From the NCBI GenBank assembly GCA_019745155.1, contig JAIETM010000012.1, positions 186,001 to 250,000 on the forward strand: DNA of 64,000 bases, in the 5' to 3' direction. Of the stretch, positions 1 through 64,000 are shown in pieces; position 1 is the first letter of the stretch, and each line of letters starts with the position of its first letter. The notes below the pieces were generated by a model. The model was given only the letters and a program-made list of their open reading frames with translations. It was not told the DNA's origin and did not search any database. A program made the position numbers and the translations under genes. This stretch comes from Chitinophagaceae bacterium. GTDB lineage: Bacteria > Bacteroidota > Bacteroidia > Chitinophagales > Chitinophagaceae.

Positions 1-1
1 G

Positions 2-295
2 CTCAATAAAGAAGAAATATCTTTTATTGCAGCTAAGTTTCACTACAGTTTAATTGATCTTGTTAAAGAAATTGCAGAAGAAAACAACAGTACTAGCATT
101 GCTTGTAGTGGGGGTGTTTTTCAAAATGCCGTTTTAGTAGATTTAATGATACATTATTTGGGAAAAAATTATTCAGTTTATTTTCATCAACAATTATCAC
201 CCAACGATGAAAATATATCTTTTGGGCAATTGATACATCAACAACAGCAAATAAAAATTAATCATCATAAAAAAGAAAAAATAATATGTGTTTAG
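2..295 (+). CDS. hypF: Carbamoyltransferase HypF, C-terminal end (partial)
   Basis: This is the last 97 codons of HypF; the rest lies before the window. HypF makes the cyanide ligands of the [NiFe] active site from carbamoyl phosphate, passing a carbamoyl group to the C-terminal cysteine of HypE. The fragment carries the SGGVFQN motif typical of the Kae1-like C-terminal domain of HypF, followed by a QLSPNDENISFGQ stretch that matches the usual LPPNDGGISLGQ end of the family. The gene overlaps hypC by 10 bases, which points to one transcript. The last residues (HHKKEKIICV) are a short basic tail. The call is firm because of the motif and the following hypC, hypD and hypE. Confidence 0.9.
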   Translation, partial: LNKEEISFIAAKFHYSLIDLVKEIAEENNSTSIACSGGVFQNAVLVDLMIHYLGKNYSVYFHQQLSPNDENISFGQLIHQQQQIKINHHKKEKIICV

Positions 296-573
296 CAATT
301 CCGGGAAAAATAGAAAGTATCAGCACCATTCATGATGGATTGGTACGAATGGCAAAAGTGTCCTTTGGAGGTATCATCAAAGAGGCAAGTTTAGAAATGT
401 TACCATCGGCCGATGTTGGTGACTATGTACTGGTACATGTAGGTGTAGCCATAAGTAAAATAGACGAAGAAGAAGCAGCCAAAAGTTTTGAGTTTCTCAA
501 AGAGATTGGCGAAATAGACGAGCTTATTGAACATACCCAAGTGGATAACAATAGAAACCAAAATATAAATTAA
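286..573 (+). CDS. hypC: Hydrogenase maturation chaperone HypC
   Basis: A 95-aa protein starting MCLAIPGKI, the signature of the HypC/HupF family; Cys2, exposed after removal of Met1, binds the Fe(CN)2CO precursor. HypC works with HypD as scaffold for iron-ligand assembly and then carries the iron to the apo large subunit. It overlaps the end of hypF by 10 bases and is followed 5 bases later by hypD. The acidic tail after about residue 70 is slightly longer than in minimal HypC proteins. A specialised paralogue (HupF type) cannot be excluded, but only one copy is seen here. Confidence 0.95.
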   Translation: MCLAIPGKIESISTIHDGLVRMAKVSFGGIIKEASLEMLPSADVGDYVLVHVGVAISKIDEEEAAKSFEFLKEIGEIDELIEHTQVDNNRNQNIN

Positions 574-578
574 GTAAT

Positions 579-1685
579 ATGAAATATTTAAGTGAATACA
601 GAGATGCAGATGTTGTAAATAAATATCTGGATGAACTTCATGAAATAACAACTAAGCCCTGGACAATAATGGAAGTGTGTGGTGGGCAAACCCATAGCTT
701 AGTGAAAAATGGCATCATTGGCTTGTTGCCAAAAAACATTACAATGGTGCACGGTCCTGGTTGTCCGGTATGCGTTACACCATTGCAGCTAATTGATAAA
801 GCAGTGTATTTGGCAGAAGTACAAAAAGTAATTTTGTGCAGCTATGGCGATATGTTACGAGTGCCTGGCAGTAAAAAAAGTTTACTGGAAGCTAAAGCCA
901 ATGGGGCTGATGTAAGAATACTGTATTCACCTTTGGAAGCGGTAAAATTAGCAAGCGAAAATCCTGATAAAGAAGTTGTATTTTTTGCAGTTGGGTTTGA
1001 AACTACAGCACCAGCCAACGCCCTGAGTGTATTGCATGCACAAAGGCAAGGCATTACAAATTATTCTATTCTTACTAGCCATGTGCTTGTGCCACCGGCC
1101 ATTGATGCCCTTGCAAGTGATGAAGCCAATGTGGTACAGGGTTTTTTAGCAGCAGGTCATGTATGCACCATTATGGGTATTAGTGAATACTATCCATTAG
1201 TAGAAAAATACAAAATGCCTATTGTGGTTACGGGCTTTGAACCTGTAGATTTAATGCAAGGTATTACCATGCTTATTAAGCAATTAGAAAACGGTGAATA
1301 TAAATTGCAGAATCAGTACAGTCGTGTGGTGCAGCCCGAAGGAAATAAAGATGCCAGAAGTGTAATTGAGCAAGTATTTGAAGTAAGAGAAAGAGAATGG
1401 AGAGGTATTGGCACTATACCTATTAGTGGTTACGAAGTAAAACCGGAGATGAAAAATTTTGATGCCAATGTAAAGTTCAATATTCAAATTGAAGCACAAC
1501 CCAATAATAATGAATGTATAGCTGGCGAAATATTAAGGGGCATTAAAAAACCAATGGAGTGTCCACAGTTTGGTAAAAAATGTACGCCTTTACACCCTAT
1601 TGGTGCACCGATGGTAAGCAGTGAAGGGGCTTGTGCGGCATATTATCATTTTGCAAATATCAATGCAGAACACGAAACTGTATAA
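579..1685 (+). CDS. hypD: Hydrogenase iron-ligand assembly protein HypD
   Basis: A 368-aa protein of normal HypD length. Seen motifs: CGGQTH at residues 34-39, GPGCPVC at 59-65, GFETTAP around 139-145, and a C-terminal set of cysteines that in the family holds a [4Fe-4S] cluster. HypD with HypC holds the iron while CN and CO ligands are added. It sits between hypC and hypE with short spacing, as in most hyp operons. Nothing looks damaged. Confidence 0.96.
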   Translation: MKYLSEYRDADVVNKYLDELHEITTKPWTIMEVCGGQTHSLVKNGIIGLLPKNITMVHGPGCPVCVTPLQLIDKAVYLAEVQKVILCSYGDMLRVPGSKKSLLEAKANGADVRILYSPLEAVKLASENPDKEVVFFAVGFETTAPANALSVLHAQRQGITNYSILTSHVLVPPAIDALASDEANVVQGFLAAGHVCTIMGISEYYPLVEKYKMPIVVTGFEPVDLMQGITMLIKQLENGEYKLQNQYSRVVQPEGNKDARSVIEQVFEVREREWRGIGTIPISGYEVKPEMKNFDANVKFNIQIEAQPNNNECIAGEILRGIKKPMECPQFGKKCTPLHPIGAPMVSSEGACAAYYHFANINAEHETV

Positions 1686-1704
1686 AAATAATTTATATAA
1701 AGTA

Positions 1705-2763
1705 ATGAGCAATTCAATTAGCTTTTCATCACTCAGTTGCCCAATGCCCAAATTTGATTTTGATACCATTAATATGGGGCATGGTAGTGGTGGTATATTA
1801 ACGCATCAACTATTGAATAGTGGTGTTTTTTCTATCTTACAAAATGACATGCTCAATCAAAAACACGATGGAGCAATTTTTACAGCCAATGGAAAGTTGG
1901 CTTTTAGTACAGATAGTTATGTAATCCATCCATTATTTTTCCCTGGTGGAAATATTGGGGAATTAGCTGTAAATGGCACTGTAAATGATTTGGCAATGTG
2001 TGGAGCTATGGCAAAATACTTATCGCTTTCATTTATTATTGAAGAAGGGCTTGCCATGAAAGAATTTTGGGAAATATTAGTAAGTATCAAAAAAGCTTGC
2101 GACAAAGCCAATGTGCAAGTAGTAACAGGCGATACAAAAGTGGTGGAAAAAGGCAAAGGTGATAAAATTTTTATCAATACTTCTGGCATAGGAATCATGC
2201 ATCCACATGCCAATATTGCACTATCCAATATTAAAGAAGGCGATGCTGTTATACTGAGTGGCTATATTGCAGACCATGGTGTATGCATCATGAGTAAGAG
2301 AGAAGGATTAGAATTTGAAACTGATGTAAAAAGCGATACGGTTAATCTGAATTTTACCATAGAGCATTTATTAAATGAATTTGGTAACGAAATACATTTC
2401 TTAAGAGATGCCACAAGAGGTGGTGTAGCCAGTGTGTTAAACGAAATAGCCAAAGATGGCAACTTAGGCGTAGATATTTTGGAAAAAGAAATACCTGTAA
2501 AACCTCAAGTGAGTGGTGCTTGCGAAATGCTAGGTCTCGACCCATTGTATGTAGCCAACGAGGGGAAATTTATGATGGTTGTAGATGCTGCAAAGACTCA
2601 AGATGTATTGAACGCATTAAGAAAAGATACCAATGGCACTGATGCCACCATTATTGGCCATATTACAAAAGAGCATATTGGGCAAGTAATATTGCAAAGC
2701 CGTATTGGTGGAAAAAGAGTGGTGAATATGTTGCCGGGAGAGCAATTACCCAGGATATGCTAG
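1705..2763 (+). CDS. hypE: Hydrogenase cyanide-forming protein HypE
   Basis: A 352-aa protein of the PurM/AIR-synthase-like fold. It dehydrates the thiocarbamate on its C-terminal cysteine, using ATP, to give thiocyanate that supplies CN to iron. The end reads LPRIC, the family's conserved PRIC tail with the acceptor cysteine. The MGHGSGG motif lies near the N terminus and VNDLAMCGA follows the first metal/ATP segment. An earlier in-frame start at 1621 would overlap hypD by 65 bases; ATG 1705, 19 bases after the hypD stop, is preferred because the family homology starts just after it. It is co-directional with the NHL gene 23 bases downstream. Confidence 0.95.
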   Translation: MSNSISFSSLSCPMPKFDFDTINMGHGSGGILTHQLLNSGVFSILQNDMLNQKHDGAIFTANGKLAFSTDSYVIHPLFFPGGNIGELAVNGTVNDLAMCGAMAKYLSLSFIIEEGLAMKEFWEILVSIKKACDKANVQVVTGDTKVVEKGKGDKIFINTSGIGIMHPHANIALSNIKEGDAVILSGYIADHGVCIMSKREGLEFETDVKSDTVNLNFTIEHLLNEFGNEIHFLRDATRGGVASVLNEIAKDGNLGVDILEKEIPVKPQVSGACEMLGLDPLYVANEGKFMMVVDAAKTQDVLNALRKDTNGTDATIIGHITKEHIGQVILQSRIGGKRVVNMLPGEQLPRIC

Positions 2764-2786
2764 ATTAGAAATTACAAAAGCAAATA

Positions 2787-3848
2787 ATGAAGTTAGTTCA
2801 TACTTTTTATGGCGAAGAAAGTAATGCAATGCTTGCACCTCGTGGTGTATGTTTGAGCAATGATATTTTAGCTGTAAGTGATACCGGACAAAATAGGGTT
2901 TTGATTTGGAATAATATTTTTGACTATAAGCATAAAAAAGCAACAGTAAAACTAGAAGCCAGCACTGAACAACAACTGCAAAAAGGAACTTGCAACGCCA
3001 ACAGTTTGCAGTATCCAAGTGGCATATGGACAAATGGAGAAATATTAATTATTGCAGATGCATGGAACCACCGTGTGCTTATTTGGAAAACATTTCCAAC
3101 AAAAAATAACCAAGCCGCCGATGTAGTCATTGGGCAACCCAATTTCGATAACAACCAACCTAACATAACTGGTTTGGGTAATCTGCCTACTGCACAATCG
3201 CTTTACTGGCCTTATGGAGTATACAGTAACGGTACTGAATTATGGATAGCCGATACGGGCAATAGGAGAGTATTGTATTTTTCAGAAATACCTGCAACAA
3301 ATTTTGCAGTAGCCAATGCAGTAATTGGACAAGCGACGTTCAACGAAAAAGATTACGACCCTGCAAATGCCGTATGGCCATACAGTGTTAAGATAAGTAA
3401 TAAAGGAGAAATGCTTATTGCAGATACGCAATATTATAGAGTACTATATTGGAATAACTGGAAAGATTCATTAACAGTACCTGCCAAAATAATTTTTGGA
3501 CAAGCAGATATGCAAAGCAACGGACAAAATCAGTACCAACTAAAACCAAATGCAAAAACACTAAATTGGTGTTACGATGTTTGCTTTTGGAATAATGGTA
3601 TAGCTATAGCAGATACGGGCAATAGTCGTGTGGTAATACACAACCAAATTCCAACAGAAAATAATGCACTTGCTAATTTTCAATTGGGACAGCCCAATTT
3701 TGAAACCCATGGCGAAACTTCACTAAGCTTTACCTCAAAAATTGAAAATGAAATGTATTGGCCATTTGCCGTAAATACCGACAATAATGTTTTGGTATTA
3801 GCAGATACCGGTAATCACAGGATATTAATTTACAAAAATTTAGAATGA
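2787..3848 (+). CDS. NHL-repeat beta-propeller protein of the hydrogenase locus
   Basis: A 353-aa protein built of about six NHL-type repeats, each with a core like ADTGNHRVLIW (seen as SDTGQNRVLIW, ADAWNHRVLIW, ADTGNRRVLYF, ADTQYYRVLYW, ADTGNSRVVIH, ADTGNHRILIY). Between repeats a VIGQPNF-like strand recurs. No signal peptide is evident, so a cytoplasmic six-bladed propeller is expected. It follows hypE by 23 bases and overlaps the transporter gene by 4. NHL proteins are recalled as neighbours of high-affinity group 1 hydrogenases; a role as scaffold or assembly factor is inference. Fold confidence is high, function is unknown. Confidence 0.8.
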   Translation: MKLVHTFYGEESNAMLAPRGVCLSNDILAVSDTGQNRVLIWNNIFDYKHKKATVKLEASTEQQLQKGTCNANSLQYPSGIWTNGEILIIADAWNHRVLIWKTFPTKNNQAADVVIGQPNFDNNQPNITGLGNLPTAQSLYWPYGVYSNGTELWIADTGNRRVLYFSEIPATNFAVANAVIGQATFNEKDYDPANAVWPYSVKISNKGEMLIADTQYYRVLYWNNWKDSLTVPAKIIFGQADMQSNGQNQYQLKPNAKTLNWCYDVCFWNNGIAIADTGNSRVVIHNQIPTENNALANFQLGQPNFETHGETSLSFTSKIENEMYWPFAVNTDNNVLVLADTGNHRILIYKNLE

Positions 3849-4531
3849 CAGCAGCATTAATTTTATCAGCCTTAGGTATTGGTTTTGCTCACAGTTTTGA
3901 AACTGACCATTTATTAGCAGTGAGTAATATTGTAAGCAGTCGCAACAAGTTAATTAAAGCCATAAAAGACGGTTTATTTTGGGGGCTTGGGCATACAAGC
4001 ACCATATTAATAGTTTCAATATTTTTTTTAACATTAAAGTACCAGGTCAACGAAAAAATTTTTTCATACTTTGAAGCTATTGTGGGTGTTATGCTTGTTC
4101 TCCTTGGTACATATAGATTAATTCAGTTAGCAAAATCGTACAGAATGCCAATTGCTGAAATACTTCCCCATACACATGCACATCATGCTGATACACATAG
4201 TCATACCCATATTGTTGCCAGGCCTGAATTAGAAATGAAAGGCTTTGCTCACTTATCATCTTATTTTATAGGAACTGTGCATGGCTTAGCCGGCAGTGGT
4301 TCCGTTATTATTGGTGTATTAGCAACTATGGAAAGTATTTTTTCAGGCTATATGTATTTATTAGTATTTGGTATAGGCAGTATTGGTGGCATGATATTAG
4401 CAGCAACTACTTTTGGCCTACCTTTTACACAGAAGTTGATTAGCAATAAAATTTTTCAGGCAATTTTAATTGTAGCTTCTTCATTGCTTTCTATTTATTT
4501 TGGAATTAAAATAATTTTTGAACATATATGA
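3845..4531 (+). CDS. Nickel/cobalt transporter-like membrane protein (NiCoT/UreH-like)
   Basis: A 228-aa protein with about six hydrophobic segments. The first carries H16-x4-D21-H22, the HX4DH signature of NiCoT-family nickel permeases; a second GTVHGLAGSGS segment lies near residue 144. A cytoplasmic or periplasmic loop at residues 109-122 is very rich in histidine (HTHAHHADTHSHTH), a likely metal-buffering loop. The gene overlaps the NHL gene by 4 bases and the next small gene by 4 (ATGA), so translation is probably coupled. Within a hydrogenase operon, nickel supply for the active site is the natural role. Export rather than import cannot be ruled out from sequence. Confidence 0.82.
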   Translation: MTAALILSALGIGFAHSFETDHLLAVSNIVSSRNKLIKAIKDGLFWGLGHTSTILIVSIFFLTLKYQVNEKIFSYFEAIVGVMLVLLGTYRLIQLAKSYRMPIAEILPHTHAHHADTHSHTHIVARPELEMKGFAHLSSYFIGTVHGLAGSGSVIIGVLATMESIFSGYMYLLVFGIGSIGGMILAATTFGLPFTQKLISNKIFQAILIVASSLLSIYFGIKIIFEHI

Positions 4532-4728
4532 CAGCAAAAGAACTAGTGATTGACTGTTTACGCTATTATAGTATTGAAATAGTAAATGTCGATGATAATA
4601 TCATTACTATCGGAAGAAATTATAAGATTGAAGTAGAAGCAAATGGACTTTATAAACTAATGAGCGATGGACAAGTAATAGCCCCTTTCGACGATGTAGA
4701 TGAACTATGCAGATTTGTTTTATTGTAA
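4528..4728 (+). CDS. Small protein of unknown function (66 aa) in the hydrogenase operon
   Basis: Not recognised. The start codon overlaps the stop of the nickel transporter (ATGA), which supports a real, translationally coupled gene. The protein is acidic, lacks membrane segments and has a predicted alternating beta pattern (IEIVNVDDNIITIGRNYKIEVE). Its length and context would suit a small accessory factor for hydrogenase maturation, but no motif supports a specific role. The downstream nuclease gene begins 15 bases later. Confidence 0.6.
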   Translation: MTAKELVIDCLRYYSIEIVNVDDNIITIGRNYKIEVEANGLYKLMSDGQVIAPFDDVDELCRFVLL

Positions 4729-4743
4729 AATAAAAAATCATTG

Positions 4744-5298
4744 ATGGTAGAAGTATATTTAATAGCATTGAATAGTAGCGAAAGTTCGCCTGGCAATTTT
4801 GTAGTGGTATTAGAAGAGATTATCAGCAAAAAACGTATGGCTATTACTATTGGTGGTTATGAAGCACAAGCTATTGCCATTTCTTTAGAACGAATGCAAC
4901 TGCCCCGACCAATGCTTCACGATATCTTTAAAAATACTATTGCCGAACTTGGTGGTACATTAATATAAGTACATATTTATGCCATCGTGAACCAAATGTA
5001 TCATGCTTATTTGATTATAAAGACCAAAGAAGCCAATGAAATTAAAATAGATGCAAGAGCAAGTGATGCATTAGCAATGGCTGTTAGGTATGATTGTCCA
5101 ATATATGTAGATACTGAGGTATTTGAAAAATCTGTAATTACCGAAGTTAACTCTAATATAAACAGTATTCGTGGTTCTTTGGCCGACTATAGCTTAGAAG
5201 AACTAAAGTTGCTCCTACAAAATATTTTAGCTAAAGAAGATTACGAAAGTGCTGGCAGAATAAGAGATATGATTAAAAAGCGAAAGGAAAATTTATGA
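4744..5298 (+). pseudogene. Bifunctional nuclease (BFN/DUF151) plus UVR-domain protein, broken by an in-frame TAA
   Basis: Two open frames in the same reading phase, 4744-4968 and from 4987 on, together make one normal BFN-UVR protein of about 184 codons. The first part has the BFN core (ITIGGYEAQAIAISLERMQ, then LPRPMLHDIFKN). The second has ARASDALAMAVRYDCPIYV and ends in a UVR motif (LLQNILAKEDYESAGRIRDMI). The join would read TLI-stop-VHIYAIVNQMYHAYLI; the TAA at 4966-4968 stands where related proteins usually have a charged residue. No frameshift is needed: one base change (for example GAA to TAA) explains it. It may be a true nonsense mutation, a sequencing error, or two separately translated pieces (GTG at 4987). 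Start could also be TTG 4741. Confidence 0.8.
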
Positions 5299-5590
5299 AT
5301 CACCACTTCATATAATGTGTCACTATTGTCCGACTAAAAATTAGCCAAAATGACTTGAAACCCTTATCTGGTAAGCATTACAAGCTAATTTGAAGATGTT
5401 TCAAAAACCAGGGTAGTTGCCCATGTTCTTAAACCGGCTACAACTCAATACTGGCAAGGGTTTGGTAGAAAAAGTTACAGTTTTAGCCAGACAACAATGA
5501 TAATGTGTATAATTTATAATCAAATCTAATTGACAACGTTTTTGTATAATAATTACTTCATTTTTTACCTTTGAAAATAAAAAATAAGTA
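5299..5590. other. Non-coding gap with likely promoter for the first TetR gene
   Basis: A 292-base AT-rich stretch with no convincing reading frame on either strand. It separates the hyp/accessory genes from the regulator and structural genes, so it probably divides two transcripts. No clear terminator hairpin with a T run was seen after the UVR gene. The right end holds a Bacteroidota-type promoter, listed separately. The segment near 5320-5400 may be an old insertion remnant, but no terminal repeat or transposase fragment could be identified. Confidence 0.5.
5541..5573 (+). promoter_or_regulatory. Bacteroidota-type promoter before the first TetR gene
   Basis: A TTTG at 5541-5544 and TACCTTTG at 5566-5573 are separated by 21 bases, matching the -33 TTG / -7 TAnnTTTG pattern of the primary sigma factor in this phylum. 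Transcription would start near 5578-5580, leaving a very short leader before the TTG start at 5591. Confidence 0.55.
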
Positions 5591-6205
5591 TTGAAGTCAA
5601 CAAAGCAACATATATTAAACAATGCCTTAAAACTCTTTAATAACAAAGGTGTAGTAAATGTTAGACTACAACATATTGCCGATGAAGCATTTGTTAGTAT
5701 TGGACATTTGGCGTATCACTTCAAAAATAAGGATGCAATTGTAGGTGCTTTGTACGATGACCTGCAACAGCAACAGCAACAATTACTAAACGAACACAGA
5801 ACAGTACCGCTTTTTACTGATATAGATGCTTTTTTAAGAGCCTATTATGCGCTACAGAATAAGTATATTTTTTTCTATTTAGATAGCTTAGAAATTACAA
5901 GGGCATATGCCGATATCGCAAAAAAACATACTCAACACATTCAATGGCAGCGTACCCTTCTTAATGTAATGCTGCAATTTAATATTTCTAGAGGTTCGCT
6001 AATCCCTATAAAAGAAACCGGCGTTACTCAACTCAGTACCAACCTACGTATGCAACTGGATAATTGGCGATATGCCAACAAAGTGGAAGGTGTACAAAAT
6101 GATACGGTAGAATCTTTTTTAAATGCAATATGGGCATCAATCTCTCCCTACTTTACGCCAATGGGCATAGCTGAATATAAAATGTTGGTTACGGAGCCAC
6201 AATAA
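5591..6205 (+). CDS. TetR/AcrR-family transcriptional regulator (first copy)
   Basis: A 204-aa protein with a TetR helix-turn-helix in the first 55 residues (LQHIADEAFVSIGHLAYHFKNKDAIVGALY). The rest is a divergent all-helical ligand or dimer domain that was not recognised. The start is taken as TTG at 5591, since the DNA-binding domain begins within a few residues (MKSTKQHI) and no ATG is available there. It is a paralogue of the regulator at 6617 (same STKxxI start and HIAD/QIAD, YHxKNKDAIV motif). Lying between the hyp genes and the hydrogenase structural genes, it is a good candidate for control of the locus; this is inference from position. Confidence 0.85.
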   Translation: MKSTKQHILNNALKLFNNKGVVNVRLQHIADEAFVSIGHLAYHFKNKDAIVGALYDDLQQQQQQLLNEHRTVPLFTDIDAFLRAYYALQNKYIFFYLDSLEITRAYADIAKKHTQHIQWQRTLLNVMLQFNISRGSLIPIKETGVTQLSTNLRMQLDNWRYANKVEGVQNDTVESFLNAIWASISPYFTPMGIAEYKMLVTEPQ

Positions 6206-6257
6206 GTCTATTTTTTTAGTAGTCATAAATTGTCGTAAAATTGTAGAACTTTTAAAT

Positions 6258-6617
6258 ATGAGAGTATTTGTGCATATTGACGACGCTGCCTATTTGGCGA
6301 TGCTTGGGCATATTGAACGCAGTGCACAAACTGATACTGCAGGCTTGCAAAGTGATATTAGTTTTTATAATGAAGACTTCTGGTTGCAAGATTCTGCAGT
6401 TATAGAAAATATAGAATACCGTAATGGCGAATGGAACGTATTTTTAGTTTTTGCTCACCAAGCTAAATTATTAAAACTAATAAAAAGGAAAATAAAGAAT
6501 TACAGTTGCCCCAAAAAAGCACAACTAACCGCTTATTATATGCGAAAGTTGGCGGCTAAAGATCAAAGAGGAACGATTATTGTAAAAACTGATAATCTCA
6601 CTATAAATTTTAGCTAA
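6258..6617 (+). CDS. Unknown protein (119 aa) between two TetR regulators
   Basis: Not recognised. It starts MRVFVHIDDAAYLAMLGHIE and its stop overlaps the start of the second TetR gene by one base (TAATG), so the two are probably co-translated. The protein is soluble, with a basic middle (KLIKRKIKNY) and no membrane segment. The fixed place between two paralogous regulators suggests a linked duplication or a small regulatory module, but no function can be given. Confidence 0.6.
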   Translation: MRVFVHIDDAAYLAMLGHIERSAQTDTAGLQSDISFYNEDFWLQDSAVIENIEYRNGEWNVFLVFAHQAKLLKLIKRKIKNYSCPKKAQLTAYYMRKLAAKDQRGTIIVKTDNLTINFS

Positions 6618-7222
6618 TGCGGTCTACTAAAGAGAATATTATATCTGTAAGCAAACAATTGTTTCACGAATTTGGCATTGCAAATACCCGTTTACAGCAA
6701 ATAGCAGATGCTGCTGAAATTAGCGTAGGCAACTTGGTCTACCACTATAAAAATAAAGATGCTATAGTAGAAGCAGTATATAATAACTTATTTACAGAGC
6801 TGACTGCAATTTTAAGTCAATACGCATTTAATTACGAACTACATGGTTTTGACAGACTATTTAGTGCTATGTACCGTTTTTATGACGCTAATAAGCTTGC
6901 TTTTAATAACCAATGGGAGATACACCGAAACTATACACAAATACAGCAAGAGTGGCTTACGACTTCAAACAAAATAACGCTACAAATAAAAAAAAGACTG
7001 GAATATTGTGCTGCCAATGATTTAATTAATGATGAAAGTGGAAAAACCAATTTTGATACATTGTCTCAATCCATTTCATTAGTTATGCATAATTGGATGC
7101 CACAGCAGTGTCTTCGGGGGAAAGTACATACAGAGCTACTGTATAAGAGAGCATTATGGGGCATTATATTGCCACTATTAACCCAAAAAGGGAAAACAGC
7201 TCTCGAAAGTAAAATTGGATAA
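6617..7222 (+). CDS. TetR/AcrR-family transcriptional regulator (second copy)
   Basis: A 201-aa protein with an N-terminal TetR helix-turn-helix (LQQIADAAEISVGNLVYHYKNKDAIVEAVY) and an unrecognised helical C-terminal domain. It clearly resembles the regulator at 5591 over the first 55 residues and has about the same length. It starts on the last base of the preceding 119-aa gene and ends 97 bases before the small hydrogenase subunit. An AT-rich inverted repeat lies just after its stop (7226-7249). It probably controls hydrogenase expression; the inducing signal is unknown. Confidence 0.86.
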   Translation: MRSTKENIISVSKQLFHEFGIANTRLQQIADAAEISVGNLVYHYKNKDAIVEAVYNNLFTELTAILSQYAFNYELHGFDRLFSAMYRFYDANKLAFNNQWEIHRNYTQIQQEWLTTSNKITLQIKKRLEYCAANDLINDESGKTNFDTLSQSISLVMHNWMPQQCLRGKVHTELLYKRALWGIILPLLTQKGKTALESKIG

Positions 7223-7225
7223 TTA

Positions 7226-7249
7226 AAAATAGAAGAAAATTTCTATTTT
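7226..7249. repeat. Perfect 9-base inverted repeat before the hydrogenase subunit genes
   Basis: AAAATAGAA at 7226-7234 pairs with TTCTATTTT at 7241-7249 across a 6-base spacer. It lies directly after the TetR stop codon and about 70 bases before the start of the small subunit. It could be a TetR operator or a weak transcription attenuator. The all-AT character makes chance occurrence in this AT-rich block possible. Confidence 0.45.
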
Positions 7250-7319
7250 AGAAAATAATTACTAAATTACGTCAGGAAATACCCCAATTTCGTAATAAAA
7301 TCTTTAAAAACGATTGCTT

Positions 7320-8300
7320 ATGGCTAATGTACTATGGTTACAGGGTGGTGCCTGCAGTGGCAACACAATGTCCTTTCTTAACGCAGAAGAGCCCACTGTA
7401 GTGGAGCTTATTGTTGATTTTGGTGTAAACATTTTGTGGCATCCTTCAGTTGGGTTAGAAATTGGCGCACAGGTGGAGCATCTACTAAAAGATATCATTG
7501 CGGGTAAAGTGCAAATGGACATTTTAGTTTATGAAGGTTCAATTATTGAGGGGCCAAATGGCACAGGTACTATGAACTATTTTTGCGACCGGCCAATGAA
7601 GGATTGGGTGAAGGAACTAAGTGCAGTTGCTGGCTATGTGGTAGCAATAGGTGATTGTGCTACCTACGGCGGTATTCCAGCAGTACCGCCTAACCCAAGT
7701 GAAAGCACCGGTATGCAATTCCATAAAAAACAAAAAGGTGGATTTTTAGGAGCTAATTATGTTAGTAAAGGGGGCTTGCCTGTAATTAATATTCCGGGTT
7801 GCCCTGCACACCCTGATTGGATTACACAAATATTAGTAGCCATAGCTACAGGCCGTATTAAAGATGTATTAATAGACGAATACCACAGGCCAAAAACATT
7901 TTTTACCGACTTTGTACAAACAGGTTGCCCCAATGCAATAAGTTTTGCGCAAAAAGTAGATGGTGGATTTGGCAAAAGAGGCGGTTGTTTGTTTTACGAG
8001 GTAGGTTGCCGTGGACCAATGACCAGAGCAAGCTGCAATCGTATATTGTGGAATAGAACCAGCAGTAAAACCAGAGCCAATCATCCCTGCTTAGGCTGTA
8101 CAGAACCAGGATTCCCTCATCATGATTTGGCAAAAGGAAGTGTATTTAAAACAATGAAATATCTTGGATTCTTACCTAAAGATGTGCCAACAGGTGTTTC
8201 CAAGCTGGGTTATTACACCAGAGCTGGTGTAGAAAAAGTGATGGGAAAAGTGGAAAAAGTATTTGGTGTAGATCAAGAGCATTTTGAAACAAGTAAATAA
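7320..8300 (+). CDS. [NiFe]-hydrogenase small subunit, group 1h-like high-affinity type
   Basis: A 326-aa iron-sulfur subunit passing electrons from the NiFe site. The start WLQGGACSGNTMSFLNAEEP matches group 1h and related subunits from memory. It has no Tat leader and no C-terminal membrane anchor, unlike group 1a-1d enzymes. Cysteines seen: C12 (GGACSGN, in place of the usual CxxC), C113 (GDCATYGG), C161 (PGCPAHP), C203, C223 and C230 (GGCLFYEVGC), C239, C257 and C260 (CLGC). The position aligned with the usual distal-cluster histidine reads Q200. In the structurally known relative an aspartate completes the proximal cluster. ATG 7320 is chosen over a TTG two codons earlier. The large subunit follows 27 bases later. 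Confidence 0.93.
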   Translation: MANVLWLQGGACSGNTMSFLNAEEPTVVELIVDFGVNILWHPSVGLEIGAQVEHLLKDIIAGKVQMDILVYEGSIIEGPNGTGTMNYFCDRPMKDWVKELSAVAGYVVAIGDCATYGGIPAVPPNPSESTGMQFHKKQKGGFLGANYVSKGGLPVINIPGCPAHPDWITQILVAIATGRIKDVLIDEYHRPKTFFTDFVQTGCPNAISFAQKVDGGFGKRGGCLFYEVGCRGPMTRASCNRILWNRTSSKTRANHPCLGCTEPGFPHHDLAKGSVFKTMKYLGFLPKDVPTGVSKLGYYTRAGVEKVMGKVEKVFGVDQEHFETSK

Positions 8301-8327
8301 ATTTATTTTAAAAAAAAGATTACAAAT

Positions 8328-9929
8328 ATGTCAACAATAAAAGAATTAAATATATCACCAGTTGGTCGTGTGGAAGGCGACTTAGATGTGAAAGTTTATA
8401 TAGAAAATGGTGTAGTTACCAGAGCGCATACACAGGCTGCTATGTTCCGTGGCTTTGAGAAAATAATGGAAGGTAAAGACCCTCAGAGTGGGTTGATTGT
8501 AACACCTCGTATTTGCGGTATTTGCGGTGGTTCTCATTTGTATTGTGCAAGTAGTGCATTAGATACCATTTATAAAACCAAATTGCCACCTAATGCACTT
8601 TTATTGAGAGCTCTGGGCCAAGCTGCTGAAACCATACAAAGTATACCTCGCTGGTTTTATGCCATCTTCGCTACAGATATGGCCAATAAAAAATTTGCCA
8701 ACAAAAAATTATATGACGAAGTAGTAAAAAGATTTGCTGCATATGTGGGCACATCATTTCAAAGTGGTGTTACTGCAAGCGGAAGGCCTGTTGAAGTGTA
8801 TGCTTTATTTGGTGGACAATGGCCGCACAGTAGTTATATGGTACCTGGTGGCGTAATGTGTGCCCCTACCTTAAAGGACATTACCAGAGCCCACGCCATA
8901 ATGAATCAATTTAGAAACGATTGGTTAGAAACCACTTGGCTGGGCTGTAGTATTGAGCGATACCGCAAAGTACAAAGCTGGGATGACCTTATGGCTTGGG
9001 TAGATGAAAACGATAGTCAACGCAATAGTGATTTAGGCTTATTTATTAGAGCTTCATTAGAGTTTGGCTTAGATAAATTTGGCCAAGGTTGCGGAAATTA
9101 TGTGGCTTATGGTACTTATTTGCATAAGGATAAATATAATAACCCTACTGTAGAAGGCAGAAACGATGCATTGATAAGCCCAAGTGGATTTTACAATCAT
9201 CACACTAAGAAGTATAGTCCTTTCAATCATTTGGATATTAAAGAACATGTAACACATAGCTGGTATGCTGACCAGGGCGGCGCTTTACACCCTTGGGAAG
9301 AACCACTACCTACACCTGTTACTTCTCAAAATTTAGAGCACACAAATTTCAATGAAAAATATAGCTGGGCTAAAGCACCTCGTTATACAGGTCTTGCAGC
9401 AGAAGCTGGTCCATTAAGCCGTTGTTTAATGTATGCAAATCCTGCTAATTTACCTCACCAAACTAAGGATTTCCTTATTAAAGATGCTATGGACAAAATG
9501 GGTCCAAGTGTTTTCTTAAGAACTTTAGCAAGAGTTCACGAAGCACCAATTCTATATCAATTAATTGACCAATGGTTAAAAGAAATTGATTTGGATGGTG
9601 AATTTTACATCAAGCCAGAGGAAAAAGATGGTAAAGGTTTTGGAGCTACAGAGGCTGCCCGTGGTGCATTAGCACATTGGGTAGAAATTAAAGACGGTGT
9701 AATTAAAAACTACCAAGTGATGGCACCTACTACATGGAATGTTGGACCAAACGACGATGGCGGTAAGAGCGGGCCAATTGAAGCGGCATTAGAAGGTATT
9801 GAGATAGAAGATGCAAATGATCCTGTAGAAGTAGGTATGGTGGCTCGAAGCTTTGACAGTTGCCTGGTATGTACCGTACATGCTCACGACGCCAAAACTG
9901 GCAAGGAGTTATCGAAGTTTAAGCTTTAA
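8328..9929 (+). CDS. [NiFe]-hydrogenase large (catalytic) subunit, group 1h-like
   Basis: A 533-aa subunit that holds the NiFe site. The N-terminal L1 motif is RICGICGGSH (C63, C66, H70); the C-terminal L2 motif is DSCLVCTVH (C512, C515, H518), with serine where most families have proline. Fifteen residues follow H518 (AHDAKTGKELSKFKL), so a maturation protease should trim the end after nickel insertion; no such protease gene is in the window. The N terminus PVGRVEGDLDV is typical. No electron-transfer partner (Rieske-like or HucE/HhyE-type) lies next to it, so how electrons reach the quinone pool is not visible here. The transcript probably ends at the terminator 30 bases downstream. Confidence 0.95.
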   Translation: MSTIKELNISPVGRVEGDLDVKVYIENGVVTRAHTQAAMFRGFEKIMEGKDPQSGLIVTPRICGICGGSHLYCASSALDTIYKTKLPPNALLLRALGQAAETIQSIPRWFYAIFATDMANKKFANKKLYDEVVKRFAAYVGTSFQSGVTASGRPVEVYALFGGQWPHSSYMVPGGVMCAPTLKDITRAHAIMNQFRNDWLETTWLGCSIERYRKVQSWDDLMAWVDENDSQRNSDLGLFIRASLEFGLDKFGQGCGNYVAYGTYLHKDKYNNPTVEGRNDALISPSGFYNHHTKKYSPFNHLDIKEHVTHSWYADQGGALHPWEEPLPTPVTSQNLEHTNFNEKYSWAKAPRYTGLAAEAGPLSRCLMYANPANLPHQTKDFLIKDAMDKMGPSVFLRTLARVHEAPILYQLIDQWLKEIDLDGEFYIKPEEKDGKGFGATEAARGALAHWVEIKDGVIKNYQVMAPTTWNVGPNDDGGKSGPIEAALEGIEIEDANDPVEVGMVARSFDSCLVCTVHAHDAKTGKELSKFKL

Positions 9930-9960
9930 GATATCTATAAGATAGTTTTATTTTAAAAAG

Positions 9961-9995
9961 AACTGCCTCATGTTAAATCTTGAGGCAGTTTTTTG
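9961..9995. terminator. Strong intrinsic terminator after the hydrogenase genes
   Basis: A perfect 10-base stem, AACTGCCTCA (9961-9970) and TGAGGCAGTT (9981-9990), with a 10-base loop and T run to 9995. The A-rich left flank allows it to serve the converging mnmE transcript as well. Confidence 0.9.
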
Positions 9996-10051
9996 TTTAA
10001 ACGTATTGCAAAATATTATTTTATACAATACCTTGATTCTTTTAGGAATAA

Positions 10052-11425
10052 CTACTTTCCGATACAAAACTTACTGAAGATATAATCCAACTGATCTTCA
10101 TGTGTAATCTCACCTGTGATCTCACCAAGAAAGTGTAGCGCACGTCTGATATCTAATGCCAGCAGATCGCCGGGTAATTGATCATCCAAACCCTGTAAAA
10201 CTTCTTTCAATGCAGCATACAATTTCTTCAATGCATCCAGATGGCGCGCATTTGTAACAACCGTATCATCCATACTTACAGAACCGCCCAATACTGTATT
10301 CACCAAAGCTTGCTTCAAAGTATCAATGCCTGTATTGCTTTTTGCTGCTATAGGCAATACTGATTGAGAATAGGAATTGGCTTGTATATCAGACTTGTTT
10401 GCCACGAGCAGGTACTGAATTGACTTTGATTCCAGATCTTCAACAACCGCATCTAACTCAACTTGTGTAGTTTCTGCAGCATCAAACAGATAGATCACCA
10501 GATCTGCTTGCTGCATTTTTTCTAAGCTCTTCTCTACACCAATGGATTCAATAATATCGCTGGTATGTTGTCTGATACCTGCTGTATCAATCAATCTGAA
10601 TAGTACCCCATCAATATTCAATACCTCTTCAATGGTATCCCGTGTGGTGCCTGCAATATCACTCACAATTGCTCTTTGCTCATTTAATAACGCATTCAGC
10701 AAAGTTGATTTACCTGCATTGGGTTTACCAATGATGGCAACACTTACCCCTTGCTTAATCACATTACCCAACTTGAATGAATCGATTAACTGCGCAGTTG
10801 TTGTACTTAGCTGTTGAATTAATTGGTACAGTTGTGTACGATCTGCAAATGCCACATCTTCCTGAGAGAAATCCAACTCCAATTCAATTAAGGCAGAGAA
10901 CTGAATAAGTTGGTCACGCAAAGCAGCCAATGTATTGGAGAAACCACCACGCATGTGTTTGATGGCATGTTGTCTACTTGCTTCTGTATTACTGGCAATC
11001 AAATCAGCCACCGCCTCGGCCTGCGCCAAATCCATTTTTCCTTTCAAAAAAGCACGTTGGGTAAATTCACCCGGCTTGGCCATCCTAGCACCACCATCAA
11101 TAATGGCCTGCATTACTTGCTCCTGTACAAAGGGTGAACCATGACAACTGATTTCTACGACATCTTCACCTGTATAAGATTTAGGTGATTTATATAAAGA
11201 CACCACCACTTCATCCAACAAAAGATTGTCCTTTTTTAGCAAACCCACATGCAAAGTATGCGATGCTTGTGCAGCAAGATTCTTGGAAGGGAAAAGTGTA
11301 TTCACAATATCAATGGCTTTTGAACCACTTACACGCAATACACCAATGGCACCAATGCCCGGAGGTGTAGCCAGTGCTACAATTGTATCATCCCATCCAC
11401 CAAGTTTGTGTGCCAAGCTGTTCAT
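10052..11425 (-). CDS. mnmE: tRNA uridine-5-carboxymethylaminomethyl modification GTPase MnmE
   Basis: A 457-aa GTPase which, with MnmG, modifies U34 of certain tRNAs. The N-terminal folate-binding domain starts TIVALATPPGIGAIGVLRVSG. The G domain sits inside a helical domain and shows GKPNAGKST, TTRDT, DTAG and NKSD. The last residues FCIGK match the conserved C-terminal C(I/L/V)GK motif with its essential cysteine. Length is normal. A -7 box (TACTTTTG, 11431-11438 on this strand) lies 5 bases before the ATG, so the message may be almost leaderless. Confidence 0.97.
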   Translation of the reverse strand: MNSLAHKLGGWDDTIVALATPPGIGAIGVLRVSGSKAIDIVNTLFPSKNLAAQASHTLHVGLLKKDNLLLDEVVVSLYKSPKSYTGEDVVEISCHGSPFVQEQVMQAIIDGGARMAKPGEFTQRAFLKGKMDLAQAEAVADLIASNTEASRQHAIKHMRGGFSNTLAALRDQLIQFSALIELELDFSQEDVAFADRTQLYQLIQQLSTTTAQLIDSFKLGNVIKQGVSVAIIGKPNAGKSTLLNALLNEQRAIVSDIAGTTRDTIEEVLNIDGVLFRLIDTAGIRQHTSDIIESIGVEKSLEKMQQADLVIYLFDAAETTQVELDAVVEDLESKSIQYLLVANKSDIQANSYSQSVLPIAAKSNTGIDTLKQALVNTVLGGSVSMDDTVVTNARHLDALKKLYAALKEVLQGLDDQLPGDLLALDIRRALHFLGEITGEITHEDQLDYIFSKFCIGK

Positions 11426-11430
11426 GGCAT

Positions 11431-11438
11431 CAAAAGTA
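11431..11438 (-). promoter_or_regulatory. -7 box TACTTTTG just before mnmE
   Basis: Read on the - strand, TACTTTTG fits TAnnTTTG and ends 5 bases before the mnmE ATG. No clear -33 element was found at the right distance. It overlaps the region of the upstream tonB terminator. Confidence 0.45.
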
Positions 11439-11445
11439 AACGAAA

Positions 11446-11473
11446 ATGCCCGCCCAACGACGGGGCAGGCATG
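11446..11473 (-). terminator. Terminator hairpin between tonB and mnmE
   Basis: ATGCCCGCCC (11446-11455) pairs with GGGCAGGCAT (11463-11472), with one mismatch. On the - strand the stem is followed by ATTTTCG and further T-rich sequence, so it can end the tonB transcript. Confidence 0.7.
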
Positions 11474-11504
11474 TTCTGCTTACATCTTACATCATCACTA
11501 AAAA

Positions 11505-12344
11505 CTATTTTTCTTCCTGAACCACCATGAAGATGATATTCTGTTTGTTGCGGAAGATCACATTACGGCCGTTCTGGATAGCAGGTTTCCAATTGGGTCC
11601 TTTAGCTATGATACGTACTGCTTCTTCAGCTGTACCATAACCGGGATCATTTTCGGCTTTTACCTGACTGATATTGCCATGCTTATCTACAATAAAGGAC
11701 ACCACTACTACATATTTGCCGGGAGGCGCACCATTCTCAATTGGAAGATCTCGGTTGAGGTTACGTTCCAGATAACGATTCCATGCATCAAATCCGCCAG
11801 GAAATTCAGCAGGAATTTGTACAGAAGTAAATACCTGATCATAGTCCTCTTCCTTCGCTTGTGGTGCTTCTACAATACCAGTTCCTTTTTCAATCGGCGG
11901 CGCAACGATACCATCGTCTTTTGCACCTTCCTGGTTGATGGTACCAATCTTAGTGTCTTCCAGCTTAGTTACTTCGCGAATTTCATCCTGCTCTTGCACT
12001 TCTTCATCTTTTACAATAACAGGAGGTGTAAACTTGGTAATTTCTACCTTGGGAGGCTCTTGCTTGGGTGGCGGAGGGGGCGGTAATTCCGGCTTTTTCT
12101 CTTCCTGTTTTAAGTCTTGCAACTCAACATCCTGAACATATAACTGTGCTTCATTCTTAATGAGCATGTTCTTCGGAATGCTGTTAATGCCTACTACCAG
12201 CAGGCAGACCATAACAGTTGAAATCAGTGCACGGGTGAGTCTTCTTTCGTAAGTGGCTCTTAGCTCGTAGGCGCCATACTCTTTATTCCTGCCATCAAAG
12301 ATGATGTCCAGGAGATTGGCGTTCATAATTTTGTTGGCTTCCAT
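11505..12344 (-). CDS. TonB-family energy transducer (second of a tandem pair)
   Basis: A 279-aa protein with N-terminal cytoplasmic part (MEANKIMNANLLDIIFDG), one membrane helix around residues 36-56, a proline-rich linker (PELPPPPPPKQEPP) that spans the periplasm, and a C-terminal TonB domain (YPGYGTAEEAVRII-like region, then WKPAIQNGRNVIFR). It passes proton-motive-force energy from ExbB/ExbD to outer-membrane TonB-dependent receptors. It is a close paralogue of the next gene at 12505; the shared MExNKI start fixes the initiation site. A terminator and a 51-base hairpin separate the two copies, so this copy may be expressed on its own. Confidence 0.9.
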   Translation of the reverse strand: MEANKIMNANLLDIIFDGRNKEYGAYELRATYERRLTRALISTVMVCLLVVGINSIPKNMLIKNEAQLYVQDVELQDLKQEEKKPELPPPPPPKQEPPKVEITKFTPPVIVKDEEVQEQDEIREVTKLEDTKIGTINQEGAKDDGIVAPPIEKGTGIVEAPQAKEEDYDQVFTSVQIPAEFPGGFDAWNRYLERNLNRDLPIENGAPPGKYVVVVSFIVDKHGNISQVKAENDPGYGTAEEAVRIIAKGPNWKPAIQNGRNVIFRNKQNIIFMVVQEEK

Positions 12345-12375
12345 GATGATGTAAGTTTAGTGTTCCCGGAAGCCA

Positions 12376-12426
12376 GCGAAACAATGTTTGTCGTGTTACG
12401 GCAAGCTTCCGTTAACGATGTTTCGC
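12376..12426 (-). repeat. Long imperfect hairpin in the leader between the tonB copies
   Basis: An outer 8-base stem GCGAAACA (12376-12383) / TGTTTCGC (12419-12426) encloses an inner imperfect stem TCGTGTTACGG (12391-12401) / CCGTTAACGA (12409-12418). It ends 31 bases before the start codon of the 11505-12344 tonB gene and lacks a T run, so it looks like an RNA leader structure or an operator rather than a terminator. Confidence 0.5.
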
Positions 12427-12440
12427 ACTGTAAAATGACA

Positions 12441-12468
12441 AAATCCCTTCCTGTTATGGAAGGGATTT
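12441..12468 (-). terminator. Terminator after the first tonB copy
   Basis: AAATCCCTTCC (12441-12451) and GGAAGGGATTT (12458-12468) form a perfect 11-base stem with a 6-base loop; on the - strand ATTTTGTCATTTT follows. It ends the exbB-exbD-exbD-tonB transcript. Confidence 0.85.
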
Positions 12469-12504
12469 CATCATTGACAATTCAATTCTTTTTCCTTATA
12501 TTTC

Positions 12505-13335
12505 TTAATCTTCAGAAACCACGAAAGTGATGCTTTGTTTGTGGCGATAGATTACGTTACGACCATTCTGCACAGCTGGCTTCCAGGCCGGACCTTTTTT
12601 CACTACACGAACAGCTTCTTCTGAAGTACCATAACCAGGATCATTGTCAGCTTTTACATCGCTGATACCACCGTTCTTGTCAACGATGAATGATACAATT
12701 ACAGTGTATTTGCCGGGAGGTGCACCGTTTTCAACAGGCAAATCGCGGTTCAGGTTACGCTCAAGGTATCTAGTCCAACCCTGCAGACCTCCGGGGAATT
12801 CAGCAGGAATCTGTACTACTGTAAATACCTTATCGTAATCTTCTTCCACTTTTGGCGCTTCAACTACACCGGTACCTGTTTCAACAGGAGGAGCAACAAT
12901 ACCTTCATCCTTAGTACCTTCTTGGTTGATGGTACCAATCTTGGTGTCTTCCAGTTTCTCCACTTCCTTGATTTCTTCATCCTCTTTCACTTCCTCATCT
13001 TTTACGATTTTAGGAGGGGTGAATTTGGTGATTTCCACCTTAGGCGGTTCCTGCTTAGGCGGAGGAGGTGGTGGCGGTGGTTCAGGTTTTTTCTCATCCT
13101 GCTTGATATCCTGCAACTCCATATCCTGAACCATGATCTCAGTTTTGCCTTTCTTGGCAGCACCAGAGATAAAGGAACTCAGCAGGAGCAACAGACAGAT
13201 GATCACGGTACCGATCAGCGCATAAGTAATCCGCTTGTTGTAGGTTTTACGGAGCTGGTAAGCGCCATAATCCTTATGCTTGCCCTCGAAAATGATATCG
13301 AGGATGTCGGCGGTGAGGATCTTATTTGTTTCCAT
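12505..13335 (-). CDS. TonB-family energy transducer (first of a tandem pair)
   Basis: A 276-aa TonB protein with a cytoplasmic start (METNKILTADILDIIFEGKH), one membrane helix (about residues 37-58), a long Pro/Glu/Lys linker with PPPPPPPPKQEPPK, and a C-terminal TonB fold (YGTSEEAVRVVKKGPAWKPA). It is the last gene of the exbB-exbD-exbD operon and is followed by its own terminator. Very similar to the copy at 11505, so a recent tandem duplication is likely. The two may serve different receptors. Confidence 0.92.
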   Translation of the reverse strand: METNKILTADILDIIFEGKHKDYGAYQLRKTYNKRITYALIGTVIICLLLLLSSFISGAAKKGKTEIMVQDMELQDIKQDEKKPEPPPPPPPPKQEPPKVEITKFTPPKIVKDEEVKEDEEIKEVEKLEDTKIGTINQEGTKDEGIVAPPVETGTGVVEAPKVEEDYDKVFTVVQIPAEFPGGLQGWTRYLERNLNRDLPVENGAPPGKYTVIVSFIVDKNGGISDVKADNDPGYGTSEEAVRVVKKGPAWKPAVQNGRNVIYRHKQSITFVVSED

Positions 13336-13384
13336 GTACTTTGTTGATTTTTACTAAGATGCGGGCGCGCAATAATTCCACAAA

Positions 13385-13933
13385 TTAATTTGCTGCTATC
13401 CCCGCCGCTTGTGTTTTTTCGATCAAAACGCTTTCAATATCTGAGATATCTACCAATGCGTATTTTTTACATACGTTGATCGTCATCTCATCCAGTATAT
13501 CCACCACATTTCTGTAGGTGCAATCCTTATTAGGCTTGATGATCACGACGAAATCCTTTTCGTTGGTACGGGATTTCTTATCCATGATCACAGAACGTAT
13601 TTCCTTGAAATTGGAAGTCTTGAAGTTATTAGCATCTACTGCCAACTGACCTTCATAATAGAATACGTTATTATCTGCGCCCAATAAGAGGGTGAGTACT
13701 CCAGATTCTTTCGCTTTGTTCTGATCCTCGGGCTTATCAGCATCCTTTGGCAGGAAAAGCTTCATAGCCGTAGGCTGGCTCATCGTAGTGGTGAAGATGA
13801 AGAAAGTAATCAGCAGGAAACCCAGATCCACCATTGGGGTAAGGTCTACCCTGGTAGAGAGTTTTTTCGCTTTTTTGACCCCTGGTCCTTTCTTATGTCC
13901 ACCCCCACTCGACGAGGTATCCATTTCTGCCAT
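13385..13933 (-). CDS. exbD: ExbD/TolR-family biopolymer transport protein (distal copy)
   Basis: A 182-aa protein with a basic cytoplasmic start, one membrane helix near residues 30-52 carrying the conserved aspartate (LTPMVDLGFLLITFFIF), and a periplasmic domain. With ExbB it forms the proton-driven motor for TonB. It lies 34 bases after another exbD and 49 bases before tonB. Paired different ExbD proteins are common in Bacteroidota exb clusters. Confidence 0.93.
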   Translation of the reverse strand: MAEMDTSSSGGGHKKGPGVKKAKKLSTRVDLTPMVDLGFLLITFFIFTTTMSQPTAMKLFLPKDADKPEDQNKAKESGVLTLLLGADNNVFYYEGQLAVDANNFKTSNFKEIRSVIMDKKSRTNEKDFVVIIKPNKDCTYRNVVDILDEMTINVCKKYALVDISDIESVLIEKTQAAGIAAN

Positions 13934-13967
13934 AGCGGTAAGTTTTTTTCGTGAATAATCAGTTTAC

Positions 13968-14615
13968 TTATTCTTCTCTCTTTTCACCAGACATGCTGCG
14001 TTTCCACAGTTCAGAACCGGTTGGTACACTTTCAGGATTGGTAATCATCTGAAACTTCAGGAAGTCGTTCTTCTTGAATGCATCAATGACATTTTTGAAA
14101 GCAGGATACTTGGCCATGTTATCACCTTTCAATAACAGGTTCATTTTCTGACCCTGATAAGATGAATTCACCAGTTGCATCCATTCTACTAACTCATTCT
14201 GGGTGCTGTCTTTACAGGGGATACCTGGGAGGTTTCCACCTTTACGCTGCTCTTCTGGAAGAGAGAGAAACTGTGCCAAACCGCTGAAAGGAGCACCGAA
14301 GAAACCAGCTTTCTTGAAAGCCTGTACATTCAGGTTAAGTCCTTTTGTTTGGTTCAGGGTGTTGGCGATAAATTCCTTTTTCTCTTCGTCGTCCATCGTC
14401 AGGAATACCTTACCATCTTTATCGATGGTGATCAACACGAGGTCCTTTTCAGGGGCTACTTTGGCCGCAACAGAGTTGGGCGTAGTAACCGCGATTGCTT
14501 CAGCTGGCTTGAACTTGGTTGTCAAGATAAAGAATGACAACAGCAGGAAAGCCACGTCGCACATCGCCGTCATGTCGATATTGGTACTCTTGCGAGGTAG
14601 TTGCGCTCTACCCAT
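13968..14615 (-). CDS. exbD: ExbD/TolR-family biopolymer transport protein (proximal copy)
   Basis: A 215-aa protein with N-terminal membrane helix and conserved aspartate (IDMTAMCDVAFLLLSFFIL). The periplasmic part is longer than in the second copy and has an insertion around residues 100-150 (GLAQFLSLPEEQRKGGNLPG). It follows exbB by about 65 bases. It probably forms a mixed ExbD dimer in the ExbB pore with the second copy; this is inference. Confidence 0.92.
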   Translation of the reverse strand: MGRAQLPRKSTNIDMTAMCDVAFLLLSFFILTTKFKPAEAIAVTTPNSVAAKVAPEKDLVLITIDKDGKVFLTMDDEEKKEFIANTLNQTKGLNLNVQAFKKAGFFGAPFSGLAQFLSLPEEQRKGGNLPGIPCKDSTQNELVEWMQLVNSSYQGQKMNLLLKGDNMAKYPAFKNVIDAFKKNDFLKFQMITNPESVPTGSELWKRSMSGEKREE

Positions 14616-14680
14616 TATTGTTCGTTTTAGATTTCATTAATTAGATTCAGATTCTGCTTAATTCCACAAAAAGCCTTGGC

Positions 14681-15553
14681 TTATTTGTAGTTAGCAGCGA
14701 AGCTCTGAGTCAAAGTGAAACCTGATTCATCAATACCGTAAGTGATTTCGTCGATACGAGTAGTGAACACGTTGTACATGATGATCGCAACAGCAGAAGT
14801 ACCGATACCCAAAGCTGTGTTATACAGGGCTTCAGAGATACCTTTTGACAATTCACGTGCTGCTTCACCACCACCTTCGTCACCGAGTTTAGAGAATGAA
14901 CGAATCATACCCAATACGGTACCGAACAGACCCAAGAGGGTTGCTACTGAAGCGATAGTAGACAGGAACACCAGGTTCTTCTGCAGCATAGGCAGTTCAA
15001 GCGCTGTTGCTTCTTCTACTTCTTTTTGAATATTTAATACTTTTTGTTCTGTAGTCAGTTCTGTGTTAGAGATCATCTCTTTGTACTTACGCAGACCGCT
15101 CTTCATTACATTACCTACAGAGCCACGCTGCTTATCGCACTCAGCAATTGCTTTCTCTACATCCTTGTTAGCAAGGTGGAATTGTACTTTGCGGATGAAC
15201 TCAGCATTGTTGCCTTTACCGGCAGCTTTTGAAATGGTGAGGATACGCTCAATTACGAAAGTTACTACTACCAGGAAGTTGGCAATCAATACAGGTACAA
15301 CGATACCACCTTCATACATCTTGTTGAATGCACCTTTAGGACCCTGGTGGTTAGGCCAGAAACCGCCTTTAGGATCAGGATTCGTAAATTCAGCAGGATT
15401 ACCCAGCACAAATCTCCAAATTACATAGCCTAATACGATACAGGCAATCGGGGCAATCGTAGCAATCAGGTTACTGCTCTTCTTAGGTTGAGCGTGTGCA
15501 GAAGAAGCACTCTTGGTTGCAGCTGCAGGAGCAGTTGGTTTTGTTTCAGCCAT
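14681..15553 (-). CDS. exbB: ExbB/TolQ/MotA-family proton channel protein
   Basis: A 290-aa membrane protein with an Ala/Pro/Lys-rich start, a first membrane helix around residues 30-50, a second at about 82-105 and a pair near 195-275. The MotA/TolQ/ExbB core is seen in LGLFGTVLGMIRSF and ISEALYNTALGIGTSAVAI. It forms the channel that energises TonB. First gene of the exbB-exbD-exbD-tonB cluster, divergent from the metalloprotease gene. Confidence 0.93.
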   Translation of the reverse strand: MAETKPTAPAAATKSASSAHAQPKKSSNLIATIAPIACIVLGYVIWRFVLGNPAEFTNPDPKGGFWPNHQGPKGAFNKMYEGGIVVPVLIANFLVVVTFVIERILTISKAAGKGNNAEFIRKVQFHLANKDVEKAIAECDKQRGSVGNVMKSGLRKYKEMISNTELTTEQKVLNIQKEVEEATALELPMLQKNLVFLSTIASVATLLGLFGTVLGMIRSFSKLGDEGGGEAARELSKGISEALYNTALGIGTSAVAIIMYNVFTTRIDEITYGIDESGFTLTQSFAANYK

Positions 15554-15899
15554 TTCAGTTGATTTTAGTTTTTAAAATTCTGAGTGTTTAAAAAATAAAG
15601 TCCGCAATTCTACTGAAAAAAACAATCTGGAAACACAGTCTGCCAAACGAATTTTTCCATCGAAAGGGGCTCCCAAATTAGGTATTTTCCTGAAAGCAGC
15701 AAATTTGATTTGATGATTTGATTGATATCAAATCGCTTTAGCGGAAATTTCAGGCAAACAGCTTAATTTCAAACGTTTGCAAGGTGGGATAGCCTTTAGC
15801 TATTTACCGTTTATCAAAAGATGGGATAAGCACAACCTTTAAGGGACTGACCTGTTTATCTTTATCCAATTCATCACATTCAAAAAAATAAAACTGCGT
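15554..15899. other. Divergent intergenic region with an 8-base inverted repeat
   Basis: This 346-base gap must hold the promoters for exbB (left) and the metalloprotease (right). GATTTGAT (15715-15722) and ATCAAATC (15727-15734) form a perfect inverted repeat with a 4-base spacer, a possible operator. TATCTTTA at 15857-15864 is a near match to the -7 box for the rightward gene. No gene was seen. Confidence 0.5.
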
Positions 15900-18488
15900 A
15901 TGAAAAAGATGCTTGTAGCAGCTGCGATGGCCGTTTCTGCCTACGCTTTTGCTCAACAGCCTCCTAGAAACCCTCAGCCACAAACGCCAGCACCAGCTCC
16001 AGCCGGAGGTGCTAACGGCGCTCCAAACCTGAGCAATTTTGCCAATATGCTGGGCGGTCAAAGATCAGCAAGCCCAAGACCTTTCAAAGAGGTAATTACA
16101 GATAAGGCAAAGACACAAAAGGGACTTTTTACAGTCCATAAGGTTGACGATAAATTTTATTTTGAAATTGCTGACTCATTGCTCGGCAGAGAAGTACTTG
16201 CAGTAACACGTTTTGCCAAAGTACCAACTGGTGCAGGTTATGGCGGTGAACTGGCTAATCAGCAAACCATCACTTTCGAGAAAGGTCCAAGCAACAACAT
16301 CTTCATGCGTGTTGTAACACTGGTGAATGTTGCAGAAGAAGATCAGCAAATTTTCAAAGCAGTTTCTAACTCTAATGTTAATGCAATTGCTGCTGCTTTC
16401 CCTATTGCTGCTTTCGGTAAGGATTCAACAAGTACAGTTATTGATGTTACTGAATTTTTCAAAAGCGATAACCAGGCTGTCAGCATTAACCCTCGTGCCA
16501 AGCGTAACTATAGCTTGAACGCTATTGCACAAGACAGATCTTATATCGCCAAAATTTCTACCTACCCCATCAATACAGAAATCCGTACAGTGAAGACCTA
16601 TACTTCTTCACCTTCTATCGGCGGCATCAGTATTCCTGGCTTACCTGGTGGTCCTGGTGGTGCCAGCTTGCCTGCAGCAAATGATGCAGGTGCTGTAACG
16701 ATGGAAATCAATACTTCACTGTTATTATTGCCTAAGAAGCCAATGGAGCGCCGTATCTACGATCGTCGTGTTGGTTTCTTTGCTGATGATTTCACACGCT
16801 TCAGTGATGAGCAGCAAAAAGTTGAACGCGTTCAATTTGCTGTTCGTTGGAGACTGGAGCCTAAAGATGGTGAGTGGGACAAATGGACAAGAGGTGAATT
16901 GGTAGAACCTAAGAAGCCAATCATTTATTATATCGATCCTGCTACACCTAAGCAATGGCGCAAACACCTGATTGCAGGTATCAATGACTGGCAAGCAGCT
17001 TTCGAAAAAGCTGGTTTCAAAAATGCCATCATGGGTAAAGAGTGGCCAGAGAACGACAGCACCATGAGCATGGAAGATGCACGTTATTCTGTGGTTCGCT
17101 ATTTCGCTTCTGATATTGAGAACGCTTACGGTCCTAACGTACACGATCCACGCAGTGGTGAAATTCTGGAAAGCCATATTGGTTGGTACCACAACGTTAT
17201 GAAACTGGTACACGACTGGTATATGGTACAGACTGCAGCAGTTGACCCAGGTGCACGTAAAATGAAATATGATGATGAACTGATGGGCGATTTGATTCGC
17301 TTTGTATCCTCACATGAAGTTGGCCATACTTTAGGTTTGGCACACAACATGGGTAACAGCTCTAAGACACCTGTTGAAAAACTGCGTGACAAAGCTTGGG
17401 TTGAAGCCAATGGTCATACTGGTTCTATCATGGACTATGCACGTTTCAACTATGTAGCACAACCTGAAGATAATATCAGCCGTAAAGGTTTGTATCCACG
17501 CATTGGCGACTACGATAAGTGGGCCATTAAGTGGGGCTATGGTTATATCCCGGGTAGCAACGAAGAAGAGACTGAAAAGAACAGCAGCAAAATGGTGACT
17601 GCAGCGCTGAAAGAAAATCCACGTCATTGGTTTGGTACTTACGAGCGTGGTAACAGAGCTGATCCACGTAGCCAGAGCGAAGACCTGTCTGACAATGCAG
17701 TAAAAGCTAGCGAGTATGGTATCAAGAACTTGCAGCGTATTATCAAAGGTTTACCTGAGTGGACTAAAGAAGAAGCTGATCAGTATGAGAACTTGGGTAC
17801 TATGTATGTTCAGTTGCTCGGTCAGTTCCGTCGCTATGTTGGCCACGTAACTGCTAACGTAGGTGGTGTGTATGAAACATTCAAGACTGCTGATGAAAAC
17901 GAAGCAGTTTATGAAATCACACCTAAGAGCAGACAAAAAGAAGCTGTTGCATTCCTGAATAAGCAGGTGTTTGAAACACCAACTTGGTTGATTGATAAGA
18001 ATATCTGGAATAAAATCAACAACCCAATTGCCAACGATCCTGTTGTTGGTATGCAGGAAGGCGCAATGTCTGGCTTAGTAAGTGCAGACAGACTGAATCG
18101 TATGCAAATCAGTGCTGAGCGTTTCGGTCTTGACAAAGGTTATACACCAATGGAAATGCTGAACGATGTTGAGAAAGGTATCTTCAGTGAACTGAGCAGC
18201 AAGAAGCCAATCGACTTCTACCGCCGTTTAGTACAGAAGAGCTATGTAGACAAGCTGGTTAACATCCTTACTCCTGCTGCTGCTCAAACTGTTTCAGTAC
18301 CTGGTTTTGGTACACTTACAGTTGGCACAGATACCCGTAAGAGTGATGTACCTGCCATCGTACGTGCTCAACTGGTAGGCCTGCGCAACCAAATCAACGC
18401 AGCTGCTGCCGGCACAACAGATAAAATGAGCAAAGTGCATCTGCAAGACCTGTCTGAGAAAATCAAGCAGGCTTTGGATCCTAAATAA
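15900..18488 (+). CDS. Secreted zinc metalloprotease (DUF5117/DUF5118 type)
   Basis: An 862-aa protein with signal peptide (MKKMLVAAAMAVSAYAFAQQ) followed by a Pro/Ala-rich spacer. The zinc site is HEVGHTLGLAHN (H472, E473, H476, H482), an extended metzincin-like motif, with SIMDYARFNYVAQ after it as Met-turn. The N-terminal 350 residues match the DUF5117-type region and the last part the DUF5118/DUF4953-type region known from Bacteroidota. It probably degrades protein outside the cytoplasm; the substrate is unknown. A second, 800-aa paralogue lies at 55372. A terminator follows. Confidence 0.88.
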   Translation: MKKMLVAAAMAVSAYAFAQQPPRNPQPQTPAPAPAGGANGAPNLSNFANMLGGQRSASPRPFKEVITDKAKTQKGLFTVHKVDDKFYFEIADSLLGREVLAVTRFAKVPTGAGYGGELANQQTITFEKGPSNNIFMRVVTLVNVAEEDQQIFKAVSNSNVNAIAAAFPIAAFGKDSTSTVIDVTEFFKSDNQAVSINPRAKRNYSLNAIAQDRSYIAKISTYPINTEIRTVKTYTSSPSIGGISIPGLPGGPGGASLPAANDAGAVTMEINTSLLLLPKKPMERRIYDRRVGFFADDFTRFSDEQQKVERVQFAVRWRLEPKDGEWDKWTRGELVEPKKPIIYYIDPATPKQWRKHLIAGINDWQAAFEKAGFKNAIMGKEWPENDSTMSMEDARYSVVRYFASDIENAYGPNVHDPRSGEILESHIGWYHNVMKLVHDWYMVQTAAVDPGARKMKYDDELMGDLIRFVSSHEVGHTLGLAHNMGNSSKTPVEKLRDKAWVEANGHTGSIMDYARFNYVAQPEDNISRKGLYPRIGDYDKWAIKWGYGYIPGSNEEETEKNSSKMVTAALKENPRHWFGTYERGNRADPRSQSEDLSDNAVKASEYGIKNLQRIIKGLPEWTKEEADQYENLGTMYVQLLGQFRRYVGHVTANVGGVYETFKTADENEAVYEITPKSRQKEAVAFLNKQVFETPTWLIDKNIWNKINNPIANDPVVGMQEGAMSGLVSADRLNRMQISAERFGLDKGYTPMEMLNDVEKGIFSELSSKKPIDFYRRLVQKSYVDKLVNILTPAAAQTVSVPGFGTLTVGTDTRKSDVPAIVRAQLVGLRNQINAAAAGTTDKMSKVHLQDLSEKIKQALDPK

Positions 18489-18507
18489 ATTCATCGGTTG
18501 AATTGTT

Positions 18508-18539
18508 AAAAAGCTCCGGTTTCTTGCCGGAGCTTTTTT
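18508..18539 (+). terminator. Intrinsic terminator after the metalloprotease gene
   Basis: AAGCTCCGG (18511-18519) and CCGGAGCTT (18527-18535) with a 7-base loop, followed by a T run. Confidence 0.9.
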
Positions 18540-18569
18540 ATTGATGCATCTTGCAATAGCAATTGTACT

Positions 18570-19283
18570 ATGAGAAAATACCTACTTCTATCCCTTTTGA
18601 TATTTGTCAGTATTACAGGCAATACACAAGCCAGAATTATTTACGGTTATCTGAAAGACAGCCTTAGTGGAAAGCCTGTTGCACTAGCCAGTATCACCAA
18701 TACAGTCACCAAACAAACTGTGGTAAGTAATCAGGATGGTAAATTCCGCATCAATGCAAGTGCAGGACATATACTTTCATTCGCAGCGGTTGGCTATGGA
18801 TTTGACACAACCTTACTGGGCTTAGATTTTAAAGACACGATTTATGTGCGGATGCAAACTTTAGGCAGACAATTGGCTGATGTAACTGTTGTAGCAAATA
18901 AAAAATGGAGCCGCTATCAATTAGACAGCATACAACGCAGGGCAGAGTTTTTGCAAGCTGTGGGTGGCGATTACAAGATTCCCACTTTTGCTTTATCGAA
19001 TTCCGGCGCAGGTCTGGGTTTTAATCTCGATCGGTTTTCGAAACATGAAAAGCGTAAGCGAAAAGCATTTGAATTCTTTGAAGACCAAGAACAGGAAGCG
19101 TATATCAACTACTATTTCACAAAGGAAATTGTACAAGAATACACGGGACTAACAGACGAGAAATTACATGCATTTATGCAAACACACAGACCCTCGTATA
19201 AGTGGTTGAGAAAATTTCATACAGAGGAAGATCTCAAGTATTACCTGAATGATCAGCTGAAAATATTCTTCGGCAGAAAATAA
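18570..19283 (+). CDS. Exported protein with carboxypeptidase-regulatory-like domain
   Basis: A 237-aa protein with signal peptide (MRKYLLLSLLIFVSITGNTQA) and then a carboxypeptidase-regulatory-like (CarbopepD_reg_2) beta domain: YGYLKDSLSGKPVALASITN, DGKFRINAS, then a FxAVGY-like turn. This domain is common at the start of SusC-type receptors, but here no barrel follows; residues 100-237 are polar and helical. It may be an envelope protein of unknown role. It converges with the permease gene, their stop codons adjoining. Confidence 0.75.
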   Translation: MRKYLLLSLLIFVSITGNTQARIIYGYLKDSLSGKPVALASITNTVTKQTVVSNQDGKFRINASAGHILSFAAVGYGFDTTLLGLDFKDTIYVRMQTLGRQLADVTVVANKKWSRYQLDSIQRRAEFLQAVGGDYKIPTFALSNSGAGLGFNLDRFSKHEKRKRKAFEFFEDQEQEAYINYYFTKEIVQEYTGLTDEKLHAFMQTHRPSYKWLRKFHTEEDLKYYLNDQLKIFFGRK

Positions 19284-20570
19284 TTATTCGTAACGCAGGG
19301 CTACAATCGGATTGAGCTTAGCCGCTTTCATTGCAGGATATAGACCAGCCAGCAATCCTACAACCGTACAGATGATAATACCAGTTACTACCCATCCCCA
19401 AGGGATAAGGAAGCCCGTGCCTAATACAATACCAAAGAGATTGCCGACCAATACACCGAGAACGATACCAAAAATTGCACCCAGCAAACTAATGATCATA
19501 CTCTCGAATAAGAATTGCTGACGCACATTACTGCGCTTGCCACCAATAGCTTTAATCAACCCTACTTCTTTGGTTCTTTCATTTACCGCTACAAGCATGA
19601 TATTCATCAAACCGATAGCTGCACCAATCAAAGTAATCAAACCAATCGCACCTGCAGAACCCGTAATACTGCTTAAAAAGCCAATAAAGAGCTCAGCGAA
19701 CTTATCACTCTTCTCAATTACGAAATTATCATCATCAATTGGTTGCAATTTGCGCACTGCTCTGAACGCCGCAGTAGCTTCACCAATAGCAGGCTCTAAT
19801 TCATTCACATTCGCCACCATCACACCCATCATATAGCTTGGCGATGATCTGGCTAGTCTGTTTACATTTCTGTACGAAGTAATCACCACATCATCCTGAC
19901 GCAACATCGCGCTAGATCCTTTAGCCTTCAATAAGCCTACTACGCGATAAGGAATGCTACCTATTCGAATGACTCTATCTAAACAACGTGACTTATCTGC
20001 CCCAAATAATTTACCTGCTACATTATCTCCCAATAAGCAGACGTTTCTACCACTATTCACATCCAGCTTATTCAAAGGACGACCTTCCTGAATACTGTAA
20101 CCACTTACGGCTAGATAATTTTCATCGCCACCCCAAACTGTAATCTGAGGATTGGTTTTCTTGTCTTCATAACGCAATTCCTGCGCACCCGGACCTCTTC
20201 TGTAAATGCTGACTGTTGATGGAAAATTGTAATTCTCCTGAAACATTTCTGCTTCTTCCTGGCGAATGGGTTTGCCCAAATTAGACTTCTTTTCCTTTTT
20301 GCCTTTCTTCTGCTTCTGCACATCAGACCCATTACCACCAAAACGTACACGTGACTCCTTAAAACGAATATTAAAGGCATTAGCACCCATGGAGGAGAAA
20401 CTCTCTTTCAGACTTTGGTTCATTGCCTCAATGGCTGTAATAATGCCAATTAGTGCCATGATACCAAAAGCAATAATCGCTACTGTAATACCTGTACGTA
20501 GCTTATTGCTGCGCACGGTACGCCATGCGAGCAGAAAAGAGTCACCAACACTCATCTGATTCTTTGCCAT
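19284..20570 (-). CDS. ABC transporter permease of the MacB/FtsX family
   Basis: A 428-aa permease with an N-terminal membrane helix (TGITVAIIAFGIMALIGII), a large extracytoplasmic MacB-type domain and three C-terminal helices of the FtsX fold (NIMLVAVNERTKEVGLIKAIGGKRSNV precedes the last two). The start at 20570 (MAKNQMSV) is chosen over 20576 because the sequence TATCTTT of a probable -7 box overlaps the earlier ATG. No ATPase gene is adjacent. Likely exports a peptide, lipid or drug, or acts in envelope stress; the cargo is unknown. Confidence 0.88.
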   Translation of the reverse strand: MAKNQMSVGDSFLLAWRTVRSNKLRTGITVAIIAFGIMALIGIITAIEAMNQSLKESFSSMGANAFNIRFKESRVRFGGNGSDVQKQKKGKKEKKSNLGKPIRQEEAEMFQENYNFPSTVSIYRRGPGAQELRYEDKKTNPQITVWGGDENYLAVSGYSIQEGRPLNKLDVNSGRNVCLLGDNVAGKLFGADKSRCLDRVIRIGSIPYRVVGLLKAKGSSAMLRQDDVVITSYRNVNRLARSSPSYMMGVMVANVNELEPAIGEATAAFRAVRKLQPIDDDNFVIEKSDKFAELFIGFLSSITGSAGAIGLITLIGAAIGLMNIMLVAVNERTKEVGLIKAIGGKRSNVRQQFLFESMIISLLGAIFGIVLGVLVGNLFGIVLGTGFLIPWGWVVTGIIICTVVGLLAGLYPAMKAAKLNPIVALRYE

Positions 20571-20654
20571 TGGCATAAAGATAGCAGAGATTAACCGCCA
20601 AAAGGCGAAAGATTGTGAGGAGCGGTCTGAACCGCGGCAATTACGGTAAACAGC

Positions 20655-22034
20655 TTAGAAATAGAACCAGCCCAAAACGGTCGATGGCGCTACACCTACC
20701 AGTATTACCAATGCCGCCATAAGGCCCAACATGAATTTGAAACCGCCGCTGAGCGGGGCTGTTTCAGGCTGTCCTTCTTTGAAGTACATGGATTGGATAA
20801 CACGGAAATAGTAGTAAACACTTACAGCCGCAAACAATACTGCTACCACCACAAGCCAGATAGCGCCGCCGGCTTTTACCACTGAAGCCAGCATAAAGTA
20901 TTTCGCAAAGAAACCTGCTGTGAGGGGAATACCGGCTAGAGAAAGCAGGAATATGGTTGCTGCCAATGCTACCAGAGGTTCGGCTTTTGCAAGTCCGTTA
21001 AAGCCATCAAACGTGTAGTCTTTCATCTTGATGAGCACTGCAAAAATGCCAACTGTAGCAAGGCTATATGCAACTGCATATAGGATCAAGCCTTCTTTGG
21101 CCATATCGTTCATACTCCACAAAGCAAAGAGCATAAAACCTGCTTGCGCGATTGAAGAGTAAGCCAGCATTCGCTTCACACTTTGCTGGAATACAGCGGT
21201 GATATTTCCAATAAGTAAAGTAGCAATGATGACGATGGATAAAACAATCTTCCAGGTTGGGCCAAAAACATCAGCGCGTTCCAGGAAGATGCGCAAGAAT
21301 GCAAAGAAGCCCGCAGCTTTTACAACAGTAGCCATAAAGGAGGTGAACACACTTGGTGCACCATCATACACATCTGGCGTCCAGAAATGGAAAGGTGCAG
21401 CAGATACTTTGAAAGCCATGGCCACAAAGATCAAGAGCATACCACCGATTTCAAGGAAGGATGCTTTACCGCCAAGATAAGAAGCCCTTACAGGTACAAG
21501 GTTGAAATTACCATTGGCACCATACACCAATGCAATACCCATCAATAAGATACCTGTTGAGAATGAACCCATCAGGAAATATTTCAGCGCGGCTTCATTA
21601 CTTTTCAGGTTACGCTTATCTGAACCAGTAAGGATAAACAATGGAATTGTCATGATCTCTACACCAAGGAAGAGCATGAGCAATGAGTTGAAAGAAGTAA
21701 GGATAGATACACCAGTCAGCACAAAGAAAATCAACGCGTGGTAATCCGCAGTGTTATTACCTACTTGCTCCATATCTCTCGCGCTCAACAACACATACAA
21801 CAAGGTTGCAACAAAACAGATGGTATTAAAGAACAAACCAAAACGCTCAAAGCTCAATAAGCCCTTTACCTCTACAGGGATGGTGTAGAAGCCATAGGTC
21901 TGCATAAGGTTGGCTGTAATCAGTAGCAGCAGCCCTGCTATAGAAAGCAGGCGCAGGGTTGATTTATTCTGAAACAGGATGCCGCCAAACATCATGACTA
22001 CACCCATTAAAGCTGAAACAATTATTGCATTCAT
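20655..22034 (-). CDS. nuoN: NADH-quinone oxidoreductase subunit N
   Basis: A 459-aa, about 14-helix antiporter-like subunit of complex I, with the proton-channel segments MAFKVSAAPFHFWTPDVYDG and VKRMLAYSSIAQAGFML. It is the last gene of the nuo operon, 18 bases after nuoM. It pumps protons in the distal part of the membrane arm. Confidence 0.97.
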   Translation of the reverse strand: MNAIIVSALMGVVMMFGGILFQNKSTLRLLSIAGLLLLITANLMQTYGFYTIPVEVKGLLSFERFGLFFNTICFVATLLYVLLSARDMEQVGNNTADYHALIFFVLTGVSILTSFNSLLMLFLGVEIMTIPLFILTGSDKRNLKSNEAALKYFLMGSFSTGILLMGIALVYGANGNFNLVPVRASYLGGKASFLEIGGMLLIFVAMAFKVSAAPFHFWTPDVYDGAPSVFTSFMATVVKAAGFFAFLRIFLERADVFGPTWKIVLSIVIIATLLIGNITAVFQQSVKRMLAYSSIAQAGFMLFALWSMNDMAKEGLILYAVAYSLATVGIFAVLIKMKDYTFDGFNGLAKAEPLVALAATIFLLSLAGIPLTAGFFAKYFMLASVVKAGGAIWLVVVAVLFAAVSVYYYFRVIQSMYFKEGQPETAPLSGGFKFMLGLMAALVILVGVAPSTVLGWFYF

Positions 22035-22052
22035 ATCAATCTGCGCTATTAA

Positions 22053-23483
22053 TTATTTAATGGCCAATACAGCCTGAACAGAATCTTTTGTTAACTCAAT
22101 CATTGGCTGAGGATATACACCAAAAGCAATGATCATGATCACCAACACTACCAACATCCATTGTGCATTGGCTGAAATATCTGTGGCCGCATCTGTTCTT
22201 TCGTTGCTGGCACCATACAATACTTTCTGCACCATATTCAGTGTATACACTGCAGCAAGAATGATGCTGATACCAGCAACTGCTGCAATGGTTACATTGT
22301 ATCTGAACAGTCCGTTAAACATGAGGAATTCACCAATAAAGGCATTGGTTAATGGCAGGGATACATTGGCTAAAGCCATTACAACCAGCAGAATCGCCAT
22401 TACCGGCGCTTTCTTCGCCAGTCCACCCAATTCGCTGAACTTACGCGTGCCCAGTTGTTGCTCAATTACATCTGCGACAATCCACAAGCCCAACACGTTT
22501 ACACCGTGATTGAACATCTGGATCATTACCCCTTCCATTCCAGCTTGATTCTTGGTGAAGATGGCTGCACACATCAAACCAATATGGGCAATGGAAGAGT
22601 AAGCAATCAAGCGCTTGATATCATCCTGACGAATCGCAATCAATGAAGCATATAACATACCTATCACGGCTGCGATGATGATGATTTGATCATACTGTGC
22701 AACTGCTGCAGGAAAGATGGGTACTAACCATCTGATTACTGCATAAATACCCATTTTCACCATCACACCACTTAAGATCATGGTAACAGCCGTAGGTGAT
22801 TGTTCGTATGTATCAGGCTGCCAGGTATGGAATGGAAATACCGGCATCTTAATCGCAAATGCGATGAAGATGAGCCAGAAAGTCCAGCCCTGCTGAGCAG
22901 CAGATAATTTCAATTTGTAGAATGATTGTATGGCGAAGCTGTGATCCGGTGTTTGGAAATAGAGATACAACAATGCCACCAGCATCAACAGTGAACCAAC
23001 AAATGTGTAGATGAAGAATTTAAACGTAACTGCAATTCTGCGTTCACCACCCCACTGCGAACAGAGGAAGTAAACAGGAATCAGCGCCAGTTCCCAGAAG
23101 AAGTAAAACAACAAACCATCGGCAGCTACAAACACACCCACTAAACCAGCTTGTGTCAAAGACATCAACGCAAAAAACTGATTGGGTGATGCATAATTGT
23201 TTTTCGCAGTAGAAACATAGACTACCGGAAAAGCAATAGCAGTTAAGAGTACCAACATCTTGGCCATACCATCCATCTGCACATCAAAGCTGCTGCCCAA
23301 TGAAGGCAACCAGGCAGCATGATGTTGCAACTGCGCCTGTGGTGCACTCAGTGCCCACAATGCCAGTGCCAAAGATGCCAATGCGCTCAGCGTTACCAAT
23401 GTGCGGCTGCTGTTTCCTGCACGCAGGAAAAAACTGAGCAAGCCGGCGGCCAGTGGAATGGCTATGAGTAAAACAGGAATCAT
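22053..23483 (-). CDS. nuoM: NADH-quinone oxidoreductase subunit M
   Basis: A 476-aa antiporter-like membrane subunit of complex I. Motifs include FFWELALIPVYFLCSQWGG (the conserved glutamate of helix 5) and IKRLIAYSSIAHIGLM. Lies 20 bases after nuoL and 18 before nuoN, as in the standard order. Confidence 0.97.
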   Translation of the reverse strand: MIPVLLIAIPLAAGLLSFFLRAGNSSRTLVTLSALASLALALWALSAPQAQLQHHAAWLPSLGSSFDVQMDGMAKMLVLLTAIAFPVVYVSTAKNNYASPNQFFALMSLTQAGLVGVFVAADGLLFYFFWELALIPVYFLCSQWGGERRIAVTFKFFIYTFVGSLLMLVALLYLYFQTPDHSFAIQSFYKLKLSAAQQGWTFWLIFIAFAIKMPVFPFHTWQPDTYEQSPTAVTMILSGVMVKMGIYAVIRWLVPIFPAAVAQYDQIIIIAAVIGMLYASLIAIRQDDIKRLIAYSSIAHIGLMCAAIFTKNQAGMEGVMIQMFNHGVNVLGLWIVADVIEQQLGTRKFSELGGLAKKAPVMAILLVVMALANVSLPLTNAFIGEFLMFNGLFRYNVTIAAVAGISIILAAVYTLNMVQKVLYGASNERTDAATDISANAQWMLVVLVIMIIAFGVYPQPMIELTKDSVQAVLAIK

Positions 23484-23503
23484 AATCGCTTTCTCCGAGT
23501 CTG

Positions 23504-25423
23504 TTATTTAACAATTTTATTCAGCAGGTTCATGATGGTACCATCATTGAACCATACCAACATAAATACCACAATCGATAATATCATCGCCAGGAGGTAT
23601 GCACCTACCTGACCACTTTGCAACAAACGCAATTGTCTGGATCCGTAATGCACCAGCTTACCGGTACCATTCACCAGACCATCAATACCACTGCGCTCAA
23701 CTACATTCTTCAACACCACACTCAAACCATGCAGGGGCTTCACCACTACTGCATCATAGAGTTCATCTACATACCACTTATTCGCCAGCACATTGCCCAA
23801 TCCGGCAGGTTCGCCCAATTCAGGCTTCTTGCTGAATTTGTTGATGGCATAGAGAATCGCGATTGCAGCAATCGCAACTGAAATACCCATTAACATGTAT
23901 TCAGTGCTGTGCTCCATCGTATGCGCCTGTTCTGTTACCAATACTGGCGACAAGAAATGGTGCAATGCATGTGCATCTTTTGCAAATACTTCAGGAATAC
24001 CAATAAAGCCACCCACCACACTCAACAATGCCAACACCATCAAAGGAATGGTCATCGCACTAGGGCTTTCATGTACATGGTGTTCCTGCTCATGTGTACC
24101 ACGGAACTCACCGAAGAATGTGGTGGCATACAAACGGAACATATAGAAAGCTGTCATAGCAGCACCTGCTACACCCAACCCCCAATAGATTGGATTGTGC
24201 GCATAGGCAGCAGCTAAAATTTCATCTTTAGAGAAGAAACCACTGAAAGGTGGCATACCAGCAATGGCAATACAACCCAACAAGAAAGTAAGATGCGTAA
24301 TGGGGAGTTTCTTTTTGAGTCCGCCCATCTTACGAATATCCTGCTCATGGTGCATGGCATGAATCACCGAACCTGCGCCAAGGAATAACAAAGCTTTGAA
24401 GAAAGCGTGTGTCATTACGTGGAATACAGCGCCTGTATACGCACCTACACCCAAGCCTAAGAACATATAACCCAGCTGACTCACCGTTGAATAAGCCAAC
24501 ACTTTCTTGATATCGTTTTGCTTGATGGCAATGGTTGCCGCAAACAAAGCCGTAGCCAAACCAACAATCGCTACTAAATGCTGTGCTACTTCACTTAAGC
24601 TGTACAACACATTGCTCCGTGCAATCATGTAGATACCTGCTGTTACCATCGTTGCCGCGTGGATCAACGCAGATACAGGTGTAGGACCCGCCATCGCATC
24701 TGGTAACCAGGTGTACAAAGGAATCTGTGCACTCTTACCCATCGCACCTACGAAAAGAAGAATCGCTATGATCGTCGCATCAGCGGTTGTTAATTCAGCT
24801 GCCTGACTAAATACCGCACCATAAGAAACTGTACCCAGCTTGGCAAGCATCCAGAAAATCGCCAGCAGAAAACCCAGATCACCAATACGGTTCATCACAA
24901 AAGCTTTCTTGGCTGCATAGTTGTATGCATCATTACCAAACCAATACCCGATTAATAAATATGAACAAAGACCAACACCTTCCCAACCAATAAACATCAC
25001 CACATAGTTGGCGCCCATCACGAGCAGCAACATAGAGAATACGAAGAGGTTGAGGTATGCAAAGAAGCGTGCGAAATGGGCACTGTTTTCTTCATGCATG
25101 TAAGCGGTAGAATACAAATGAATCAGAAAACCAATACCGGTAATGATCAGCAGGAACAAGGAAGACAGCTGATCAATCTGAAATGCAAATGGAATCTTAA
25201 AATCAGCTGAGTTGATAAAAGGAAAATACTCAGCCACATAAGTATTGCCACCTTTCACCTGCAGGAATATCCATACACTCACCAGAAAAGAGAGCAGTAC
25301 AGCACCGCAACCCACAACACCTACCGCAGATTTAGACAGTTTGTTCCTACCCAACCCATTCACCAGAAAACCCAGCAAAGGGAAGAAAGGAACCAGCCAT
25401 GCAAAATGTAATACGTTGTTCAT
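23504..25423 (-). CDS. nuoL: NADH-quinone oxidoreductase subunit L
   Basis: A 639-aa antiporter-like subunit of complex I with the long lateral helix at its C-terminal end. Conserved segments are FIGWEGVGLCSYLLIGYWF and LPDAMAGPTPVSALIHAATM. It follows nuoK by 28 bases. Length is normal for the family. Confidence 0.97.
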   Translation of the reverse strand: MNNVLHFAWLVPFFPLLGFLVNGLGRNKLSKSAVGVVGCGAVLLSFLVSVWIFLQVKGGNTYVAEYFPFINSADFKIPFAFQIDQLSSLFLLIITGIGFLIHLYSTAYMHEENSAHFARFFAYLNLFVFSMLLLVMGANYVVMFIGWEGVGLCSYLLIGYWFGNDAYNYAAKKAFVMNRIGDLGFLLAIFWMLAKLGTVSYGAVFSQAAELTTADATIIAILLFVGAMGKSAQIPLYTWLPDAMAGPTPVSALIHAATMVTAGIYMIARSNVLYSLSEVAQHLVAIVGLATALFAATIAIKQNDIKKVLAYSTVSQLGYMFLGLGVGAYTGAVFHVMTHAFFKALLFLGAGSVIHAMHHEQDIRKMGGLKKKLPITHLTFLLGCIAIAGMPPFSGFFSKDEILAAAYAHNPIYWGLGVAGAAMTAFYMFRLYATTFFGEFRGTHEQEHHVHESPSAMTIPLMVLALLSVVGGFIGIPEVFAKDAHALHHFLSPVLVTEQAHTMEHSTEYMLMGISVAIAAIAILYAINKFSKKPELGEPAGLGNVLANKWYVDELYDAVVVKPLHGLSVVLKNVVERSGIDGLVNGTGKLVHYGSRQLRLLQSGQVGAYLLAMILSIVVFMLVWFNDGTIMNLLNKIVK

Positions 25424-25451
25424 ATGATCTGTCCGGACAAGCCGGTATGCT

Positions 25452-25787
25452 TTAATTCTTCAATCGGTTCAGGAAATTGATATCTACTGAGTGTACATTT
25501 CTGTACATCATCACAATAATGGCCAAGCCCACACTCACTTCCGCTGCTGCAACTACCATGATGAAAAACACAAAGAGCTGTCCGTCCACACCTACCTGAC
25601 TGGCCGCATCTGCTGCCACAGCAGCACCATGATGCATTTTAGAGAAAGCTACCAGCAAGAGGTTCACAGCATTCAACATCAACTCTATGCACATGAAAAT
25701 GATGATCGCGTTTCTGCGGGTGAGTACACCTATCACCCCAATGCTGAACAGCGCCATCGCCAGAAATATGTAATAATTAATCGGCAT
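25452..25787 (-). CDS. nuoK: NADH-quinone oxidoreductase subunit K
   Basis: A 111-aa, three-helix subunit of complex I. The buried glutamates appear in [13 protein letters not shown] and [11 protein letters not shown], both part of the proton path. A Met/His-rich loop ([15 protein letters not shown]) between helices 2 and 3 is longer than in E. coli. Confidence 0.96.
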
Positions 25788-25815
25788 AATCTATATTCTT
25801 AAGGCTTTGCCTCGT

Positions 25816-26319
25816 TTACGCTTTTTTACCAATTACCACTGCACCAACCATCGCACTCAGAAACAACACACTACTAATTTCAAACGGCACAACATAATCA
25901 CTGAACAGGGCTTTACCCAGGTTCTTGATCAAACCAATATTGCCGTCTGTTACTTGTGCAGTCTTGGCCTGCATATCGCCTGCCTGACGCACCAGTGATA
26001 CAAACATCATCATGAAACAACCACCCGCTACCGCACCGGTTAATTTCAACCAAAGATTCTTCTGCGGCTCAGTGGTGGTATTCAAGTTCATTAACATGAT
26101 CACGAAAAGGAACAATACCATGATGGCACCTGCATAAACAATCAGATTCACAATGGCGAGGAACTGTGCATTCAATAAAATGTAATGACCAGAGATGGCA
26201 AAAAATACCATGATCAGCCACAACACACTATGCACAGGGTTCTTGCTCAGTAAGACCATGATGGCGCTGATCAGTGCAACTGCACTCAGCACCCAGAATA
26301 ATATTTGTGTAATACCCAT
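25816..26319 (-). CDS. nuoJ: NADH-quinone oxidoreductase subunit J
   Basis: A 167-aa, five-helix membrane subunit of complex I. The segment IVNLIVYAGAIMVLFLFVIM is the family signature, including the pi-bulge helix. Lies between nuoI and nuoK with short gaps. Confidence 0.95.
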   Translation of the reverse strand: MGITQILFWVLSAVALISAIMVLLSKNPVHSVLWLIMVFFAISGHYILLNAQFLAIVNLIVYAGAIMVLFLFVIMLMNLNTTTEPQKNLWLKLTGAVAGGCFMMMFVSLVRQAGDMQAKTAQVTDGNIGLIKNLGKALFSDYVVPFEISSVLFLSAMVGAVVIGKKA

Positions 26320-26341
26320 GTTGGTTAACGCTTCTTTTCTT

Positions 26342-26881
26342 TTATGCTTCTGCCAATCCTTTTGCTTTTGCGAAATCTGCTGGTGCCTGCTTTGGATCAG
26401 GAATCAACAGATCATCTTTACCATAGATAAATCCTTTTCTCGTATAGTTAGATGGTGCAAAAGTTTCACTGAGGTAGATGGCATCTTTCGGACAAGCTTC
26501 TTCACACAGTCCGCAGAAAATGCATCGCAGCATATTGATCTCATACTTAGCTGCATATTTCTCTTCGCGATACAGGTTCTCTTCTCCCGGCAGTCTTTCC
26601 GCAGCTTCCATGGTAATGGCTTCTGCAGGGCAGGCAACTGCGCACAAACCGCAAGCTGTACAACGCTCACGACCTTCTTCATCGCGGTTCAGCACATGCA
26701 GTCCGCGAAAAACCGGACTGAATGGACGCTTCTGCTCAGGATAATTGATCGTTGGTTTCTTCTTGAAAATATGACTGAACGTAATGGCCATACCCTTGAT
26801 GATATTCCAGAGATAAATGCTCTCCAGCCATGTCATCGGGCGGCGTTCTACCGGTTTCGCTCTGTTCGTTAAAGCCTGCAT
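26342..26881 (-). CDS. nuoI: NADH-quinone oxidoreductase subunit I
   Basis: A 179-aa ferredoxin-like subunit of complex I with two [4Fe-4S] motifs, CTACGLCAVACPAEAI and CIFCGLCEEACPKDAI, holding clusters N6a and N6b. The N terminus carries an amphipathic helix for membrane docking. A 130-base gap separates it from nuoH; no gene is seen there. Confidence 0.97.
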   Translation of the reverse strand: MQALTNRAKPVERRPMTWLESIYLWNIIKGMAITFSHIFKKKPTINYPEQKRPFSPVFRGLHVLNRDEEGRERCTACGLCAVACPAEAITMEAAERLPGEENLYREEKYAAKYEINMLRCIFCGLCEEACPKDAIYLSETFAPSNYTRKGFIYGKDDLLIPDPKQAPADFAKAKGLAEA

Positions 26882-27011
26882 ATCTATTTCGTTTTAGCGT
26901 AAGCCTTGCTGGCTGCTGCTAAGGGTTTGCAAATATATTTTTTTCGCCAAATGTTGTGCTCTGCTCAGCGTTCCTTGTGTCACTCACTGCAACGCCTGCA
27001 AATCACTCAGC

Positions 27012-28055
27012 TTATTTTCCCAACCACAGAATCACTGCGCCTGTCAACAACATATTGGCCAATGCCAACGGAATCATCTTCTTCCAGCCGAGATTCATCA
27101 GCTGATCATAACGGAAGCGCGGGATGGTCCAGCGAATCCACATGAATACAAAGAGGAAGATCACAATCTTGGTAAGCAAGGTTGCCACACCAATAATTGC
27201 TGCAATATTTACAGGTAAAGTCGATTCATCTAAGAAAGGCAGATCATAACCACCAAAGAACAAGGTTGCCATTACCGCACTGCTGATGATCATGTTTACA
27301 TACTCTGCGAAGAGATAGAAACCCATCTTCATTGAAGAGTATTCCTGGTGGTAACCAAAGTTCAATTCGTTTTCTGCTTCAGGTAAATCGAAAGGTGTTC
27401 TGTTACACTCAGCCAATGCACAAATGAAGAAAATCAAAAAGCCCAGTGGCTGATAGACAATGTTCCACTGACCGCTCATTTGTTGCTTCACAATTTCACC
27501 TAACTGCAATGTGCCTGTGATCATCAATACTGCAATCAATGATAAGCCCATCGCCAATTCATAACTAATAGCCTGAGATGCACCACGCAGTGCTGCAATC
27601 AAAGAGAATTTGTTGTTGGATGCCCAACCACCAATCATAATACCATATACACCCAAACTCACTACAGCAAATACATAGAGAATACCAATGTTTACATCAG
27701 CAATCTGCAGTGTAACTGTTCTACCAAATACTTCCGCTTTATCACCAAAAGGTACTACAGCGCATGTCATCAATGCAGCTGTCATCGCCAATGCTGGTCC
27801 AAGAATAAACAGAAACTTATTCGAGTTATTGGGAATCAGGTCTTCTTTGAAAAACAATTTCAAACCATCTGCCAGCGGCTGCAGCAAACCAAAAGGACCA
27901 GCACGGTTAGGACCGCGTCTGTCCTGCAGAATCGCTGCCACTTTACGCTCAGCAAAAGTGGTATAGAGGGCAATACCCAGACTGGCGAGAATGATTACTG
28001 CAATCAGTATCAGTTTCTCTACAGCCAGCATCCAGTCAAAACTTAACAATATCAT
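27012..28055 (-). CDS. nuoH: NADH-quinone oxidoreductase subunit H
   Basis: A 347-aa, eight-helix subunit that forms the quinone chamber of complex I. Conserved loops seen are ERKVAAILQDRRGPNRAGPFG and CNRTPFDLPEAENELNFGYHQEYSS. It starts 19 bases after nuoG. Confidence 0.97.
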   Translation of the reverse strand: MILLSFDWMLAVEKLILIAVIILASLGIALYTTFAERKVAAILQDRRGPNRAGPFGLLQPLADGLKLFFKEDLIPNNSNKFLFILGPALAMTAALMTCAVVPFGDKAEVFGRTVTLQIADVNIGILYVFAVVSLGVYGIMIGGWASNNKFSLIAALRGASQAISYELAMGLSLIAVLMITGTLQLGEIVKQQMSGQWNIVYQPLGFLIFFICALAECNRTPFDLPEAENELNFGYHQEYSSMKMGFYLFAEYVNMIISSAVMATLFFGGYDLPFLDESTLPVNIAAIIGVATLLTKIVIFLFVFMWIRWTIPRFRYDQLMNLGWKKMIPLALANMLLTGAVILWLGK

Positions 28056-28074
28056 CTTCAGTGATTATCGGGTC

Positions 28075-29172
28075 TTATTGATTGAAATCAGTTGAATGCG
28101 CAGGCCTGTCGAGCTTGCTCAATTCAATATTGGGCTTGTTCACTTCACTTACTGAATGGATATCCATCAGCAATTTTGGTGAACGGCCATCCATTACTTT
28201 CGGCATGGTTTCTTCAGGCTTTTGCAAACCCACATAATGTCCCTGAGAAATTACCGAGTGGCGATTCACTTTGGTTGGGCCTTCAATTTCCCAATCGCTC
28301 ACTTGCTTTTTCTCAAAGCGACAAGTATTACAAATCCAGCCGGTACCACCTTTGGTACTCTCTTTCACTTCACCCCACTCATCTTTACGAGCAGTAACAC
28401 GGAACACTTCATGACCACGCATCCACAGTTGTACTTCACCACAGCAAGTATCGCAATCACGATGTGCATCTACTGGTTTGGTAAACCATACACGATTCTT
28501 GAAACGGAAAGTCTTATCAGTTAAAGCACCTACAGGACACACATCGATTACGTTACCGATGAAATCGTTTTGCAGGTTCTTTTCAATAAATGTTGCAATC
28601 TCCGCATGATCGCCTCTATCCAATACACCATGCTCGCGTGTCTTCGTCAGCTGATCAGCAGTAAACACACAACGGTAGCAAAGAATACAACGCGTCATGT
28701 GCAGTTGAATATAATCGCCCAGATCATGCTTCTTGAATGTTCTGCGTTGGAACTCATAACGTGTGCCTGCTGCACCATGCTCATAGCTCAGATCCTGCAG
28801 GTGACATTCACCAGCCTGATCGCACACCGGGCAATCCAATGGGTGATTAATCAATAAAAATTCAACCACACCTTTTCTTGCATCCAATACACGATCACTA
28901 GTGATGTTCTTCACTTCCATACCATCCATAATCGTGGTGCGGCAAGAAGCCACCAACTTAGGCATGGGACGTGGATCTTTTTCACTACCCTTGGATACTT
29001 CTACCAGACAGGTACGGCACTTACCACCACTACCCTGCAGTTTGCTGTAGTAGCACATGGCAGGAGGTGCCACATCGCCACCAATCTTACGGGCAGCCTG
29101 CAGAATGGTTGTTCCAGCAGGTACTTCTACCGTAATGTTGTCGATGGTAACTTTCAAAAGCTGTTCAGACAT
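28075..29172 (-). CDS. nuoG: NADH-quinone oxidoreductase subunit G, short form without the large C-terminal domain
   Basis: A 365-aa protein where E. coli NuoG has about 900. Seen in order: a [2Fe-2S] domain (CYYSKLQGSGGKCRTC), a His-Cys3 cluster (HPLDCPVCDQAGECHLQD), a two-[4Fe-4S] segment (CILCYRC and CPVGAL), and the first part of the molybdopterin-oxidoreductase cluster domain (CDTCCGEVQLWMRGHEVFRV, ICNTCRF). The molybdopterin-like domain is missing, and nuoH follows after 19 bases, so this is not a frameshift. A short NuoG is recalled for Bacteroidota. It links the FMN subunit to the quinone module. Confidence 0.93.
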   Translation of the reverse strand: MSEQLLKVTIDNITVEVPAGTTILQAARKIGGDVAPPAMCYYSKLQGSGGKCRTCLVEVSKGSEKDPRPMPKLVASCRTTIMDGMEVKNITSDRVLDARKGVVEFLLINHPLDCPVCDQAGECHLQDLSYEHGAAGTRYEFQRRTFKKHDLGDYIQLHMTRCILCYRCVFTADQLTKTREHGVLDRGDHAEIATFIEKNLQNDFIGNVIDVCPVGALTDKTFRFKNRVWFTKPVDAHRDCDTCCGEVQLWMRGHEVFRVTARKDEWGEVKESTKGGTGWICNTCRFEKKQVSDWEIEGPTKVNRHSVISQGHYVGLQKPEETMPKVMDGRSPKLLMDIHSVSEVNKPNIELSKLDRPAHSTDFNQ

Positions 29173-29215
29173 AGAATGTCAAATATTATAAGTTCAAGCC
29201 TAGGCTTTCAATCAA

Positions 29216-30568
29216 TTAAGCAGGTACGTAAATCGGATCCGCATAATGCGCCAAACCATAATTGCGCTTGGTACATTCATCCGGATTATTCACGTGCCAT
29301 TCAAACTCATCTCTGAAGTGACGGATTGCAGCAGCGACAGGCCATGCAGCAGCATCGCCCAACGGACAAATCGTATTGCCCTCAATCTTGCGCTGAATAT
29401 CCCACAACAGATCAATATCACTCATCTTACCCCTGCCCTGTTCAATGTTCAAAAGAATCTTCTCCATCCAACCAGTTCCTTCACGGCAAGGTGAACACTG
29501 ACCGCAACTTTCGTGGCGATAGAAACGAGCGAGTGTATACGTATTCTTCACTACACACTGGTCTTCATCCAATACAATGAAACCACCACTACCCATCATA
29601 GAACCTGTAGCAAAACCACCATCACTCAAACTTTCATAGTTCATGTAACGGGTTTCGCCCTTCGCAGTCTTCAACAATAAGTTAGCAGGCAGAATGGGTA
29701 CAGAAGATCCACCAGGAATACAAGCTTTCAAGCGTTTGCCATTGGCAATACCACCGCAATATTCATCGCTGTAAATAAACTCTTCTACAGAGATGGTCAT
29801 ATCAATTTCGTATACACCAGGCTTGTTGATATTACCACAAGCAGAAATCAATTTCGTACCCGTTGATTTTCCTGCACCAATCTTGGCGTACTCTTCACCA
29901 CCATCATTCACAATAGGCACTACTGCTGCAATGGTTTCTACGTTGTTCACCACCGTTGGGCAATCCCACAAACCTTTGATGGCTGGGAATGGTGGTTTAA
30001 TACGTGGGTTACCACGCTTACCTTCCAAGCTTTCAATCAACGCTGTTTCTTCACCACAGATATACGCACCGGCACCACGTTGTACATAGAGTTCCAGATC
30101 ATAGCCACTACCGAGGATATTCTTACCTAACCAACCATTGGCTTTGGCTTCTTCGATGGCCTGCTCCAGAATATCAGTAATCCATGCATACTCGCCACGG
30201 ATATAGATATAGGAACGATTAGAACCCAATGCGAAAGATGATACAATCATCCCTTCGATCAACAGGTGTGGAATAAACTCCATCAGATAGCGGTCTTTGA
30301 AAGTACCGGGCTCTGATTCATCTGCATTACAAACGAGGTAACGGGGAACACCTTCCGGCTTGGCCAGAAAGCTCCACTTCATACCTGTGGGAAAGCCCGC
30401 ACCACCGCGACCACGCAAACCACTCTTCTTCACTTCTTCTACGATGGCATCGGGACTCATGCTCTTGAGTGCTTTCTCTACACTACGGTAACCACCTTCA
30501 CGGCGATACACTTCGTAGGTACGAATGCCTTCCACATGTGCTTTTTCTAATAATAATTTTCTGCCCAT
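29216..30568 (-). CDS. nuoF: NADH-quinone oxidoreductase subunit F
   Basis: A 450-aa flavoprotein subunit that binds NADH and FMN and one [4Fe-4S] cluster. Motifs: GLRGRGGAGFPTGMKW (NADH), GAGAYICGEETALIESLEG (FMN) and ESCGQCSPCREGTGWM plus CPLGDAAAWP (cluster N3). Presence of nuoE and nuoF shows NADH-using complex I. Lies 43 bases upstream of nuoG. Confidence 0.97.
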   Translation of the reverse strand: MGRKLLLEKAHVEGIRTYEVYRREGGYRSVEKALKSMSPDAIVEEVKKSGLRGRGGAGFPTGMKWSFLAKPEGVPRYLVCNADESEPGTFKDRYLMEFIPHLLIEGMIVSSFALGSNRSYIYIRGEYAWITDILEQAIEEAKANGWLGKNILGSGYDLELYVQRGAGAYICGEETALIESLEGKRGNPRIKPPFPAIKGLWDCPTVVNNVETIAAVVPIVNDGGEEYAKIGAGKSTGTKLISACGNINKPGVYEIDMTISVEEFIYSDEYCGGIANGKRLKACIPGGSSVPILPANLLLKTAKGETRYMNYESLSDGGFATGSMMGSGGFIVLDEDQCVVKNTYTLARFYRHESCGQCSPCREGTGWMEKILLNIEQGRGKMSDIDLLWDIQRKIEGNTICPLGDAAAWPVAAAIRHFRDEFEWHVNNPDECTKRNYGLAHYADPIYVPA

Positions 30569-30599
30569 AGTTCAGATCCCTCTCGGGAAATCTTGTTCA

Positions 30600-31100
30600 T
30601 CAATTATTTGCTGCAGCGTTTCTTCTGCATTCTTCTATGATCTGGTCTACTTTCTCTTTCGTCAGGTGTTCGCGATAGAACTTACCCAACTGCATCATCG
30701 GTGCATAACCACAAGCACCCAAACATTCTACTGTCTTCAGCGTAAACATGCCATCTTCTGTTGTCTGGCCCGGCTTGATGCCCAGCTTCTCACCAATGTA
30801 GGCGATGATATCATCACTGCCGCGCAACATACAAGGACCTGTCTGGCATACTTCAAACAAGTACTTACCAATAGGCTTCAGGTTGTACATGGTGTAGAAA
30901 GTAGCTACTTCATACACTTCAATGGGTTTGATGCTGAGGCGGTCTGCCACATAATCCATCACTTCACTACTCAGCCAGCCACCAAAACTATCCTGTGCCA
31001 GATGCAATACAGGCAGGAGTGCACTTTTCTGTTTGCCCTCCGGATAGCGGCTCACCAGTCGCTGAAACTCGGCTTCCTGTTTGTCGTTAAATCTGATCAT
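30600..31100 (-). CDS. nuoE: NADH-quinone oxidoreductase subunit E
   Basis: A 166-aa thioredoxin-like [2Fe-2S] subunit. The four ligand cysteines are in CQTGPCML and VECLGACGYAPMMQL. The start at 31100 (MIRFNDKQEAEF) fits the usual family N terminus; GTG at 31142 and ATG at 31106 are alternatives that add 14 or 2 residues. It pairs with NuoF to oxidise NADH. Confidence 0.95.
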   Translation of the reverse strand: MIRFNDKQEAEFQRLVSRYPEGKQKSALLPVLHLAQDSFGGWLSSEVMDYVADRLSIKPIEVYEVATFYTMYNLKPIGKYLFEVCQTGPCMLRGSDDIIAYIGEKLGIKPGQTTEDGMFTLKTVECLGACGYAPMMQLGKFYREHLTKEKVDQIIEECRRNAAANN

Positions 31101-31147
31101 AGTCATCAATATCATTTCGTCTGCGCTTGCACAGACAGTCACGTTAA

Positions 31148-32377
31148 TTAAGCATCCATTTCTCCTGCAATCAGGTTCAAGCTACTCATGGTGATGATGG
31201 CATCACTCAGCATCGCTCCCTTCACAATCTCTTCGTATGCCTGATAGTAGACGAAGCATGGTCTTCTGAAATGCAGTCTGTACGGGGTTCTGCCGCCATC
31301 GCTGATCAAATAGAAACCCAATTCACCATTGGCACCTTCAACAGCATGATATACTTCACCCGCAGGGATCGCTGTTTCACCCATGATGATTTTGAAATGC
31401 CAGATCAAAGCTTCCATCTTGGTATACACATCTTCCTTCTTAGGCAGATAGTATTCAGGTACTTCAGCATGATACACTTCTGCAGCTTCACCTTTGAGCG
31501 ATTGAATTTTGCGATAAGCTTGTTCAATGATGCTCAAGCTCTCCCACATTTCTGCGTTGCGAACCAAGAATCGATCGTAGTTATCTCCGGTTGTACCTGT
31601 TGGTACAGTGAAATCAAATTCTTCGTAGCTACAGTAAGGACTATGTACACGTACATCATAATCCACACCCGCAGCACGCAGGTTAGGACCAGTAAAGCCG
31701 TAGTTCAATGCACGTTCTGCACTGATGGCACCAGTAGCGATGGTACGGTCCATGAAAATTCTGTTACGCGTAAAGAGGTTTTCAAACTCTTTCAACACTT
31801 CAGGATATTCTTTCAGGAATTTTTCGAGTTTCTCAAATGCTGTATTTGAGAAATTCCTTTCAAAACCGCCAATACGCCCAATATTAGTAGTAAGGCGGGA
31901 CCCACATACTTCTTCATAAATCTCATAGATTAATTCGCGGTACTGCATCACATACAAGAAGCCTGTATACGCACCACTATCCACACCCACGATGGAGTTA
32001 CAGATCAGGTGGTCTGCAATACGAGCCAATTCCATGATGATGATGCGCAGGTAATCAACACGCTTTGGTGTTTGAACGCCCAACAATTTCTCACAGGTCA
32101 TGTGCCAGCCCATGTTATTGATGGGCGAAGAACAATAGTTCAATCGATCTGTGATAGGCGTGATCTGGTACAGTGGTCTGCGTTCAGCCAGCTTTTCAAA
32201 AGCGCGGTGAATATAACCCACAGTAGATTCTGCACTCACGATGCGTTCACCATCCAGCTCAACAATATTCTGGAACACACCATGCGTAGCCGGGTGTGTT
32301 GGACCCAGGTTCAGCGTGGTTGTCTGCTTTGCTATACTGCCTTCCTGCAGGGTGATGTGATGATGTTGCTCTGTCAT
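31148..32377 (-). CDS. nuoD: NADH-quinone oxidoreductase subunit D
   Basis: A 409-aa, 49-kDa-type subunit related to hydrogenase large subunits but without the nickel cysteines. LNLGPTHPATHGV near the N terminus is the conserved quinone-site loop; RVDYLRIIIMELARIADHL follows. It forms the quinone cavity with NuoB and NuoH. The gene stands alone from nuoC, not fused. Confidence 0.97.
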   Translation of the reverse strand: MTEQHHHITLQEGSIAKQTTTLNLGPTHPATHGVFQNIVELDGERIVSAESTVGYIHRAFEKLAERRPLYQITPITDRLNYCSSPINNMGWHMTCEKLLGVQTPKRVDYLRIIIMELARIADHLICNSIVGVDSGAYTGFLYVMQYRELIYEIYEEVCGSRLTTNIGRIGGFERNFSNTAFEKLEKFLKEYPEVLKEFENLFTRNRIFMDRTIATGAISAERALNYGFTGPNLRAAGVDYDVRVHSPYCSYEEFDFTVPTGTTGDNYDRFLVRNAEMWESLSIIEQAYRKIQSLKGEAAEVYHAEVPEYYLPKKEDVYTKMEALIWHFKIIMGETAIPAGEVYHAVEGANGELGFYLISDGGRTPYRLHFRRPCFVYYQAYEEIVKGAMLSDAIITMSSLNLIAGEMDA

Positions 32378-32425
32378 ATGATCTTCTCCTTGCGGAGCGG
32401 ATTTTTGCTTTTACAATTAAGTACA

Positions 32426-32944
32426 CTAGATGATGCTGCCCCCGCGGCCAAACATCTCATCGTCCTTGTCCACACGCGTCTGGTCTTCCAAAGGAAACTC
32501 CTTACGCATAGGGAAATAATCCATCTCATCTACGTTCAGGATGCGCTTGAGATTAGGATGACCTACGAAGTTGATGCCGAAGAAATCATAGGTCTCTCGC
32601 TCCATCCAGTTGGCGGAAGAGAATATTTTGGTGGCAGTAAACACATCTGTGTTGGCTACTGAAGTAAATACTTTGAAACGGATGCGGTGGTTCTCACGCA
32701 GGTTGTGGAGATGATATACCACAGCCAGTTCACGACCCACTTGCTCAGGATAATGCACAGCCGTGATATCGGTGAGAAACTGATAACCCAATGCAGGCTC
32801 ATCATACAGGAACTGCAACACTTTCAGGTTCATTTCCTTGGGTGCTTCAAAACTGAGCATACCATAGGGTGTTTCGAAACCAGTTAACTGGTCGCCGAAT
32901 TTTTCCTGCAGTTTCTGTTGTACTATTTCGTTTGTCAGACTCAT
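32426..32944 (-). CDS. nuoC: NADH-quinone oxidoreductase subunit C
   Basis: A 172-aa, 30-kDa-type subunit. The signature WMERETYDFFGINFVGHPNLKRIL is present. C-terminal PLEDQTRVDKDDEMF ends normally. Next to nuoB and nuoD in standard order. Confidence 0.95.
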   Translation of the reverse strand: MSLTNEIVQQKLQEKFGDQLTGFETPYGMLSFEAPKEMNLKVLQFLYDEPALGYQFLTDITAVHYPEQVGRELAVVYHLHNLRENHRIRFKVFTSVANTDVFTATKIFSSANWMERETYDFFGINFVGHPNLKRILNVDEMDYFPMRKEFPLEDQTRVDKDDEMFGRGGSII

Positions 32945-32968
32945 ATGCTTACCGCTTTCGCGGGAAAT

Positions 32969-33571
32969 TTATTCAATGCCATAGGCATTCATCAATGCCT
33001 TATACTGTTCGCTGTTTCTTCTGCGCAGGCTTTCGTTGTGAATCAGATCCTGCACTTTCAATACACCATCAATGATGGCTTCCGGTCTTGGAGGGCAACC
33101 GGGCACGTAGACGTCTACCGGAATTACCTGATCAATACCTTGTAATACGCTGTAAGTATCGAAAATACCGCCAGAGGATGCGCAGGCACCAACGGCAATC
33201 ACCCAGCGTGGCTCTGCCATCTGGAGATATACTTGACGCAATACCGGACCCATTTTCTTGGCGATGGTACCCATCACCATCAGCAAATCGCACTGACGAG
33301 GCGAGAAACCCACACGCTCACTACCAAAACGTGCTAGATCATAGTGAGAGGCCATGGTTGCCATAAACTCGATACCACAGCAAGAAGTGGCAAAAGGCAG
33401 TGGCCAAATAGAGTTTTTACGAGCCAAGCCCACCACTTTTTCGAAAGAAGTGGCAAAATAGCCCTCACCCTGAAGTCCTTCTGGCATTTCAGCCACCTGT
33501 TGGGGTGCTGCCAGCAGACTATCAGTAATCTTAGCCTCTTTTGGATGAATATTGAATCTTACCGGACGCAT
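32969..33571 (-). CDS. nuoB: NADH-quinone oxidoreductase subunit B
   Basis: A 200-aa subunit that holds cluster N2, the final donor to quinone. The adjacent cysteine pair is seen in [16 protein letters not shown]; the other ligands lie in [10 protein letters not shown] and [12 protein letters not shown] 76-base gap lies before it, after nuoA. Confidence 0.97.
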
Positions 33572-33647
33572 ATTGTTATAATTTCTTCTTGATCAGTTTA
33601 ATAACAGCACATTGGGGTAAGGGTTCGGGTATATCCCGCTTCTTCCC

Positions 33648-34049
33648 TTAATCTTCCCAGGTTAAAGCACCTTTTTTGATGATGTAGATAAATCCAGCGA
33701 GGAAAAATCCTACAAACATCACTACTGCTGTGAAGCCAGACCAGCCTAAGTCTCTGAAATTCACCGCATAAGGATAGAAGAAAATCACTTCCACATCGAA
33801 TAGCACGAAGAGGATGGCTACCAGAAAATATTTTACCGACATAGGCTGTCGGGCGTTACCAACCGCATCAATACCACTCTCGAAGTTGGCCAGCTTATCG
33901 GAAGTGTTACGCTTAGGACCAATAAAGCTGGAGAGAAAAATCATCGTTGCCACGAAGCCGGCAGCAAAAATCAGCTGCAACGCAATTGGAAAGTAATTGG
34001 TGGCATTATTGGAAGTCGTACTGTCTAATAAAAAATGTAGCCAGTCCAT
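33648..34049 (-). CDS. nuoA: NADH-quinone oxidoreductase subunit A
   Basis: A 133-aa, three-helix subunit with the quinone-site loop YFLVAILFVLFDVEVIFFYPYAV-type segment (FDVEVIFFYP seen). First gene of the 14-gene nuoA-N operon. A -7 box (TATTTTTG) with TTG 18 bases upstream lies before it, so it has its own promoter. Confidence 0.95.
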   Translation of the reverse strand: MDWLHFLLDSTTSNNATNYFPIALQLIFAAGFVATMIFLSSFIGPKRNTSDKLANFESGIDAVGNARQPMSVKYFLVAILFVLFDVEVIFFYPYAVNFRDLGWSGFTAVVMFVGFFLAGFIYIIKKGALTWED

Positions 34050-34068
34050 GGGGTAATTTTAATGGGGG

Positions 34069-34097
34069 CAAAAATAAGCCGTGGAATGGATATACAA
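34069..34097 (-). promoter_or_regulatory. Likely nuo operon promoter
   Basis: On the - strand TTG (34097-34095), an 18-base spacer and TATTTTTG (34076-34069) fit the Bacteroidota -33/-7 pattern. Transcription would start about 13 bases before the nuoA ATG. Confidence 0.6.
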
Positions 34098-34100
34098 TTA

Positions 34101-34125
34101 AAAACTCCCCATAGCGGGGAGTTTT
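34101..34125 (-). terminator. Terminator after the TPR gene, before nuoA
   Basis: AAAACTCCCC (34101-34110) and GGGGAGTTTT (34116-34125) form a perfect stem with a 5-base loop; on the - strand TTTTAATTG follows. Confidence 0.88.
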
Positions 34126-34132
34126 ATTTTGA

Positions 34133-35932
34133 TTATTTAGGATTACCGTTCTGTTTCGCCGCCGGTGCTCCTCCTTTACCCTGAGGTTTGGAGTAGTATT
34201 CGATGTTTTTCATGATCGCCGCCTTATTCTCATTAGCGAACTTGTTGTTATCATCGTTGGGGTCTGGGTAGAGCTGGATCATTTTATCCGCTACTTCTAC
34301 CGCTTTCTGGCAAGTTGCGAGGAACTCATCTACTACTGCCGTGCGTGTACCATCAGATTTTACCTTGAAATCAGGGTTTTTCTTCAGGTTGTTAAACTTA
34401 GATACATAGTAGTTCAGCTTGAAATAGCTGTTCAGGAAGATATCCTTCTTGTATTTATCCAAGTTTACAGCAGCATATACAGAGTCCAGATAGTTCAACT
34501 GGTCAACAATAACAGAAGAATCTGTGCTGATCTGCATTGCAGCACGCTTATAGAAGCTATAAGGCTGGGGCTTATCAGGGAAAGCAGCCATATACCCTTT
34601 GGCCAATTCAAGTGTTTGTGCAAAATCCTTTGCAGACAAAGACGCATTGGTCATGGCAAAATATTCACCTTCAGAAGGTGCACCACCACGCATTTTAACA
34701 ACTGTTTGCAACCACTTCAACTGCTCAGTATATTTTTTGGCTTTGCGGAAGCTTTCAGCAGCTTTTGAAGCAATAGCCAGCTTAGCTGCAGGCAGGGTTT
34801 CCAGCTCCATGGCTTTTTCTACAAAAGCAGAAGCTTCTTTTTCCTCACCGGCAATCTTACCGAATACAGTAGCAGCAAATTCGTACTGCTGTGCAGAAAG
34901 CTTATCTACAGGCGCAGCGGCGAAAAAGCTTTTCAGGTAATCTCTGGCTGCAATTGAATCGCCCAAACGATCTGAGTTATAAGCAAAGAGCAGGTCTGTT
35001 GCATAGAAATCCTTGCAAGCAGCTGATTTCATTTCCTTGGCTTTATCCAAGCTCTCTTGGTATTTACCAGCGCGGAACAGGTATTCAGCATAGAAATAAT
35101 CATTGCTGCAATCCTTATCAGAATTCGCTAAATATTTCTCGATATACTCTTTCGCAATATTTACATTCTTATCAGAATAGTAGTTGTAAAACTTCAAGTA
35201 AACAGGAGCATAGCCTGGATCAGCCAGTAAAGCATCACCAAACCATTTTTCATACAATTCTTTGTTTTGCTGGCTGTAGTAGATATTACCAATACGGTAC
35301 ATCGCACGTGCATTCTTAGGATCGCGTGTTAAAGCCTCGGTAAAAGCCTTTACAGCCTCACCACCATATTCACCACCCATACGCAGGTAACAGATACCCA
35401 TATTAATGAAAATATCAGGGTTGGTTAAATCGAAACCAGCGGCCTGCTTCAACTTTTCAATACCATACAATGGATCAGACTGCTTAGCAGGGAACTCAGA
35501 AACAGCATGACCAATAGCATTCAGAATTTCTGGATTGATACGACCCTTATTCTTACCCTTGGCTTCAGTACTGAGGGTAATAGCTTGTTCGAAAGCCTGC
35601 TTAGCCGCATTGAAATCGCCACCATTGGCAACATCTGTATGTGCTTTCAGCACCATCAACAATGGATCGTTTGGTGCAGCTTGCAAAGCTTTCTCTGCAA
35701 TAGCTCTTGCTTCTGCATTTTTCTTGTCCTCCATCAACGCCTGAGCATACCAGTAAACAGCTTTGGGATCAGAAGGATTGCTATTGTACGCTTTTTGCAA
35801 AGTTTCCATGGCACTCTTCTGACGAGTAGATTCATAACTGAGGAACTTCACACCATCTGCCACAGATTGTGCCGAAACACCCTGCGCAAACGACCCTGCC
35901 ATCAGCATCACTAAGAAAACGATCTTCTTCAT
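34133..35932 (-). CDS. Exported tetratricopeptide-repeat protein
   Basis: A 599-aa protein with signal peptide (MKKIVFLVMLMAGSFAQGVSAQ) and TPR units through most of its length (for example PKAVYWYAQALMEDKKNAEARAI, PDIFINMGICYLRMGGEYGGEAV, ARAMYRIGNIYYSQQNKELYE). The C-terminal part is K/G/A-rich (QGKGGAPAAKQNGNPK). It is the last gene of the tonB-membrane protein-PstS-like operon, and likely a periplasmic or outer-membrane protein scaffold working with that system. Substrate unknown. Confidence 0.85.
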   Translation of the reverse strand: MKKIVFLVMLMAGSFAQGVSAQSVADGVKFLSYESTRQKSAMETLQKAYNSNPSDPKAVYWYAQALMEDKKNAEARAIAEKALQAAPNDPLLMVLKAHTDVANGGDFNAAKQAFEQAITLSTEAKGKNKGRINPEILNAIGHAVSEFPAKQSDPLYGIEKLKQAAGFDLTNPDIFINMGICYLRMGGEYGGEAVKAFTEALTRDPKNARAMYRIGNIYYSQQNKELYEKWFGDALLADPGYAPVYLKFYNYYSDKNVNIAKEYIEKYLANSDKDCSNDYFYAEYLFRAGKYQESLDKAKEMKSAACKDFYATDLLFAYNSDRLGDSIAARDYLKSFFAAAPVDKLSAQQYEFAATVFGKIAGEEKEASAFVEKAMELETLPAAKLAIASKAAESFRKAKKYTEQLKWLQTVVKMRGGAPSEGEYFAMTNASLSAKDFAQTLELAKGYMAAFPDKPQPYSFYKRAAMQISTDSSVIVDQLNYLDSVYAAVNLDKYKKDIFLNSYFKLNYYVSKFNNLKKNPDFKVKSDGTRTAVVDEFLATCQKAVEVADKMIQLYPDPNDDNNKFANENKAAIMKNIEYYSKPQGKGGAPAAKQNGNPK

Positions 35933-35955
35933 TGTTCGGTTTTTATAGTTGTTGT

Positions 35956-36879
35956 TTATTCAGACTCTTTTATTTTTCCTGATCTGCGGGAAAGATTCAT
36001 TTTGGCTGGTGCCAGAAATGCTCTCCTGAAAATCAGCTGACCTCTTTCTAGTCCCATGAAGTTCATGAAACCTGTTCCGAGACCAGTGGCATTCTCCTTA
36101 AGTATATAACACAAGGGGCGTGCCAAAGGATATTGTCCGTAGGTAATGGTTGACTGGCTTGGCTTCGCAAACACCTCTTTTTCAGGGCATAGCACGCATT
36201 CTACCAATGCCAGACGAATCAGTTTACGATAGGCTTCCTGCTTGGGATCGTAGTTATCGCCAATCCAGCCCAAGCCTACAAAACCAATCACATCTGCTCT
36301 TTTGGAAACAATGTCTACCACTTCCTGACTATTGGCAGCAGCCACTACGTTTTTGCCAAAATTGGCGCCACGCAGCACACTGTCTTTCAGAAAGCGTACC
36401 GTACCGGTTGCATTCTTCCCATCCATTACCGCAGTCTTATCCTGCTTTCCACTCAATATGTCTTTTATCGCCTGCATCGTGAAGACACTATCCTTTGCAG
36501 CTTTGTTTATAATTACCGCTACTGCATCGTAAGCGAGAATTCCATACAGTGGTTTGTAAGAAAGTTGTTGCTGGTAGTAATCTGCTTCCTGCTGATTGAG
36601 CCCTCTGGCAACAATGACCATTCGGGTACTGTCTTTCTGCAGATCGCGCATACAATCCACTTCAGGCTTGTATGCTGCAACAATGTGCGTACCTGGAAAA
36701 GAAGCTTCATACACTTTAATCTGCTCCTCTATTACCGGGCGAAAACTCTCTTCCACACTGATATAGATCGTGCCCTTGTTAGGCGTATCTCTTGTGTCTT
36801 CCACCTGTTGCTGTGAACCACAGGCAACAAGCAGGATCGATAAATAAAGAACTTTTACCAAACTGTTCAATTGCTTCAT
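35956..36879 (-). CDS. PstS-like substrate-binding lipoprotein
   Basis: A 307-aa protein with lipoprotein signal (SILLVACGS, lipidated C20) and a periplasmic binding fold of the phosphate-binding type: GTIYISVEESFRPVIEEQ, then VAVIINKAAKDSVF and LSGKQDKTAV, typical PBP-like (PstS) segments. No permease or ATPase genes adjoin, and the gene lies in a tonB operon between a small membrane protein and a TPR gene, so phosphate import by ABC transport is not implied. It may sense or capture a ligand for TonB-linked functions. Confidence 0.78.
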   Translation of the reverse strand: MKQLNSLVKVLYLSILLVACGSQQQVEDTRDTPNKGTIYISVEESFRPVIEEQIKVYEASFPGTHIVAAYKPEVDCMRDLQKDSTRMVIVARGLNQQEADYYQQQLSYKPLYGILAYDAVAVIINKAAKDSVFTMQAIKDILSGKQDKTAVMDGKNATGTVRFLKDSVLRGANFGKNVVAAANSQEVVDIVSKRADVIGFVGLGWIGDNYDPKQEAYRKLIRLALVECVLCPEKEVFAKPSQSTITYGQYPLARPLCYILKENATGLGTGFMNFMGLERGQLIFRRAFLAPAKMNLSRRSGKIKESE

Positions 36880-36880
36880 C

Positions 36881-37114
36881 TCAGATCTCCTTCTTCACAC
36901 CGCGATAAAATCTGAAGCCACCATACAGTAAACACAGACCGCCGAAAAGATAGCGAAATGATACATCTGCATTGGCAACCTGCTCAAGATTTAACTGATC
37001 CGCAAAGAACATTACTCCGCCCATTGCTAAGATCAACACACCCATTGAGATGTTGTAAATCATCTTCAAATTGGCAAAACTCCGCTGTTCTTTCTCTCTG
37101 AAATCCTGTTGCAT
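36881..37114 (-). CDS. Small two-helix membrane protein of unknown function (77 aa)
   Basis: A 77-aa protein with two hydrophobic segments (about residues 18-38 and 51-68) after a charged start (MQQDFREKEQRSFANLKM). Its stop lies one base before the start of the PstS-like gene, so it is in the same operon. It is not recognised; it may anchor a complex of the TonB/PstS-like proteins. Confidence 0.72.
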   Translation of the reverse strand: MQQDFREKEQRSFANLKMIYNISMGVLILAMGGVMFFADQLNLEQVANADVSFRYLFGGLCLLYGGFRFYRGVKKEI

Positions 37115-37156
37115 AGCTCATGGTTTTATGCGGGACGGGCAATTTAGAAAATAATT

Positions 37157-37966
37157 TTATTCGTTCGATACAAATGTTACTGGCAAACGGAAATACACGG
37201 GTACAGAACGACCATTTTGCATGCCCGGTTTCCATCTGGGCATTTTTCCGATGGCTTTCATAACCGCTTGATCTAAATCCTTCCTACCGGAGTTTTCTAT
37301 TTCAATATTTATAATATGTCCGTCTGTATCTACCACAAATCTTGCTAATACAGCCAGCTTTTCGCCTTCAGCGATATCGTCCGGCTGTGGTAGATTCCGC
37401 ATCAAAAAGCGGATCATGGCCTCTTTTCCACCAGGAAACTCAGGCATTTGCTCGGCTTTTTCCAGAATCATGGGAATGGCTTCTATCGGTGCAGCCGGAC
37501 TAACTGCATTAGCTCCATCGCCTTCAACGGGCGGCATAATCAAGTTTTCACTCACTGTATCGCCGGCCATCGTTTTTGTACTGATGAGGGCATTTTCTAA
37601 GAGACTAATATCTGGTACGGTTTCTTTTACCTCGTTGTCAGGCGTAATCACTGGTGTAACATGTTGCTGCTGTGCCAACTGCTTGGGCTTAGGCAAGTCA
37701 GGTTTCTTGATCTCCTTTTCCAAAGGAACCGTCACCAAACGAATGGTATCTGCCCATAAAGTTCCAGCATAGACATGGCCGACTTTCTTGGGAATTTTCC
37801 AGCTCTGCACAAGTGCGAAAAGACAAACCAACAACACTGTACTGAGCACAGCACGACTCAATCTTTGATGATACGCTTTGCGTAATACATAAGCCCCATA
37901 GGCTTTGTGGCGATTTTCGAACAGGATGTCTAAGACATCACTCTTCAGGATTTCTTCGGGTTTCAT
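37157..37966 (-). CDS. TonB-family energy transducer (operon with PstS-like protein)
   Basis: A 269-aa TonB relative with cytoplasmic start (MKPEEILKSDVLDILFENRH), one membrane helix (about residues 37-56), a Lys/Pro-rich linker, and a C-terminal TonB domain (FPGGKEAMIRFLMRNLPQP, DQAVMKAIGKMPRWKPGMQN). The start at 37966 is chosen since the preceding 25 codons lack homology while MKPEEIL aligns with MExNKIL of the other two copies. It heads a four-gene operon with the small membrane protein, the PstS-like lipoprotein and the TPR protein. Confidence 0.9.
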   Translation of the reverse strand: MKPEEILKSDVLDILFENRHKAYGAYVLRKAYHQRLSRAVLSTVLLVCLFALVQSWKIPKKVGHVYAGTLWADTIRLVTVPLEKEIKKPDLPKPKQLAQQQHVTPVITPDNEVKETVPDISLLENALISTKTMAGDTVSENLIMPPVEGDGANAVSPAAPIEAIPMILEKAEQMPEFPGGKEAMIRFLMRNLPQPDDIAEGEKLAVLARFVVDTDGHIINIEIENSGRKDLDQAVMKAIGKMPRWKPGMQNGRSVPVYFRLPVTFVSNE

Positions 37967-38066
37967 AACAGAGTTTTTAGTGATGATGAATGAAAACCCA
38001 GCGCGCTGTATGATTAAGATGCATAGCCTGTATTTTTCCATAATAGGTGCACTGTTAAGCCGCTGT

Positions 38067-38074
38067 TATCTTTG
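38067..38074 (+). promoter_or_regulatory. -7 box TATCTTTG four bases before the phosphatase ATG
   Basis: A perfect TAnnTTTG box ends 4 bases before ATG 38079, so the message may be leaderless. The same TATCTTTGCCxCATG arrangement occurs before rlmN. Confidence 0.55.
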
Positions 38075-38078
38075 CCGC

Positions 38079-38540
38079 ATGAAGATTTTAATGGTTTGTC
38101 TGGGGAATATTTGCCGCAGCCCACTTGCAGAGGGCATCATGCAAGCTGTTGCTGCAGAAGCAGGACTGGATTGGACTGTAGACAGTTCCGGCACAGCGAA
38201 TTATCATGTAGGCGAGCCGCCACATCGGCTTTCACAAAAGGTTTCCAAAATAAACGGTATCGACATCAGTCAGCAGCGATGCAGACAGTTTCGCGCCAAG
38301 GACATGTTGGAGTATGATCGCATTTATGTGATGGACACCAACAACTATGCAGACGTGCAACGCATGAGCGGACAATACTGGGCACCCGAAAAAACTTCCT
38401 TATTACTGGATGCACTTTGGCCCGGACAAAACAAATCAGTTCCAGACCCATGGTATGGCGAGGAAGACGGCTATCATGATGTTTTTGCCTTGATTAAGCG
38501 GGCATGCGAAAAAATAGTAGCAGATTTTCTTGAGTCGTGA
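38079..38540 (+). CDS. Low-molecular-weight protein tyrosine phosphatase
   Basis: A 153-aa enzyme of normal length. The P-loop is VCLGNICRSPLAEG (C-x5-R-S near residues 7-14) and the general-acid loop is VPDPWYGEEDGY near residues 120-130. The start at ATG 38079 is fixed by homology (MKILMVCLGN); an earlier frame adds 58 unrelated residues. It removes phosphate from tyrosine or arginine residues on proteins; its partner kinase is not in the window. A structured repeat and hisS follow. Confidence 0.95.
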   Translation: MKILMVCLGNICRSPLAEGIMQAVAAEAGLDWTVDSSGTANYHVGEPPHRLSQKVSKINGIDISQQRCRQFRAKDMLEYDRIYVMDTNNYADVQRMSGQYWAPEKTSLLLDALWPGQNKSVPDPWYGEEDGYHDVFALIKRACEKIVADFLES

Positions 38541-38543
38541 AGC

Positions 38544-38722
38544 GTGAATCGTCAGTCGTGAATGATTCAGAATAATTGCATTTTTGATATAGCGTTTGAT
38601 TTAGGGTATTTTCGCGCCGAAGACCTGAAAGAAACTGGCAATTTGCTAAAAGAATATTTCAAATGCTTAGCAAAATGCTGCAGAACTAGCTCGGTCTTCA
38701 AGTTTCACGAATCACGATTCAC
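38544..38722. repeat. Nested inverted-repeat element between phosphatase and hisS
   Basis: Three nested pairs span almost the whole gap. Outer: 19 bases at 38544-38562 against 38704-38722 with 17 matches (GTGAATCGTCAGTCGTGAA). Middle: GAAGACC 38619-38625 / GGTCTTC 38693-38699. Inner: GCAATTTGCTAA 38638-38649 / TTAGCAAAATGC 38667-38678 with one mismatch. The outer arms are made of imperfect GTGAATCGT-like units. It could be a small mobile repeat (MITE or REP-like) or an RNA leader for hisS. It ends 5 bases before the hisS ATG. Confidence 0.6.
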
Positions 38723-38727
38723 GAATT

Positions 38728-40086
38728 ATGTCCAAACCTTCTATACCACAAGGCACCAGAGATTTCAGCGCGGCAGTTGTACGCAAGCGTCAATATATTT
38801 TTCAAACCATCCGCACCGTGTTTGAAACCTATGGCTTTCAGCCATTGGAAACGCCAGCCATGGAAAACCTGGATACACTCATGGGCAAGTATGGCGAGGA
38901 AGGCGATAAACTGATTTTCAAAATCCTCAATAACGGACTTGACAATCCTGCCAAGCTGGAACAAATCAAAGCCGACTTTGATAAACTACTGGAAGGAAAG
39001 AACACCAAAGGAATTACAGAACGTGCTTTGCGTTATGATCTCACCATTCCATTTGCCCGTTATGTAGCGATGAATTTTGGTCAGCTTACACTACCATTCA
39101 AACGTTATCAAATTCAACCTGTATGGCGTGCCGACAGACCACAGAAGGGCCGTTACCGCGAATTCTATCAGTGCGATGCGGATGTAGTAGGCAGCAATAG
39201 TTTATTGAATGAAGTAGAGCTGACGCATATCTATCAAACAGTTTTCAATCAACTGAAAGTACCTGTTGAGATTCGTATCAACAGCAGAAAAATATTAGCC
39301 GCTTTAGCAGAAGTGTGTGGCGGTGCGGATAAGCTTACAGACATTACGGTTGCTATTGATAAGCTGGATAAGATTGGACTAGAAAAAGTAAAAGAAGAAC
39401 TTACACAACGTGGTTTAAGTGATCAACAGATTGGCACGATTCAACAATACTTACAAATCAGCGGTAGCAATACGCAAAAACTAGCCACACTCACACAACT
39501 GATTGGTCATACTACGATTGGTGCACAAGGCATTGCTGAAGTAGAGCACTTATTGAATTACGCAACCAATATTGATTCACTCGTTACTGATTTTACACTG
39601 GCCCGCGGTCTTAATTACTACACCGGCATCATCTTCGAAGTAAAAGCTACTACGGTACAAATGGGCAGCATTGGAGGCGGTGGCCGATATGATGATTTAA
39701 CCGGATTGTTTGGCGTACCTAATGTGCCTGGTGTAGGTATTTCCTTTGGCGTAGACCGCATTTATGATGTGATGGAAGAACTGCAGGTATTTCCTGATGA
39801 AGTACAAACAGGTACACAAGTATTGTTTTTCAATCTCGGTGAAGCAGAGAGCCGTAATGCGTTTACATTGATGCAACAATTACGCGAAGCAGGTATCCGC
39901 TGCGAACTCTTCCATGAGCAAGCTAAGTTTGACAAGCAATTCAAATATGCAGAGAAGAAAGCCATTCCTTATGTGGTTATCATCGGCACACATGAAATGG
40001 AGCAAGCCACTTGTAGCAGAAAGAATTTGGTAACAGGCGAACAAATCACCTTATCACAGAGCGATTTACTGAACCAGCTCTGGTGA
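38728..40086 (+). CDS. hisS: Histidine-tRNA ligase
   Basis: A 452-aa class II aminoacyl-tRNA synthetase. Motif 2 reads QKGRYREFYQCDADVVG, the HisA motif LARGLNYYTGIIFE, and motif 3 GGGGRYDDLTGLF followed by GVGISFGVDRI. C-terminal anticodon-binding domain is present (about 360-452). It overlaps the converging EamA gene by 21 bases. Likely the only copy for histidyl-tRNA. Confidence 0.97.
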   Translation: MSKPSIPQGTRDFSAAVVRKRQYIFQTIRTVFETYGFQPLETPAMENLDTLMGKYGEEGDKLIFKILNNGLDNPAKLEQIKADFDKLLEGKNTKGITERALRYDLTIPFARYVAMNFGQLTLPFKRYQIQPVWRADRPQKGRYREFYQCDADVVGSNSLLNEVELTHIYQTVFNQLKVPVEIRINSRKILAALAEVCGGADKLTDITVAIDKLDKIGLEKVKEELTQRGLSDQQIGTIQQYLQISGSNTQKLATLTQLIGHTTIGAQGIAEVEHLLNYATNIDSLVTDFTLARGLNYYTGIIFEVKATTVQMGSIGGGGRYDDLTGLFGVPNVPGVGISFGVDRIYDVMEELQVFPDEVQTGTQVLFFNLGEAESRNAFTLMQQLREAGIRCELFHEQAKFDKQFKYAEKKAIPYVVIIGTHEMEQATCSRKNLVTGEQITLSQSDLLNQLW

Positions 40087-41019
40087 TGATTTAGCGATTT
40101 CATCTTTACGCACTTTTCTACCAACCAACAGTACCCCGGTAATCACTAAGGCGGTGCCGATGCCTTGCATCCAGCCAAAAGATTCACCCAAGAAATAAGA
40201 TGCCATAAAAATGGTAGCCAGTGGTCCAACTGCAGAAACAATGGCTACGTTACTACTACCAATGCGCTTCAAACCAGAAGCAATCAGCAATACAGGAATC
40301 ACCGTTGTGAAAATGGCCATAATGAGCATATAGCCATATACTTTCAATGGCAGGCGGAAGAATTCTGTGAGATCGTTACCTGTAACAATAAAATGCAGTA
40401 TCACTAATACAGTAGCGCTTTGCATGGCCAGTCCCGAAAAATATGCAGAGCCAACTTTCGGTATGATGCGCGCACTCCAGATCACATAAAATGCATAGGT
40501 GAATGCACAACCAAAAATCAATAGACTGCCAATAGTGGTGGCGCGGGCATCGCCTGTTTGAATATCACTGAAATAAGCAACACCCACACCCAAATAAGTA
40601 AGGACAAGGGCTAAAAGTTGCGTTCCATTTACATGTGCTTTATAGATCCATGCTGAGACCAGCACTACGATAGCAGGATAGGTAAATAAAATGATTCGCT
40701 CTAAGCCGGCGCTGATGTATTGCAATCCCCAAAAATCAAAATAGCTACTTACATAGTAACCCAATACACCGATGCCCAGTATGCGCCATTTGACTGACCA
40801 AGGCTCGGGTACTTGTTTCTTCGCGGTTTCTCTGAACAATAAATACAGAAAGAAAGGCAGAGAGAAGCCCATGCGCATAACAAGCAAAGCGGATACACTA
40901 AGCGGATATTCCAGGTAAACAAGCTTGGCCAGAATAGCTTTACCCGAAAATGCAATAGCACCCAGCAAAACAAAGAACACACCTTGTAATTGATAAGAAA
41001 TTCTGGGCTGCTGTTTCAT
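40066..41019 (-). CDS. EamA/DMT-family transporter
   Basis: A 317-aa protein with about ten membrane segments in two EamA repeats (first GVFFVLLGAIAFSGKAILAKLVYL, second GSLLIFGCAFTYAFYVIW). The start at ATG 41019 fits the family; a longer frame lacks homology. A TACCTTTG -7 box ends 6 bases before it. Exports or imports a metabolite; the substrate is unknown. Converges with hisS. Confidence 0.88.
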   Translation of the reverse strand: MKQQPRISYQLQGVFFVLLGAIAFSGKAILAKLVYLEYPLSVSALLVMRMGFSLPFFLYLLFRETAKKQVPEPWSVKWRILGIGVLGYYVSSYFDFWGLQYISAGLERIILFTYPAIVVLVSAWIYKAHVNGTQLLALVLTYLGVGVAYFSDIQTGDARATTIGSLLIFGCAFTYAFYVIWSARIIPKVGSAYFSGLAMQSATVLVILHFIVTGNDLTEFFRLPLKVYGYMLIMAIFTTVIPVLLIASGLKRIGSSNVAIVSAVGPLATIFMASYFLGESFGWMQGIGTALVITGVLLVGRKVRKDEIAKSSPELVQ

Positions 41020-41025
41020 GCAGCG

Positions 41026-41033
41026 CAAAGGTA
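41026..41033 (-). promoter_or_regulatory. -7 box TACCTTTG before the EamA gene
   Basis: On the - strand TACCTTTG is a perfect TAnnTTTG and ends 6 bases before ATG 41019, giving an almost leaderless message. Confidence 0.5.
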
Positions 41034-41060
41034 ACTGAATAGCACAGCAAGCAATACAAA

Positions 41061-41089
41061 CAAAAATCCCCCGCGAATTGCGAGGGATC
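41061..41089 (-). terminator. Terminator after the 125-aa exported protein gene
   Basis: ATCCCcCGC (41066-41074) and GCGaGGGAT (41080-41088) form a stem with one bulge or mismatch; the - strand continues TTTTTGTTTG. Confidence 0.75.
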
Positions 41090-41094
41090 ATTAT

Positions 41095-41472
41095 TTATTT
41101 TCGATACAATCGTTTCTGATCGCTGAATCGAATCCAAGCTGCAGCAGCCTGCTCCTTGGTACCTTCCAAATGATAGCCCATGGCATCAATCACTACACCA
41201 ATCACTTTTTTGGCATCATTGCGCTTAAACGCTGCTGTACCCTGAAAAGCAACGATGGTGTACACATCATCATTCTGCTTTGCCAGTTCTGATGAGCCTG
41301 CAGATGTTGTCATGATGATTGTACCATTCTCATTGGTAACAGTTGCCTCTGGCACTATACTACCTTCCGGAAATTTATACTTACCCAAAATAGCAGTAGC
41401 GCTACTGTCTTGTTGAGCCGATGCAGCAAAAGCCACAAACATACAAAATGCGAGAAAAAGAATCTGTTTCAT
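41095..41472 (-). CDS. Small exported protein of unknown function
   Basis: A 125-aa protein with signal peptide (MKQILFLAFCMFVAFAASAQ) and a mature part of about 105 residues with beta-rich sequence (LGKYKFPEGSIVPEATVTNENG, then TIIMTTSAGSSEL). This resembles the DUF3471-like add-on domain of some beta-lactamase-like proteins, but no enzyme is attached. The start at 41472 begins at the signal peptide; the earlier in-frame codon adds 11 residues of no obvious value. Role unknown. Confidence 0.7.
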   Translation of the reverse strand: MKQILFLAFCMFVAFAASAQQDSSATAILGKYKFPEGSIVPEATVTNENGTIIMTTSAGSSELAKQNDDVYTIVAFQGTAAFKRNDAKKVIGVVIDAMGYHLEGTKEQAAAAWIRFSDQKRLYRK

Positions 41473-41611
41473 AATCAGGTTTTGATGTAGACGAATATGG
41501 AACAAAAAAGTTACGAAACAAACTAAATATTTCTACCATCCATTTCCACTAAAGCTATGACCTGAGTAAGAAATCCCATTGCGACTAGACCTTTGCTAGC
41601 ATTTTGAGCCA

Positions 41612-42670
41612 CTATTTTATGACAAGCCTGTAAGCATAGCCACTATAACCGCTAGTCATAGGCAGTTCTACAAGTGAGCCATTCTTCCAGTAAACAGACT
41701 TAGCATTGCTTTGTGTTGCATCAGGCATACTGCCAATTACATACACATCATTCCCGTCTACACCAACACCAAATACACTCACAGTCCCTTGTGTAGAACG
41801 ATTACTCAAAACAGTCTGGCTGCCATTTTTCCAAATGGATGCGTTGTAGATATTCGCGCCAGTTGATACCGAACCTGCTGTAAAAACATCTGTACCATTT
41901 ACTGCAAGCCCATAAGACCAGCCGTTGGCTGAACTCAAATTGGTGGGCGCACCATTTTTCCAATAGGTAGGTTTACCCTCAGATTCACCGGAACAGTGCA
42001 CATCACTACCAGCAACCACAATGCGGTGTACTACTGAGTTAATACCTGCAGTTGCATTTAAAATAACAGCCTGTCCATTTTTCCAATATTTGGGTAAGCG
42101 GTTAAATGGATTTGATGACATTGTCTCATACCCGGCTAAATACACATCACTACCTACAACAACCATATCATAGACACGGGCTTCTGTGGCATTGGCTCCG
42201 GTATTGGATGTAAGCTCAGTGACTGTACCATTTTTCCATAGGATTATTTTTGGTACACCACTTGAAGGAAAATCCACTCCGGCCAGATAAATATCAGTTC
42301 CACTCACTGCCAAACAATTGTAATAGATATTACTGGCGACTGAAAAAGACTGGAATTCAGTGCCATTCTTATAAATCACCACACTATATGAGCCTCCTGA
42401 ATTGGACTGTCTTAAGGCCAGCACATACACATCTGTTCCTGATACTTCCAGATCCTCACCATATAATTTGTGCGTAGTGGGATCGCCCAACGTAGTTGCT
42501 ACATCATTCACAAAATATTTGATAAATGCTGCATTGGTAACGCTATTATATTCATTAGAAAGTATGTAACGTTTTTTTGCATTAGCCGTAGTACCGTTTT
42601 CTTTTTTACAAGAACTAAAGAGTAGACCAGCCATCACTACAAGGATCAAATTCAGGGTTGATTTTTTCAT
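41612..42670 (-). CDS. Lipoprotein with WKNG-type repeats
   Basis: A 352-aa protein with lipoprotein signal (GLLFSSCKK, lipidated C21). The mature part has about six to seven repeats of roughly 45 residues, each with a 'V-x-GTDVYVAG' strand and a 'YWKNG' turn (GTDVYVLAL, GTDIYLAGV, GSDVYLAGY, GSDVHCSGE, GTDVFTAGS, GNDVYVIGS; KYWKNG, TYWKNG, IWKNGS, VYWKNGS). This suggests a beta-propeller or solenoid exposed on the cell surface. The family is not named with certainty. No neighbour gives its partner. Confidence 0.72.
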   Translation of the reverse strand: MKKSTLNLILVVMAGLLFSSCKKENGTTANAKKRYILSNEYNSVTNAAFIKYFVNDVATTLGDPTTHKLYGEDLEVSGTDVYVLALRQSNSGGSYSVVIYKNGTEFQSFSVASNIYYNCLAVSGTDIYLAGVDFPSSGVPKIILWKNGTVTELTSNTGANATEARVYDMVVVGSDVYLAGYETMSSNPFNRLPKYWKNGQAVILNATAGINSVVHRIVVAGSDVHCSGESEGKPTYWKNGAPTNLSSANGWSYGLAVNGTDVFTAGSVSTGANIYNASIWKNGSQTVLSNRSTQGTVSVFGVGVDGNDVYVIGSMPDATQSNAKSVYWKNGSLVELPMTSGYSGYAYRLVIK

Positions 42671-43045
42671 GTTGTTATTTTTACTATTCTGTCGCTGAAT
42701 AAGGTCTGACCATGATACCGCTTCACTTCTGCAAAAAATGATTGGTGTATATTTTTTGTCAGTACAACAGACAGCTGATATAGCTTCAGCTCAGATCTTT
42801 ATCAGGCAATCATTACAGTAAAAATATCTTCATACATCACGGCGCAGCACAATGCTTAACCATTGCAACAGTATAATTATCAACTATCCTAGCTTGATTA
42901 ATAAACGATTATCAGCAAACTTGTGATACTATCGAAATTCGAAATAGATACATACAAGCATGTTGCGAAGACATATGATGACGATGGCATACGGCAAGCC
43001 GTATACCTGAAATTGCTTGAGGATGTTTGAAGTACTTATAAAGGC
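42671..43045. other. Intergenic region with no gene seen
   Basis: A 375-base gap between the lipoprotein (start side) and the thiolase (end side). No coding frame or RNA gene was recognised. A 6-base hairpin ATACGG/CCGTAT (42989-43004) lies near the thiolase end without a T run. The left end must hold the promoter of the lipoprotein, but no perfect TAnnTTTG box was found. Confidence 0.5.
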
Positions 43046-44242
43046 TTAATGCAAACCCTCATAGATGATGGCTGCTCCCTGACCAACCCCTACACACATG
43101 GTTGCTAAACCATAGCGTGCGTTGCTTCTTTTCATCTCATGCAATAAAGTAGCGGTTATTCTGCTGCCACTGCACCCCAAAGGATGACCGAGTGCTATAG
43201 CACCACCATTCACATTCACTTTTGCAGGATCAAGTGATAAATCGCGCATGCAAGCCAAAGCCTGCGCAGCAAAAGCTTCATTCAATTCTACCAGATCTAG
43301 ATCAGCTACACCAATACCCGCTCTTTGTAATGCTTTCTGAGATGCAGGCACCGGACCAATACCCATAATAGAAGGGTCAACTCCGGCAATACCCATACCC
43401 GCCACTCTAGCAAGTGGTTTAAGGTTAAATAATTTCACGGCTTCTTCACTGGCCAATAATACCGCAGCAGCACCGTCATTGATGCCACTAGAATTACCAG
43501 CCGTAACAGAACCATCTTTTGCAAAAGCGGGTTTAAGTGCTGCCAATTTTTCCAAACTGGTCTGGCGAGGATGTTCATCCACATCTACAATAGTTGGCTC
43601 TTTGTTTTCGGTAATCTCTACAGGAATCAGTTCATCCGCCCACTTACCTGCAGCCAAAGCAGCTGCATATCTTTCCTGTGATTGCATGGCAAACATATCC
43701 TGATCAGCCCGGCTGATATTCCACTGACGAGCAACATTCTCTGCTGTTTCACCCATGCTATAAGGATGATATTTCTCTGCTAATTTCTTATTGATAAAGC
43801 GCCAACCGATAGTGGTATCATACGTTTCTACCTTACGGCTCCAAGCGCCATCGCTTTTAGCTGTTACAAAGGGCGCGCGTGTCATACTTTCCACACCACC
43901 TGCTATATAAAACATGCCTTCACCGCATTGGATGGCTCTTGCCGCATCCATGATGGCTTGCAGTCCACTCGCACACAAACGATTCACCGTATTACCGCCC
44001 ACTGTTACCGGTAAGCCGGCCAATAATGCTGCCATGCGGGCTACATCACGGTTGTCTTCACCAGCCTGATTGGCTGCGCCGGCAATCACATCTTCAATCT
44101 GATGCACATCAACATTGGGATTACGCTTCACCAAAGCACTGATCACTAGGGCCAGCATATCGTCGGGACGAACAGTGCTTAAACGGCCACCATAGCGACC
44201 AATCGGTGTTCTTACGGCATCAATGATGTAGGCAGTTTTCAT
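43046..44242 (-). CDS. Acetyl-CoA C-acyltransferase (thiolase, possibly beta-ketoadipyl-CoA type)
   Basis: A 398-aa thiolase. Active-site cysteine region is [12 protein letters not shown] (near residue 90); the C-terminal ones are [14 protein letters not shown] and [10 protein letters not shown]. The start at 44242 ([15 protein letters not shown]) is the standard thiolase N terminus; the longer frame adds 7 residues. The sequence resembles PcaF-type enzymes, but fatty-acid or acetoacetyl-CoA roles are equally possible since no pathway neighbours are present. Confidence 0.92.
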
Positions 44243-44306
44243 ACGCAAATCTTGAGCGCGCAAGATAGTTCTTGCACCGCAAATAGGCTGCCCAGCCCGC
44301 TAAGCT

Positions 44307-44314
44307 TATCTTTG
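44307..44314 (+). promoter_or_regulatory. -7 box TATCTTTG four bases before rlmN
   Basis: A perfect TAnnTTTG box ends 4 bases before ATG 44319. Expected transcription start falls at or next to the ATG, so the rlmN message may be leaderless. Confidence 0.55.
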
Positions 44315-44318
44315 CCCC

Positions 44319-45362
44319 ATGGCAAAGCAGAATATTCGACATTTAAGTTACGCAGACATTGAAACATATTTCCTAGAACAAGGTGAGCCTAAGTTCCGTG
44401 CAAAGCAGGTCTATGAGTGGTTATGGCAGAAAAAAGCCGGCAGCTTTGAGGATATGTCGAACCTGAGCAAAGTACTGCGCGCCAAGCTCCAAGAAGAATT
44501 TGATTTACCGGCCCTGAAAGTTGATGCCACCCAATACAGTAGTGATGGCACTATTAAAAGTCGCTTTATCACGCATGATGGTCATAAGGTTGAGGGTGTA
44601 CTCATTCCAACTGAAGAAAGAAAGACGGCTTGTGTGTCTTCCCAAATTGGTTGCAGCCTCAGCTGTAAGTTCTGCGCAACAGGTTATATGGAGCGCAAGC
44701 GTAACCTGAGCTTTGATGAAATCTACGATGAAGTCGTGCTCATCAACCAGCAGAGTGAGCGTGTGTATGAAAAGAAACTAAGCAATATCGTATTCATGGG
44801 TATGGGTGAACCCTTGCTCAACTATAGCAATGTATTAAGAGCCATTGAACGCATCACTGCAGAAGATGGATTGGGTATGAGCCCAAGAAGAATTACGGTT
44901 TCAACAGCAGGTGTTGCTAAGCAAATCAAAAAGTTGGGCGATGATGGCGTAAGATTTAAGCTGGCACTGTCTTTACATGCTGCCAACGATGTGAAGCGTA
45001 ATGAGATCATGCCCATCAATGAAACCAATAATATCCGGGTATTGATTGATGCCTTGAATTATTTCTATAAAAAGACCGGTAACGAAATCACTTTTGAATA
45101 CATTCTTTTTAAAGATTTCAATGATTCACTAAAAGATGCAGAAGAGTTGGTGAAGATTTATCGCCAAGTGCCTGCGGATCTGGTGAATATCATCGAATAC
45201 AATCCTATTGACTTCTTCAACTATACCAAACCAGATGAAGAAGGTATTGAACGCTTTATGAGCTACTTGGAAAAGAATCGCGTGAATGCCCGCCTGCGTA
45301 GAAGTCGCGGTAAAGACATTGACGCAGCCTGCGGACAGTTAGCCAATAAAGACCGACTTTAA
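44319..45362 (+). CDS. rlmN: Dual-specificity 23S rRNA A2503/tRNA A37 C2-methyltransferase RlmN
   Basis: A 347-aa radical-SAM methyltransferase. The cluster motif is CSLSCKFCATG (three ligand cysteines, C-x3-C-x2-C), followed by FMGMGEPLLNYSN (SAM site), SLHAAND and a C-terminal cysteine in IDAACGQL. It methylates C2 of adenosine in 23S rRNA and some tRNAs. Length is standard. Divergent from the thiolase. Confidence 0.96.
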   Translation: MAKQNIRHLSYADIETYFLEQGEPKFRAKQVYEWLWQKKAGSFEDMSNLSKVLRAKLQEEFDLPALKVDATQYSSDGTIKSRFITHDGHKVEGVLIPTEERKTACVSSQIGCSLSCKFCATGYMERKRNLSFDEIYDEVVLINQQSERVYEKKLSNIVFMGMGEPLLNYSNVLRAIERITAEDGLGMSPRRITVSTAGVAKQIKKLGDDGVRFKLALSLHAANDVKRNEIMPINETNNIRVLIDALNYFYKKTGNEITFEYILFKDFNDSLKDAEELVKIYRQVPADLVNIIEYNPIDFFNYTKPDEEGIERFMSYLEKNRVNARLRRSRGKDIDAACGQLANKDRL

Positions 45363-45430
45363 GTTTCTCCTAACATGTTGCATTAAACTACTTAGGCCAA
45401 AGCAGGTCTATTTAGTATTAAACACGCAAC

Positions 45431-46063
45431 ATGAAAAAGATACTCTCATTAGTAAGCATGATAGCCTTGGGTAGTTCACTATTGATTGCCCAACCACCAG
45501 CTGGTGCCGGTCGTATGCAACATGGCCAAATGCATGGTAAGCAAATGATGGCAGGTAGAATGGCGAAAGACCTTAACCTGACAGAAGATCAGAAAGCGCA
45601 ATTAAAGAAAGTGCATCAGGAATATGGTGCAAAGATTAAAGCCATCAAAGACAATGATCAGCTAACACAAGGCGATGCACGCAAGCAAATTGAAGCCTTG
45701 CATCAAGCACAAAAAGCAGCATCTGATAAAGTATTTACCGAAGAACAGAAAGCTAAGATGAAAGATGTTCAAGAGCAGCGTCGCGGACGCATGAAGGAAG
45801 AAGCTGCAGCCAATGTGGCAAGGATGCAAGTGAGATTAGGCTTAAATGAAGCGCAGGTAGCAAAAGTGAAAGAAGAACAAGCTAGTATGCAATCGAAGAT
45901 GCAGGCGCTGCGCAACAACAAAGACCTCTCAAAAGAACAAAAGAAAGAACAAGTGCAATCGCTAATGAAAGCACACAAAACAAATATGGCCAGCATATTA
46001 ACACCTGAACAACAACAAAAAATGCAGGCAGGTCATCGTGGTAGAAAAGGGGAAGCCAAATAA
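45431..46063 (+). CDS. Periplasmic Spy/LTXXQ-type protein
   Basis: A 210-aa protein with signal peptide (MKKILSLVSMIALGSSLLIAQ) and a Met/Gln/Lys-rich helical body. LTxxQ-like motifs appear three times (LNLTEDQKAQLKKVHQEY, LGLNEAQVAKVKEEQASM, LTPEQQQKMQ). The family includes chaperone-like and metal-stress periplasmic proteins such as Spy and CpxP; the specific role is not known. A terminator follows. Confidence 0.82.
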   Translation: MKKILSLVSMIALGSSLLIAQPPAGAGRMQHGQMHGKQMMAGRMAKDLNLTEDQKAQLKKVHQEYGAKIKAIKDNDQLTQGDARKQIEALHQAQKAASDKVFTEEQKAKMKDVQEQRRGRMKEEAAANVARMQVRLGLNEAQVAKVKEEQASMQSKMQALRNNKDLSKEQKKEQVQSLMKAHKTNMASILTPEQQQKMQAGHRGRKGEAK

Positions 46064-46091
46064 CAACTTAAACAATTGAGCAGCAACACCA

Positions 46092-46120
46092 ATGGAGCCC
46101 CAAAAAGGGCTTCATTTTTT
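46092..46120 (+). terminator. Terminator after the Spy-like gene
   Basis: ATGGAGCCC (46092-46100) pairs with GGGCTTCAT (46107-46115) using one G-T pair, followed by a T run. Confidence 0.8.
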
Positions 46121-46126
46121 TATACC

Positions 46127-46134
46127 TACCTTTG
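46127..46134 (+). promoter_or_regulatory. -7 box TACCTTTG before the S4-domain pseudouridine synthase
   Basis: A perfect TAnnTTTG; transcription would start near 46140, about 28 bases before ATG 46168. Confidence 0.55.
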
Positions 46135-46167
46135 CACAACCTGTTGAAAAACAGCAAATACAATTTT

Positions 46168-47202
46168 ATGGGACAACAAGGATTCCGCAAGTTCATGAAA
46201 GAAGAACTGAGCGGCGCAAAAAAGAAAGAAGCATTCCGTCAGGAAAAGCGTCAAGTAAAAGCAGAAAGAAAAGCAGCCGGCGACGAAGCGCGAAAGCGAA
46301 AGTTTGAACAACAGACCGGACAAGCAGCCCCCAAGCCAACTTGGAGTAAGAACACAAAATCTGCAGCGCCCAAAAAAGGACCAGCCAAACCTCAATACGG
46401 TAAAGCAAAACCACAACAGCAAGAGCCTACTAAGTTCACGATTGTGAAGAAAGCAGATGCATCCATGATGCCGCTGAACAAGTTTATTGCACACGCAGGT
46501 GTTTGTGGTAGACGTGAAGCAGCTGAGCTAGTAAAACTGGGGCATGTAACCGTAAATGGTGATAAAGTATTTGAGCCCGGATTTAAAGTGTCTGAAAAAG
46601 ATACTGTGACTATGAAGGGTAAGAAAATCTTCTTGCAACAGAACCTAGTATACATCCTCCTCAATAAACCAAAAGATTATATCACAACAGCCAATGATCC
46701 ACAGGGCAGAAAAACTGTACTGGATTTGATCAAAGGTGTAACAGCTGAAAGAGTATATCCTGTTGGTAGGCTTGATAGAAATACAACTGGTGTGTTGCTA
46801 CTCACCAATGATGGTGAACTGGCACAGAAGCTCACCCACCCTTCATTTGAAATCAAAAAGATTTATGAAGTGAAGCTGGATAAACCTGTGGTAAAAAAAG
46901 ATATGGAAGCTATTGCTGCAGGGGTTACACTAGAGGATGGCTTTGTAGCAGCTGATGCTGTTGGATATGTAGACAGCAAGGACAAATCTGTGATTGGTAT
47001 CGAACTACATAGCGGCAGAAACCGCATTGTACGCAGAATATTTGAACATCTTGGTTATGATGTGAAGAATCTGGATCGAGTGATGTTTGCCAACCTCACG
47101 AAGAAAAATGTAGAGAGAGGTAAATGGCGCTACCTGAATGAGAAAGAAGTACGCCTGTTAAAATACATGAACCAATCATTCGTCAAAAAACAGCAGTCCT
47201 GA
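46168..47202 (+). CDS. Pseudouridine synthase with S4 domain (RsuA/RluB family)
   Basis: A 344-aa enzyme. The first ~100 residues are a disordered, Lys/Ala/Gln-rich extension (EAFRQEKRQVKAERKAAGDE), common in this phylum. An S4 RNA-binding domain follows (MPLNKFIAHAGVCGRREAAELV). The catalytic aspartate lies in PVGRLDRNTTGVLLLTNDG, and SGRNRIVRRIFEHLGYDV is the RsuA/RluB tail. It isomerises uridine in rRNA; 23S rRNA (RluB-like) is the likely target. ATG 46168 is preferred since the earlier 12 codons are not conserved and lie near the promoter. Confidence 0.9.
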   Translation: MGQQGFRKFMKEELSGAKKKEAFRQEKRQVKAERKAAGDEARKRKFEQQTGQAAPKPTWSKNTKSAAPKKGPAKPQYGKAKPQQQEPTKFTIVKKADASMMPLNKFIAHAGVCGRREAAELVKLGHVTVNGDKVFEPGFKVSEKDTVTMKGKKIFLQQNLVYILLNKPKDYITTANDPQGRKTVLDLIKGVTAERVYPVGRLDRNTTGVLLLTNDGELAQKLTHPSFEIKKIYEVKLDKPVVKKDMEAIAAGVTLEDGFVAADAVGYVDSKDKSVIGIELHSGRNRIVRRIFEHLGYDVKNLDRVMFANLTKKNVERGKWRYLNEKEVRLLKYMNQSFVKKQQS

Positions 47203-47203
47203 T

Positions 47204-47926
47204 ATGGTTTTGCCAAAGCCTGAAATCATTTTTTCCAACGACGATTTCATTGCAGTTAATAAACCTTCTGGCTTATTGTCTATACCAGACAGATTGGGTC
47301 AGGAAGTTTCTTTAAAAGTGCTGCTGGAAGCTCAATACGGAAAGGTCTATACCGTACACAGATTGGATAAAGACACCAGTGGTTTGATTTTATTTGCGCT
47401 GAACGAACAAGCCCATAAACTACTTTCTGCATTGTTCGAAGGCAGAGAAATGAATAAGCAATACCTAGGCTTGGTGAATGGCAGACTAATGAACTCATCT
47501 GGCAGCATTGATGCGCCTATTATGGAACATCCTGCACAGAATGGTACCATGGTTACGCATCAGAAGGGCAAACCATCATTGACAGATTACACATTAGTTG
47601 AACAATTTGCTCAATATGCTTGGGTACAGTTTCGCATTCATACCGGTAGAACCCACCAGATTAGGGTACACATGAAACATATTGGCCATAGTATTGTGGG
47701 CGATGTTTTATACGGCGATGGCAAACTATTGTATCTATCGCAACTCAAGAAGAACTTCAAACTATCAAAGAAAGAATTGGATGAGCGCCCCATATTGGGC
47801 CGACTAGCACTACATGCATTCAGCATCAGCTTTACTTACAAGGATCAACCAATCGAACTTGAAGCAGCTTTGCCGAAAGATTTACATGCATCCCTACAGC
47901 AATTGCGTAAGTTGCAAAGGAAGTAA
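47204..47926 (+). CDS. RluA-family pseudouridine synthase
   Basis: A 240-aa enzyme starting one base after the stop of the previous synthase. The catalytic motif is HRLDKDTSGLILFA and the family tail IHTGRTHQIRVHMKHIGHSI. No S4 domain, so a minimal RluA/TruC-like enzyme acting on rRNA or tRNA. Co-transcription with the RluB-like gene is likely. Confidence 0.92.
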   Translation: MVLPKPEIIFSNDDFIAVNKPSGLLSIPDRLGQEVSLKVLLEAQYGKVYTVHRLDKDTSGLILFALNEQAHKLLSALFEGREMNKQYLGLVNGRLMNSSGSIDAPIMEHPAQNGTMVTHQKGKPSLTDYTLVEQFAQYAWVQFRIHTGRTHQIRVHMKHIGHSIVGDVLYGDGKLLYLSQLKKNFKLSKKELDERPILGRLALHAFSISFTYKDQPIELEAALPKDLHASLQQLRKLQRK

Positions 47927-47980
47927 GCGTAAAAGGCGAAGCACTGAAGCTTTTTATGTAACTTCAAAGTGCCAAGCTGT

Positions 47981-49117
47981 ATGAAAGTAAAAAAACAATT
48001 ACTAACCGATTGCTGGGAGACATTAACTGAACAGAAAGGCTTTGATCCAGATAAAGCCCAATTGGTATTAGCCTTTGGCGATTCGGCTAAGATTGTACTC
48101 CCTGAACAGCTGGAATACCTACGTCAATCCTATCCCAACGCGGCTATCGCCTTTGCCTCTACATCAGGTGAAATAGCATCGAATAATGTATACGATCATT
48201 CAATAGTAAGCCTCGCTATCTGGTTTGAAAAATCAACAGTCAAAACAATTGAAACAGATGTACGCGAGCACAACAGTAGTTTTGAAGCAGGTAAATTTTT
48301 AAGAGATGCTTTTCCCGATAAAGACCTTAAAAGCATTTTTGTTTTAAGCGATGGAACACTGGTGAATGGCAGCGAGTTGGTAAAAGGGCTGAATCATTCC
48401 GAAGCCAATGAGGTATTGATTACTGGCGGACTAGCAGGTGACGCAGATAGGTTTCAACAAACTTTTGCAGGTTTAAATACCATACCACAACCAGGAAAAA
48501 TTGTTGCCATTAGATTTTATGGCGAAGCACTTCAGATTGGCAGCGGTTCTTTAGGTGGGTGGGATGAATTTGGACCTGAACGAGTGATTACCGGTTCTGA
48601 TAAAAATATCTTACACGCTATTGATCACAAAAATGCACTTGAGCTTTACAAAGAATATCTAGGCCCCTTCAAAAATGAATTACCCGGCTCTGCTTTATTA
48701 TTTCCACTCAGCATTTCCGGAGAAAACCAAGAGCAAAAATTGGTCAGAACTATTCTGAGCATTGATGAAGCTTCAGGCACCATGACTTTTGCGGGCAATA
48801 TGCCCGTAGGCAGTAAGGTAAGATTGATGAAAGCGAACTTCGATAAAATCATCGACGCCTCTGCCAATGTAGCCAAGCAAATCCTGGATAAACAAGATGC
48901 GCCTGAAGTGGCTATTTTAATCAGTTGCGTAGGAAGAAAGCTGATTCTGCGTGATAGAGCTTATGAGGAAATCGTTGCGGCTAGGCAGATTATGGGCGAA
49001 GACGTGATCATCAGTGGATTTTATTCCTATGGAGAAATATCACCCGCAACAGACCTAACGCTTGCTTGCGAGCTACACAATCAAACCATGACTATTACCA
49101 CTTTCAGAGAAATATAG
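47981..49117 (+). CDS. FIST-domain sensory protein
   Basis: A 378-aa protein of two domains: FIST_N (LVLAFGDSAKIVLPEQLEYL, TSGEIASNNVYDHSI, ITGGLAGDADRF) and FIST_C (AGNMPVGSKVRLMKANFDKII, ISCVGRKLILRDRAYEEI, GFYSYGEISPA). FIST domains are thought to bind small ligands such as amino acids. No membrane segment is seen, so it is cytoplasmic. Start ATG 47981 is preferred over GTG 47969. The following kinase begins right after its stop, so FIST and kinase probably form a sensor pair. Confidence 0.9.
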   Translation: MKVKKQLLTDCWETLTEQKGFDPDKAQLVLAFGDSAKIVLPEQLEYLRQSYPNAAIAFASTSGEIASNNVYDHSIVSLAIWFEKSTVKTIETDVREHNSSFEAGKFLRDAFPDKDLKSIFVLSDGTLVNGSELVKGLNHSEANEVLITGGLAGDADRFQQTFAGLNTIPQPGKIVAIRFYGEALQIGSGSLGGWDEFGPERVITGSDKNILHAIDHKNALELYKEYLGPFKNELPGSALLFPLSISGENQEQKLVRTILSIDEASGTMTFAGNMPVGSKVRLMKANFDKIIDASANVAKQILDKQDAPEVAILISCVGRKLILRDRAYEEIVAARQIMGEDVIISGFYSYGEISPATDLTLACELHNQTMTITTFREI

Positions 49118-50647
49118 GTGGACAAAGCAGCCAACATATTACACGCTTTACTACAAAGACAAATCAAGAAACATTTTCCCGATGGCATCAAGAATGCCTC
49201 ATTTGAAAAACTACTCATCGAAATCAGTGAAACCTATCGCTGGTATGAACGTGACAAAGCTTTATCAGATCATGCTTATGCCATATCAGAAAAAGAATAC
49301 CAAGCTGTATTAAAAAGCCTGCAATCAAAAAATGAATTGATATCGCAGTCGATACAGCAACTAAAGGAACATATTCTTCATATTGATCCCCAAGCTTCCA
49401 TCAACTCTTCCTCTGAGAGTGATTCTATTCTAGCCACTATAGACTACTTGGGCGCGCTGATTGAGCAACAGAAAAAACTGGAAGAAGAAAATCGCTTGGC
49501 AAAAGAAGTAGCAGAAAGTGCAGCCAAAGTGAAGAGTGAATTTTTATCTGTGATGAGCCACGAAATCAAGACACCACTAAATGCGATTATAGGTTTGTCG
49601 CATCTGCTAATGCAGCAAAGCTTTCCTCCTGAGCAGACGAAAAATATACTTACCCTGCACACGGCTGCTGAGAACTTGTTGAATTTAATCAACGATATTC
49701 TTGACTACGGAAAAATAGAGAGCGGTAAAATCAGCCTCAACTTCAAGCCTACAGATATTAGAAACCTGCTCAACCATGTAAGGAATACCCATTTGTTTAA
49801 AGCACAGGAAAAACAAAACAATATAAAGCTCTTGATTGATGAGGATCTACCGGAATGGGTTTTGTGCGATGAAGTAAGACTCAATCAAATCATGCATAAC
49901 CTGGTTTCCAACGCTGTAAAGTTTACCTCGCAAGGCAATATTACCATCAGTGCCACTGTAGAACGTGAGACTGATCAAACGATTTGCATTGCTTTTTCTG
50001 TAAAGGATACAGGTATTGGTATTCCGGCAGATAAACAGTCCATCATCTTCGAACGCTTTACACAAGCTGAAGCAGACACGACGAGAAGATTTGGTGGTTC
50101 CGGCTTGGGCTTATCCATAGTTAGAAGTATGCTGGAATTATTCAACAGCCAAATACACTTAAAAAGCGAACCAAATAAAGGTGCAGAGTTCTACTTTTCA
50201 TTAGAGCTGGAGAAAGATCAAGCTTCTACTGCCAAACAAGCGGGAGGTTTTAGCGCAAAAAACACGTTAGACCTTTCTGGTGTACATGTATTGATTGTGG
50301 ATGATATTGCTTTCAATACCATGGTTGCTGAACAAATGCTGGCCAATGCCAATGCCACCAGTAATCATGCCATAAATGGCGCTGAAGCCATTGAGAAAAT
50401 CAAGCACGCGCAATACGATTTGGTCTTAATGGATATCCAAATGCCAGTTATGGATGGTCTAGAAGCCACGCAGCAAATACGCGCCTTCAATCAAACCATT
50501 CCTATCATTGCACTAACAGCTTCATCCGAGCCGGAAGTGATTACAGAAACAAAAGACAGTGGGATGAATGATTTTCTGATGAAACCATTCAATCCCAATG
50601 ATTTTTATGCGTTGATTTATCAGTACACAAAGGGCAATAGAAATTAG
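49118..50647 (+). CDS. Hybrid sensor histidine kinase with receiver domain
   Basis: A 509-aa cytoplasmic protein. N-terminal ~100 residues are helical and likely the FIST contact or dimer region; HisKA follows with SVMSHEIKTPLNAIIGL (H148). The ATPase motifs are NLVSNAVKFT, DTGIGIP and FGGSGLGLSI. The C-terminal receiver has VLIVDDIAF, the phospho-acceptor in LVLMDIQMPVMDG (D439) and a lysine in FLMKPF. GTG start at 49118 adjoins the FIST stop. Output beyond the receiver is not seen, so a phosphotransfer partner is likely elsewhere. Ends 4 bases inside the converging amidohydrolase. Confidence 0.93.
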   Translation: MDKAANILHALLQRQIKKHFPDGIKNASFEKLLIEISETYRWYERDKALSDHAYAISEKEYQAVLKSLQSKNELISQSIQQLKEHILHIDPQASINSSSESDSILATIDYLGALIEQQKKLEEENRLAKEVAESAAKVKSEFLSVMSHEIKTPLNAIIGLSHLLMQQSFPPEQTKNILTLHTAAENLLNLINDILDYGKIESGKISLNFKPTDIRNLLNHVRNTHLFKAQEKQNNIKLLIDEDLPEWVLCDEVRLNQIMHNLVSNAVKFTSQGNITISATVERETDQTICIAFSVKDTGIGIPADKQSIIFERFTQAEADTTRRFGGSGLGLSIVRSMLELFNSQIHLKSEPNKGAEFYFSLELEKDQASTAKQAGGFSAKNTLDLSGVHVLIVDDIAFNTMVAEQMLANANATSNHAINGAEAIEKIKHAQYDLVLMDIQMPVMDGLEATQQIRAFNQTIPIIALTASSEPEVITETKDSGMNDFLMKPFNPNDFYALIYQYTKGNRN

Positions 50648-51915
50648 CGCTTATACACCTGCCCCTCTTTCATCACAAACTTTACATTCCCCATCGCTTT
50701 GGGATCATTGATGGGATCGCCTTCTACTGCAACAATATCTGCGAGTTTACCTTTTTCAATCACCCCAATCTGATCTGCACCCAGCAAGTCTGCTGCTGAT
50801 AAGGTTGCCGCACGAATCGCTTCTATCATGGGCATACCTGCTTCATGCATGTACATAAACTCCATCCAGTTTTTACCATGTGAGAACACCCCCGCATCAG
50901 TACCGAAAGCAATCTTCACACCCGCTTTGTACGCTTTGGCAAAAGTGCCCTGAATAAAATTACCTACAACCAGCGCTTTAGCAGCAACAATCTCCGGATA
51001 ATAACCAGGCTTTTTTGCTGAGTCGGCTGTAGATTTTCCGGCAGTAATGGTAGGAACCAGGTATGTACCTTTTTGTTTCATCAGTTCCATTACTTCTTCT
51101 GTCATATAAGTGCCGTGCTCAATAGAGTTGACACCACCCAATACTGCACGCTTCATGGCTTCAGCACCGTGACAATGTGCTGCTACTTTAAAACCATAAT
51201 CTTTTGCTGTAGCCACAATGGCTTCTATTTCCTCCTGCGTGAATTGTGGGTTCTCTCCACTCTTGGCCATACTCAATACGCCGCCACTTGCAGTAATCTT
51301 GATACAATCGCTGCCATCTTTATAGCGCTGACGTACTGCTTTTCTGCAATCATCCACGCCATTCACTACCCCATTGGCAGGCCCAGGATCGCCCATCAAA
51401 TCTTTGCGGTAATTATTGGTAGGGTCTGCATGACCGCCTGTTGTACCAATGGCTTTACCGGCAGTAAACACACGCGGCCCTTTGATCATGCCCTTGGCAA
51501 TGGCATTACGTAAGGAGATATTCACGCCACTACCACCCAGATCACGCACAGAAGTAAAACCGGCCATTAATGTGCGCTCTGCAAAGACTACCGACTTAAA
51601 TGCATAGTCGGCAGGATTCAATGTAAATCCATCAATATACCTGGTTGGGCTGGTTTCATCTTCCATGTGCACATGCATATCAATCAAACCGGGCATTACA
51701 GTTCTTTGTTTCAGATCAATCACCTGATCGCCTTGTTGAGGAGAGAGGTAGCCTTTTTGTACTTCAGCAATTTGTTTGCCTTGCACCACAATGGTCATTT
51801 CCTTTAAAACGGAAAGCTGTTTTACATCAACCAGTTGGCCACAATAAACAAGGGTACGCTGGGCATAGTTATGTATAACCATCAGGAGCATCAGCCCTAG
51901 AAAGAGTTTTTTCAT
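50644..51915 (-). CDS. Exported amidohydrolase (imidazolonepropionase-like)
   Basis: A 423-aa metal-dependent hydrolase with signal peptide (MKKLFLGLMLLMVIHNYAQ). The metal motif is PGLIDMHVHME; HCHGAEAMKRAVLGGVNSIEHG and FGTDAGVFSHGKN supply further His and Asp ligands. The fold is the amidohydrolase TIM barrel. Relatives are annotated as Xaa-Pro dipeptidases or prolidases; substrate unknown. Terminates near the converging kinase gene. Confidence 0.9.
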   Translation of the reverse strand: MKKLFLGLMLLMVIHNYAQRTLVYCGQLVDVKQLSVLKEMTIVVQGKQIAEVQKGYLSPQQGDQVIDLKQRTVMPGLIDMHVHMEDETSPTRYIDGFTLNPADYAFKSVVFAERTLMAGFTSVRDLGGSGVNISLRNAIAKGMIKGPRVFTAGKAIGTTGGHADPTNNYRKDLMGDPGPANGVVNGVDDCRKAVRQRYKDGSDCIKITASGGVLSMAKSGENPQFTQEEIEAIVATAKDYGFKVAAHCHGAEAMKRAVLGGVNSIEHGTYMTEEVMELMKQKGTYLVPTITAGKSTADSAKKPGYYPEIVAAKALVVGNFIQGTFAKAYKAGVKIAFGTDAGVFSHGKNWMEFMYMHEAGMPMIEAIRAATLSAADLLGADQIGVIEKGKLADIVAVEGDPINDPKAMGNVKFVMKEGQVYKR

Positions 51916-51949
51916 GTGCGGTTGTTTGCTGTAAGATACAGATTCAAAA

Positions 51950-51979
51950 GAAAAAGTCCCTACAGTATTGCAGGGACTA
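51950..51979 (-). terminator. Terminator after the peroxiredoxin gene
   Basis: AGTCCCT (51955-51961) and AGGGACT (51972-51978) with a 10-base loop; the - strand continues TTTTTCTTTTG. Confidence 0.8.
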
Positions 51980-52004
51980 TCGGCTCACTTGCTTGCTCAT
52001 AGCA

Positions 52005-52643
52005 CTAGCCTTTATTTGGCTGTGGTGTATACCGTAAATACGGTTTCACCACCTTCACCCCTTTCGGAAATTTTTGAATCGCATCTTCGGTACTTATAGC
52101 GGGCACAACAATTACATCTTCACCCTCTTTCCAGTCGGCCGGTGTAGCCACACTATAATTCGCCGTAAGTTGTAAGGAATCAATCACGCGCAGCACTTCA
52201 TAAAAGTTTCTGCCAGTTGATGCCGGATAGGTGATGATCAGCTTTACTTTCTTATCGGGACCGATAATAAACAAGGAACGAACAGTGAAAGTTTCAGATG
52301 CATTCGGATGAATCATATCATACAAACCAGCCACAACACGGTTTTCATCAGCGATGATGGGAAAATCAACAGACACATGCTGTGTTTCGTTGATATCATT
52401 GATCCAACCATGGTGCTTATCCAATCCATCTACACTTACAGCCAGTACTTTCACATTTCTACTGGCAAATTCTTCCTGCAGGAGTGCTGTTTTACCCAGC
52501 TCTGTGGTACAAACAGGGGTATAATCGGCAGGATGCGAAAACAGCACACCCCATCCATTACCGAGGTATTCGTAAAAATCAATGGGACCTGCAGTTGTCT
52601 GCGCCTGAAAATTCGGCGCGATATCGCCTAATCGTAAACTCAT
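52005..52643 (-). CDS. Peroxiredoxin, Prx6 (1-Cys) type
   Basis: A 212-aa peroxiredoxin that reduces peroxides. The peroxidatic cysteine C45 is in HPADYTPVCTTELG, and the Prx6-type long C-terminal part includes TYPASTGRNFYEVLRVIDSLQ. No resolving cysteine motif is clear. Divergent from an Rrf2 regulator, which probably controls it through the palindrome between them. Confidence 0.94.
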   Translation of the reverse strand: MSLRLGDIAPNFQAQTTAGPIDFYEYLGNGWGVLFSHPADYTPVCTTELGKTALLQEEFASRNVKVLAVSVDGLDKHHGWINDINETQHVSVDFPIIADENRVVAGLYDMIHPNASETFTVRSLFIIGPDKKVKLIITYPASTGRNFYEVLRVIDSLQLTANYSVATPADWKEGEDVIVVPAISTEDAIQKFPKGVKVVKPYLRYTPQPNKG

Positions 52644-52678
52644 ACTTGCTTTTGCAACAAAAAAAGGGATAAAATATT

Positions 52679-52699
52679 AGTCTACCAAATAAGTAGACT
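52679..52699. promoter_or_regulatory. Palindromic operator candidate between peroxiredoxin and Rrf2
   Basis: AGTCTAC (52679-52685), a 7-base spacer CAAATAA and GTAGACT (52693-52699) form a perfect inverted repeat midway between the two divergent genes. The size suits an Rrf2 dimer site. The protein that binds is inferred from position. Confidence 0.65.
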
Positions 52700-52760
52700 T
52701 AAAATTAACATTTACCTCCTTCGTTTATGAATATCCATGTTTGGTTATCTTGCTGTTGCT

Positions 52761-53174
52761 ATGCTTTCCAAGAAAACACAATATGCCCTGAAAGCTTTGA
52801 GTTATCTGGCTGAACACTACTCGGAAGGGCCGGTACTGATTGCAGATATTGCTGCACACAAGCAGATTCCATTAAAGTTTTTAGAGAGCATTCTCCTCAA
52901 CCTGAAACACCATGAGATTCTGGAGAGCAAGAAAGGCAAGGGTGGTGGTTATTTTTTAAAACAAGCACCCAAGAAGATTAGTGTGGCCAAAGCCATTCGC
53001 GCAGTGGAAGGTCCGATTGCACTACTACCCTGTGTGAGTTTGAATTTTTATGAAAAGTGTTCTGACTGTGATGAGAAAACCTGTGGTGTCAATAAAGTAA
53101 TGGCGCTTACCCGCGATGCTACATTAGCCGTACTAGAGAAAAAGACACTCGCTGATTTAATGGACAGGCATTGA
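52761..53174 (+). CDS. Rrf2-family transcriptional regulator
   Basis: A 137-aa winged-helix regulator starting MLSKKTQYALKALSYLAEH. The recognition helix is IPLKFLESILLNLKHHEIL and the wing SKKGKGGGYFL. Four cysteines in LLPCVSLNFYEKCSDCDEKTCG can bind an iron-sulfur cluster, so it may respond to redox or Fe-S status. The start 52761 is chosen since the upstream 8 codons are not part of the family. Divergent from peroxiredoxin; converges with dinB. Confidence 0.93.
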   Translation: MLSKKTQYALKALSYLAEHYSEGPVLIADIAAHKQIPLKFLESILLNLKHHEILESKKGKGGGYFLKQAPKKISVAKAIRAVEGPIALLPCVSLNFYEKCSDCDEKTCGVNKVMALTRDATLAVLEKKTLADLMDRH

Positions 53175-54323
53175 TCAATCGGCTGAACCTCGCTTCAGTG
53201 CTGTTTTCCCAAATTTATTCTTCACCTCATCGATGGCTTTGTACAGCCCTTTTTTCTTACTGGCATCCTGAAACAGGTTACCCTGAGTGGCTTCTGTAGA
53301 AAAATCACTGAGCCTAATACCCAGCAATCTTACCGGCTGCCCCTTTCGGTACAAATCATGAAATAATTGCTTGGCTACAGGAATCAAATCATCGTCGCTA
53401 TAAGTATGGGGAATAGAGAGCTGCTTAGATGTGGTTTCAAAATCAGGATAACGGATTTTCACGGCTATACAACCGGCCATCTGCCCGTCCTGCCTCAATT
53501 CAAAAGATACTTTCTCCGTCATCTTCACCAATAACTTCAGCAATTGTGCACTGTCTTTGATGTTCTCCGAAAAAGTCTGCTCAGTTGAAATGGACTTTGC
53601 CTCATGATAAGGATGCACTTCCCCATGATGAATACCTTGGGCTTTCTGCCAAAGCTCGGTGCCCCATTTACCTAATTGTTTTTCCAACAAAGTTTGAGGC
53701 TGCAAGAGAATATCACCAATGGTGCGAATACCCATTTGTTGTAATTTGATATGGTTATGCTCGCCCACTCCAGGAATTTTATTAACGGGCAAGGGTGCCA
53801 AGAAAGCCTGCTCCATTCCGGGTTGCACAAAGAGATAGCCATTTGGTTTGGCTTCATCTGTAGCAATCTTTGCCACAAGTTTATTCGATGCCAATCCAAA
53901 AGAGATGGGTAAACCGGTTTGATCAATGATCTCCTGGCGCAAGGCAATGGTCCAGCGATAAGGATCATGGTATTTATCCATTCCTGTAAGATCAATGTAG
54001 AACTCGTCGATAGATGCTTTCTCGAACAAAGGTGCTTTGGCTGCAATGATATCGGTAACCCAGCGACTGTAACGACCGTATTCACCACGGGTGCCTTTCA
54101 ATACGATTACCTGCGGACACAGTTTCAACACCTGCTTCATGGGCATGGCACTGCGCACACCAAATTTTCTGGCTTCATAACTGGCTGCAGACACCACCCC
54201 TCTTTCGCGGCTACCGCCTACCACCACAGGTTTTCCTTTCAGGGATGGATCATTGATGAGTTCCACACTCACAAAAAAGGAGTCCAGATCCAAATGGGCA
54301 ATATAGCGTTGCGGTTGCGCCAT
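53175..54323 (-). CDS. dinB: DNA polymerase IV
   Basis: A 382-aa Y-family translesion polymerase. IAHLDLDSFFVSVE and KASIDEFYIDLTGMD carry the metal-binding acids; GLASNKLVAKIATDEAKPNG is the nucleotide/palm stretch; INKIPGVGEHNHIKLQQMGI is the thumb helix-hairpin-helix and the little-finger domain follows. Start at 54323 (MAQPQRYIAHLDLD) is chosen; the longer frame adds 14 non-conserved residues and would overlap the upstream gene. It starts 5 bases after the stop of the CoA-binding protein, so probably co-transcribed. Confidence 0.95.
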   Translation of the reverse strand: MAQPQRYIAHLDLDSFFVSVELINDPSLKGKPVVVGGSRERGVVSAASYEARKFGVRSAMPMKQVLKLCPQVIVLKGTRGEYGRYSRWVTDIIAAKAPLFEKASIDEFYIDLTGMDKYHDPYRWTIALRQEIIDQTGLPISFGLASNKLVAKIATDEAKPNGYLFVQPGMEQAFLAPLPVNKIPGVGEHNHIKLQQMGIRTIGDILLQPQTLLEKQLGKWGTELWQKAQGIHHGEVHPYHEAKSISTEQTFSENIKDSAQLLKLLVKMTEKVSFELRQDGQMAGCIAVKIRYPDFETTSKQLSIPHTYSDDDLIPVAKQLFHDLYRKGQPVRLLGIRLSDFSTEATQGNLFQDASKKKGLYKAIDEVKNKFGKTALKRGSAD

Positions 54324-54328
54324 GAATA

Positions 54329-54694
54329 TCAATACTGGCCTGTATTCAGCATCACCAACGTACAAGCTTCTACCGGTTGAATGCCATTGGCGATGGCCAA
54401 TTCTTCCAAAGTATCATTTTCAGTACCCGGATTAAAGATGATGCGCTTAGGTTTCAAAGCAATCAGGTAATCATAGTAGGCCTGCTGATGATCAGGGTTC
54501 ACATAAAGTGTGATGGTATCAATATCCTGCAGCATGGGCTGACCAGTTTCGATGATGGTATCCGCTACTTGACCAGCTTTACGACCAAGTGCAACAACAG
54601 GATGCCCTTTTGAACGCAATAAACGCACAGCCATATGGCTATATCGTGCAGGATTTTCAGATGCACCTAGCACCAAAGTTTTCTTTTGCTCCAT
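54329..54694 (-). CDS. CoA-binding-domain protein
   Basis: A 121-aa single Rossmann-like CoA-binding domain (KTLVLGASENPARYSHMAVR; ITLYVNPDHQQAYYDYL; RIIFNPGTENDTLEELAI; VEACTLVML). Related to YccU-type proteins. The biochemical role is not known. Just upstream of dinB on the same strand. Confidence 0.88.
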   Translation of the reverse strand: MEQKKTLVLGASENPARYSHMAVRLLRSKGHPVVALGRKAGQVADTIIETGQPMLQDIDTITLYVNPDHQQAYYDYLIALKPKRIIFNPGTENDTLEELAIANGIQPVEACTLVMLNTGQY

Positions 54695-54841
54695 AGATGC
54701 AAATTAGGGTTAATCCAGTTGATGCAGATTATGATGCATCTTTACGTTCACTGAATAATTTTTTCAAAAAAAATTTGTAGTGTACAAAAGATAATCTCTA
54801 ACTTAACAGGCAACAATTTCACACCTCAAACTAATACCATC

Positions 54842-55288
54842 ATGGCAAAAGCAAAGAAGAAGGCTGCCAAGAAAGTTGTAAAGAAAGCAGCCCCAAAGAA
54901 AAAAGCTCCGGCTAAGAAAAAAGTAGCTAAAAAAGCTGCGAAGAAAGCTGCTCCAAAGAAAAAGGCGCCTGCTAAAAAAGCTGCCAAAAAAGCTGTGAAA
55001 AAAGCAGCTCCCAAAAAGAAAGTAGCTAAAAAGGCTGCGAAGAAAGCTGCTCCAAAGAAAAAAGCTCCAGCAAAGAAGAAAGTAGCTAAAAAAGCTGCTG
55101 CGAAAAAGCCAGCGGCCAAGAAGCCAGCGGCAAAAAAACCAGTTGCTAAAAAGCCTGCAGCAAAAGCAAAAAAACCTGCGGCTAAAAAAGCGCCAAAACC
55201 AGCGCCAGCACCTGCTCCCGCACCAGCACCAGTAGAAGCGCCTGCAGCACCAGTTGCAGAAACTACTGAAACACCAGCTGCATCTTAA
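54842..55288 (+). CDS. Histone-H1-like Lys/Ala/Pro-rich DNA-binding protein
   Basis: A 148-aa protein almost entirely of KKAAPKKKAPAKK-type repeats (K/A/P/V), followed by a PAPAPAPAPA and acidic tail. This is the H1/HC2-like class that binds and condenses DNA in several bacteria. Codon use is AAA/AAG with GCT/GCA/GCC in repeating blocks; the gene is low in complexity, so copy-number variation between strains is likely. A terminator follows. Confidence 0.85.
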   Translation: MAKAKKKAAKKVVKKAAPKKKAPAKKKVAKKAAKKAAPKKKAPAKKAAKKAVKKAAPKKKVAKKAAKKAAPKKKAPAKKKVAKKAAAKKPAAKKPAAKKPVAKKPAAKAKKPAAKKAPKPAPAPAPAPAPVEAPAAPVAETTETPAAS

Positions 55289-55308
55289 GCCTTGCTGCTG
55301 ATATCATT

Positions 55309-55334
55309 AAAGCCAGCCTAGCGCTGGCTTTTTT
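55309..55334 (+). terminator. Terminator after the histone-like gene
   Basis: AAAGCCAGC (55309-55317) and GCTGGCTTT (55323-55331), 5-base loop, T run to 55334. Confidence 0.88.
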
Positions 55335-55371
55335 ATGCAATACCCTATCAATCATCAGTTAACCTCTGTTC

Positions 55372-57774
55372 ATGAAAAAGATCCTTTGCTTGTTGAGCTT
55401 TGTCACATTTGCTTTACTCACACAAGCACAATCAAACATCCAAAACAAGACAAAAGATTGGAAACGTTACGATGGCTATTTCACCTTTTGGTGGGATGCT
55501 AGCAACGGTAAAATCTGGATGCAGATTGATCAGTGGAATAAGGAGTTTCTCTATGTAAACTCACTTCCTGCAGGGTTGGGCTCTAATGATATCGGACTTG
55601 ACAGAGGACAAATTGATGAAACACGTATTGTATACTTTACCAAAGTAGGTAAGAAAGTATTACTGATCCAACCCAACTATGCTTATCGCGCCAGCAGTAA
55701 AGACCCCAGAGAGCAAAAAGCAGTAAGAGAATCTTTTGCGCAATCAGCCATATTCAGCTTTACTGCTGATACTGAAGACGGCGAGAAAGTATTGGTAGAT
55801 GCGACCACCTTCTTTTTACGCGATGCACATGGTGTAGCAGATAAGATCAGGATAATGCGCCAAGGCACTTATGCTTTCAATGAAGCAAGATCGGCTATGT
55901 ATTTACCCAATACCCGCAATTTTCCTTTGAACAGCGAGTTTGAAGCCACCATCACATTTACGGGTGGTAGTGACGCTGGTAGATTTGTAACCAGTGTTAC
56001 ACCTTCGGCGGATGCAATTACATTGCGCATGCACCATTCTTTTGTGCAATTACCCGATGAAGCATATACCCCAAGAGTCTATGATATCCGTAGCGGCTAT
56101 TTTGGTATCAGCTATTTTGATTACAGCTCAGATTTTACCATGCCGATTGAGCAACTTTTTATTGCCAGACATCGATTAAAGAAAAAAGACCCTACTGCTG
56201 TCAAAAGCGAACCCATCAAACCAATTGTTTATTACCTGGATAATGGCACACCTGAGCCCATTCGCTCTGCCTTGTTGGATGGTGCCCGTTGGTGGAACCA
56301 GGCATTTGAAGCAGCAGGATATATCAATGCATTTCGTGTGGAAGTATTACCAGATTCTGCAGACCCCATGGATATTCGTTACAATATGATCAATTGGGTG
56401 CATCGATCTACGCGCGGCTGGAGTTATGGTGCTTCTGTTACTGATCCCAGAACGGGTGAAATCATCAAAGGACAAGTAACACTTGGCTCTTTAAGGGTGA
56501 GACAGGATTACCTCATCTTCACCGGACTGTTATCCCCTTATGAAACAGGAAAACCAGCTCCGGAAACCATGCGCCAAGCTGCTTTACAACGTTTACGCCA
56601 ATTATCTGCACACGAAGTAGGCCATACCTTGGGCCTCATGCATAATTATGCATCCAGCTATAACAACCGTGCATCAGTGATGGACTACCCGCACCCCAAT
56701 GTTACGCTGAATGCAAAAGGAGAAATCGATTTCAGCGATGTGTATACCAATGAAATTGGTGAATGGGATAAACGTGCCATCATCTATGGTTATCAAGATT
56801 TTCCGCTTGGCACCAATGAGTCTAACGCTTTGAAAAATCTGCTGGAAGAAAATACAAAAATGGGCTTACGCTATATCGCTGATGCCGATGCGCGATCAGC
56901 AAGCGGCTTACACCCTTACGCCCACTTATGGGATAACGGCAAAGACCCTGTGGTGGAATTGAACAATGTATTACAAGTAAGAAAAAAAGCATTGGCACAA
57001 TTCTCAGAAAAAGCCATCAGACCCAATACCCCTGAAAGCAGACTGGAAGAAGTTTTGGTACCTGTGTATAATTATCATCGCTATCAGGTAGAAGCTGTTA
57101 CCAAATTGATTGGTGGTATGTACTATGATTACAGTGTGCGCGGAGGTAATCAGGAAAAACCCAAACCACTCGAAACAGCTTTACAACAAAGAGCCCTAGA
57201 TGCCGCATTGTATTGTCTTTCACCAGATGTGCTCACCATACCGCCTCAAATTGCAGCGATGATTCCACCAAGACCGCCTATGTATTACAATGTGGGGGAA
57301 CTCTTTCCAAAAAGAACCGGTATGAGCTTCGATGGACTTGCTGCCGCGGAAGCATTAACAGATTATACCTTAAGATTCTTGCTTAATACTGAAAGAGCTA
57401 ACCGACTGGTACAATTGAAAGCCCAATACAATACGCCGGGCTGGGATGATGTATTGGATGCAATTATTGCACAAACCTGGCAAAGACCTTGGCAAAAAGG
57501 AATTCAGGGAGAAGTGCAGATGCAGACAGCGCAAATGGTTCTGACATGGACACTGGGCTTAAGTCAGGCAGAAAACAGCAATTATGCCGTTAAAGCAATC
57601 TGCTTTGATCGTCTGGAAAAATTGAAAGCACTCTGTAACAAGCAGTTAAACAGCGATCCAAGCAGGAAACACTTGTATCGCTATGCAATTGAAAGAATCG
57701 AAAAACCAAAGGAGATACAATTACCACAACATAGAGAATTGCCCCCTGGTGCACCTATTGGCTGCGAGTTTTAA
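55372..57774 (+). CDS. Secreted zinc metalloprotease (DUF5117/DUF5118 type), second copy
   Basis: An 800-aa paralogue of the protease at 15900, with signal peptide (MKKILCLLSFVTFALLTQA). The zinc site is HEVGHTLGLMHN (H414, E415, H418, H424) and SVMDYPHPNVTL gives the Met-turn. The N-terminal region has the DUF5117-like pattern (YDGYFTFWWDASNGKIWMQI). Likely acts outside the cytoplasm on proteins; not placed in an operon. Differences at the N terminus suggest it diverged early from the first copy. Confidence 0.88.
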   Translation: MKKILCLLSFVTFALLTQAQSNIQNKTKDWKRYDGYFTFWWDASNGKIWMQIDQWNKEFLYVNSLPAGLGSNDIGLDRGQIDETRIVYFTKVGKKVLLIQPNYAYRASSKDPREQKAVRESFAQSAIFSFTADTEDGEKVLVDATTFFLRDAHGVADKIRIMRQGTYAFNEARSAMYLPNTRNFPLNSEFEATITFTGGSDAGRFVTSVTPSADAITLRMHHSFVQLPDEAYTPRVYDIRSGYFGISYFDYSSDFTMPIEQLFIARHRLKKKDPTAVKSEPIKPIVYYLDNGTPEPIRSALLDGARWWNQAFEAAGYINAFRVEVLPDSADPMDIRYNMINWVHRSTRGWSYGASVTDPRTGEIIKGQVTLGSLRVRQDYLIFTGLLSPYETGKPAPETMRQAALQRLRQLSAHEVGHTLGLMHNYASSYNNRASVMDYPHPNVTLNAKGEIDFSDVYTNEIGEWDKRAIIYGYQDFPLGTNESNALKNLLEENTKMGLRYIADADARSASGLHPYAHLWDNGKDPVVELNNVLQVRKKALAQFSEKAIRPNTPESRLEEVLVPVYNYHRYQVEAVTKLIGGMYYDYSVRGGNQEKPKPLETALQQRALDAALYCLSPDVLTIPPQIAAMIPPRPPMYYNVGELFPKRTGMSFDGLAAAEALTDYTLRFLLNTERANRLVQLKAQYNTPGWDDVLDAIIAQTWQRPWQKGIQGEVQMQTAQMVLTWTLGLSQAENSNYAVKAICFDRLEKLKALCNKQLNSDPSRKHLYRYAIERIEKPKEIQLPQHRELPPGAPIGCEF

Positions 57775-57873
57775 GCCCTGGTACACTACATGGCATAGTT
57801 ATCTGACTACATTGAAAACCCTGAAATAAGTCATATTTTCAGTAGGACAATTTGTGCAACTTAGACTTTCATT

Positions 57874-60800
57874 ATGAAGACTCCCTACTTCAAATGGATA
57901 ACATTTGCCATATTCTGTGTGGTAGTGGTGTCGTTTCTGTTTATTTACATTACCGCCAGCAACAAACTCAAGAAGAACTACGAGAAAAGTATCGTTCACC
58001 AGAATCTTTTATTGGTGATGCGAGAATTATCTGATATCAAAGAATCTGTTCATACAAATGAAATACTAATTAGGAATGCCGAACACTCTAATTTTCAGAC
58101 GCCTTCATTAATACAGAATGCAGAGCAAATTCAAAAGACCAATAAAAAGAAAATAAATAATATTGACTCACTCTTGTATTCTATTCCGTTACTATTAAAT
58201 ACTACTCCCTTAGACAGCTTAATTGATCAGATTGGTAAACTTTCTGTTACATTGATTCAGCTAAAAAAAAGTAAAGCTTCAGCATCAACAATGTTTGACA
58301 AATGGCTGGAATTAGAGATCGTCTTAAACGAAAAGATTACTGTCATAGAAAATTACATAAGGGGTCTTTTATACGAAAACCATGACTCAGAGAGTAGCTT
58401 GTACAACAATACCGTTCGTGAAGTCAGGAATATTGGTATTTTCTCATTAGCCATCCTATTAATTCTGCTCGTTTATCTCTTCTTTAATATCAGAAGCTTA
58501 CAAGACAATATTGGGAGAAATAAATACCTCGCTACTGTTACCAGTAATAGCAATGAAGCCATTTTTGGAGCGGATCCATCATTTAAAATCAACTTATGGA
58601 ATAAAACCGCCGAAGAATGGTATGGACCAACAGAACTGGAGATGCTGGGTACCAATATCTTCGACTTGATCAGCAGATTTACAGTAGATGCAGGAGGACT
58701 AAAAGAGTATTTATTAGAGGAGAATAAAACAAAAAATAAAATCAGCTTCCAAACAACTGATTATAAAAAAGATGGTACCATTTTCTATACCCTGAACACA
58801 ATTACTAAGCTATTTAACGCTGATGGGCAATTAGAGAATTATGTATGCACTTCAAAAGACATAACAGATATTGTTAAGCTGCAACACCAGTTAGAGCAGG
58901 CCAATGAGCAACTGATGACAGAACTATTGCTCAGAAAGAAAGAACTGCTGGAATACAATGAGCGCATCACAGATGGTATTATCTCCCTCGATAAAAATTT
59001 TGAAATCACCTATGCCAATCAATATGCGAAGAATTTATTGGGCGGGGATGATGTAATCGGCAAGAAGCCTTGGTATAAATCGAAAGACGAAGGACTTATA
59101 GAAAGATTAGAATCCTTAGTAAAACGAGTTTTTGATCAAAAGCGGAATATCACTTTCGATTACTACCTGAATGGTTTCGACAAATGGATGCAATTCAATG
59201 CTTATCCTTCCGAAAACGGTATATCGTTTTTCTTCAAAGACACAACCAAACAAAAAGAAGCAGAACTCGCGCTAAAGCAAAGCGAAGAAAAATACAGATC
59301 ACTAATTGAAAATAGTCCAGATATCATTGCTATCACCGATGAGAATGGCTATATCTGGGATTGTAATGGAGCTGTTGAAAAAGCAACCGGCTATACTACT
59401 GCACAAATAATTGGCAAGCATCTTTACGACTTCATGCTGCCTGAAGATGTACAATATTATCCGCTCCAATATCATGAAGTACCAGATTCCGGATTCCTAT
59501 TTTCACAAAGAAGGGGCATGCGAAAAGATGGCTCTGTTGTACACTTTGAAATAAGGGTCTCCAGAATGAGTGATAAAAAATTGCTGGCTATCCTAACAGA
59601 TATATCCGACAGGGAACAACTTCAAAAAAATCTCACGGAAAACAATGCACGTCTTGATTTCTTGTACTTGAATACCCCTTCCTATATTGTTTCATTAGAT
59701 GTAGATGGTACCATACTTGATCTTAACAAGAACATTGACATCTTTCAAAGAGAGTCTATTATTGGCAAGAATTTATTAAGCATTCTACCGGAATATCTAC
59801 AAGAAGACACAAAACAAACCATAGAAGAGGTAAAGCAAACAAGGGAGAATGTTTACAGGCAGTTCAGCTTTATCAGCAGTACCGGGCAAAAATTCTGGTT
59901 TAGCACAATTTTAAAACCAATTATCAAAGACGATAGAATTACCGGGATTATTACGAATACATCAGATATTACTTCTATTAAGGAGCAGGAAAAAGAACTT
60001 TCTAGGACCAAACAAAGACTGGAGAAAATTCTCGAAAGTGTTCCTGCGTTTATTGCAGAGCTGGATGAATTTGGTAACATCATCACCATTAACAAGAGCA
60101 GAACAGGCAAAACACCTGAAAGCCTGATAGGCCACCCACTGGCTGAATGTGTAGAGTTTGCAGACTATGGTAAAATCAACATAGCAGTTAAACAATGTTT
60201 GGAAAAGCAGGATACAATAGAGCTTGAACTGACAGTTAATTTATCTGACAGCGAATTACCAATCATCTATCTCTGTAATTTTCTACCGCTGGCAACCAAT
60301 GGAAAAAACAGCCATCAGACTGTTTTACTTACCGCATTTGATATATCGGAAAGTCGCCGTAAAGAAGCCGAAGTAAGAAGGTTGGATGATATCATCAAAG
60401 CCAGTCCGGCATGGGCGGCTATTGCAGATGTATCCGGGAAACTTGTTTTCATGAACAACGCCATGCGCAATGCATTAGAAATCCCTCTTGACGAAGACAT
60501 CAGCAATATGACTATTGGAGATGCGCATGATTCGGTAGAGTACGAGAAAATAAAAAAATATATCGCCTCTATAACAAATAACACTACTATTCAATTTGAA
60601 ACTGTACATACAAGTAGGTCTGGAAAACAAATTCCTACTATGGCGGTAGTCATGAAACACTATGATAATACCAGTGGTGAGATTCACTACTCCATGAAAG
60701 CACTTGACCTAACTGAAATCAATAAAAAAACTGAAGAAGTTAAAAGATTGGCAGATATCATCGACAACACTGAAGCCATTGTTGGCATTGGTGATCTTGA

Positions 60801-61773
60801 AGGTGGTATCATCTTTTTAAACAAATCAGGAAGAAGGATTCTTGGATTTGGCGAAAATGAAGACCTCACAAAAATGAATATCAGAGATCTTCACTCAGAT
60901 GTGATGAAGGAAAGATTAGAAGCTATTGCCTTACAAGAAGCCATGAAGCATGGTAGCTGGACAGGCGAAAGTGTTATCGTTGACAAATCAGGCGTTGAAA
61001 TACCCATCAAACAGGTAATAGTTTTACACAAGGATAAGCATGGCAAACCCACCTATCTGTCAACAACAGCTATTGATATCCGGGAAGAAAAAGAAGCAGC
61101 CGCAAAACTGGCTACAGCAAATGAGGATCTGCGCAATCTGGCAACACACTTACAGGAAATCAGGGAAGAAGAAAGAGTGGAAATAGCCAAGGAAATACAT
61201 GATGAACTGGGCCAGAAACTGGCAGTGCTCAAAATGGAATCAGCATTCACCGAGAAGAAATTGGTTAAAGAACACCAGATTCAAAAACACGCTTTTCAAA
61301 GTATCAATACATTAATTGACGACACAATTCAAATATCCAGAGAATTATACAATAACCTTCGCCCAACTATGTTGAATGAGCTTGGCCTGGTTGCAACAAT
61401 TACCTGGATGAAAAACACTTTGCTTAAACGCAGCGGTATCAACATAGAACTTGATCTGGCCATACCAGACGATCGTCAGTTTCCTGAAAACATTACGATT
61501 GGCTTATTCCGTATCATTCAGGAATCAACCAATAATATCTCCAAACACGCACAAGCCAAGAATATTTATATAGCCTTGCATGAAACAGATAATACCATCC
61601 GACTTTCTATACAAGATGATGGTATCGGTTTTGTTCCTGACACCATTGATACCAAAATGCACCATGGTGTTTTAGGTATGCGCGAAAGATCGCTTGCTAT
61701 GGGTGGAAGCTTTTTACTGGATACCGCACCGGGCAAGGGCACACATATTGAAGTAGTTGTACCTTTATCTTAA
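57874..61773 (+). CDS. Membrane-anchored multi-PAS sensor histidine kinase (NarL/DegS-like type)
   Basis: A 1299-aa protein with two membrane helices (about residues 8-29 and 186-206) bounding a ~155-residue extracytoplasmic helical domain. The cytoplasm holds about seven PAS domains (for example SLIENSPDIIAITDENGYIWD, ILESVPAFIAELDEFGNII). The kinase core is HisKA_3: REEERVEIAKEIHDELGQKL (H1109), then a HATPase with DDGIGF and GVLGMRERSLAMGG. Such kinases phosphorylate NarL-type regulators; none lies adjacent. The lipoprotein at 61784 starts 10 bases after, perhaps co-transcribed. Confidence 0.92.
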   Translation: MKTPYFKWITFAIFCVVVVSFLFIYITASNKLKKNYEKSIVHQNLLLVMRELSDIKESVHTNEILIRNAEHSNFQTPSLIQNAEQIQKTNKKKINNIDSLLYSIPLLLNTTPLDSLIDQIGKLSVTLIQLKKSKASASTMFDKWLELEIVLNEKITVIENYIRGLLYENHDSESSLYNNTVREVRNIGIFSLAILLILLVYLFFNIRSLQDNIGRNKYLATVTSNSNEAIFGADPSFKINLWNKTAEEWYGPTELEMLGTNIFDLISRFTVDAGGLKEYLLEENKTKNKISFQTTDYKKDGTIFYTLNTITKLFNADGQLENYVCTSKDITDIVKLQHQLEQANEQLMTELLLRKKELLEYNERITDGIISLDKNFEITYANQYAKNLLGGDDVIGKKPWYKSKDEGLIERLESLVKRVFDQKRNITFDYYLNGFDKWMQFNAYPSENGISFFFKDTTKQKEAELALKQSEEKYRSLIENSPDIIAITDENGYIWDCNGAVEKATGYTTAQIIGKHLYDFMLPEDVQYYPLQYHEVPDSGFLFSQRRGMRKDGSVVHFEIRVSRMSDKKLLAILTDISDREQLQKNLTENNARLDFLYLNTPSYIVSLDVDGTILDLNKNIDIFQRESIIGKNLLSILPEYLQEDTKQTIEEVKQTRENVYRQFSFISSTGQKFWFSTILKPIIKDDRITGIITNTSDITSIKEQEKELSRTKQRLEKILESVPAFIAELDEFGNIITINKSRTGKTPESLIGHPLAECVEFADYGKINIAVKQCLEKQDTIELELTVNLSDSELPIIYLCNFLPLATNGKNSHQTVLLTAFDISESRRKEAEVRRLDDIIKASPAWAAIADVSGKLVFMNNAMRNALEIPLDEDISNMTIGDAHDSVEYEKIKKYIASITNNTTIQFETVHTSRSGKQIPTMAVVMKHYDNTSGEIHYSMKALDLTEINKKTEEVKRLADIIDNTEAIVGIGDLEGGIIFLNKSGRRILGFGENEDLTKMNIRDLHSDVMKERLEAIALQEAMKHGSWTGESVIVDKSGVEIPIKQVIVLHKDKHGKPTYLSTTAIDIREEKEAAAKLATANEDLRNLATHLQEIREEERVEIAKEIHDELGQKLAVLKMESAFTEKKLVKEHQIQKHAFQSINTLIDDTIQISRELYNNLRPTMLNELGLVATITWMKNTLLKRSGINIELDLAIPDDRQFPENITIGLFRIIQESTNNISKHAQAKNIYIALHETDNTIRLSIQDDGIGFVPDTIDTKMHHGVLGMRERSLAMGGSFLLDTAPGKGTHIEVVVPLS

Positions 61774-61783
61774 ATCGTTTACC

Positions 61784-62341
61784 ATGTTCAAGAAGCTTTT
61801 GCTGGGATTAATTTCCGGACTACTCGTGTATAGTTGCACACCCGTTATTAAAGTGGTGGCTGAAACCAGCCCCGGCGCTAACCTTAGTCAATACAAAAGT
61901 TTTGCTTTCTACCAACTCTCTGCTCAAGGTGATACCATCAGCAAGGGTTTTACAGAAAGGGTAGAATTGTTTAAACAAGCGATCACAAAAGAACTCAATA
62001 ACAGGGGTCTGACAGTAAAACAATCGCAGGCCGATTTATTGGTGAACATTGGTATTGCCATTGAAGAAAAAATACAAACCAGACAAACCAATTTCATGCA
62101 AGATGGCGCACCCTATTATGTTGGTCAGCGCAACTACAAATGGAAAAGCCAGAATATTGAAGTAGGCAGGTATCGGGATGGTACAGTAACCATACACCTG
62201 GTTGATGCCAAAGCCAATGAAATGGTTTGGCAGTCTACTGCCGAAGGTGTGCTGCCAGGTAATAATGCAAAATTGCCGGAAGCCATTCAAAAAGCCGCTA
62301 CTGCCCTATTCAGTAAATATCCCGTTGCACCTAAATCATAA
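61784..62341 (+). CDS. DUF4136-type lipoprotein
   Basis: A 185-aa protein with a lipoprotein signal (GLLVYSCTP, lipidated C18) and a DUF4136-like body: LSQYKSFAFYQL, then LNNRGLTVKQSQADLLVNIGIA and DAKANEMVWQSTAEG. Start ATG 61784 begins at the signal peptide; the earlier frame overlaps the kinase end. Expected in the outer or inner membrane; role unknown. A strong terminator follows. Confidence 0.85.
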   Translation: MFKKLLLGLISGLLVYSCTPVIKVVAETSPGANLSQYKSFAFYQLSAQGDTISKGFTERVELFKQAITKELNNRGLTVKQSQADLLVNIGIAIEEKIQTRQTNFMQDGAPYYVGQRNYKWKSQNIEVGRYRDGTVTIHLVDAKANEMVWQSTAEGVLPGNNAKLPEAIQKAATALFSKYPVAPKS

Positions 62342-62375
62342 AAAAATCCCCCTGCGATACCGTAGGGGGATTTTT
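62342..62375. terminator. Bidirectional terminator between lipoprotein and aceF-like gene
   Basis: AAAAATCCCCCT (62342-62353) and AGGGGGATTTTT (62364-62375) form a perfect 12-base stem with T runs on both strands, serving both converging genes. Confidence 0.92.
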
Positions 62376-62390
62376 CTTTCAGTGTATTCT

Positions 62391-64000
62391 TTACACCAGC
62401 ATACGCAGTGGCTCTTCCAGCAAAGACTTTAAAGTCTGCAGGAAAGCAGCGCCTGTTGCACCATCCACTACACGATGGTCGCAGCTCAGTGTTACTTTCA
62501 TAATATTACCCGGTACAACAGCACCGTTCTTCACTACAGGTACTTGTGCAATACCACCTACCGCCAGAATACATGCATCTGGTGGATTGATGATTGCAGT
62601 AAACTGATCAATACCAAACATACCTAGATTAGAAATAGTGAATGTGCTTCCTTCCCAATCTGCCGGTTGTAATTTTTTATCCTTTGCACGCTGTGCATAG
62701 TCTTTCACCTGTGTGGCAATCTGACTCAAACTCAATGAATCAGCAAAACGTACTACCGGTACTAACAAACCTTCATCAACAGCAACTGCTACACCGATAT
62801 TCACGTGGTGGTTAATACGAATGGTATCGCCCAACCAACTGCTGTTAACTTTAGGATGTTGCTTCAACGCAACCGCTGTTGCTTTCAGCACCATATCATT
62901 AAAGCTGATCTTGGTCTTACTGGTTTCATTGATACGTGTTCTTGCAGCAACGCAAGCATCCATATCAATGGTCATGGTGAGGTAGAAATGTGGCGCCGTA
63001 AACAGACTCTCACTCAAGCGACGAGCAATTGTCTTACGCATCTGACTTACAGGAACATCTTCAAATGATACCTGACCAACTGCAGTTACTACTGGTGCTG
63101 CACTTACTGCAGGAGCCGAAGCAGTTGCAGGCGCAGCAGCTGGAGTATACTGTTCAATATCGGAACGCACAATACGACCATGATCGCCTGTGCCTTTTAC
63201 ATAACGTAAGTCAATACCTTTTTCAGCAGCTAATTTTTTTGCTAATGGAGAAGCAAAGATTCTACCATCATTCACCACTACTGGGGCAGCAGCAGGTGCA
63301 GGTGCTGGTGCTGCTGCAGGCGCACTTGCAGGAGCCGCACTTGGTGCAGGCGTTGCAGCAGGTGCAGCGCTACCACCAGATTTAGCGGCAGCTACAATAG
63401 CCGTAATATCCATACCTGCTTTACCAATGATGCACAACAAATCATTCACCTGAATTTTTTCACCAGGCCTAGCACCCTGATATAACAAGACACCATCCTT
63501 ATAGCTTTCCAGCTCCATGGTGGCTTTATCAGTTTCAATTTCAGCCAACACTTCACCCTTCTTCACTGCATCACCCACTTGCTTTTGCCATGAAGCAATG
63601 ACACCTTCTGTCATAGTATCGCTCAGGCGTGGCATCAACACCACTTCTTCCAAAGCGGAGATATCCAAACCATTGCTTGCAGCTGGTGCTGCAACACGTT
63701 CAGCTGCAGGTGCAGCAGGCATGGTTACAGTAACTGCAGGAGCAGCTGCTGCCGCACCACCACTATGCTGTGCAACCAATGCGGATACATCTTCTCCGGC
63801 CTTTCCCAAAATAGCGAGCAGGTCATTCACCTGCAGTTTGCCATTCTTTTGGGTACCAATATGCAAGAGCACACCTTCCTGGTAGCTTTCCAGCTCCATG
63901 GTGGCTTTATCTGTTTCGATTTCTGCTAACAAATCTCCTTTCTTCACAGTATCGCCCACTTGTTTGTGCCAGGCAGCAATGACACCTTCGGTCATCGTGT
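62391..64000 (-). CDS. aceF: Pyruvate dehydrogenase complex dihydrolipoamide acetyltransferase (E2), start missing
   Basis: At least 535 residues; the N terminus runs off the window, since the last codons read TMTEG of a usual LSDTMTEG lipoyl start. Two lipoyl domains are seen, each with IETDKATMELES (the lysine takes lipoate), separated by Ala/Pro-rich linkers. A peripheral subunit-binding domain (IFASPLAKKLAAEKGIDL, then GTGDHGRIVRSDIEQY) precedes the acyltransferase domain with active-site HRVVDGATGAAFL near the end. It makes acetyl-CoA with E1 and E3, which are not in the window. A different 2-oxoacid complex is less likely because of the start motif. Confidence 0.92.
   Translation of the reverse strand, partial: TMTEGVIAAWHKQVGDTVKKGDLLAEIETDKATMELESYQEGVLLHIGTQKNGKLQVNDLLAILGKAGEDVSALVAQHSGGAAAAAPAVTVTMPAAPAAERVAAPAASNGLDISALEEVVLMPRLSDTMTEGVIASWQKQVGDAVKKGEVLAEIETDKATMELESYKDGVLLYQGARPGEKIQVNDLLCIIGKAGMDITAIVAAAKSGGSAAPAATPAPSAAPASAPAAAPAPAPAAAPVVVNDGRIFASPLAKKLAAEKGIDLRYVKGTGDHGRIVRSDIEQYTPAAAPATASAPAVSAAPVVTAVGQVSFEDVPVSQMRKTIARRLSESLFTAPHFYLTMTIDMDACVAARTRINETSKTKISFNDMVLKATAVALKQHPKVNSSWLGDTIRINHHVNIGVAVAVDEGLLVPVVRFADSLSLSQIATQVKDYAQRAKDKKLQPADWEGSTFTISNLGMFGIDQFTAIINPPDACILAVGGIAQVPVVKNGAVVPGNIMKVTLSCDHRVVDGATGAAFLQTLKSLLEEPLRMLV

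Follow-up and report, generated by a model that had tools for sequence, protein, structure and literature searches.

A group 2a (Huc-type) [NiFe]-hydrogenase gene cluster with TetR genes and a palindrome, inserted at mnmE in a Chitinophagaceae bacterium

Overall organization of the locus

The window, which is the whole stretch of 64,000 nucleotides analysed here, corresponds to C4:186001-250000, where C4 is contig JAIETM010000012.1 of a Bacteroidota genome that comprises 27 contigs and 3.17 Mb. The following features are located in the window (positions of the window; strand in brackets where there is one).

1..10069, window part of an insertion of ~24.8 kb (C4:171288-196069; the remainder lies left of the window), delimited by empty site, repeat and GC
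1..295 (+), hypF, 3' end (ORF 9989-12295 of L004; likeness to HypF of plasmid loci)
286..573 (+), hypC (Pfam HupF_HypC, 91.6 bits)
579..1685 (+), hypD (TIGR00075, 503 bits)
1702..2763 (+), hypE (TIGR02124, 431 bits)
2787..3848 (+), NHL-repeat protein (Pfam NHL, 71.7 bits)
3845..4531 (+), candidate UreH/nickel-transporter-type membrane protein (below cut-off: DsbD_2 23.7 bits, TIGR00802 24.2 bits)
4528..4728 (+), h66, conserved small protein (without a match in Pfam or NCBIfam; 17 of 78 loci)
4744..5298 (+), bifunctional nuclease gene (BFN domain) with an in-frame TAA at 4966-4968
5591..6205 (+), TetR1 regulator (Pfam TetR_N, 37.9 bits)
6258..6617 (+), R-type small protein of 119 aa (a paralogue of the T-type one next to TPR; no Pfam match)
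6617..7222 (+), TetR2 regulator (Pfam TetR_N, 40.9 bits; 32% identity to TetR1)
7229..7246, possible second, degenerate operator (3 mismatches, found by eye; not returned at 2 mismatches)
7248..7265, proposed TetR operator TTAGAAAATAATTACTAA (1 mismatch)
7320..8300 (+), hucS, small subunit, 326 aa (461 bits against M. smegmatis HucS)
8328..9929 (+), hucL, large subunit, 533 aa (659 bits against M. smegmatis HucL; tree)
10052..11425 (-), mnmE (trmE), the 3' end of which is the insertion site (protein 93% identical in G002)
10056..10069, right copy of the 14-bp direct repeat TTTCCGATACAAAA (left copy at C4:171274)

Both hucS and hucL are intact ORFs. According to the Pfam analysis, the subunits match Oxidored_q6, NiFe_hyd_SSU_C and NiFeSe_Hases (278 bits), and each score exceeds its cut-off. 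Thus, the hydrogenase identity of the two ORFs is not due to chance. The motifs named in a preliminary description of this DNA, WLQGGACSGNTMSFLNAEEP, RICGICGGSH and DSCLVCTVH, are present. The two Cys-x-x-Cys ligand motifs of the NiFe site are complete in HucL (Cys63, Cys66, Cys512 and Cys515), and a tail of 15 residues follows the last one. The small subunit starts with MANVLWLQGG. On reading its sequence, neither a Tat signal nor a hydrophobic tail is visible, in agreement with the earlier statement that a Tat signal and a membrane anchor are lacking.

The cluster spans from C4:180279 (protease) to C4:195929 (end of hucL). The gene order of the first half is protease, h102a, T-type small protein, TPR, hypA, hypB, hypF, hypC, hypD and hypE, and that of the second half is NHL, UreH-like, h66, bifunctional nuclease, TetR1, R-type, TetR2, hucS and hucL. 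The nuclease gene is interrupted by the TAA, with the same frame on either side, and it is intact in all 16 relatives. A second hydrogenase of the same genome, on contig C3, is group 1d-like and is accompanied by cytochrome b and its own hyp genes; the group 1d-like hydrogenase is also matched in the congener G002.

We mapped 87 loci, namely that of the window, six on plasmids and the best 80 of 417 relatives in a scan of named genomes. Seventy-eight of them are of the Bacteroidota type (two, L064 and L095, carry no Bacteroidota name); L019-L022, L126, L128, L129, L132 and L133 were left out of this type. The protease, h102a and TPR genes are present in all 60 Bacteroidota-type mapped loci with enough flank. 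The NHL gene is found in 53 of the 78 loci and in all six HucE-bearing loci. Relatives of the UreH-like protein on plasmids are annotated as 'urease accessory protein'. The R/T-type family comprises 91 ORFs, 44 of which adjoin TetR and 46 TPR; the T-type protein is the one that adjoins TPR, and mycobacteria have it too. For the R-type protein, the sequence search gave no match, and the best PDB fold match of its model (pLDDT 80.5, pTM 0.56) was no better than E 0.07.

The neighbouring genes had been described as unlike those of actinobacteria, which is correct in part. The protease, TPR, NHL, small-protein and hyp genes are common to both, as compared in M. intracellulare for the M. smegmatis-type Huc. 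In contrast, HucM and HucE are absent here, and TetR genes with the palindrome, h66 and the bifunctional nuclease are present instead, as additions found in some of the loci. A similar set of five genes (two small proteins, TPR, NifU-like and NHL) is reported between hupSL and hyp in cyanobacteria (PMC3126725), but the window locus is without the NifU-like gene.

Assignment to group 2a

In the PDB, both subunits match their counterparts in M. smegmatis Huc (7utd and 7uus) best and align with them almost end to end. The scores are 659 bits for the large subunit and 461 bits for the small subunit, against 122 and 99.5 bits, respectively, for the C. necator group 1h structure. The enzyme is 59% identical to Huc of M. 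intracellulare and 74-82% identical to six Bacteroidota copies. A quick maximum-likelihood tree was calculated from 101 large subunits (three empty rows were dropped); it contains no confirmed 1l rows and no cyanobacterial, 2e or 2f rows known by label. In this tree, HucL of the window lies inside a fork of 90 group 2a rows with an SH-aLRT support of 99 (the program gave a long-branch warning among the outgroup rows). It joins L054 and L055 (Sediminibacterium sp. Gen4 and one MAG) at a fork with a support of 100, in a clade shared with Runella, Hymenobacter and further Bacteroidota copies. The four 1h rows form one separate group with a support of 100. A phylogenetic placement had been proposed as a check in the preliminary description; the large subunit is placed in the group 2a clade, apart from 1h.

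The residues agree with this placement. The proximal-cluster site ACSGNT has Asn in 86 of the 87 Bacteroidota-type small-subunit rows, the remaining row being a gap (some loci contribute a second copy to these rows, and L126, L128 and L129, which belong to other phyla, are counted among them). Asn is also found in all eight other 2a rows, Asp in both 1h rows, and Cys in the 1d and 2b rows. ACSGNT is thus the group 2a form of the site, and the earlier reading of the motifs as marks of 1h is not upheld.

The enzyme had been taken for a high-affinity hydrogenase of group 1h or 1l, induced by starvation. Group 1h (C. necator HofGK, PDB 5aa5; Hhy) belongs to the same superfamily and has similar L1 and L2 motifs. 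The missing Tat signal and the L2 motif DSCLVCTVH would fit this class, the likeness of the latter to 1h being a statement of the earlier reader. The bit scores, the separate 1h clade and the residues (Asn where 1h has Asp, and Glu16 of HucL where 1h has Val) rule out group 1h, and 1h neighbours such as DUF5947 and DUF6084 differ from those of the window. Using the C. necator 1h large subunit as a query against 395 Bacteroidota genomes, no match was obtained at E 1e-60 in a search run without a positive control. Group 1l is too close to 1h to be separated by HydDB (PMC11519504), and for this reason 1l is unlikely too, in a comparison without a confirmed 1l sequence. Taken together, a group 1h or 1l enzyme is highly improbable. 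According to the PDB scores, the tree, the identities and the residues, the hydrogenase is assigned to group 2a (Huc-type). As a Bacteroidota-associated group 2a radiation with 34 Bacteroidota genomes is already in print (Islam et al., 2020; PMC7784904), the enzyme is a further member of a known group.

Comparison with Huc

In the Huc structure, Tyr229 and Tyr301 of HucS hold menaquinone (PMC10017518). By alignment to HucS of Huc, the equivalents are Tyr228 and Tyr300. Tyr occupies the 228 position in 85 of the 87 rows and the 300 position in 79. The gas-channel residues of HucL in Huc are E15, I64 and L112 (PMC10017518). Glu16 and Ile65 are kept here, and Leu112, the O2 bottleneck, is replaced by Ile113; Ile is found at this position in 81 of 82 Bacteroidota-type HucL rows. 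The iron-sulphur ligand pattern of HucS, including the proximal-site Asn, agrees with that of Huc, as would fit the three [3Fe-4S] clusters expected of a group 2a small subunit. Since the quinone-contact residues and most of the gas-channel residues are kept, a mode of action like that of Huc is possible. Points against it are the eight of the 87 rows without a tyrosine at the Tyr301 position and the Ile in place of Leu112.

M. smegmatis Huc has HucM and HucE, and the window locus and its genome have no recognizable HucM or HucE fusion. Neither HucM (DUF1641; a very remote homologue lies beyond the reach of the search) nor HucE (NifU-Rieske) was found in any of the 78 Bacteroidota-type mapped loci, 60 of which have enough flank. 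With all filters off, the best match in these loci was no better than E 0.31. Among the other nine mapped loci, HucM is present in five and HucE in six, and the DUF1641 protein of M. intracellulare was identified as HucM by a check against the solved subunit. The whole-genome set had 13 handles; G236 and G449 are apparently one genome, leaving ten Bacteroidota genomes and two controls. The HucE fusion is present in both controls and in none of the ten, where the matches are the NifU part or the Rieske part in separate genes elsewhere. We do not present the absence of HucE as new to the literature. DUF1641 is absent from eight of the ten, with no HucM in the window's own genome. The matches are in G450 and in G052, where the gene lies ~72 kb from the hydrogenase beside an ORF that reads as oxidoreductase-like.

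Loss of HucE in M. smegmatis is reported to lower H2 oxidation, HucE being needed for full H2 consumption; in the same study, 9.5% of the hydrogenase-positive species are without HucE and HhyE, and its main text does not name Bacteroidota (Islam et al., 2019; PMC6883350). Therefore, the HucE-free form may not work or may need another partner. HucM is described as not needed for Huc activity on gels (PMC10017518). In the S. alaskensis locus, HucE is present and no HucM match was obtained (22.7 of the 28.5 kb of the plasmid examined), and this strain takes H2 down to sub-atmospheric levels (PMC10305171). HucM is thus no condition for group 2a. As the recognizable HucM stalk and HucE are absent, the link to the membrane must differ from that of M. 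smegmatis.

Substitutes for HucM were sought among the unassigned ORFs. On clustering those of the Bacteroidota-type loci, no family occurred in more than eight loci. The 8-locus families are large secreted-looking proteins and a protein of ~289 aa that has hydrophobic stretches but matches no Pfam family. A further family, found in six loci, is HypX-like (formyltransferase and enoyl-CoA hydratase). The T-type small protein was ruled out, as it is also found in four HucM-bearing loci (L019, L021, L132 and L133), and the R-type protein was rejected because it stands beside TetR.

TetR proteins and their proposed operators

TetR genes are present in 47 of the 78 Bacteroidota-type mapped loci, commonly in the order TetR, R-type, TetR and then hucS. 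The 300 bp preceding hucS were searched for the motif TTAGAAA-N(3 to 5)-TTTCTAA, with up to 2 mismatches allowed; 76 of the 78 loci could be used. The palindrome was found in 37 of the 47 TetR-positive loci, against 1.75 expected from Markov-shuffled sequence, and in five of the 29 TetR-negative loci, against 1.95 expected. In the TetR-positive loci it is exact in 32, and at least two sites are present in 28. The ten TetR-positive loci without the palindrome and the five TetR-negative loci with it speak against the pairing.

Because the motif was derived from the same loci, whole-genome scans are a fairer test. In the own genome, TTAGAAA-N4-TTTCTAA at up to 1 mismatch occurs at exactly two places, 7248-7265 (before hucS) and C4:180244-180261. 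The latter lies upstream of the protease gene, with which the cluster begins, at a distance of 66 bases from its ATG. In the gene order of the window this gene is the start of a separate unit, and the palindrome stands in front of that unit. The reversed control pattern gave seven places at 1 mismatch, against two for the motif, which speaks against the operator. Seven other TetR-positive genomes have 18 exact palindromes between them, and 15 of these lie inside the retrieved hydrogenase loci (ten before hucS, four before hypA and one before the R-type gene), and the reversed control occurred twice in total. No palindrome was found in whole-genome scans of the Huc-free congeners G001 and G002 and of a TetR-negative Zobellia genome. 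The co-occurrence and the genome-wide specificity suggest that TetR1 and TetR2 most likely control the two units of the cluster via the palindromes, to which the proteins would bind. In a literature search, we found no description of a TetR-linked huc palindrome, which is not to say that none has been published.

Insertion at the 3' end of mnmE

The copies of TTTCCGATACAAAA at C4:171274 and C4:196056 bound the insertion, and the right one, at window position 10056, falls within the final codons of mnmE. Shuffling the sequence 100 times gave no match longer than 12 bases, compared with 14 bp for the repeat. The congener G002 aligns to C4:155354-171291 and C4:196053-200014 as neighbours, with 88% and 90% identity and an overlap of 20 bases. 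It has an mnmE protein with 93% identity and no group 2a match. The GC content is 36-38% inside the insertion versus 43% outside. The empty site of the congener shows that the gene set was acquired by insertion into the 3' end of mnmE; the mechanism of entry is presumed. Besides the huc cluster, the insertion carries a type I-like methylase and a specificity gene, an AbiEi/AbiEii pair, a 507-aa protein without a Pfam match, and two ORFs at the left end (157 and 278 aa). No integrase, xis or mob gene was recognized in a Pfam search of five left-arm proteins.

The 3' end of mnmE (trmE) is known as the site of SGI1-type islands (PMC7449626, PMC8409611). The target gene and its end are the same, and those islands likewise carry restriction-modification genes; the likeness is one of site and cargo only. 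The window differs in its Bacteroidota host, its hydrogenase cargo and the lack of a recognized integrase, xis or mob gene. A general role of mnmE as the site was rejected: among 82 loci, a full mnmE is found only in L105 and L120, several kb from the cluster, and L123 has a weak partial match.

Discussion

We propose the following course of the reaction. The NiFe centre of HucL, which has complete ligand motifs, would cleave H2. The electrons would pass through the three iron-sulphur clusters of HucS, which have Huc-like ligands, to menaquinone at the site with the two kept contact tyrosines, by analogy with the Huc structure. HypA-F, the protease, TPR, NHL and the small proteins presumably serve maturation, by analogy with their homologues. 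The coupling to the membrane would take another route than HucM and HucE of M. smegmatis, and the two TetR proteins would act through the palindromes upstream of the two units. The likeliest role is the aerobic uptake of low H2 alongside growth on organic carbon.

Life on trace H2 during starvation had been suggested for this organism, with a hydrogenase of a kind able to oxidise atmospheric H2. Group 2a is a kind able to use atmospheric H2 in several phyla (PMC7784904, PMC10305171), so the latter part of the idea stands, without the class 1h/1l. The starvation part is weak, since the expression of group 2a is reported to be tied mainly to growth, opposite to 1h (PMC7784904). The affinity for H2 cannot be read from the sequence, and the use of trace H2 by the window enzyme is plausible by analogy.

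In another explanation, the group 2a enzyme does not use trace H2. It would recycle local H2, have a lower affinity or be inactive without HucE, and the group 1d-like enzyme of C3 would do the work. This would agree with the absence of HucE, which is needed in M. smegmatis (PMC6883350), with a second uptake-type hydrogenase that has cytochrome b, its own hyp genes and a match in G002, with the interrupted nuclease gene in the cluster, and with the role of group 2a as the H2-recycling enzyme of cyanobacteria (PMC7784904). On the other hand, both subunit genes, the protease gene and the hyp genes are intact, and an operator-like site is kept before hucSL and before the gene that opens the cluster. 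Conservation of the gene set extends over 78 mapped loci, and the tested group 2a enzymes of other phyla, including that of S. alaskensis, reach sub-atmospheric H2 (PMC7784904, PMC10305171). We therefore regard this explanation as unlikely. A cytosolic Huc-type 2a enzyme free of HucM and HucE, controlled by TetR, acquired at mnmE and serving the aerobic uptake of low H2, is probable as a whole. The interrupted nuclease, the group 1d-like uptake hydrogenase and the lack of a recognized integrase are points against it.

A full-length relative with at least 75% identity is present in five of the 395 Bacteroidota genomes drawn, including the own genome. Thus, the hydrogenase is thinly spread in Bacteroidota. 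Two near copies are on plasmids (Runella slithyformis and Hymenobacter psoromatis). The step from hucL to the protease is found in 71 of the 78 mapped loci of the Bacteroidota radiation, whereas the window cluster ends with hucL. Three block orders were observed: hucSL, protease-TPR, hyp (L054 and others); hyp, hucSL, protease-TPR (the Runella plasmid, where hypABF and extra genes lie further left, and others); and protease-TPR, hyp, hucSL (window). They read as rotations of one ring, a pattern that we record without claiming a circular intermediate. The idea that the rotated order arose by duplication of a promoter was not supported: the two promoter regions align only at the operator, with a score of 23 versus up to 27 after shuffling.

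Among the enzymes that run on atmospheric H2, Huc is understood best; HucM accounts for its quinone coupling, and HucE is a proposed relay. A large clade in which neither was found is a natural test of what is really needed. The TetR pair and the palindrome are a concrete, testable candidate switch, and the direct huc regulators of mycobacteria are described as unresolved (PMC13098282). The empty congener site shows one route by which a Bacteroidota genus has recently acquired the use of H2. While the enzyme itself belongs to a known kind, the missing HucM and HucE, the switch and the insertion set the variant apart. More tentatively, and with somewhat less than even confidence, the Bacteroidota 2a enzyme might be a stripped-down Huc without HucM and HucE, the HucS of which docks to the membrane directly or via a partner yet to be found. 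In many of these bacteria a repressor pair would read the palindrome at the starts of the units, and the cluster would travel among Bacteroidota as an island or plasmid cassette with its blocks in rotated orders.

Other arrangements were also seen among the mapped loci: the hyp block is inverted in L057 and L071-L073, and two hucSL pairs are present in L117 and L121.

Genes in and near the huc cluster

One gene of the huc cluster is interrupted:
4744-5298, bifunctional nuclease gene, in-frame stop at 4966-4968
Among the 87 loci mapped (that of the window, six from plasmids and those of the best 80 of 417 relatives), this gene is intact in 16 of the 16 relatives that have one. The interrupted gene is either a pseudogene or the product of a sequencing error. 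The insertion bearing the hydrogenase cluster also carries the following genes:
L004:559-5871 (own genome, C4:174559-179871), genes for restriction methylase and specificity proteins, with an AbiEi/AbiEii pair

Loci of the relatives

Among the same 87 mapped loci, nine, mostly from Saprospiraceae/Lewinella, have an additional hucS paralogue, and the ratio of small to large subunit genes is thus 2:1. The paralogue, with a start resembling MTNLIWLKGGACSGN, is located directly 5' of hucS-hucL (L088, L101, L104, L111, L113, L116, L123, L130 and L131), and in L131 it is split over two ORFs. In L117 and L121, a single cluster contains two hucS-hucL pairs. Within the 78 mapped loci of Bacteroidota type, a HypX-like gene (L079:16694-18415) is present in six, and a protein of about 289 residues (L080:13096-13965) in eight; the latter has hydrophobic stretches and gave no match in a Pfam search. 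On the Runella plasmid, genes perhaps for metal import lie between hypF and hypC:
L017:4376-12410, TonB receptor, ExbB-type channel and CobN-like genes
Bacteroidota-like group 2a copies were observed in MAGs L064, L126, L128 and L129, labelled Rickettsiales, Thalassobius, Alphaproteobacteria and Gemmatimonadaceae, owing either to transfer or to wrong binning.

Second hydrogenase of the genome

Another [NiFe]-hydrogenase is encoded on contig C3:
L005:1387-12285, second [NiFe]-hydrogenase, group 1d-like
It shares additional cysteines with C. necator HoxK, as a group 1d-like enzyme, and has a Tat-type start. Its locus contains a cytochrome b subunit, separate hyp genes and a separate protease, and a similar match was found in the congener G002.
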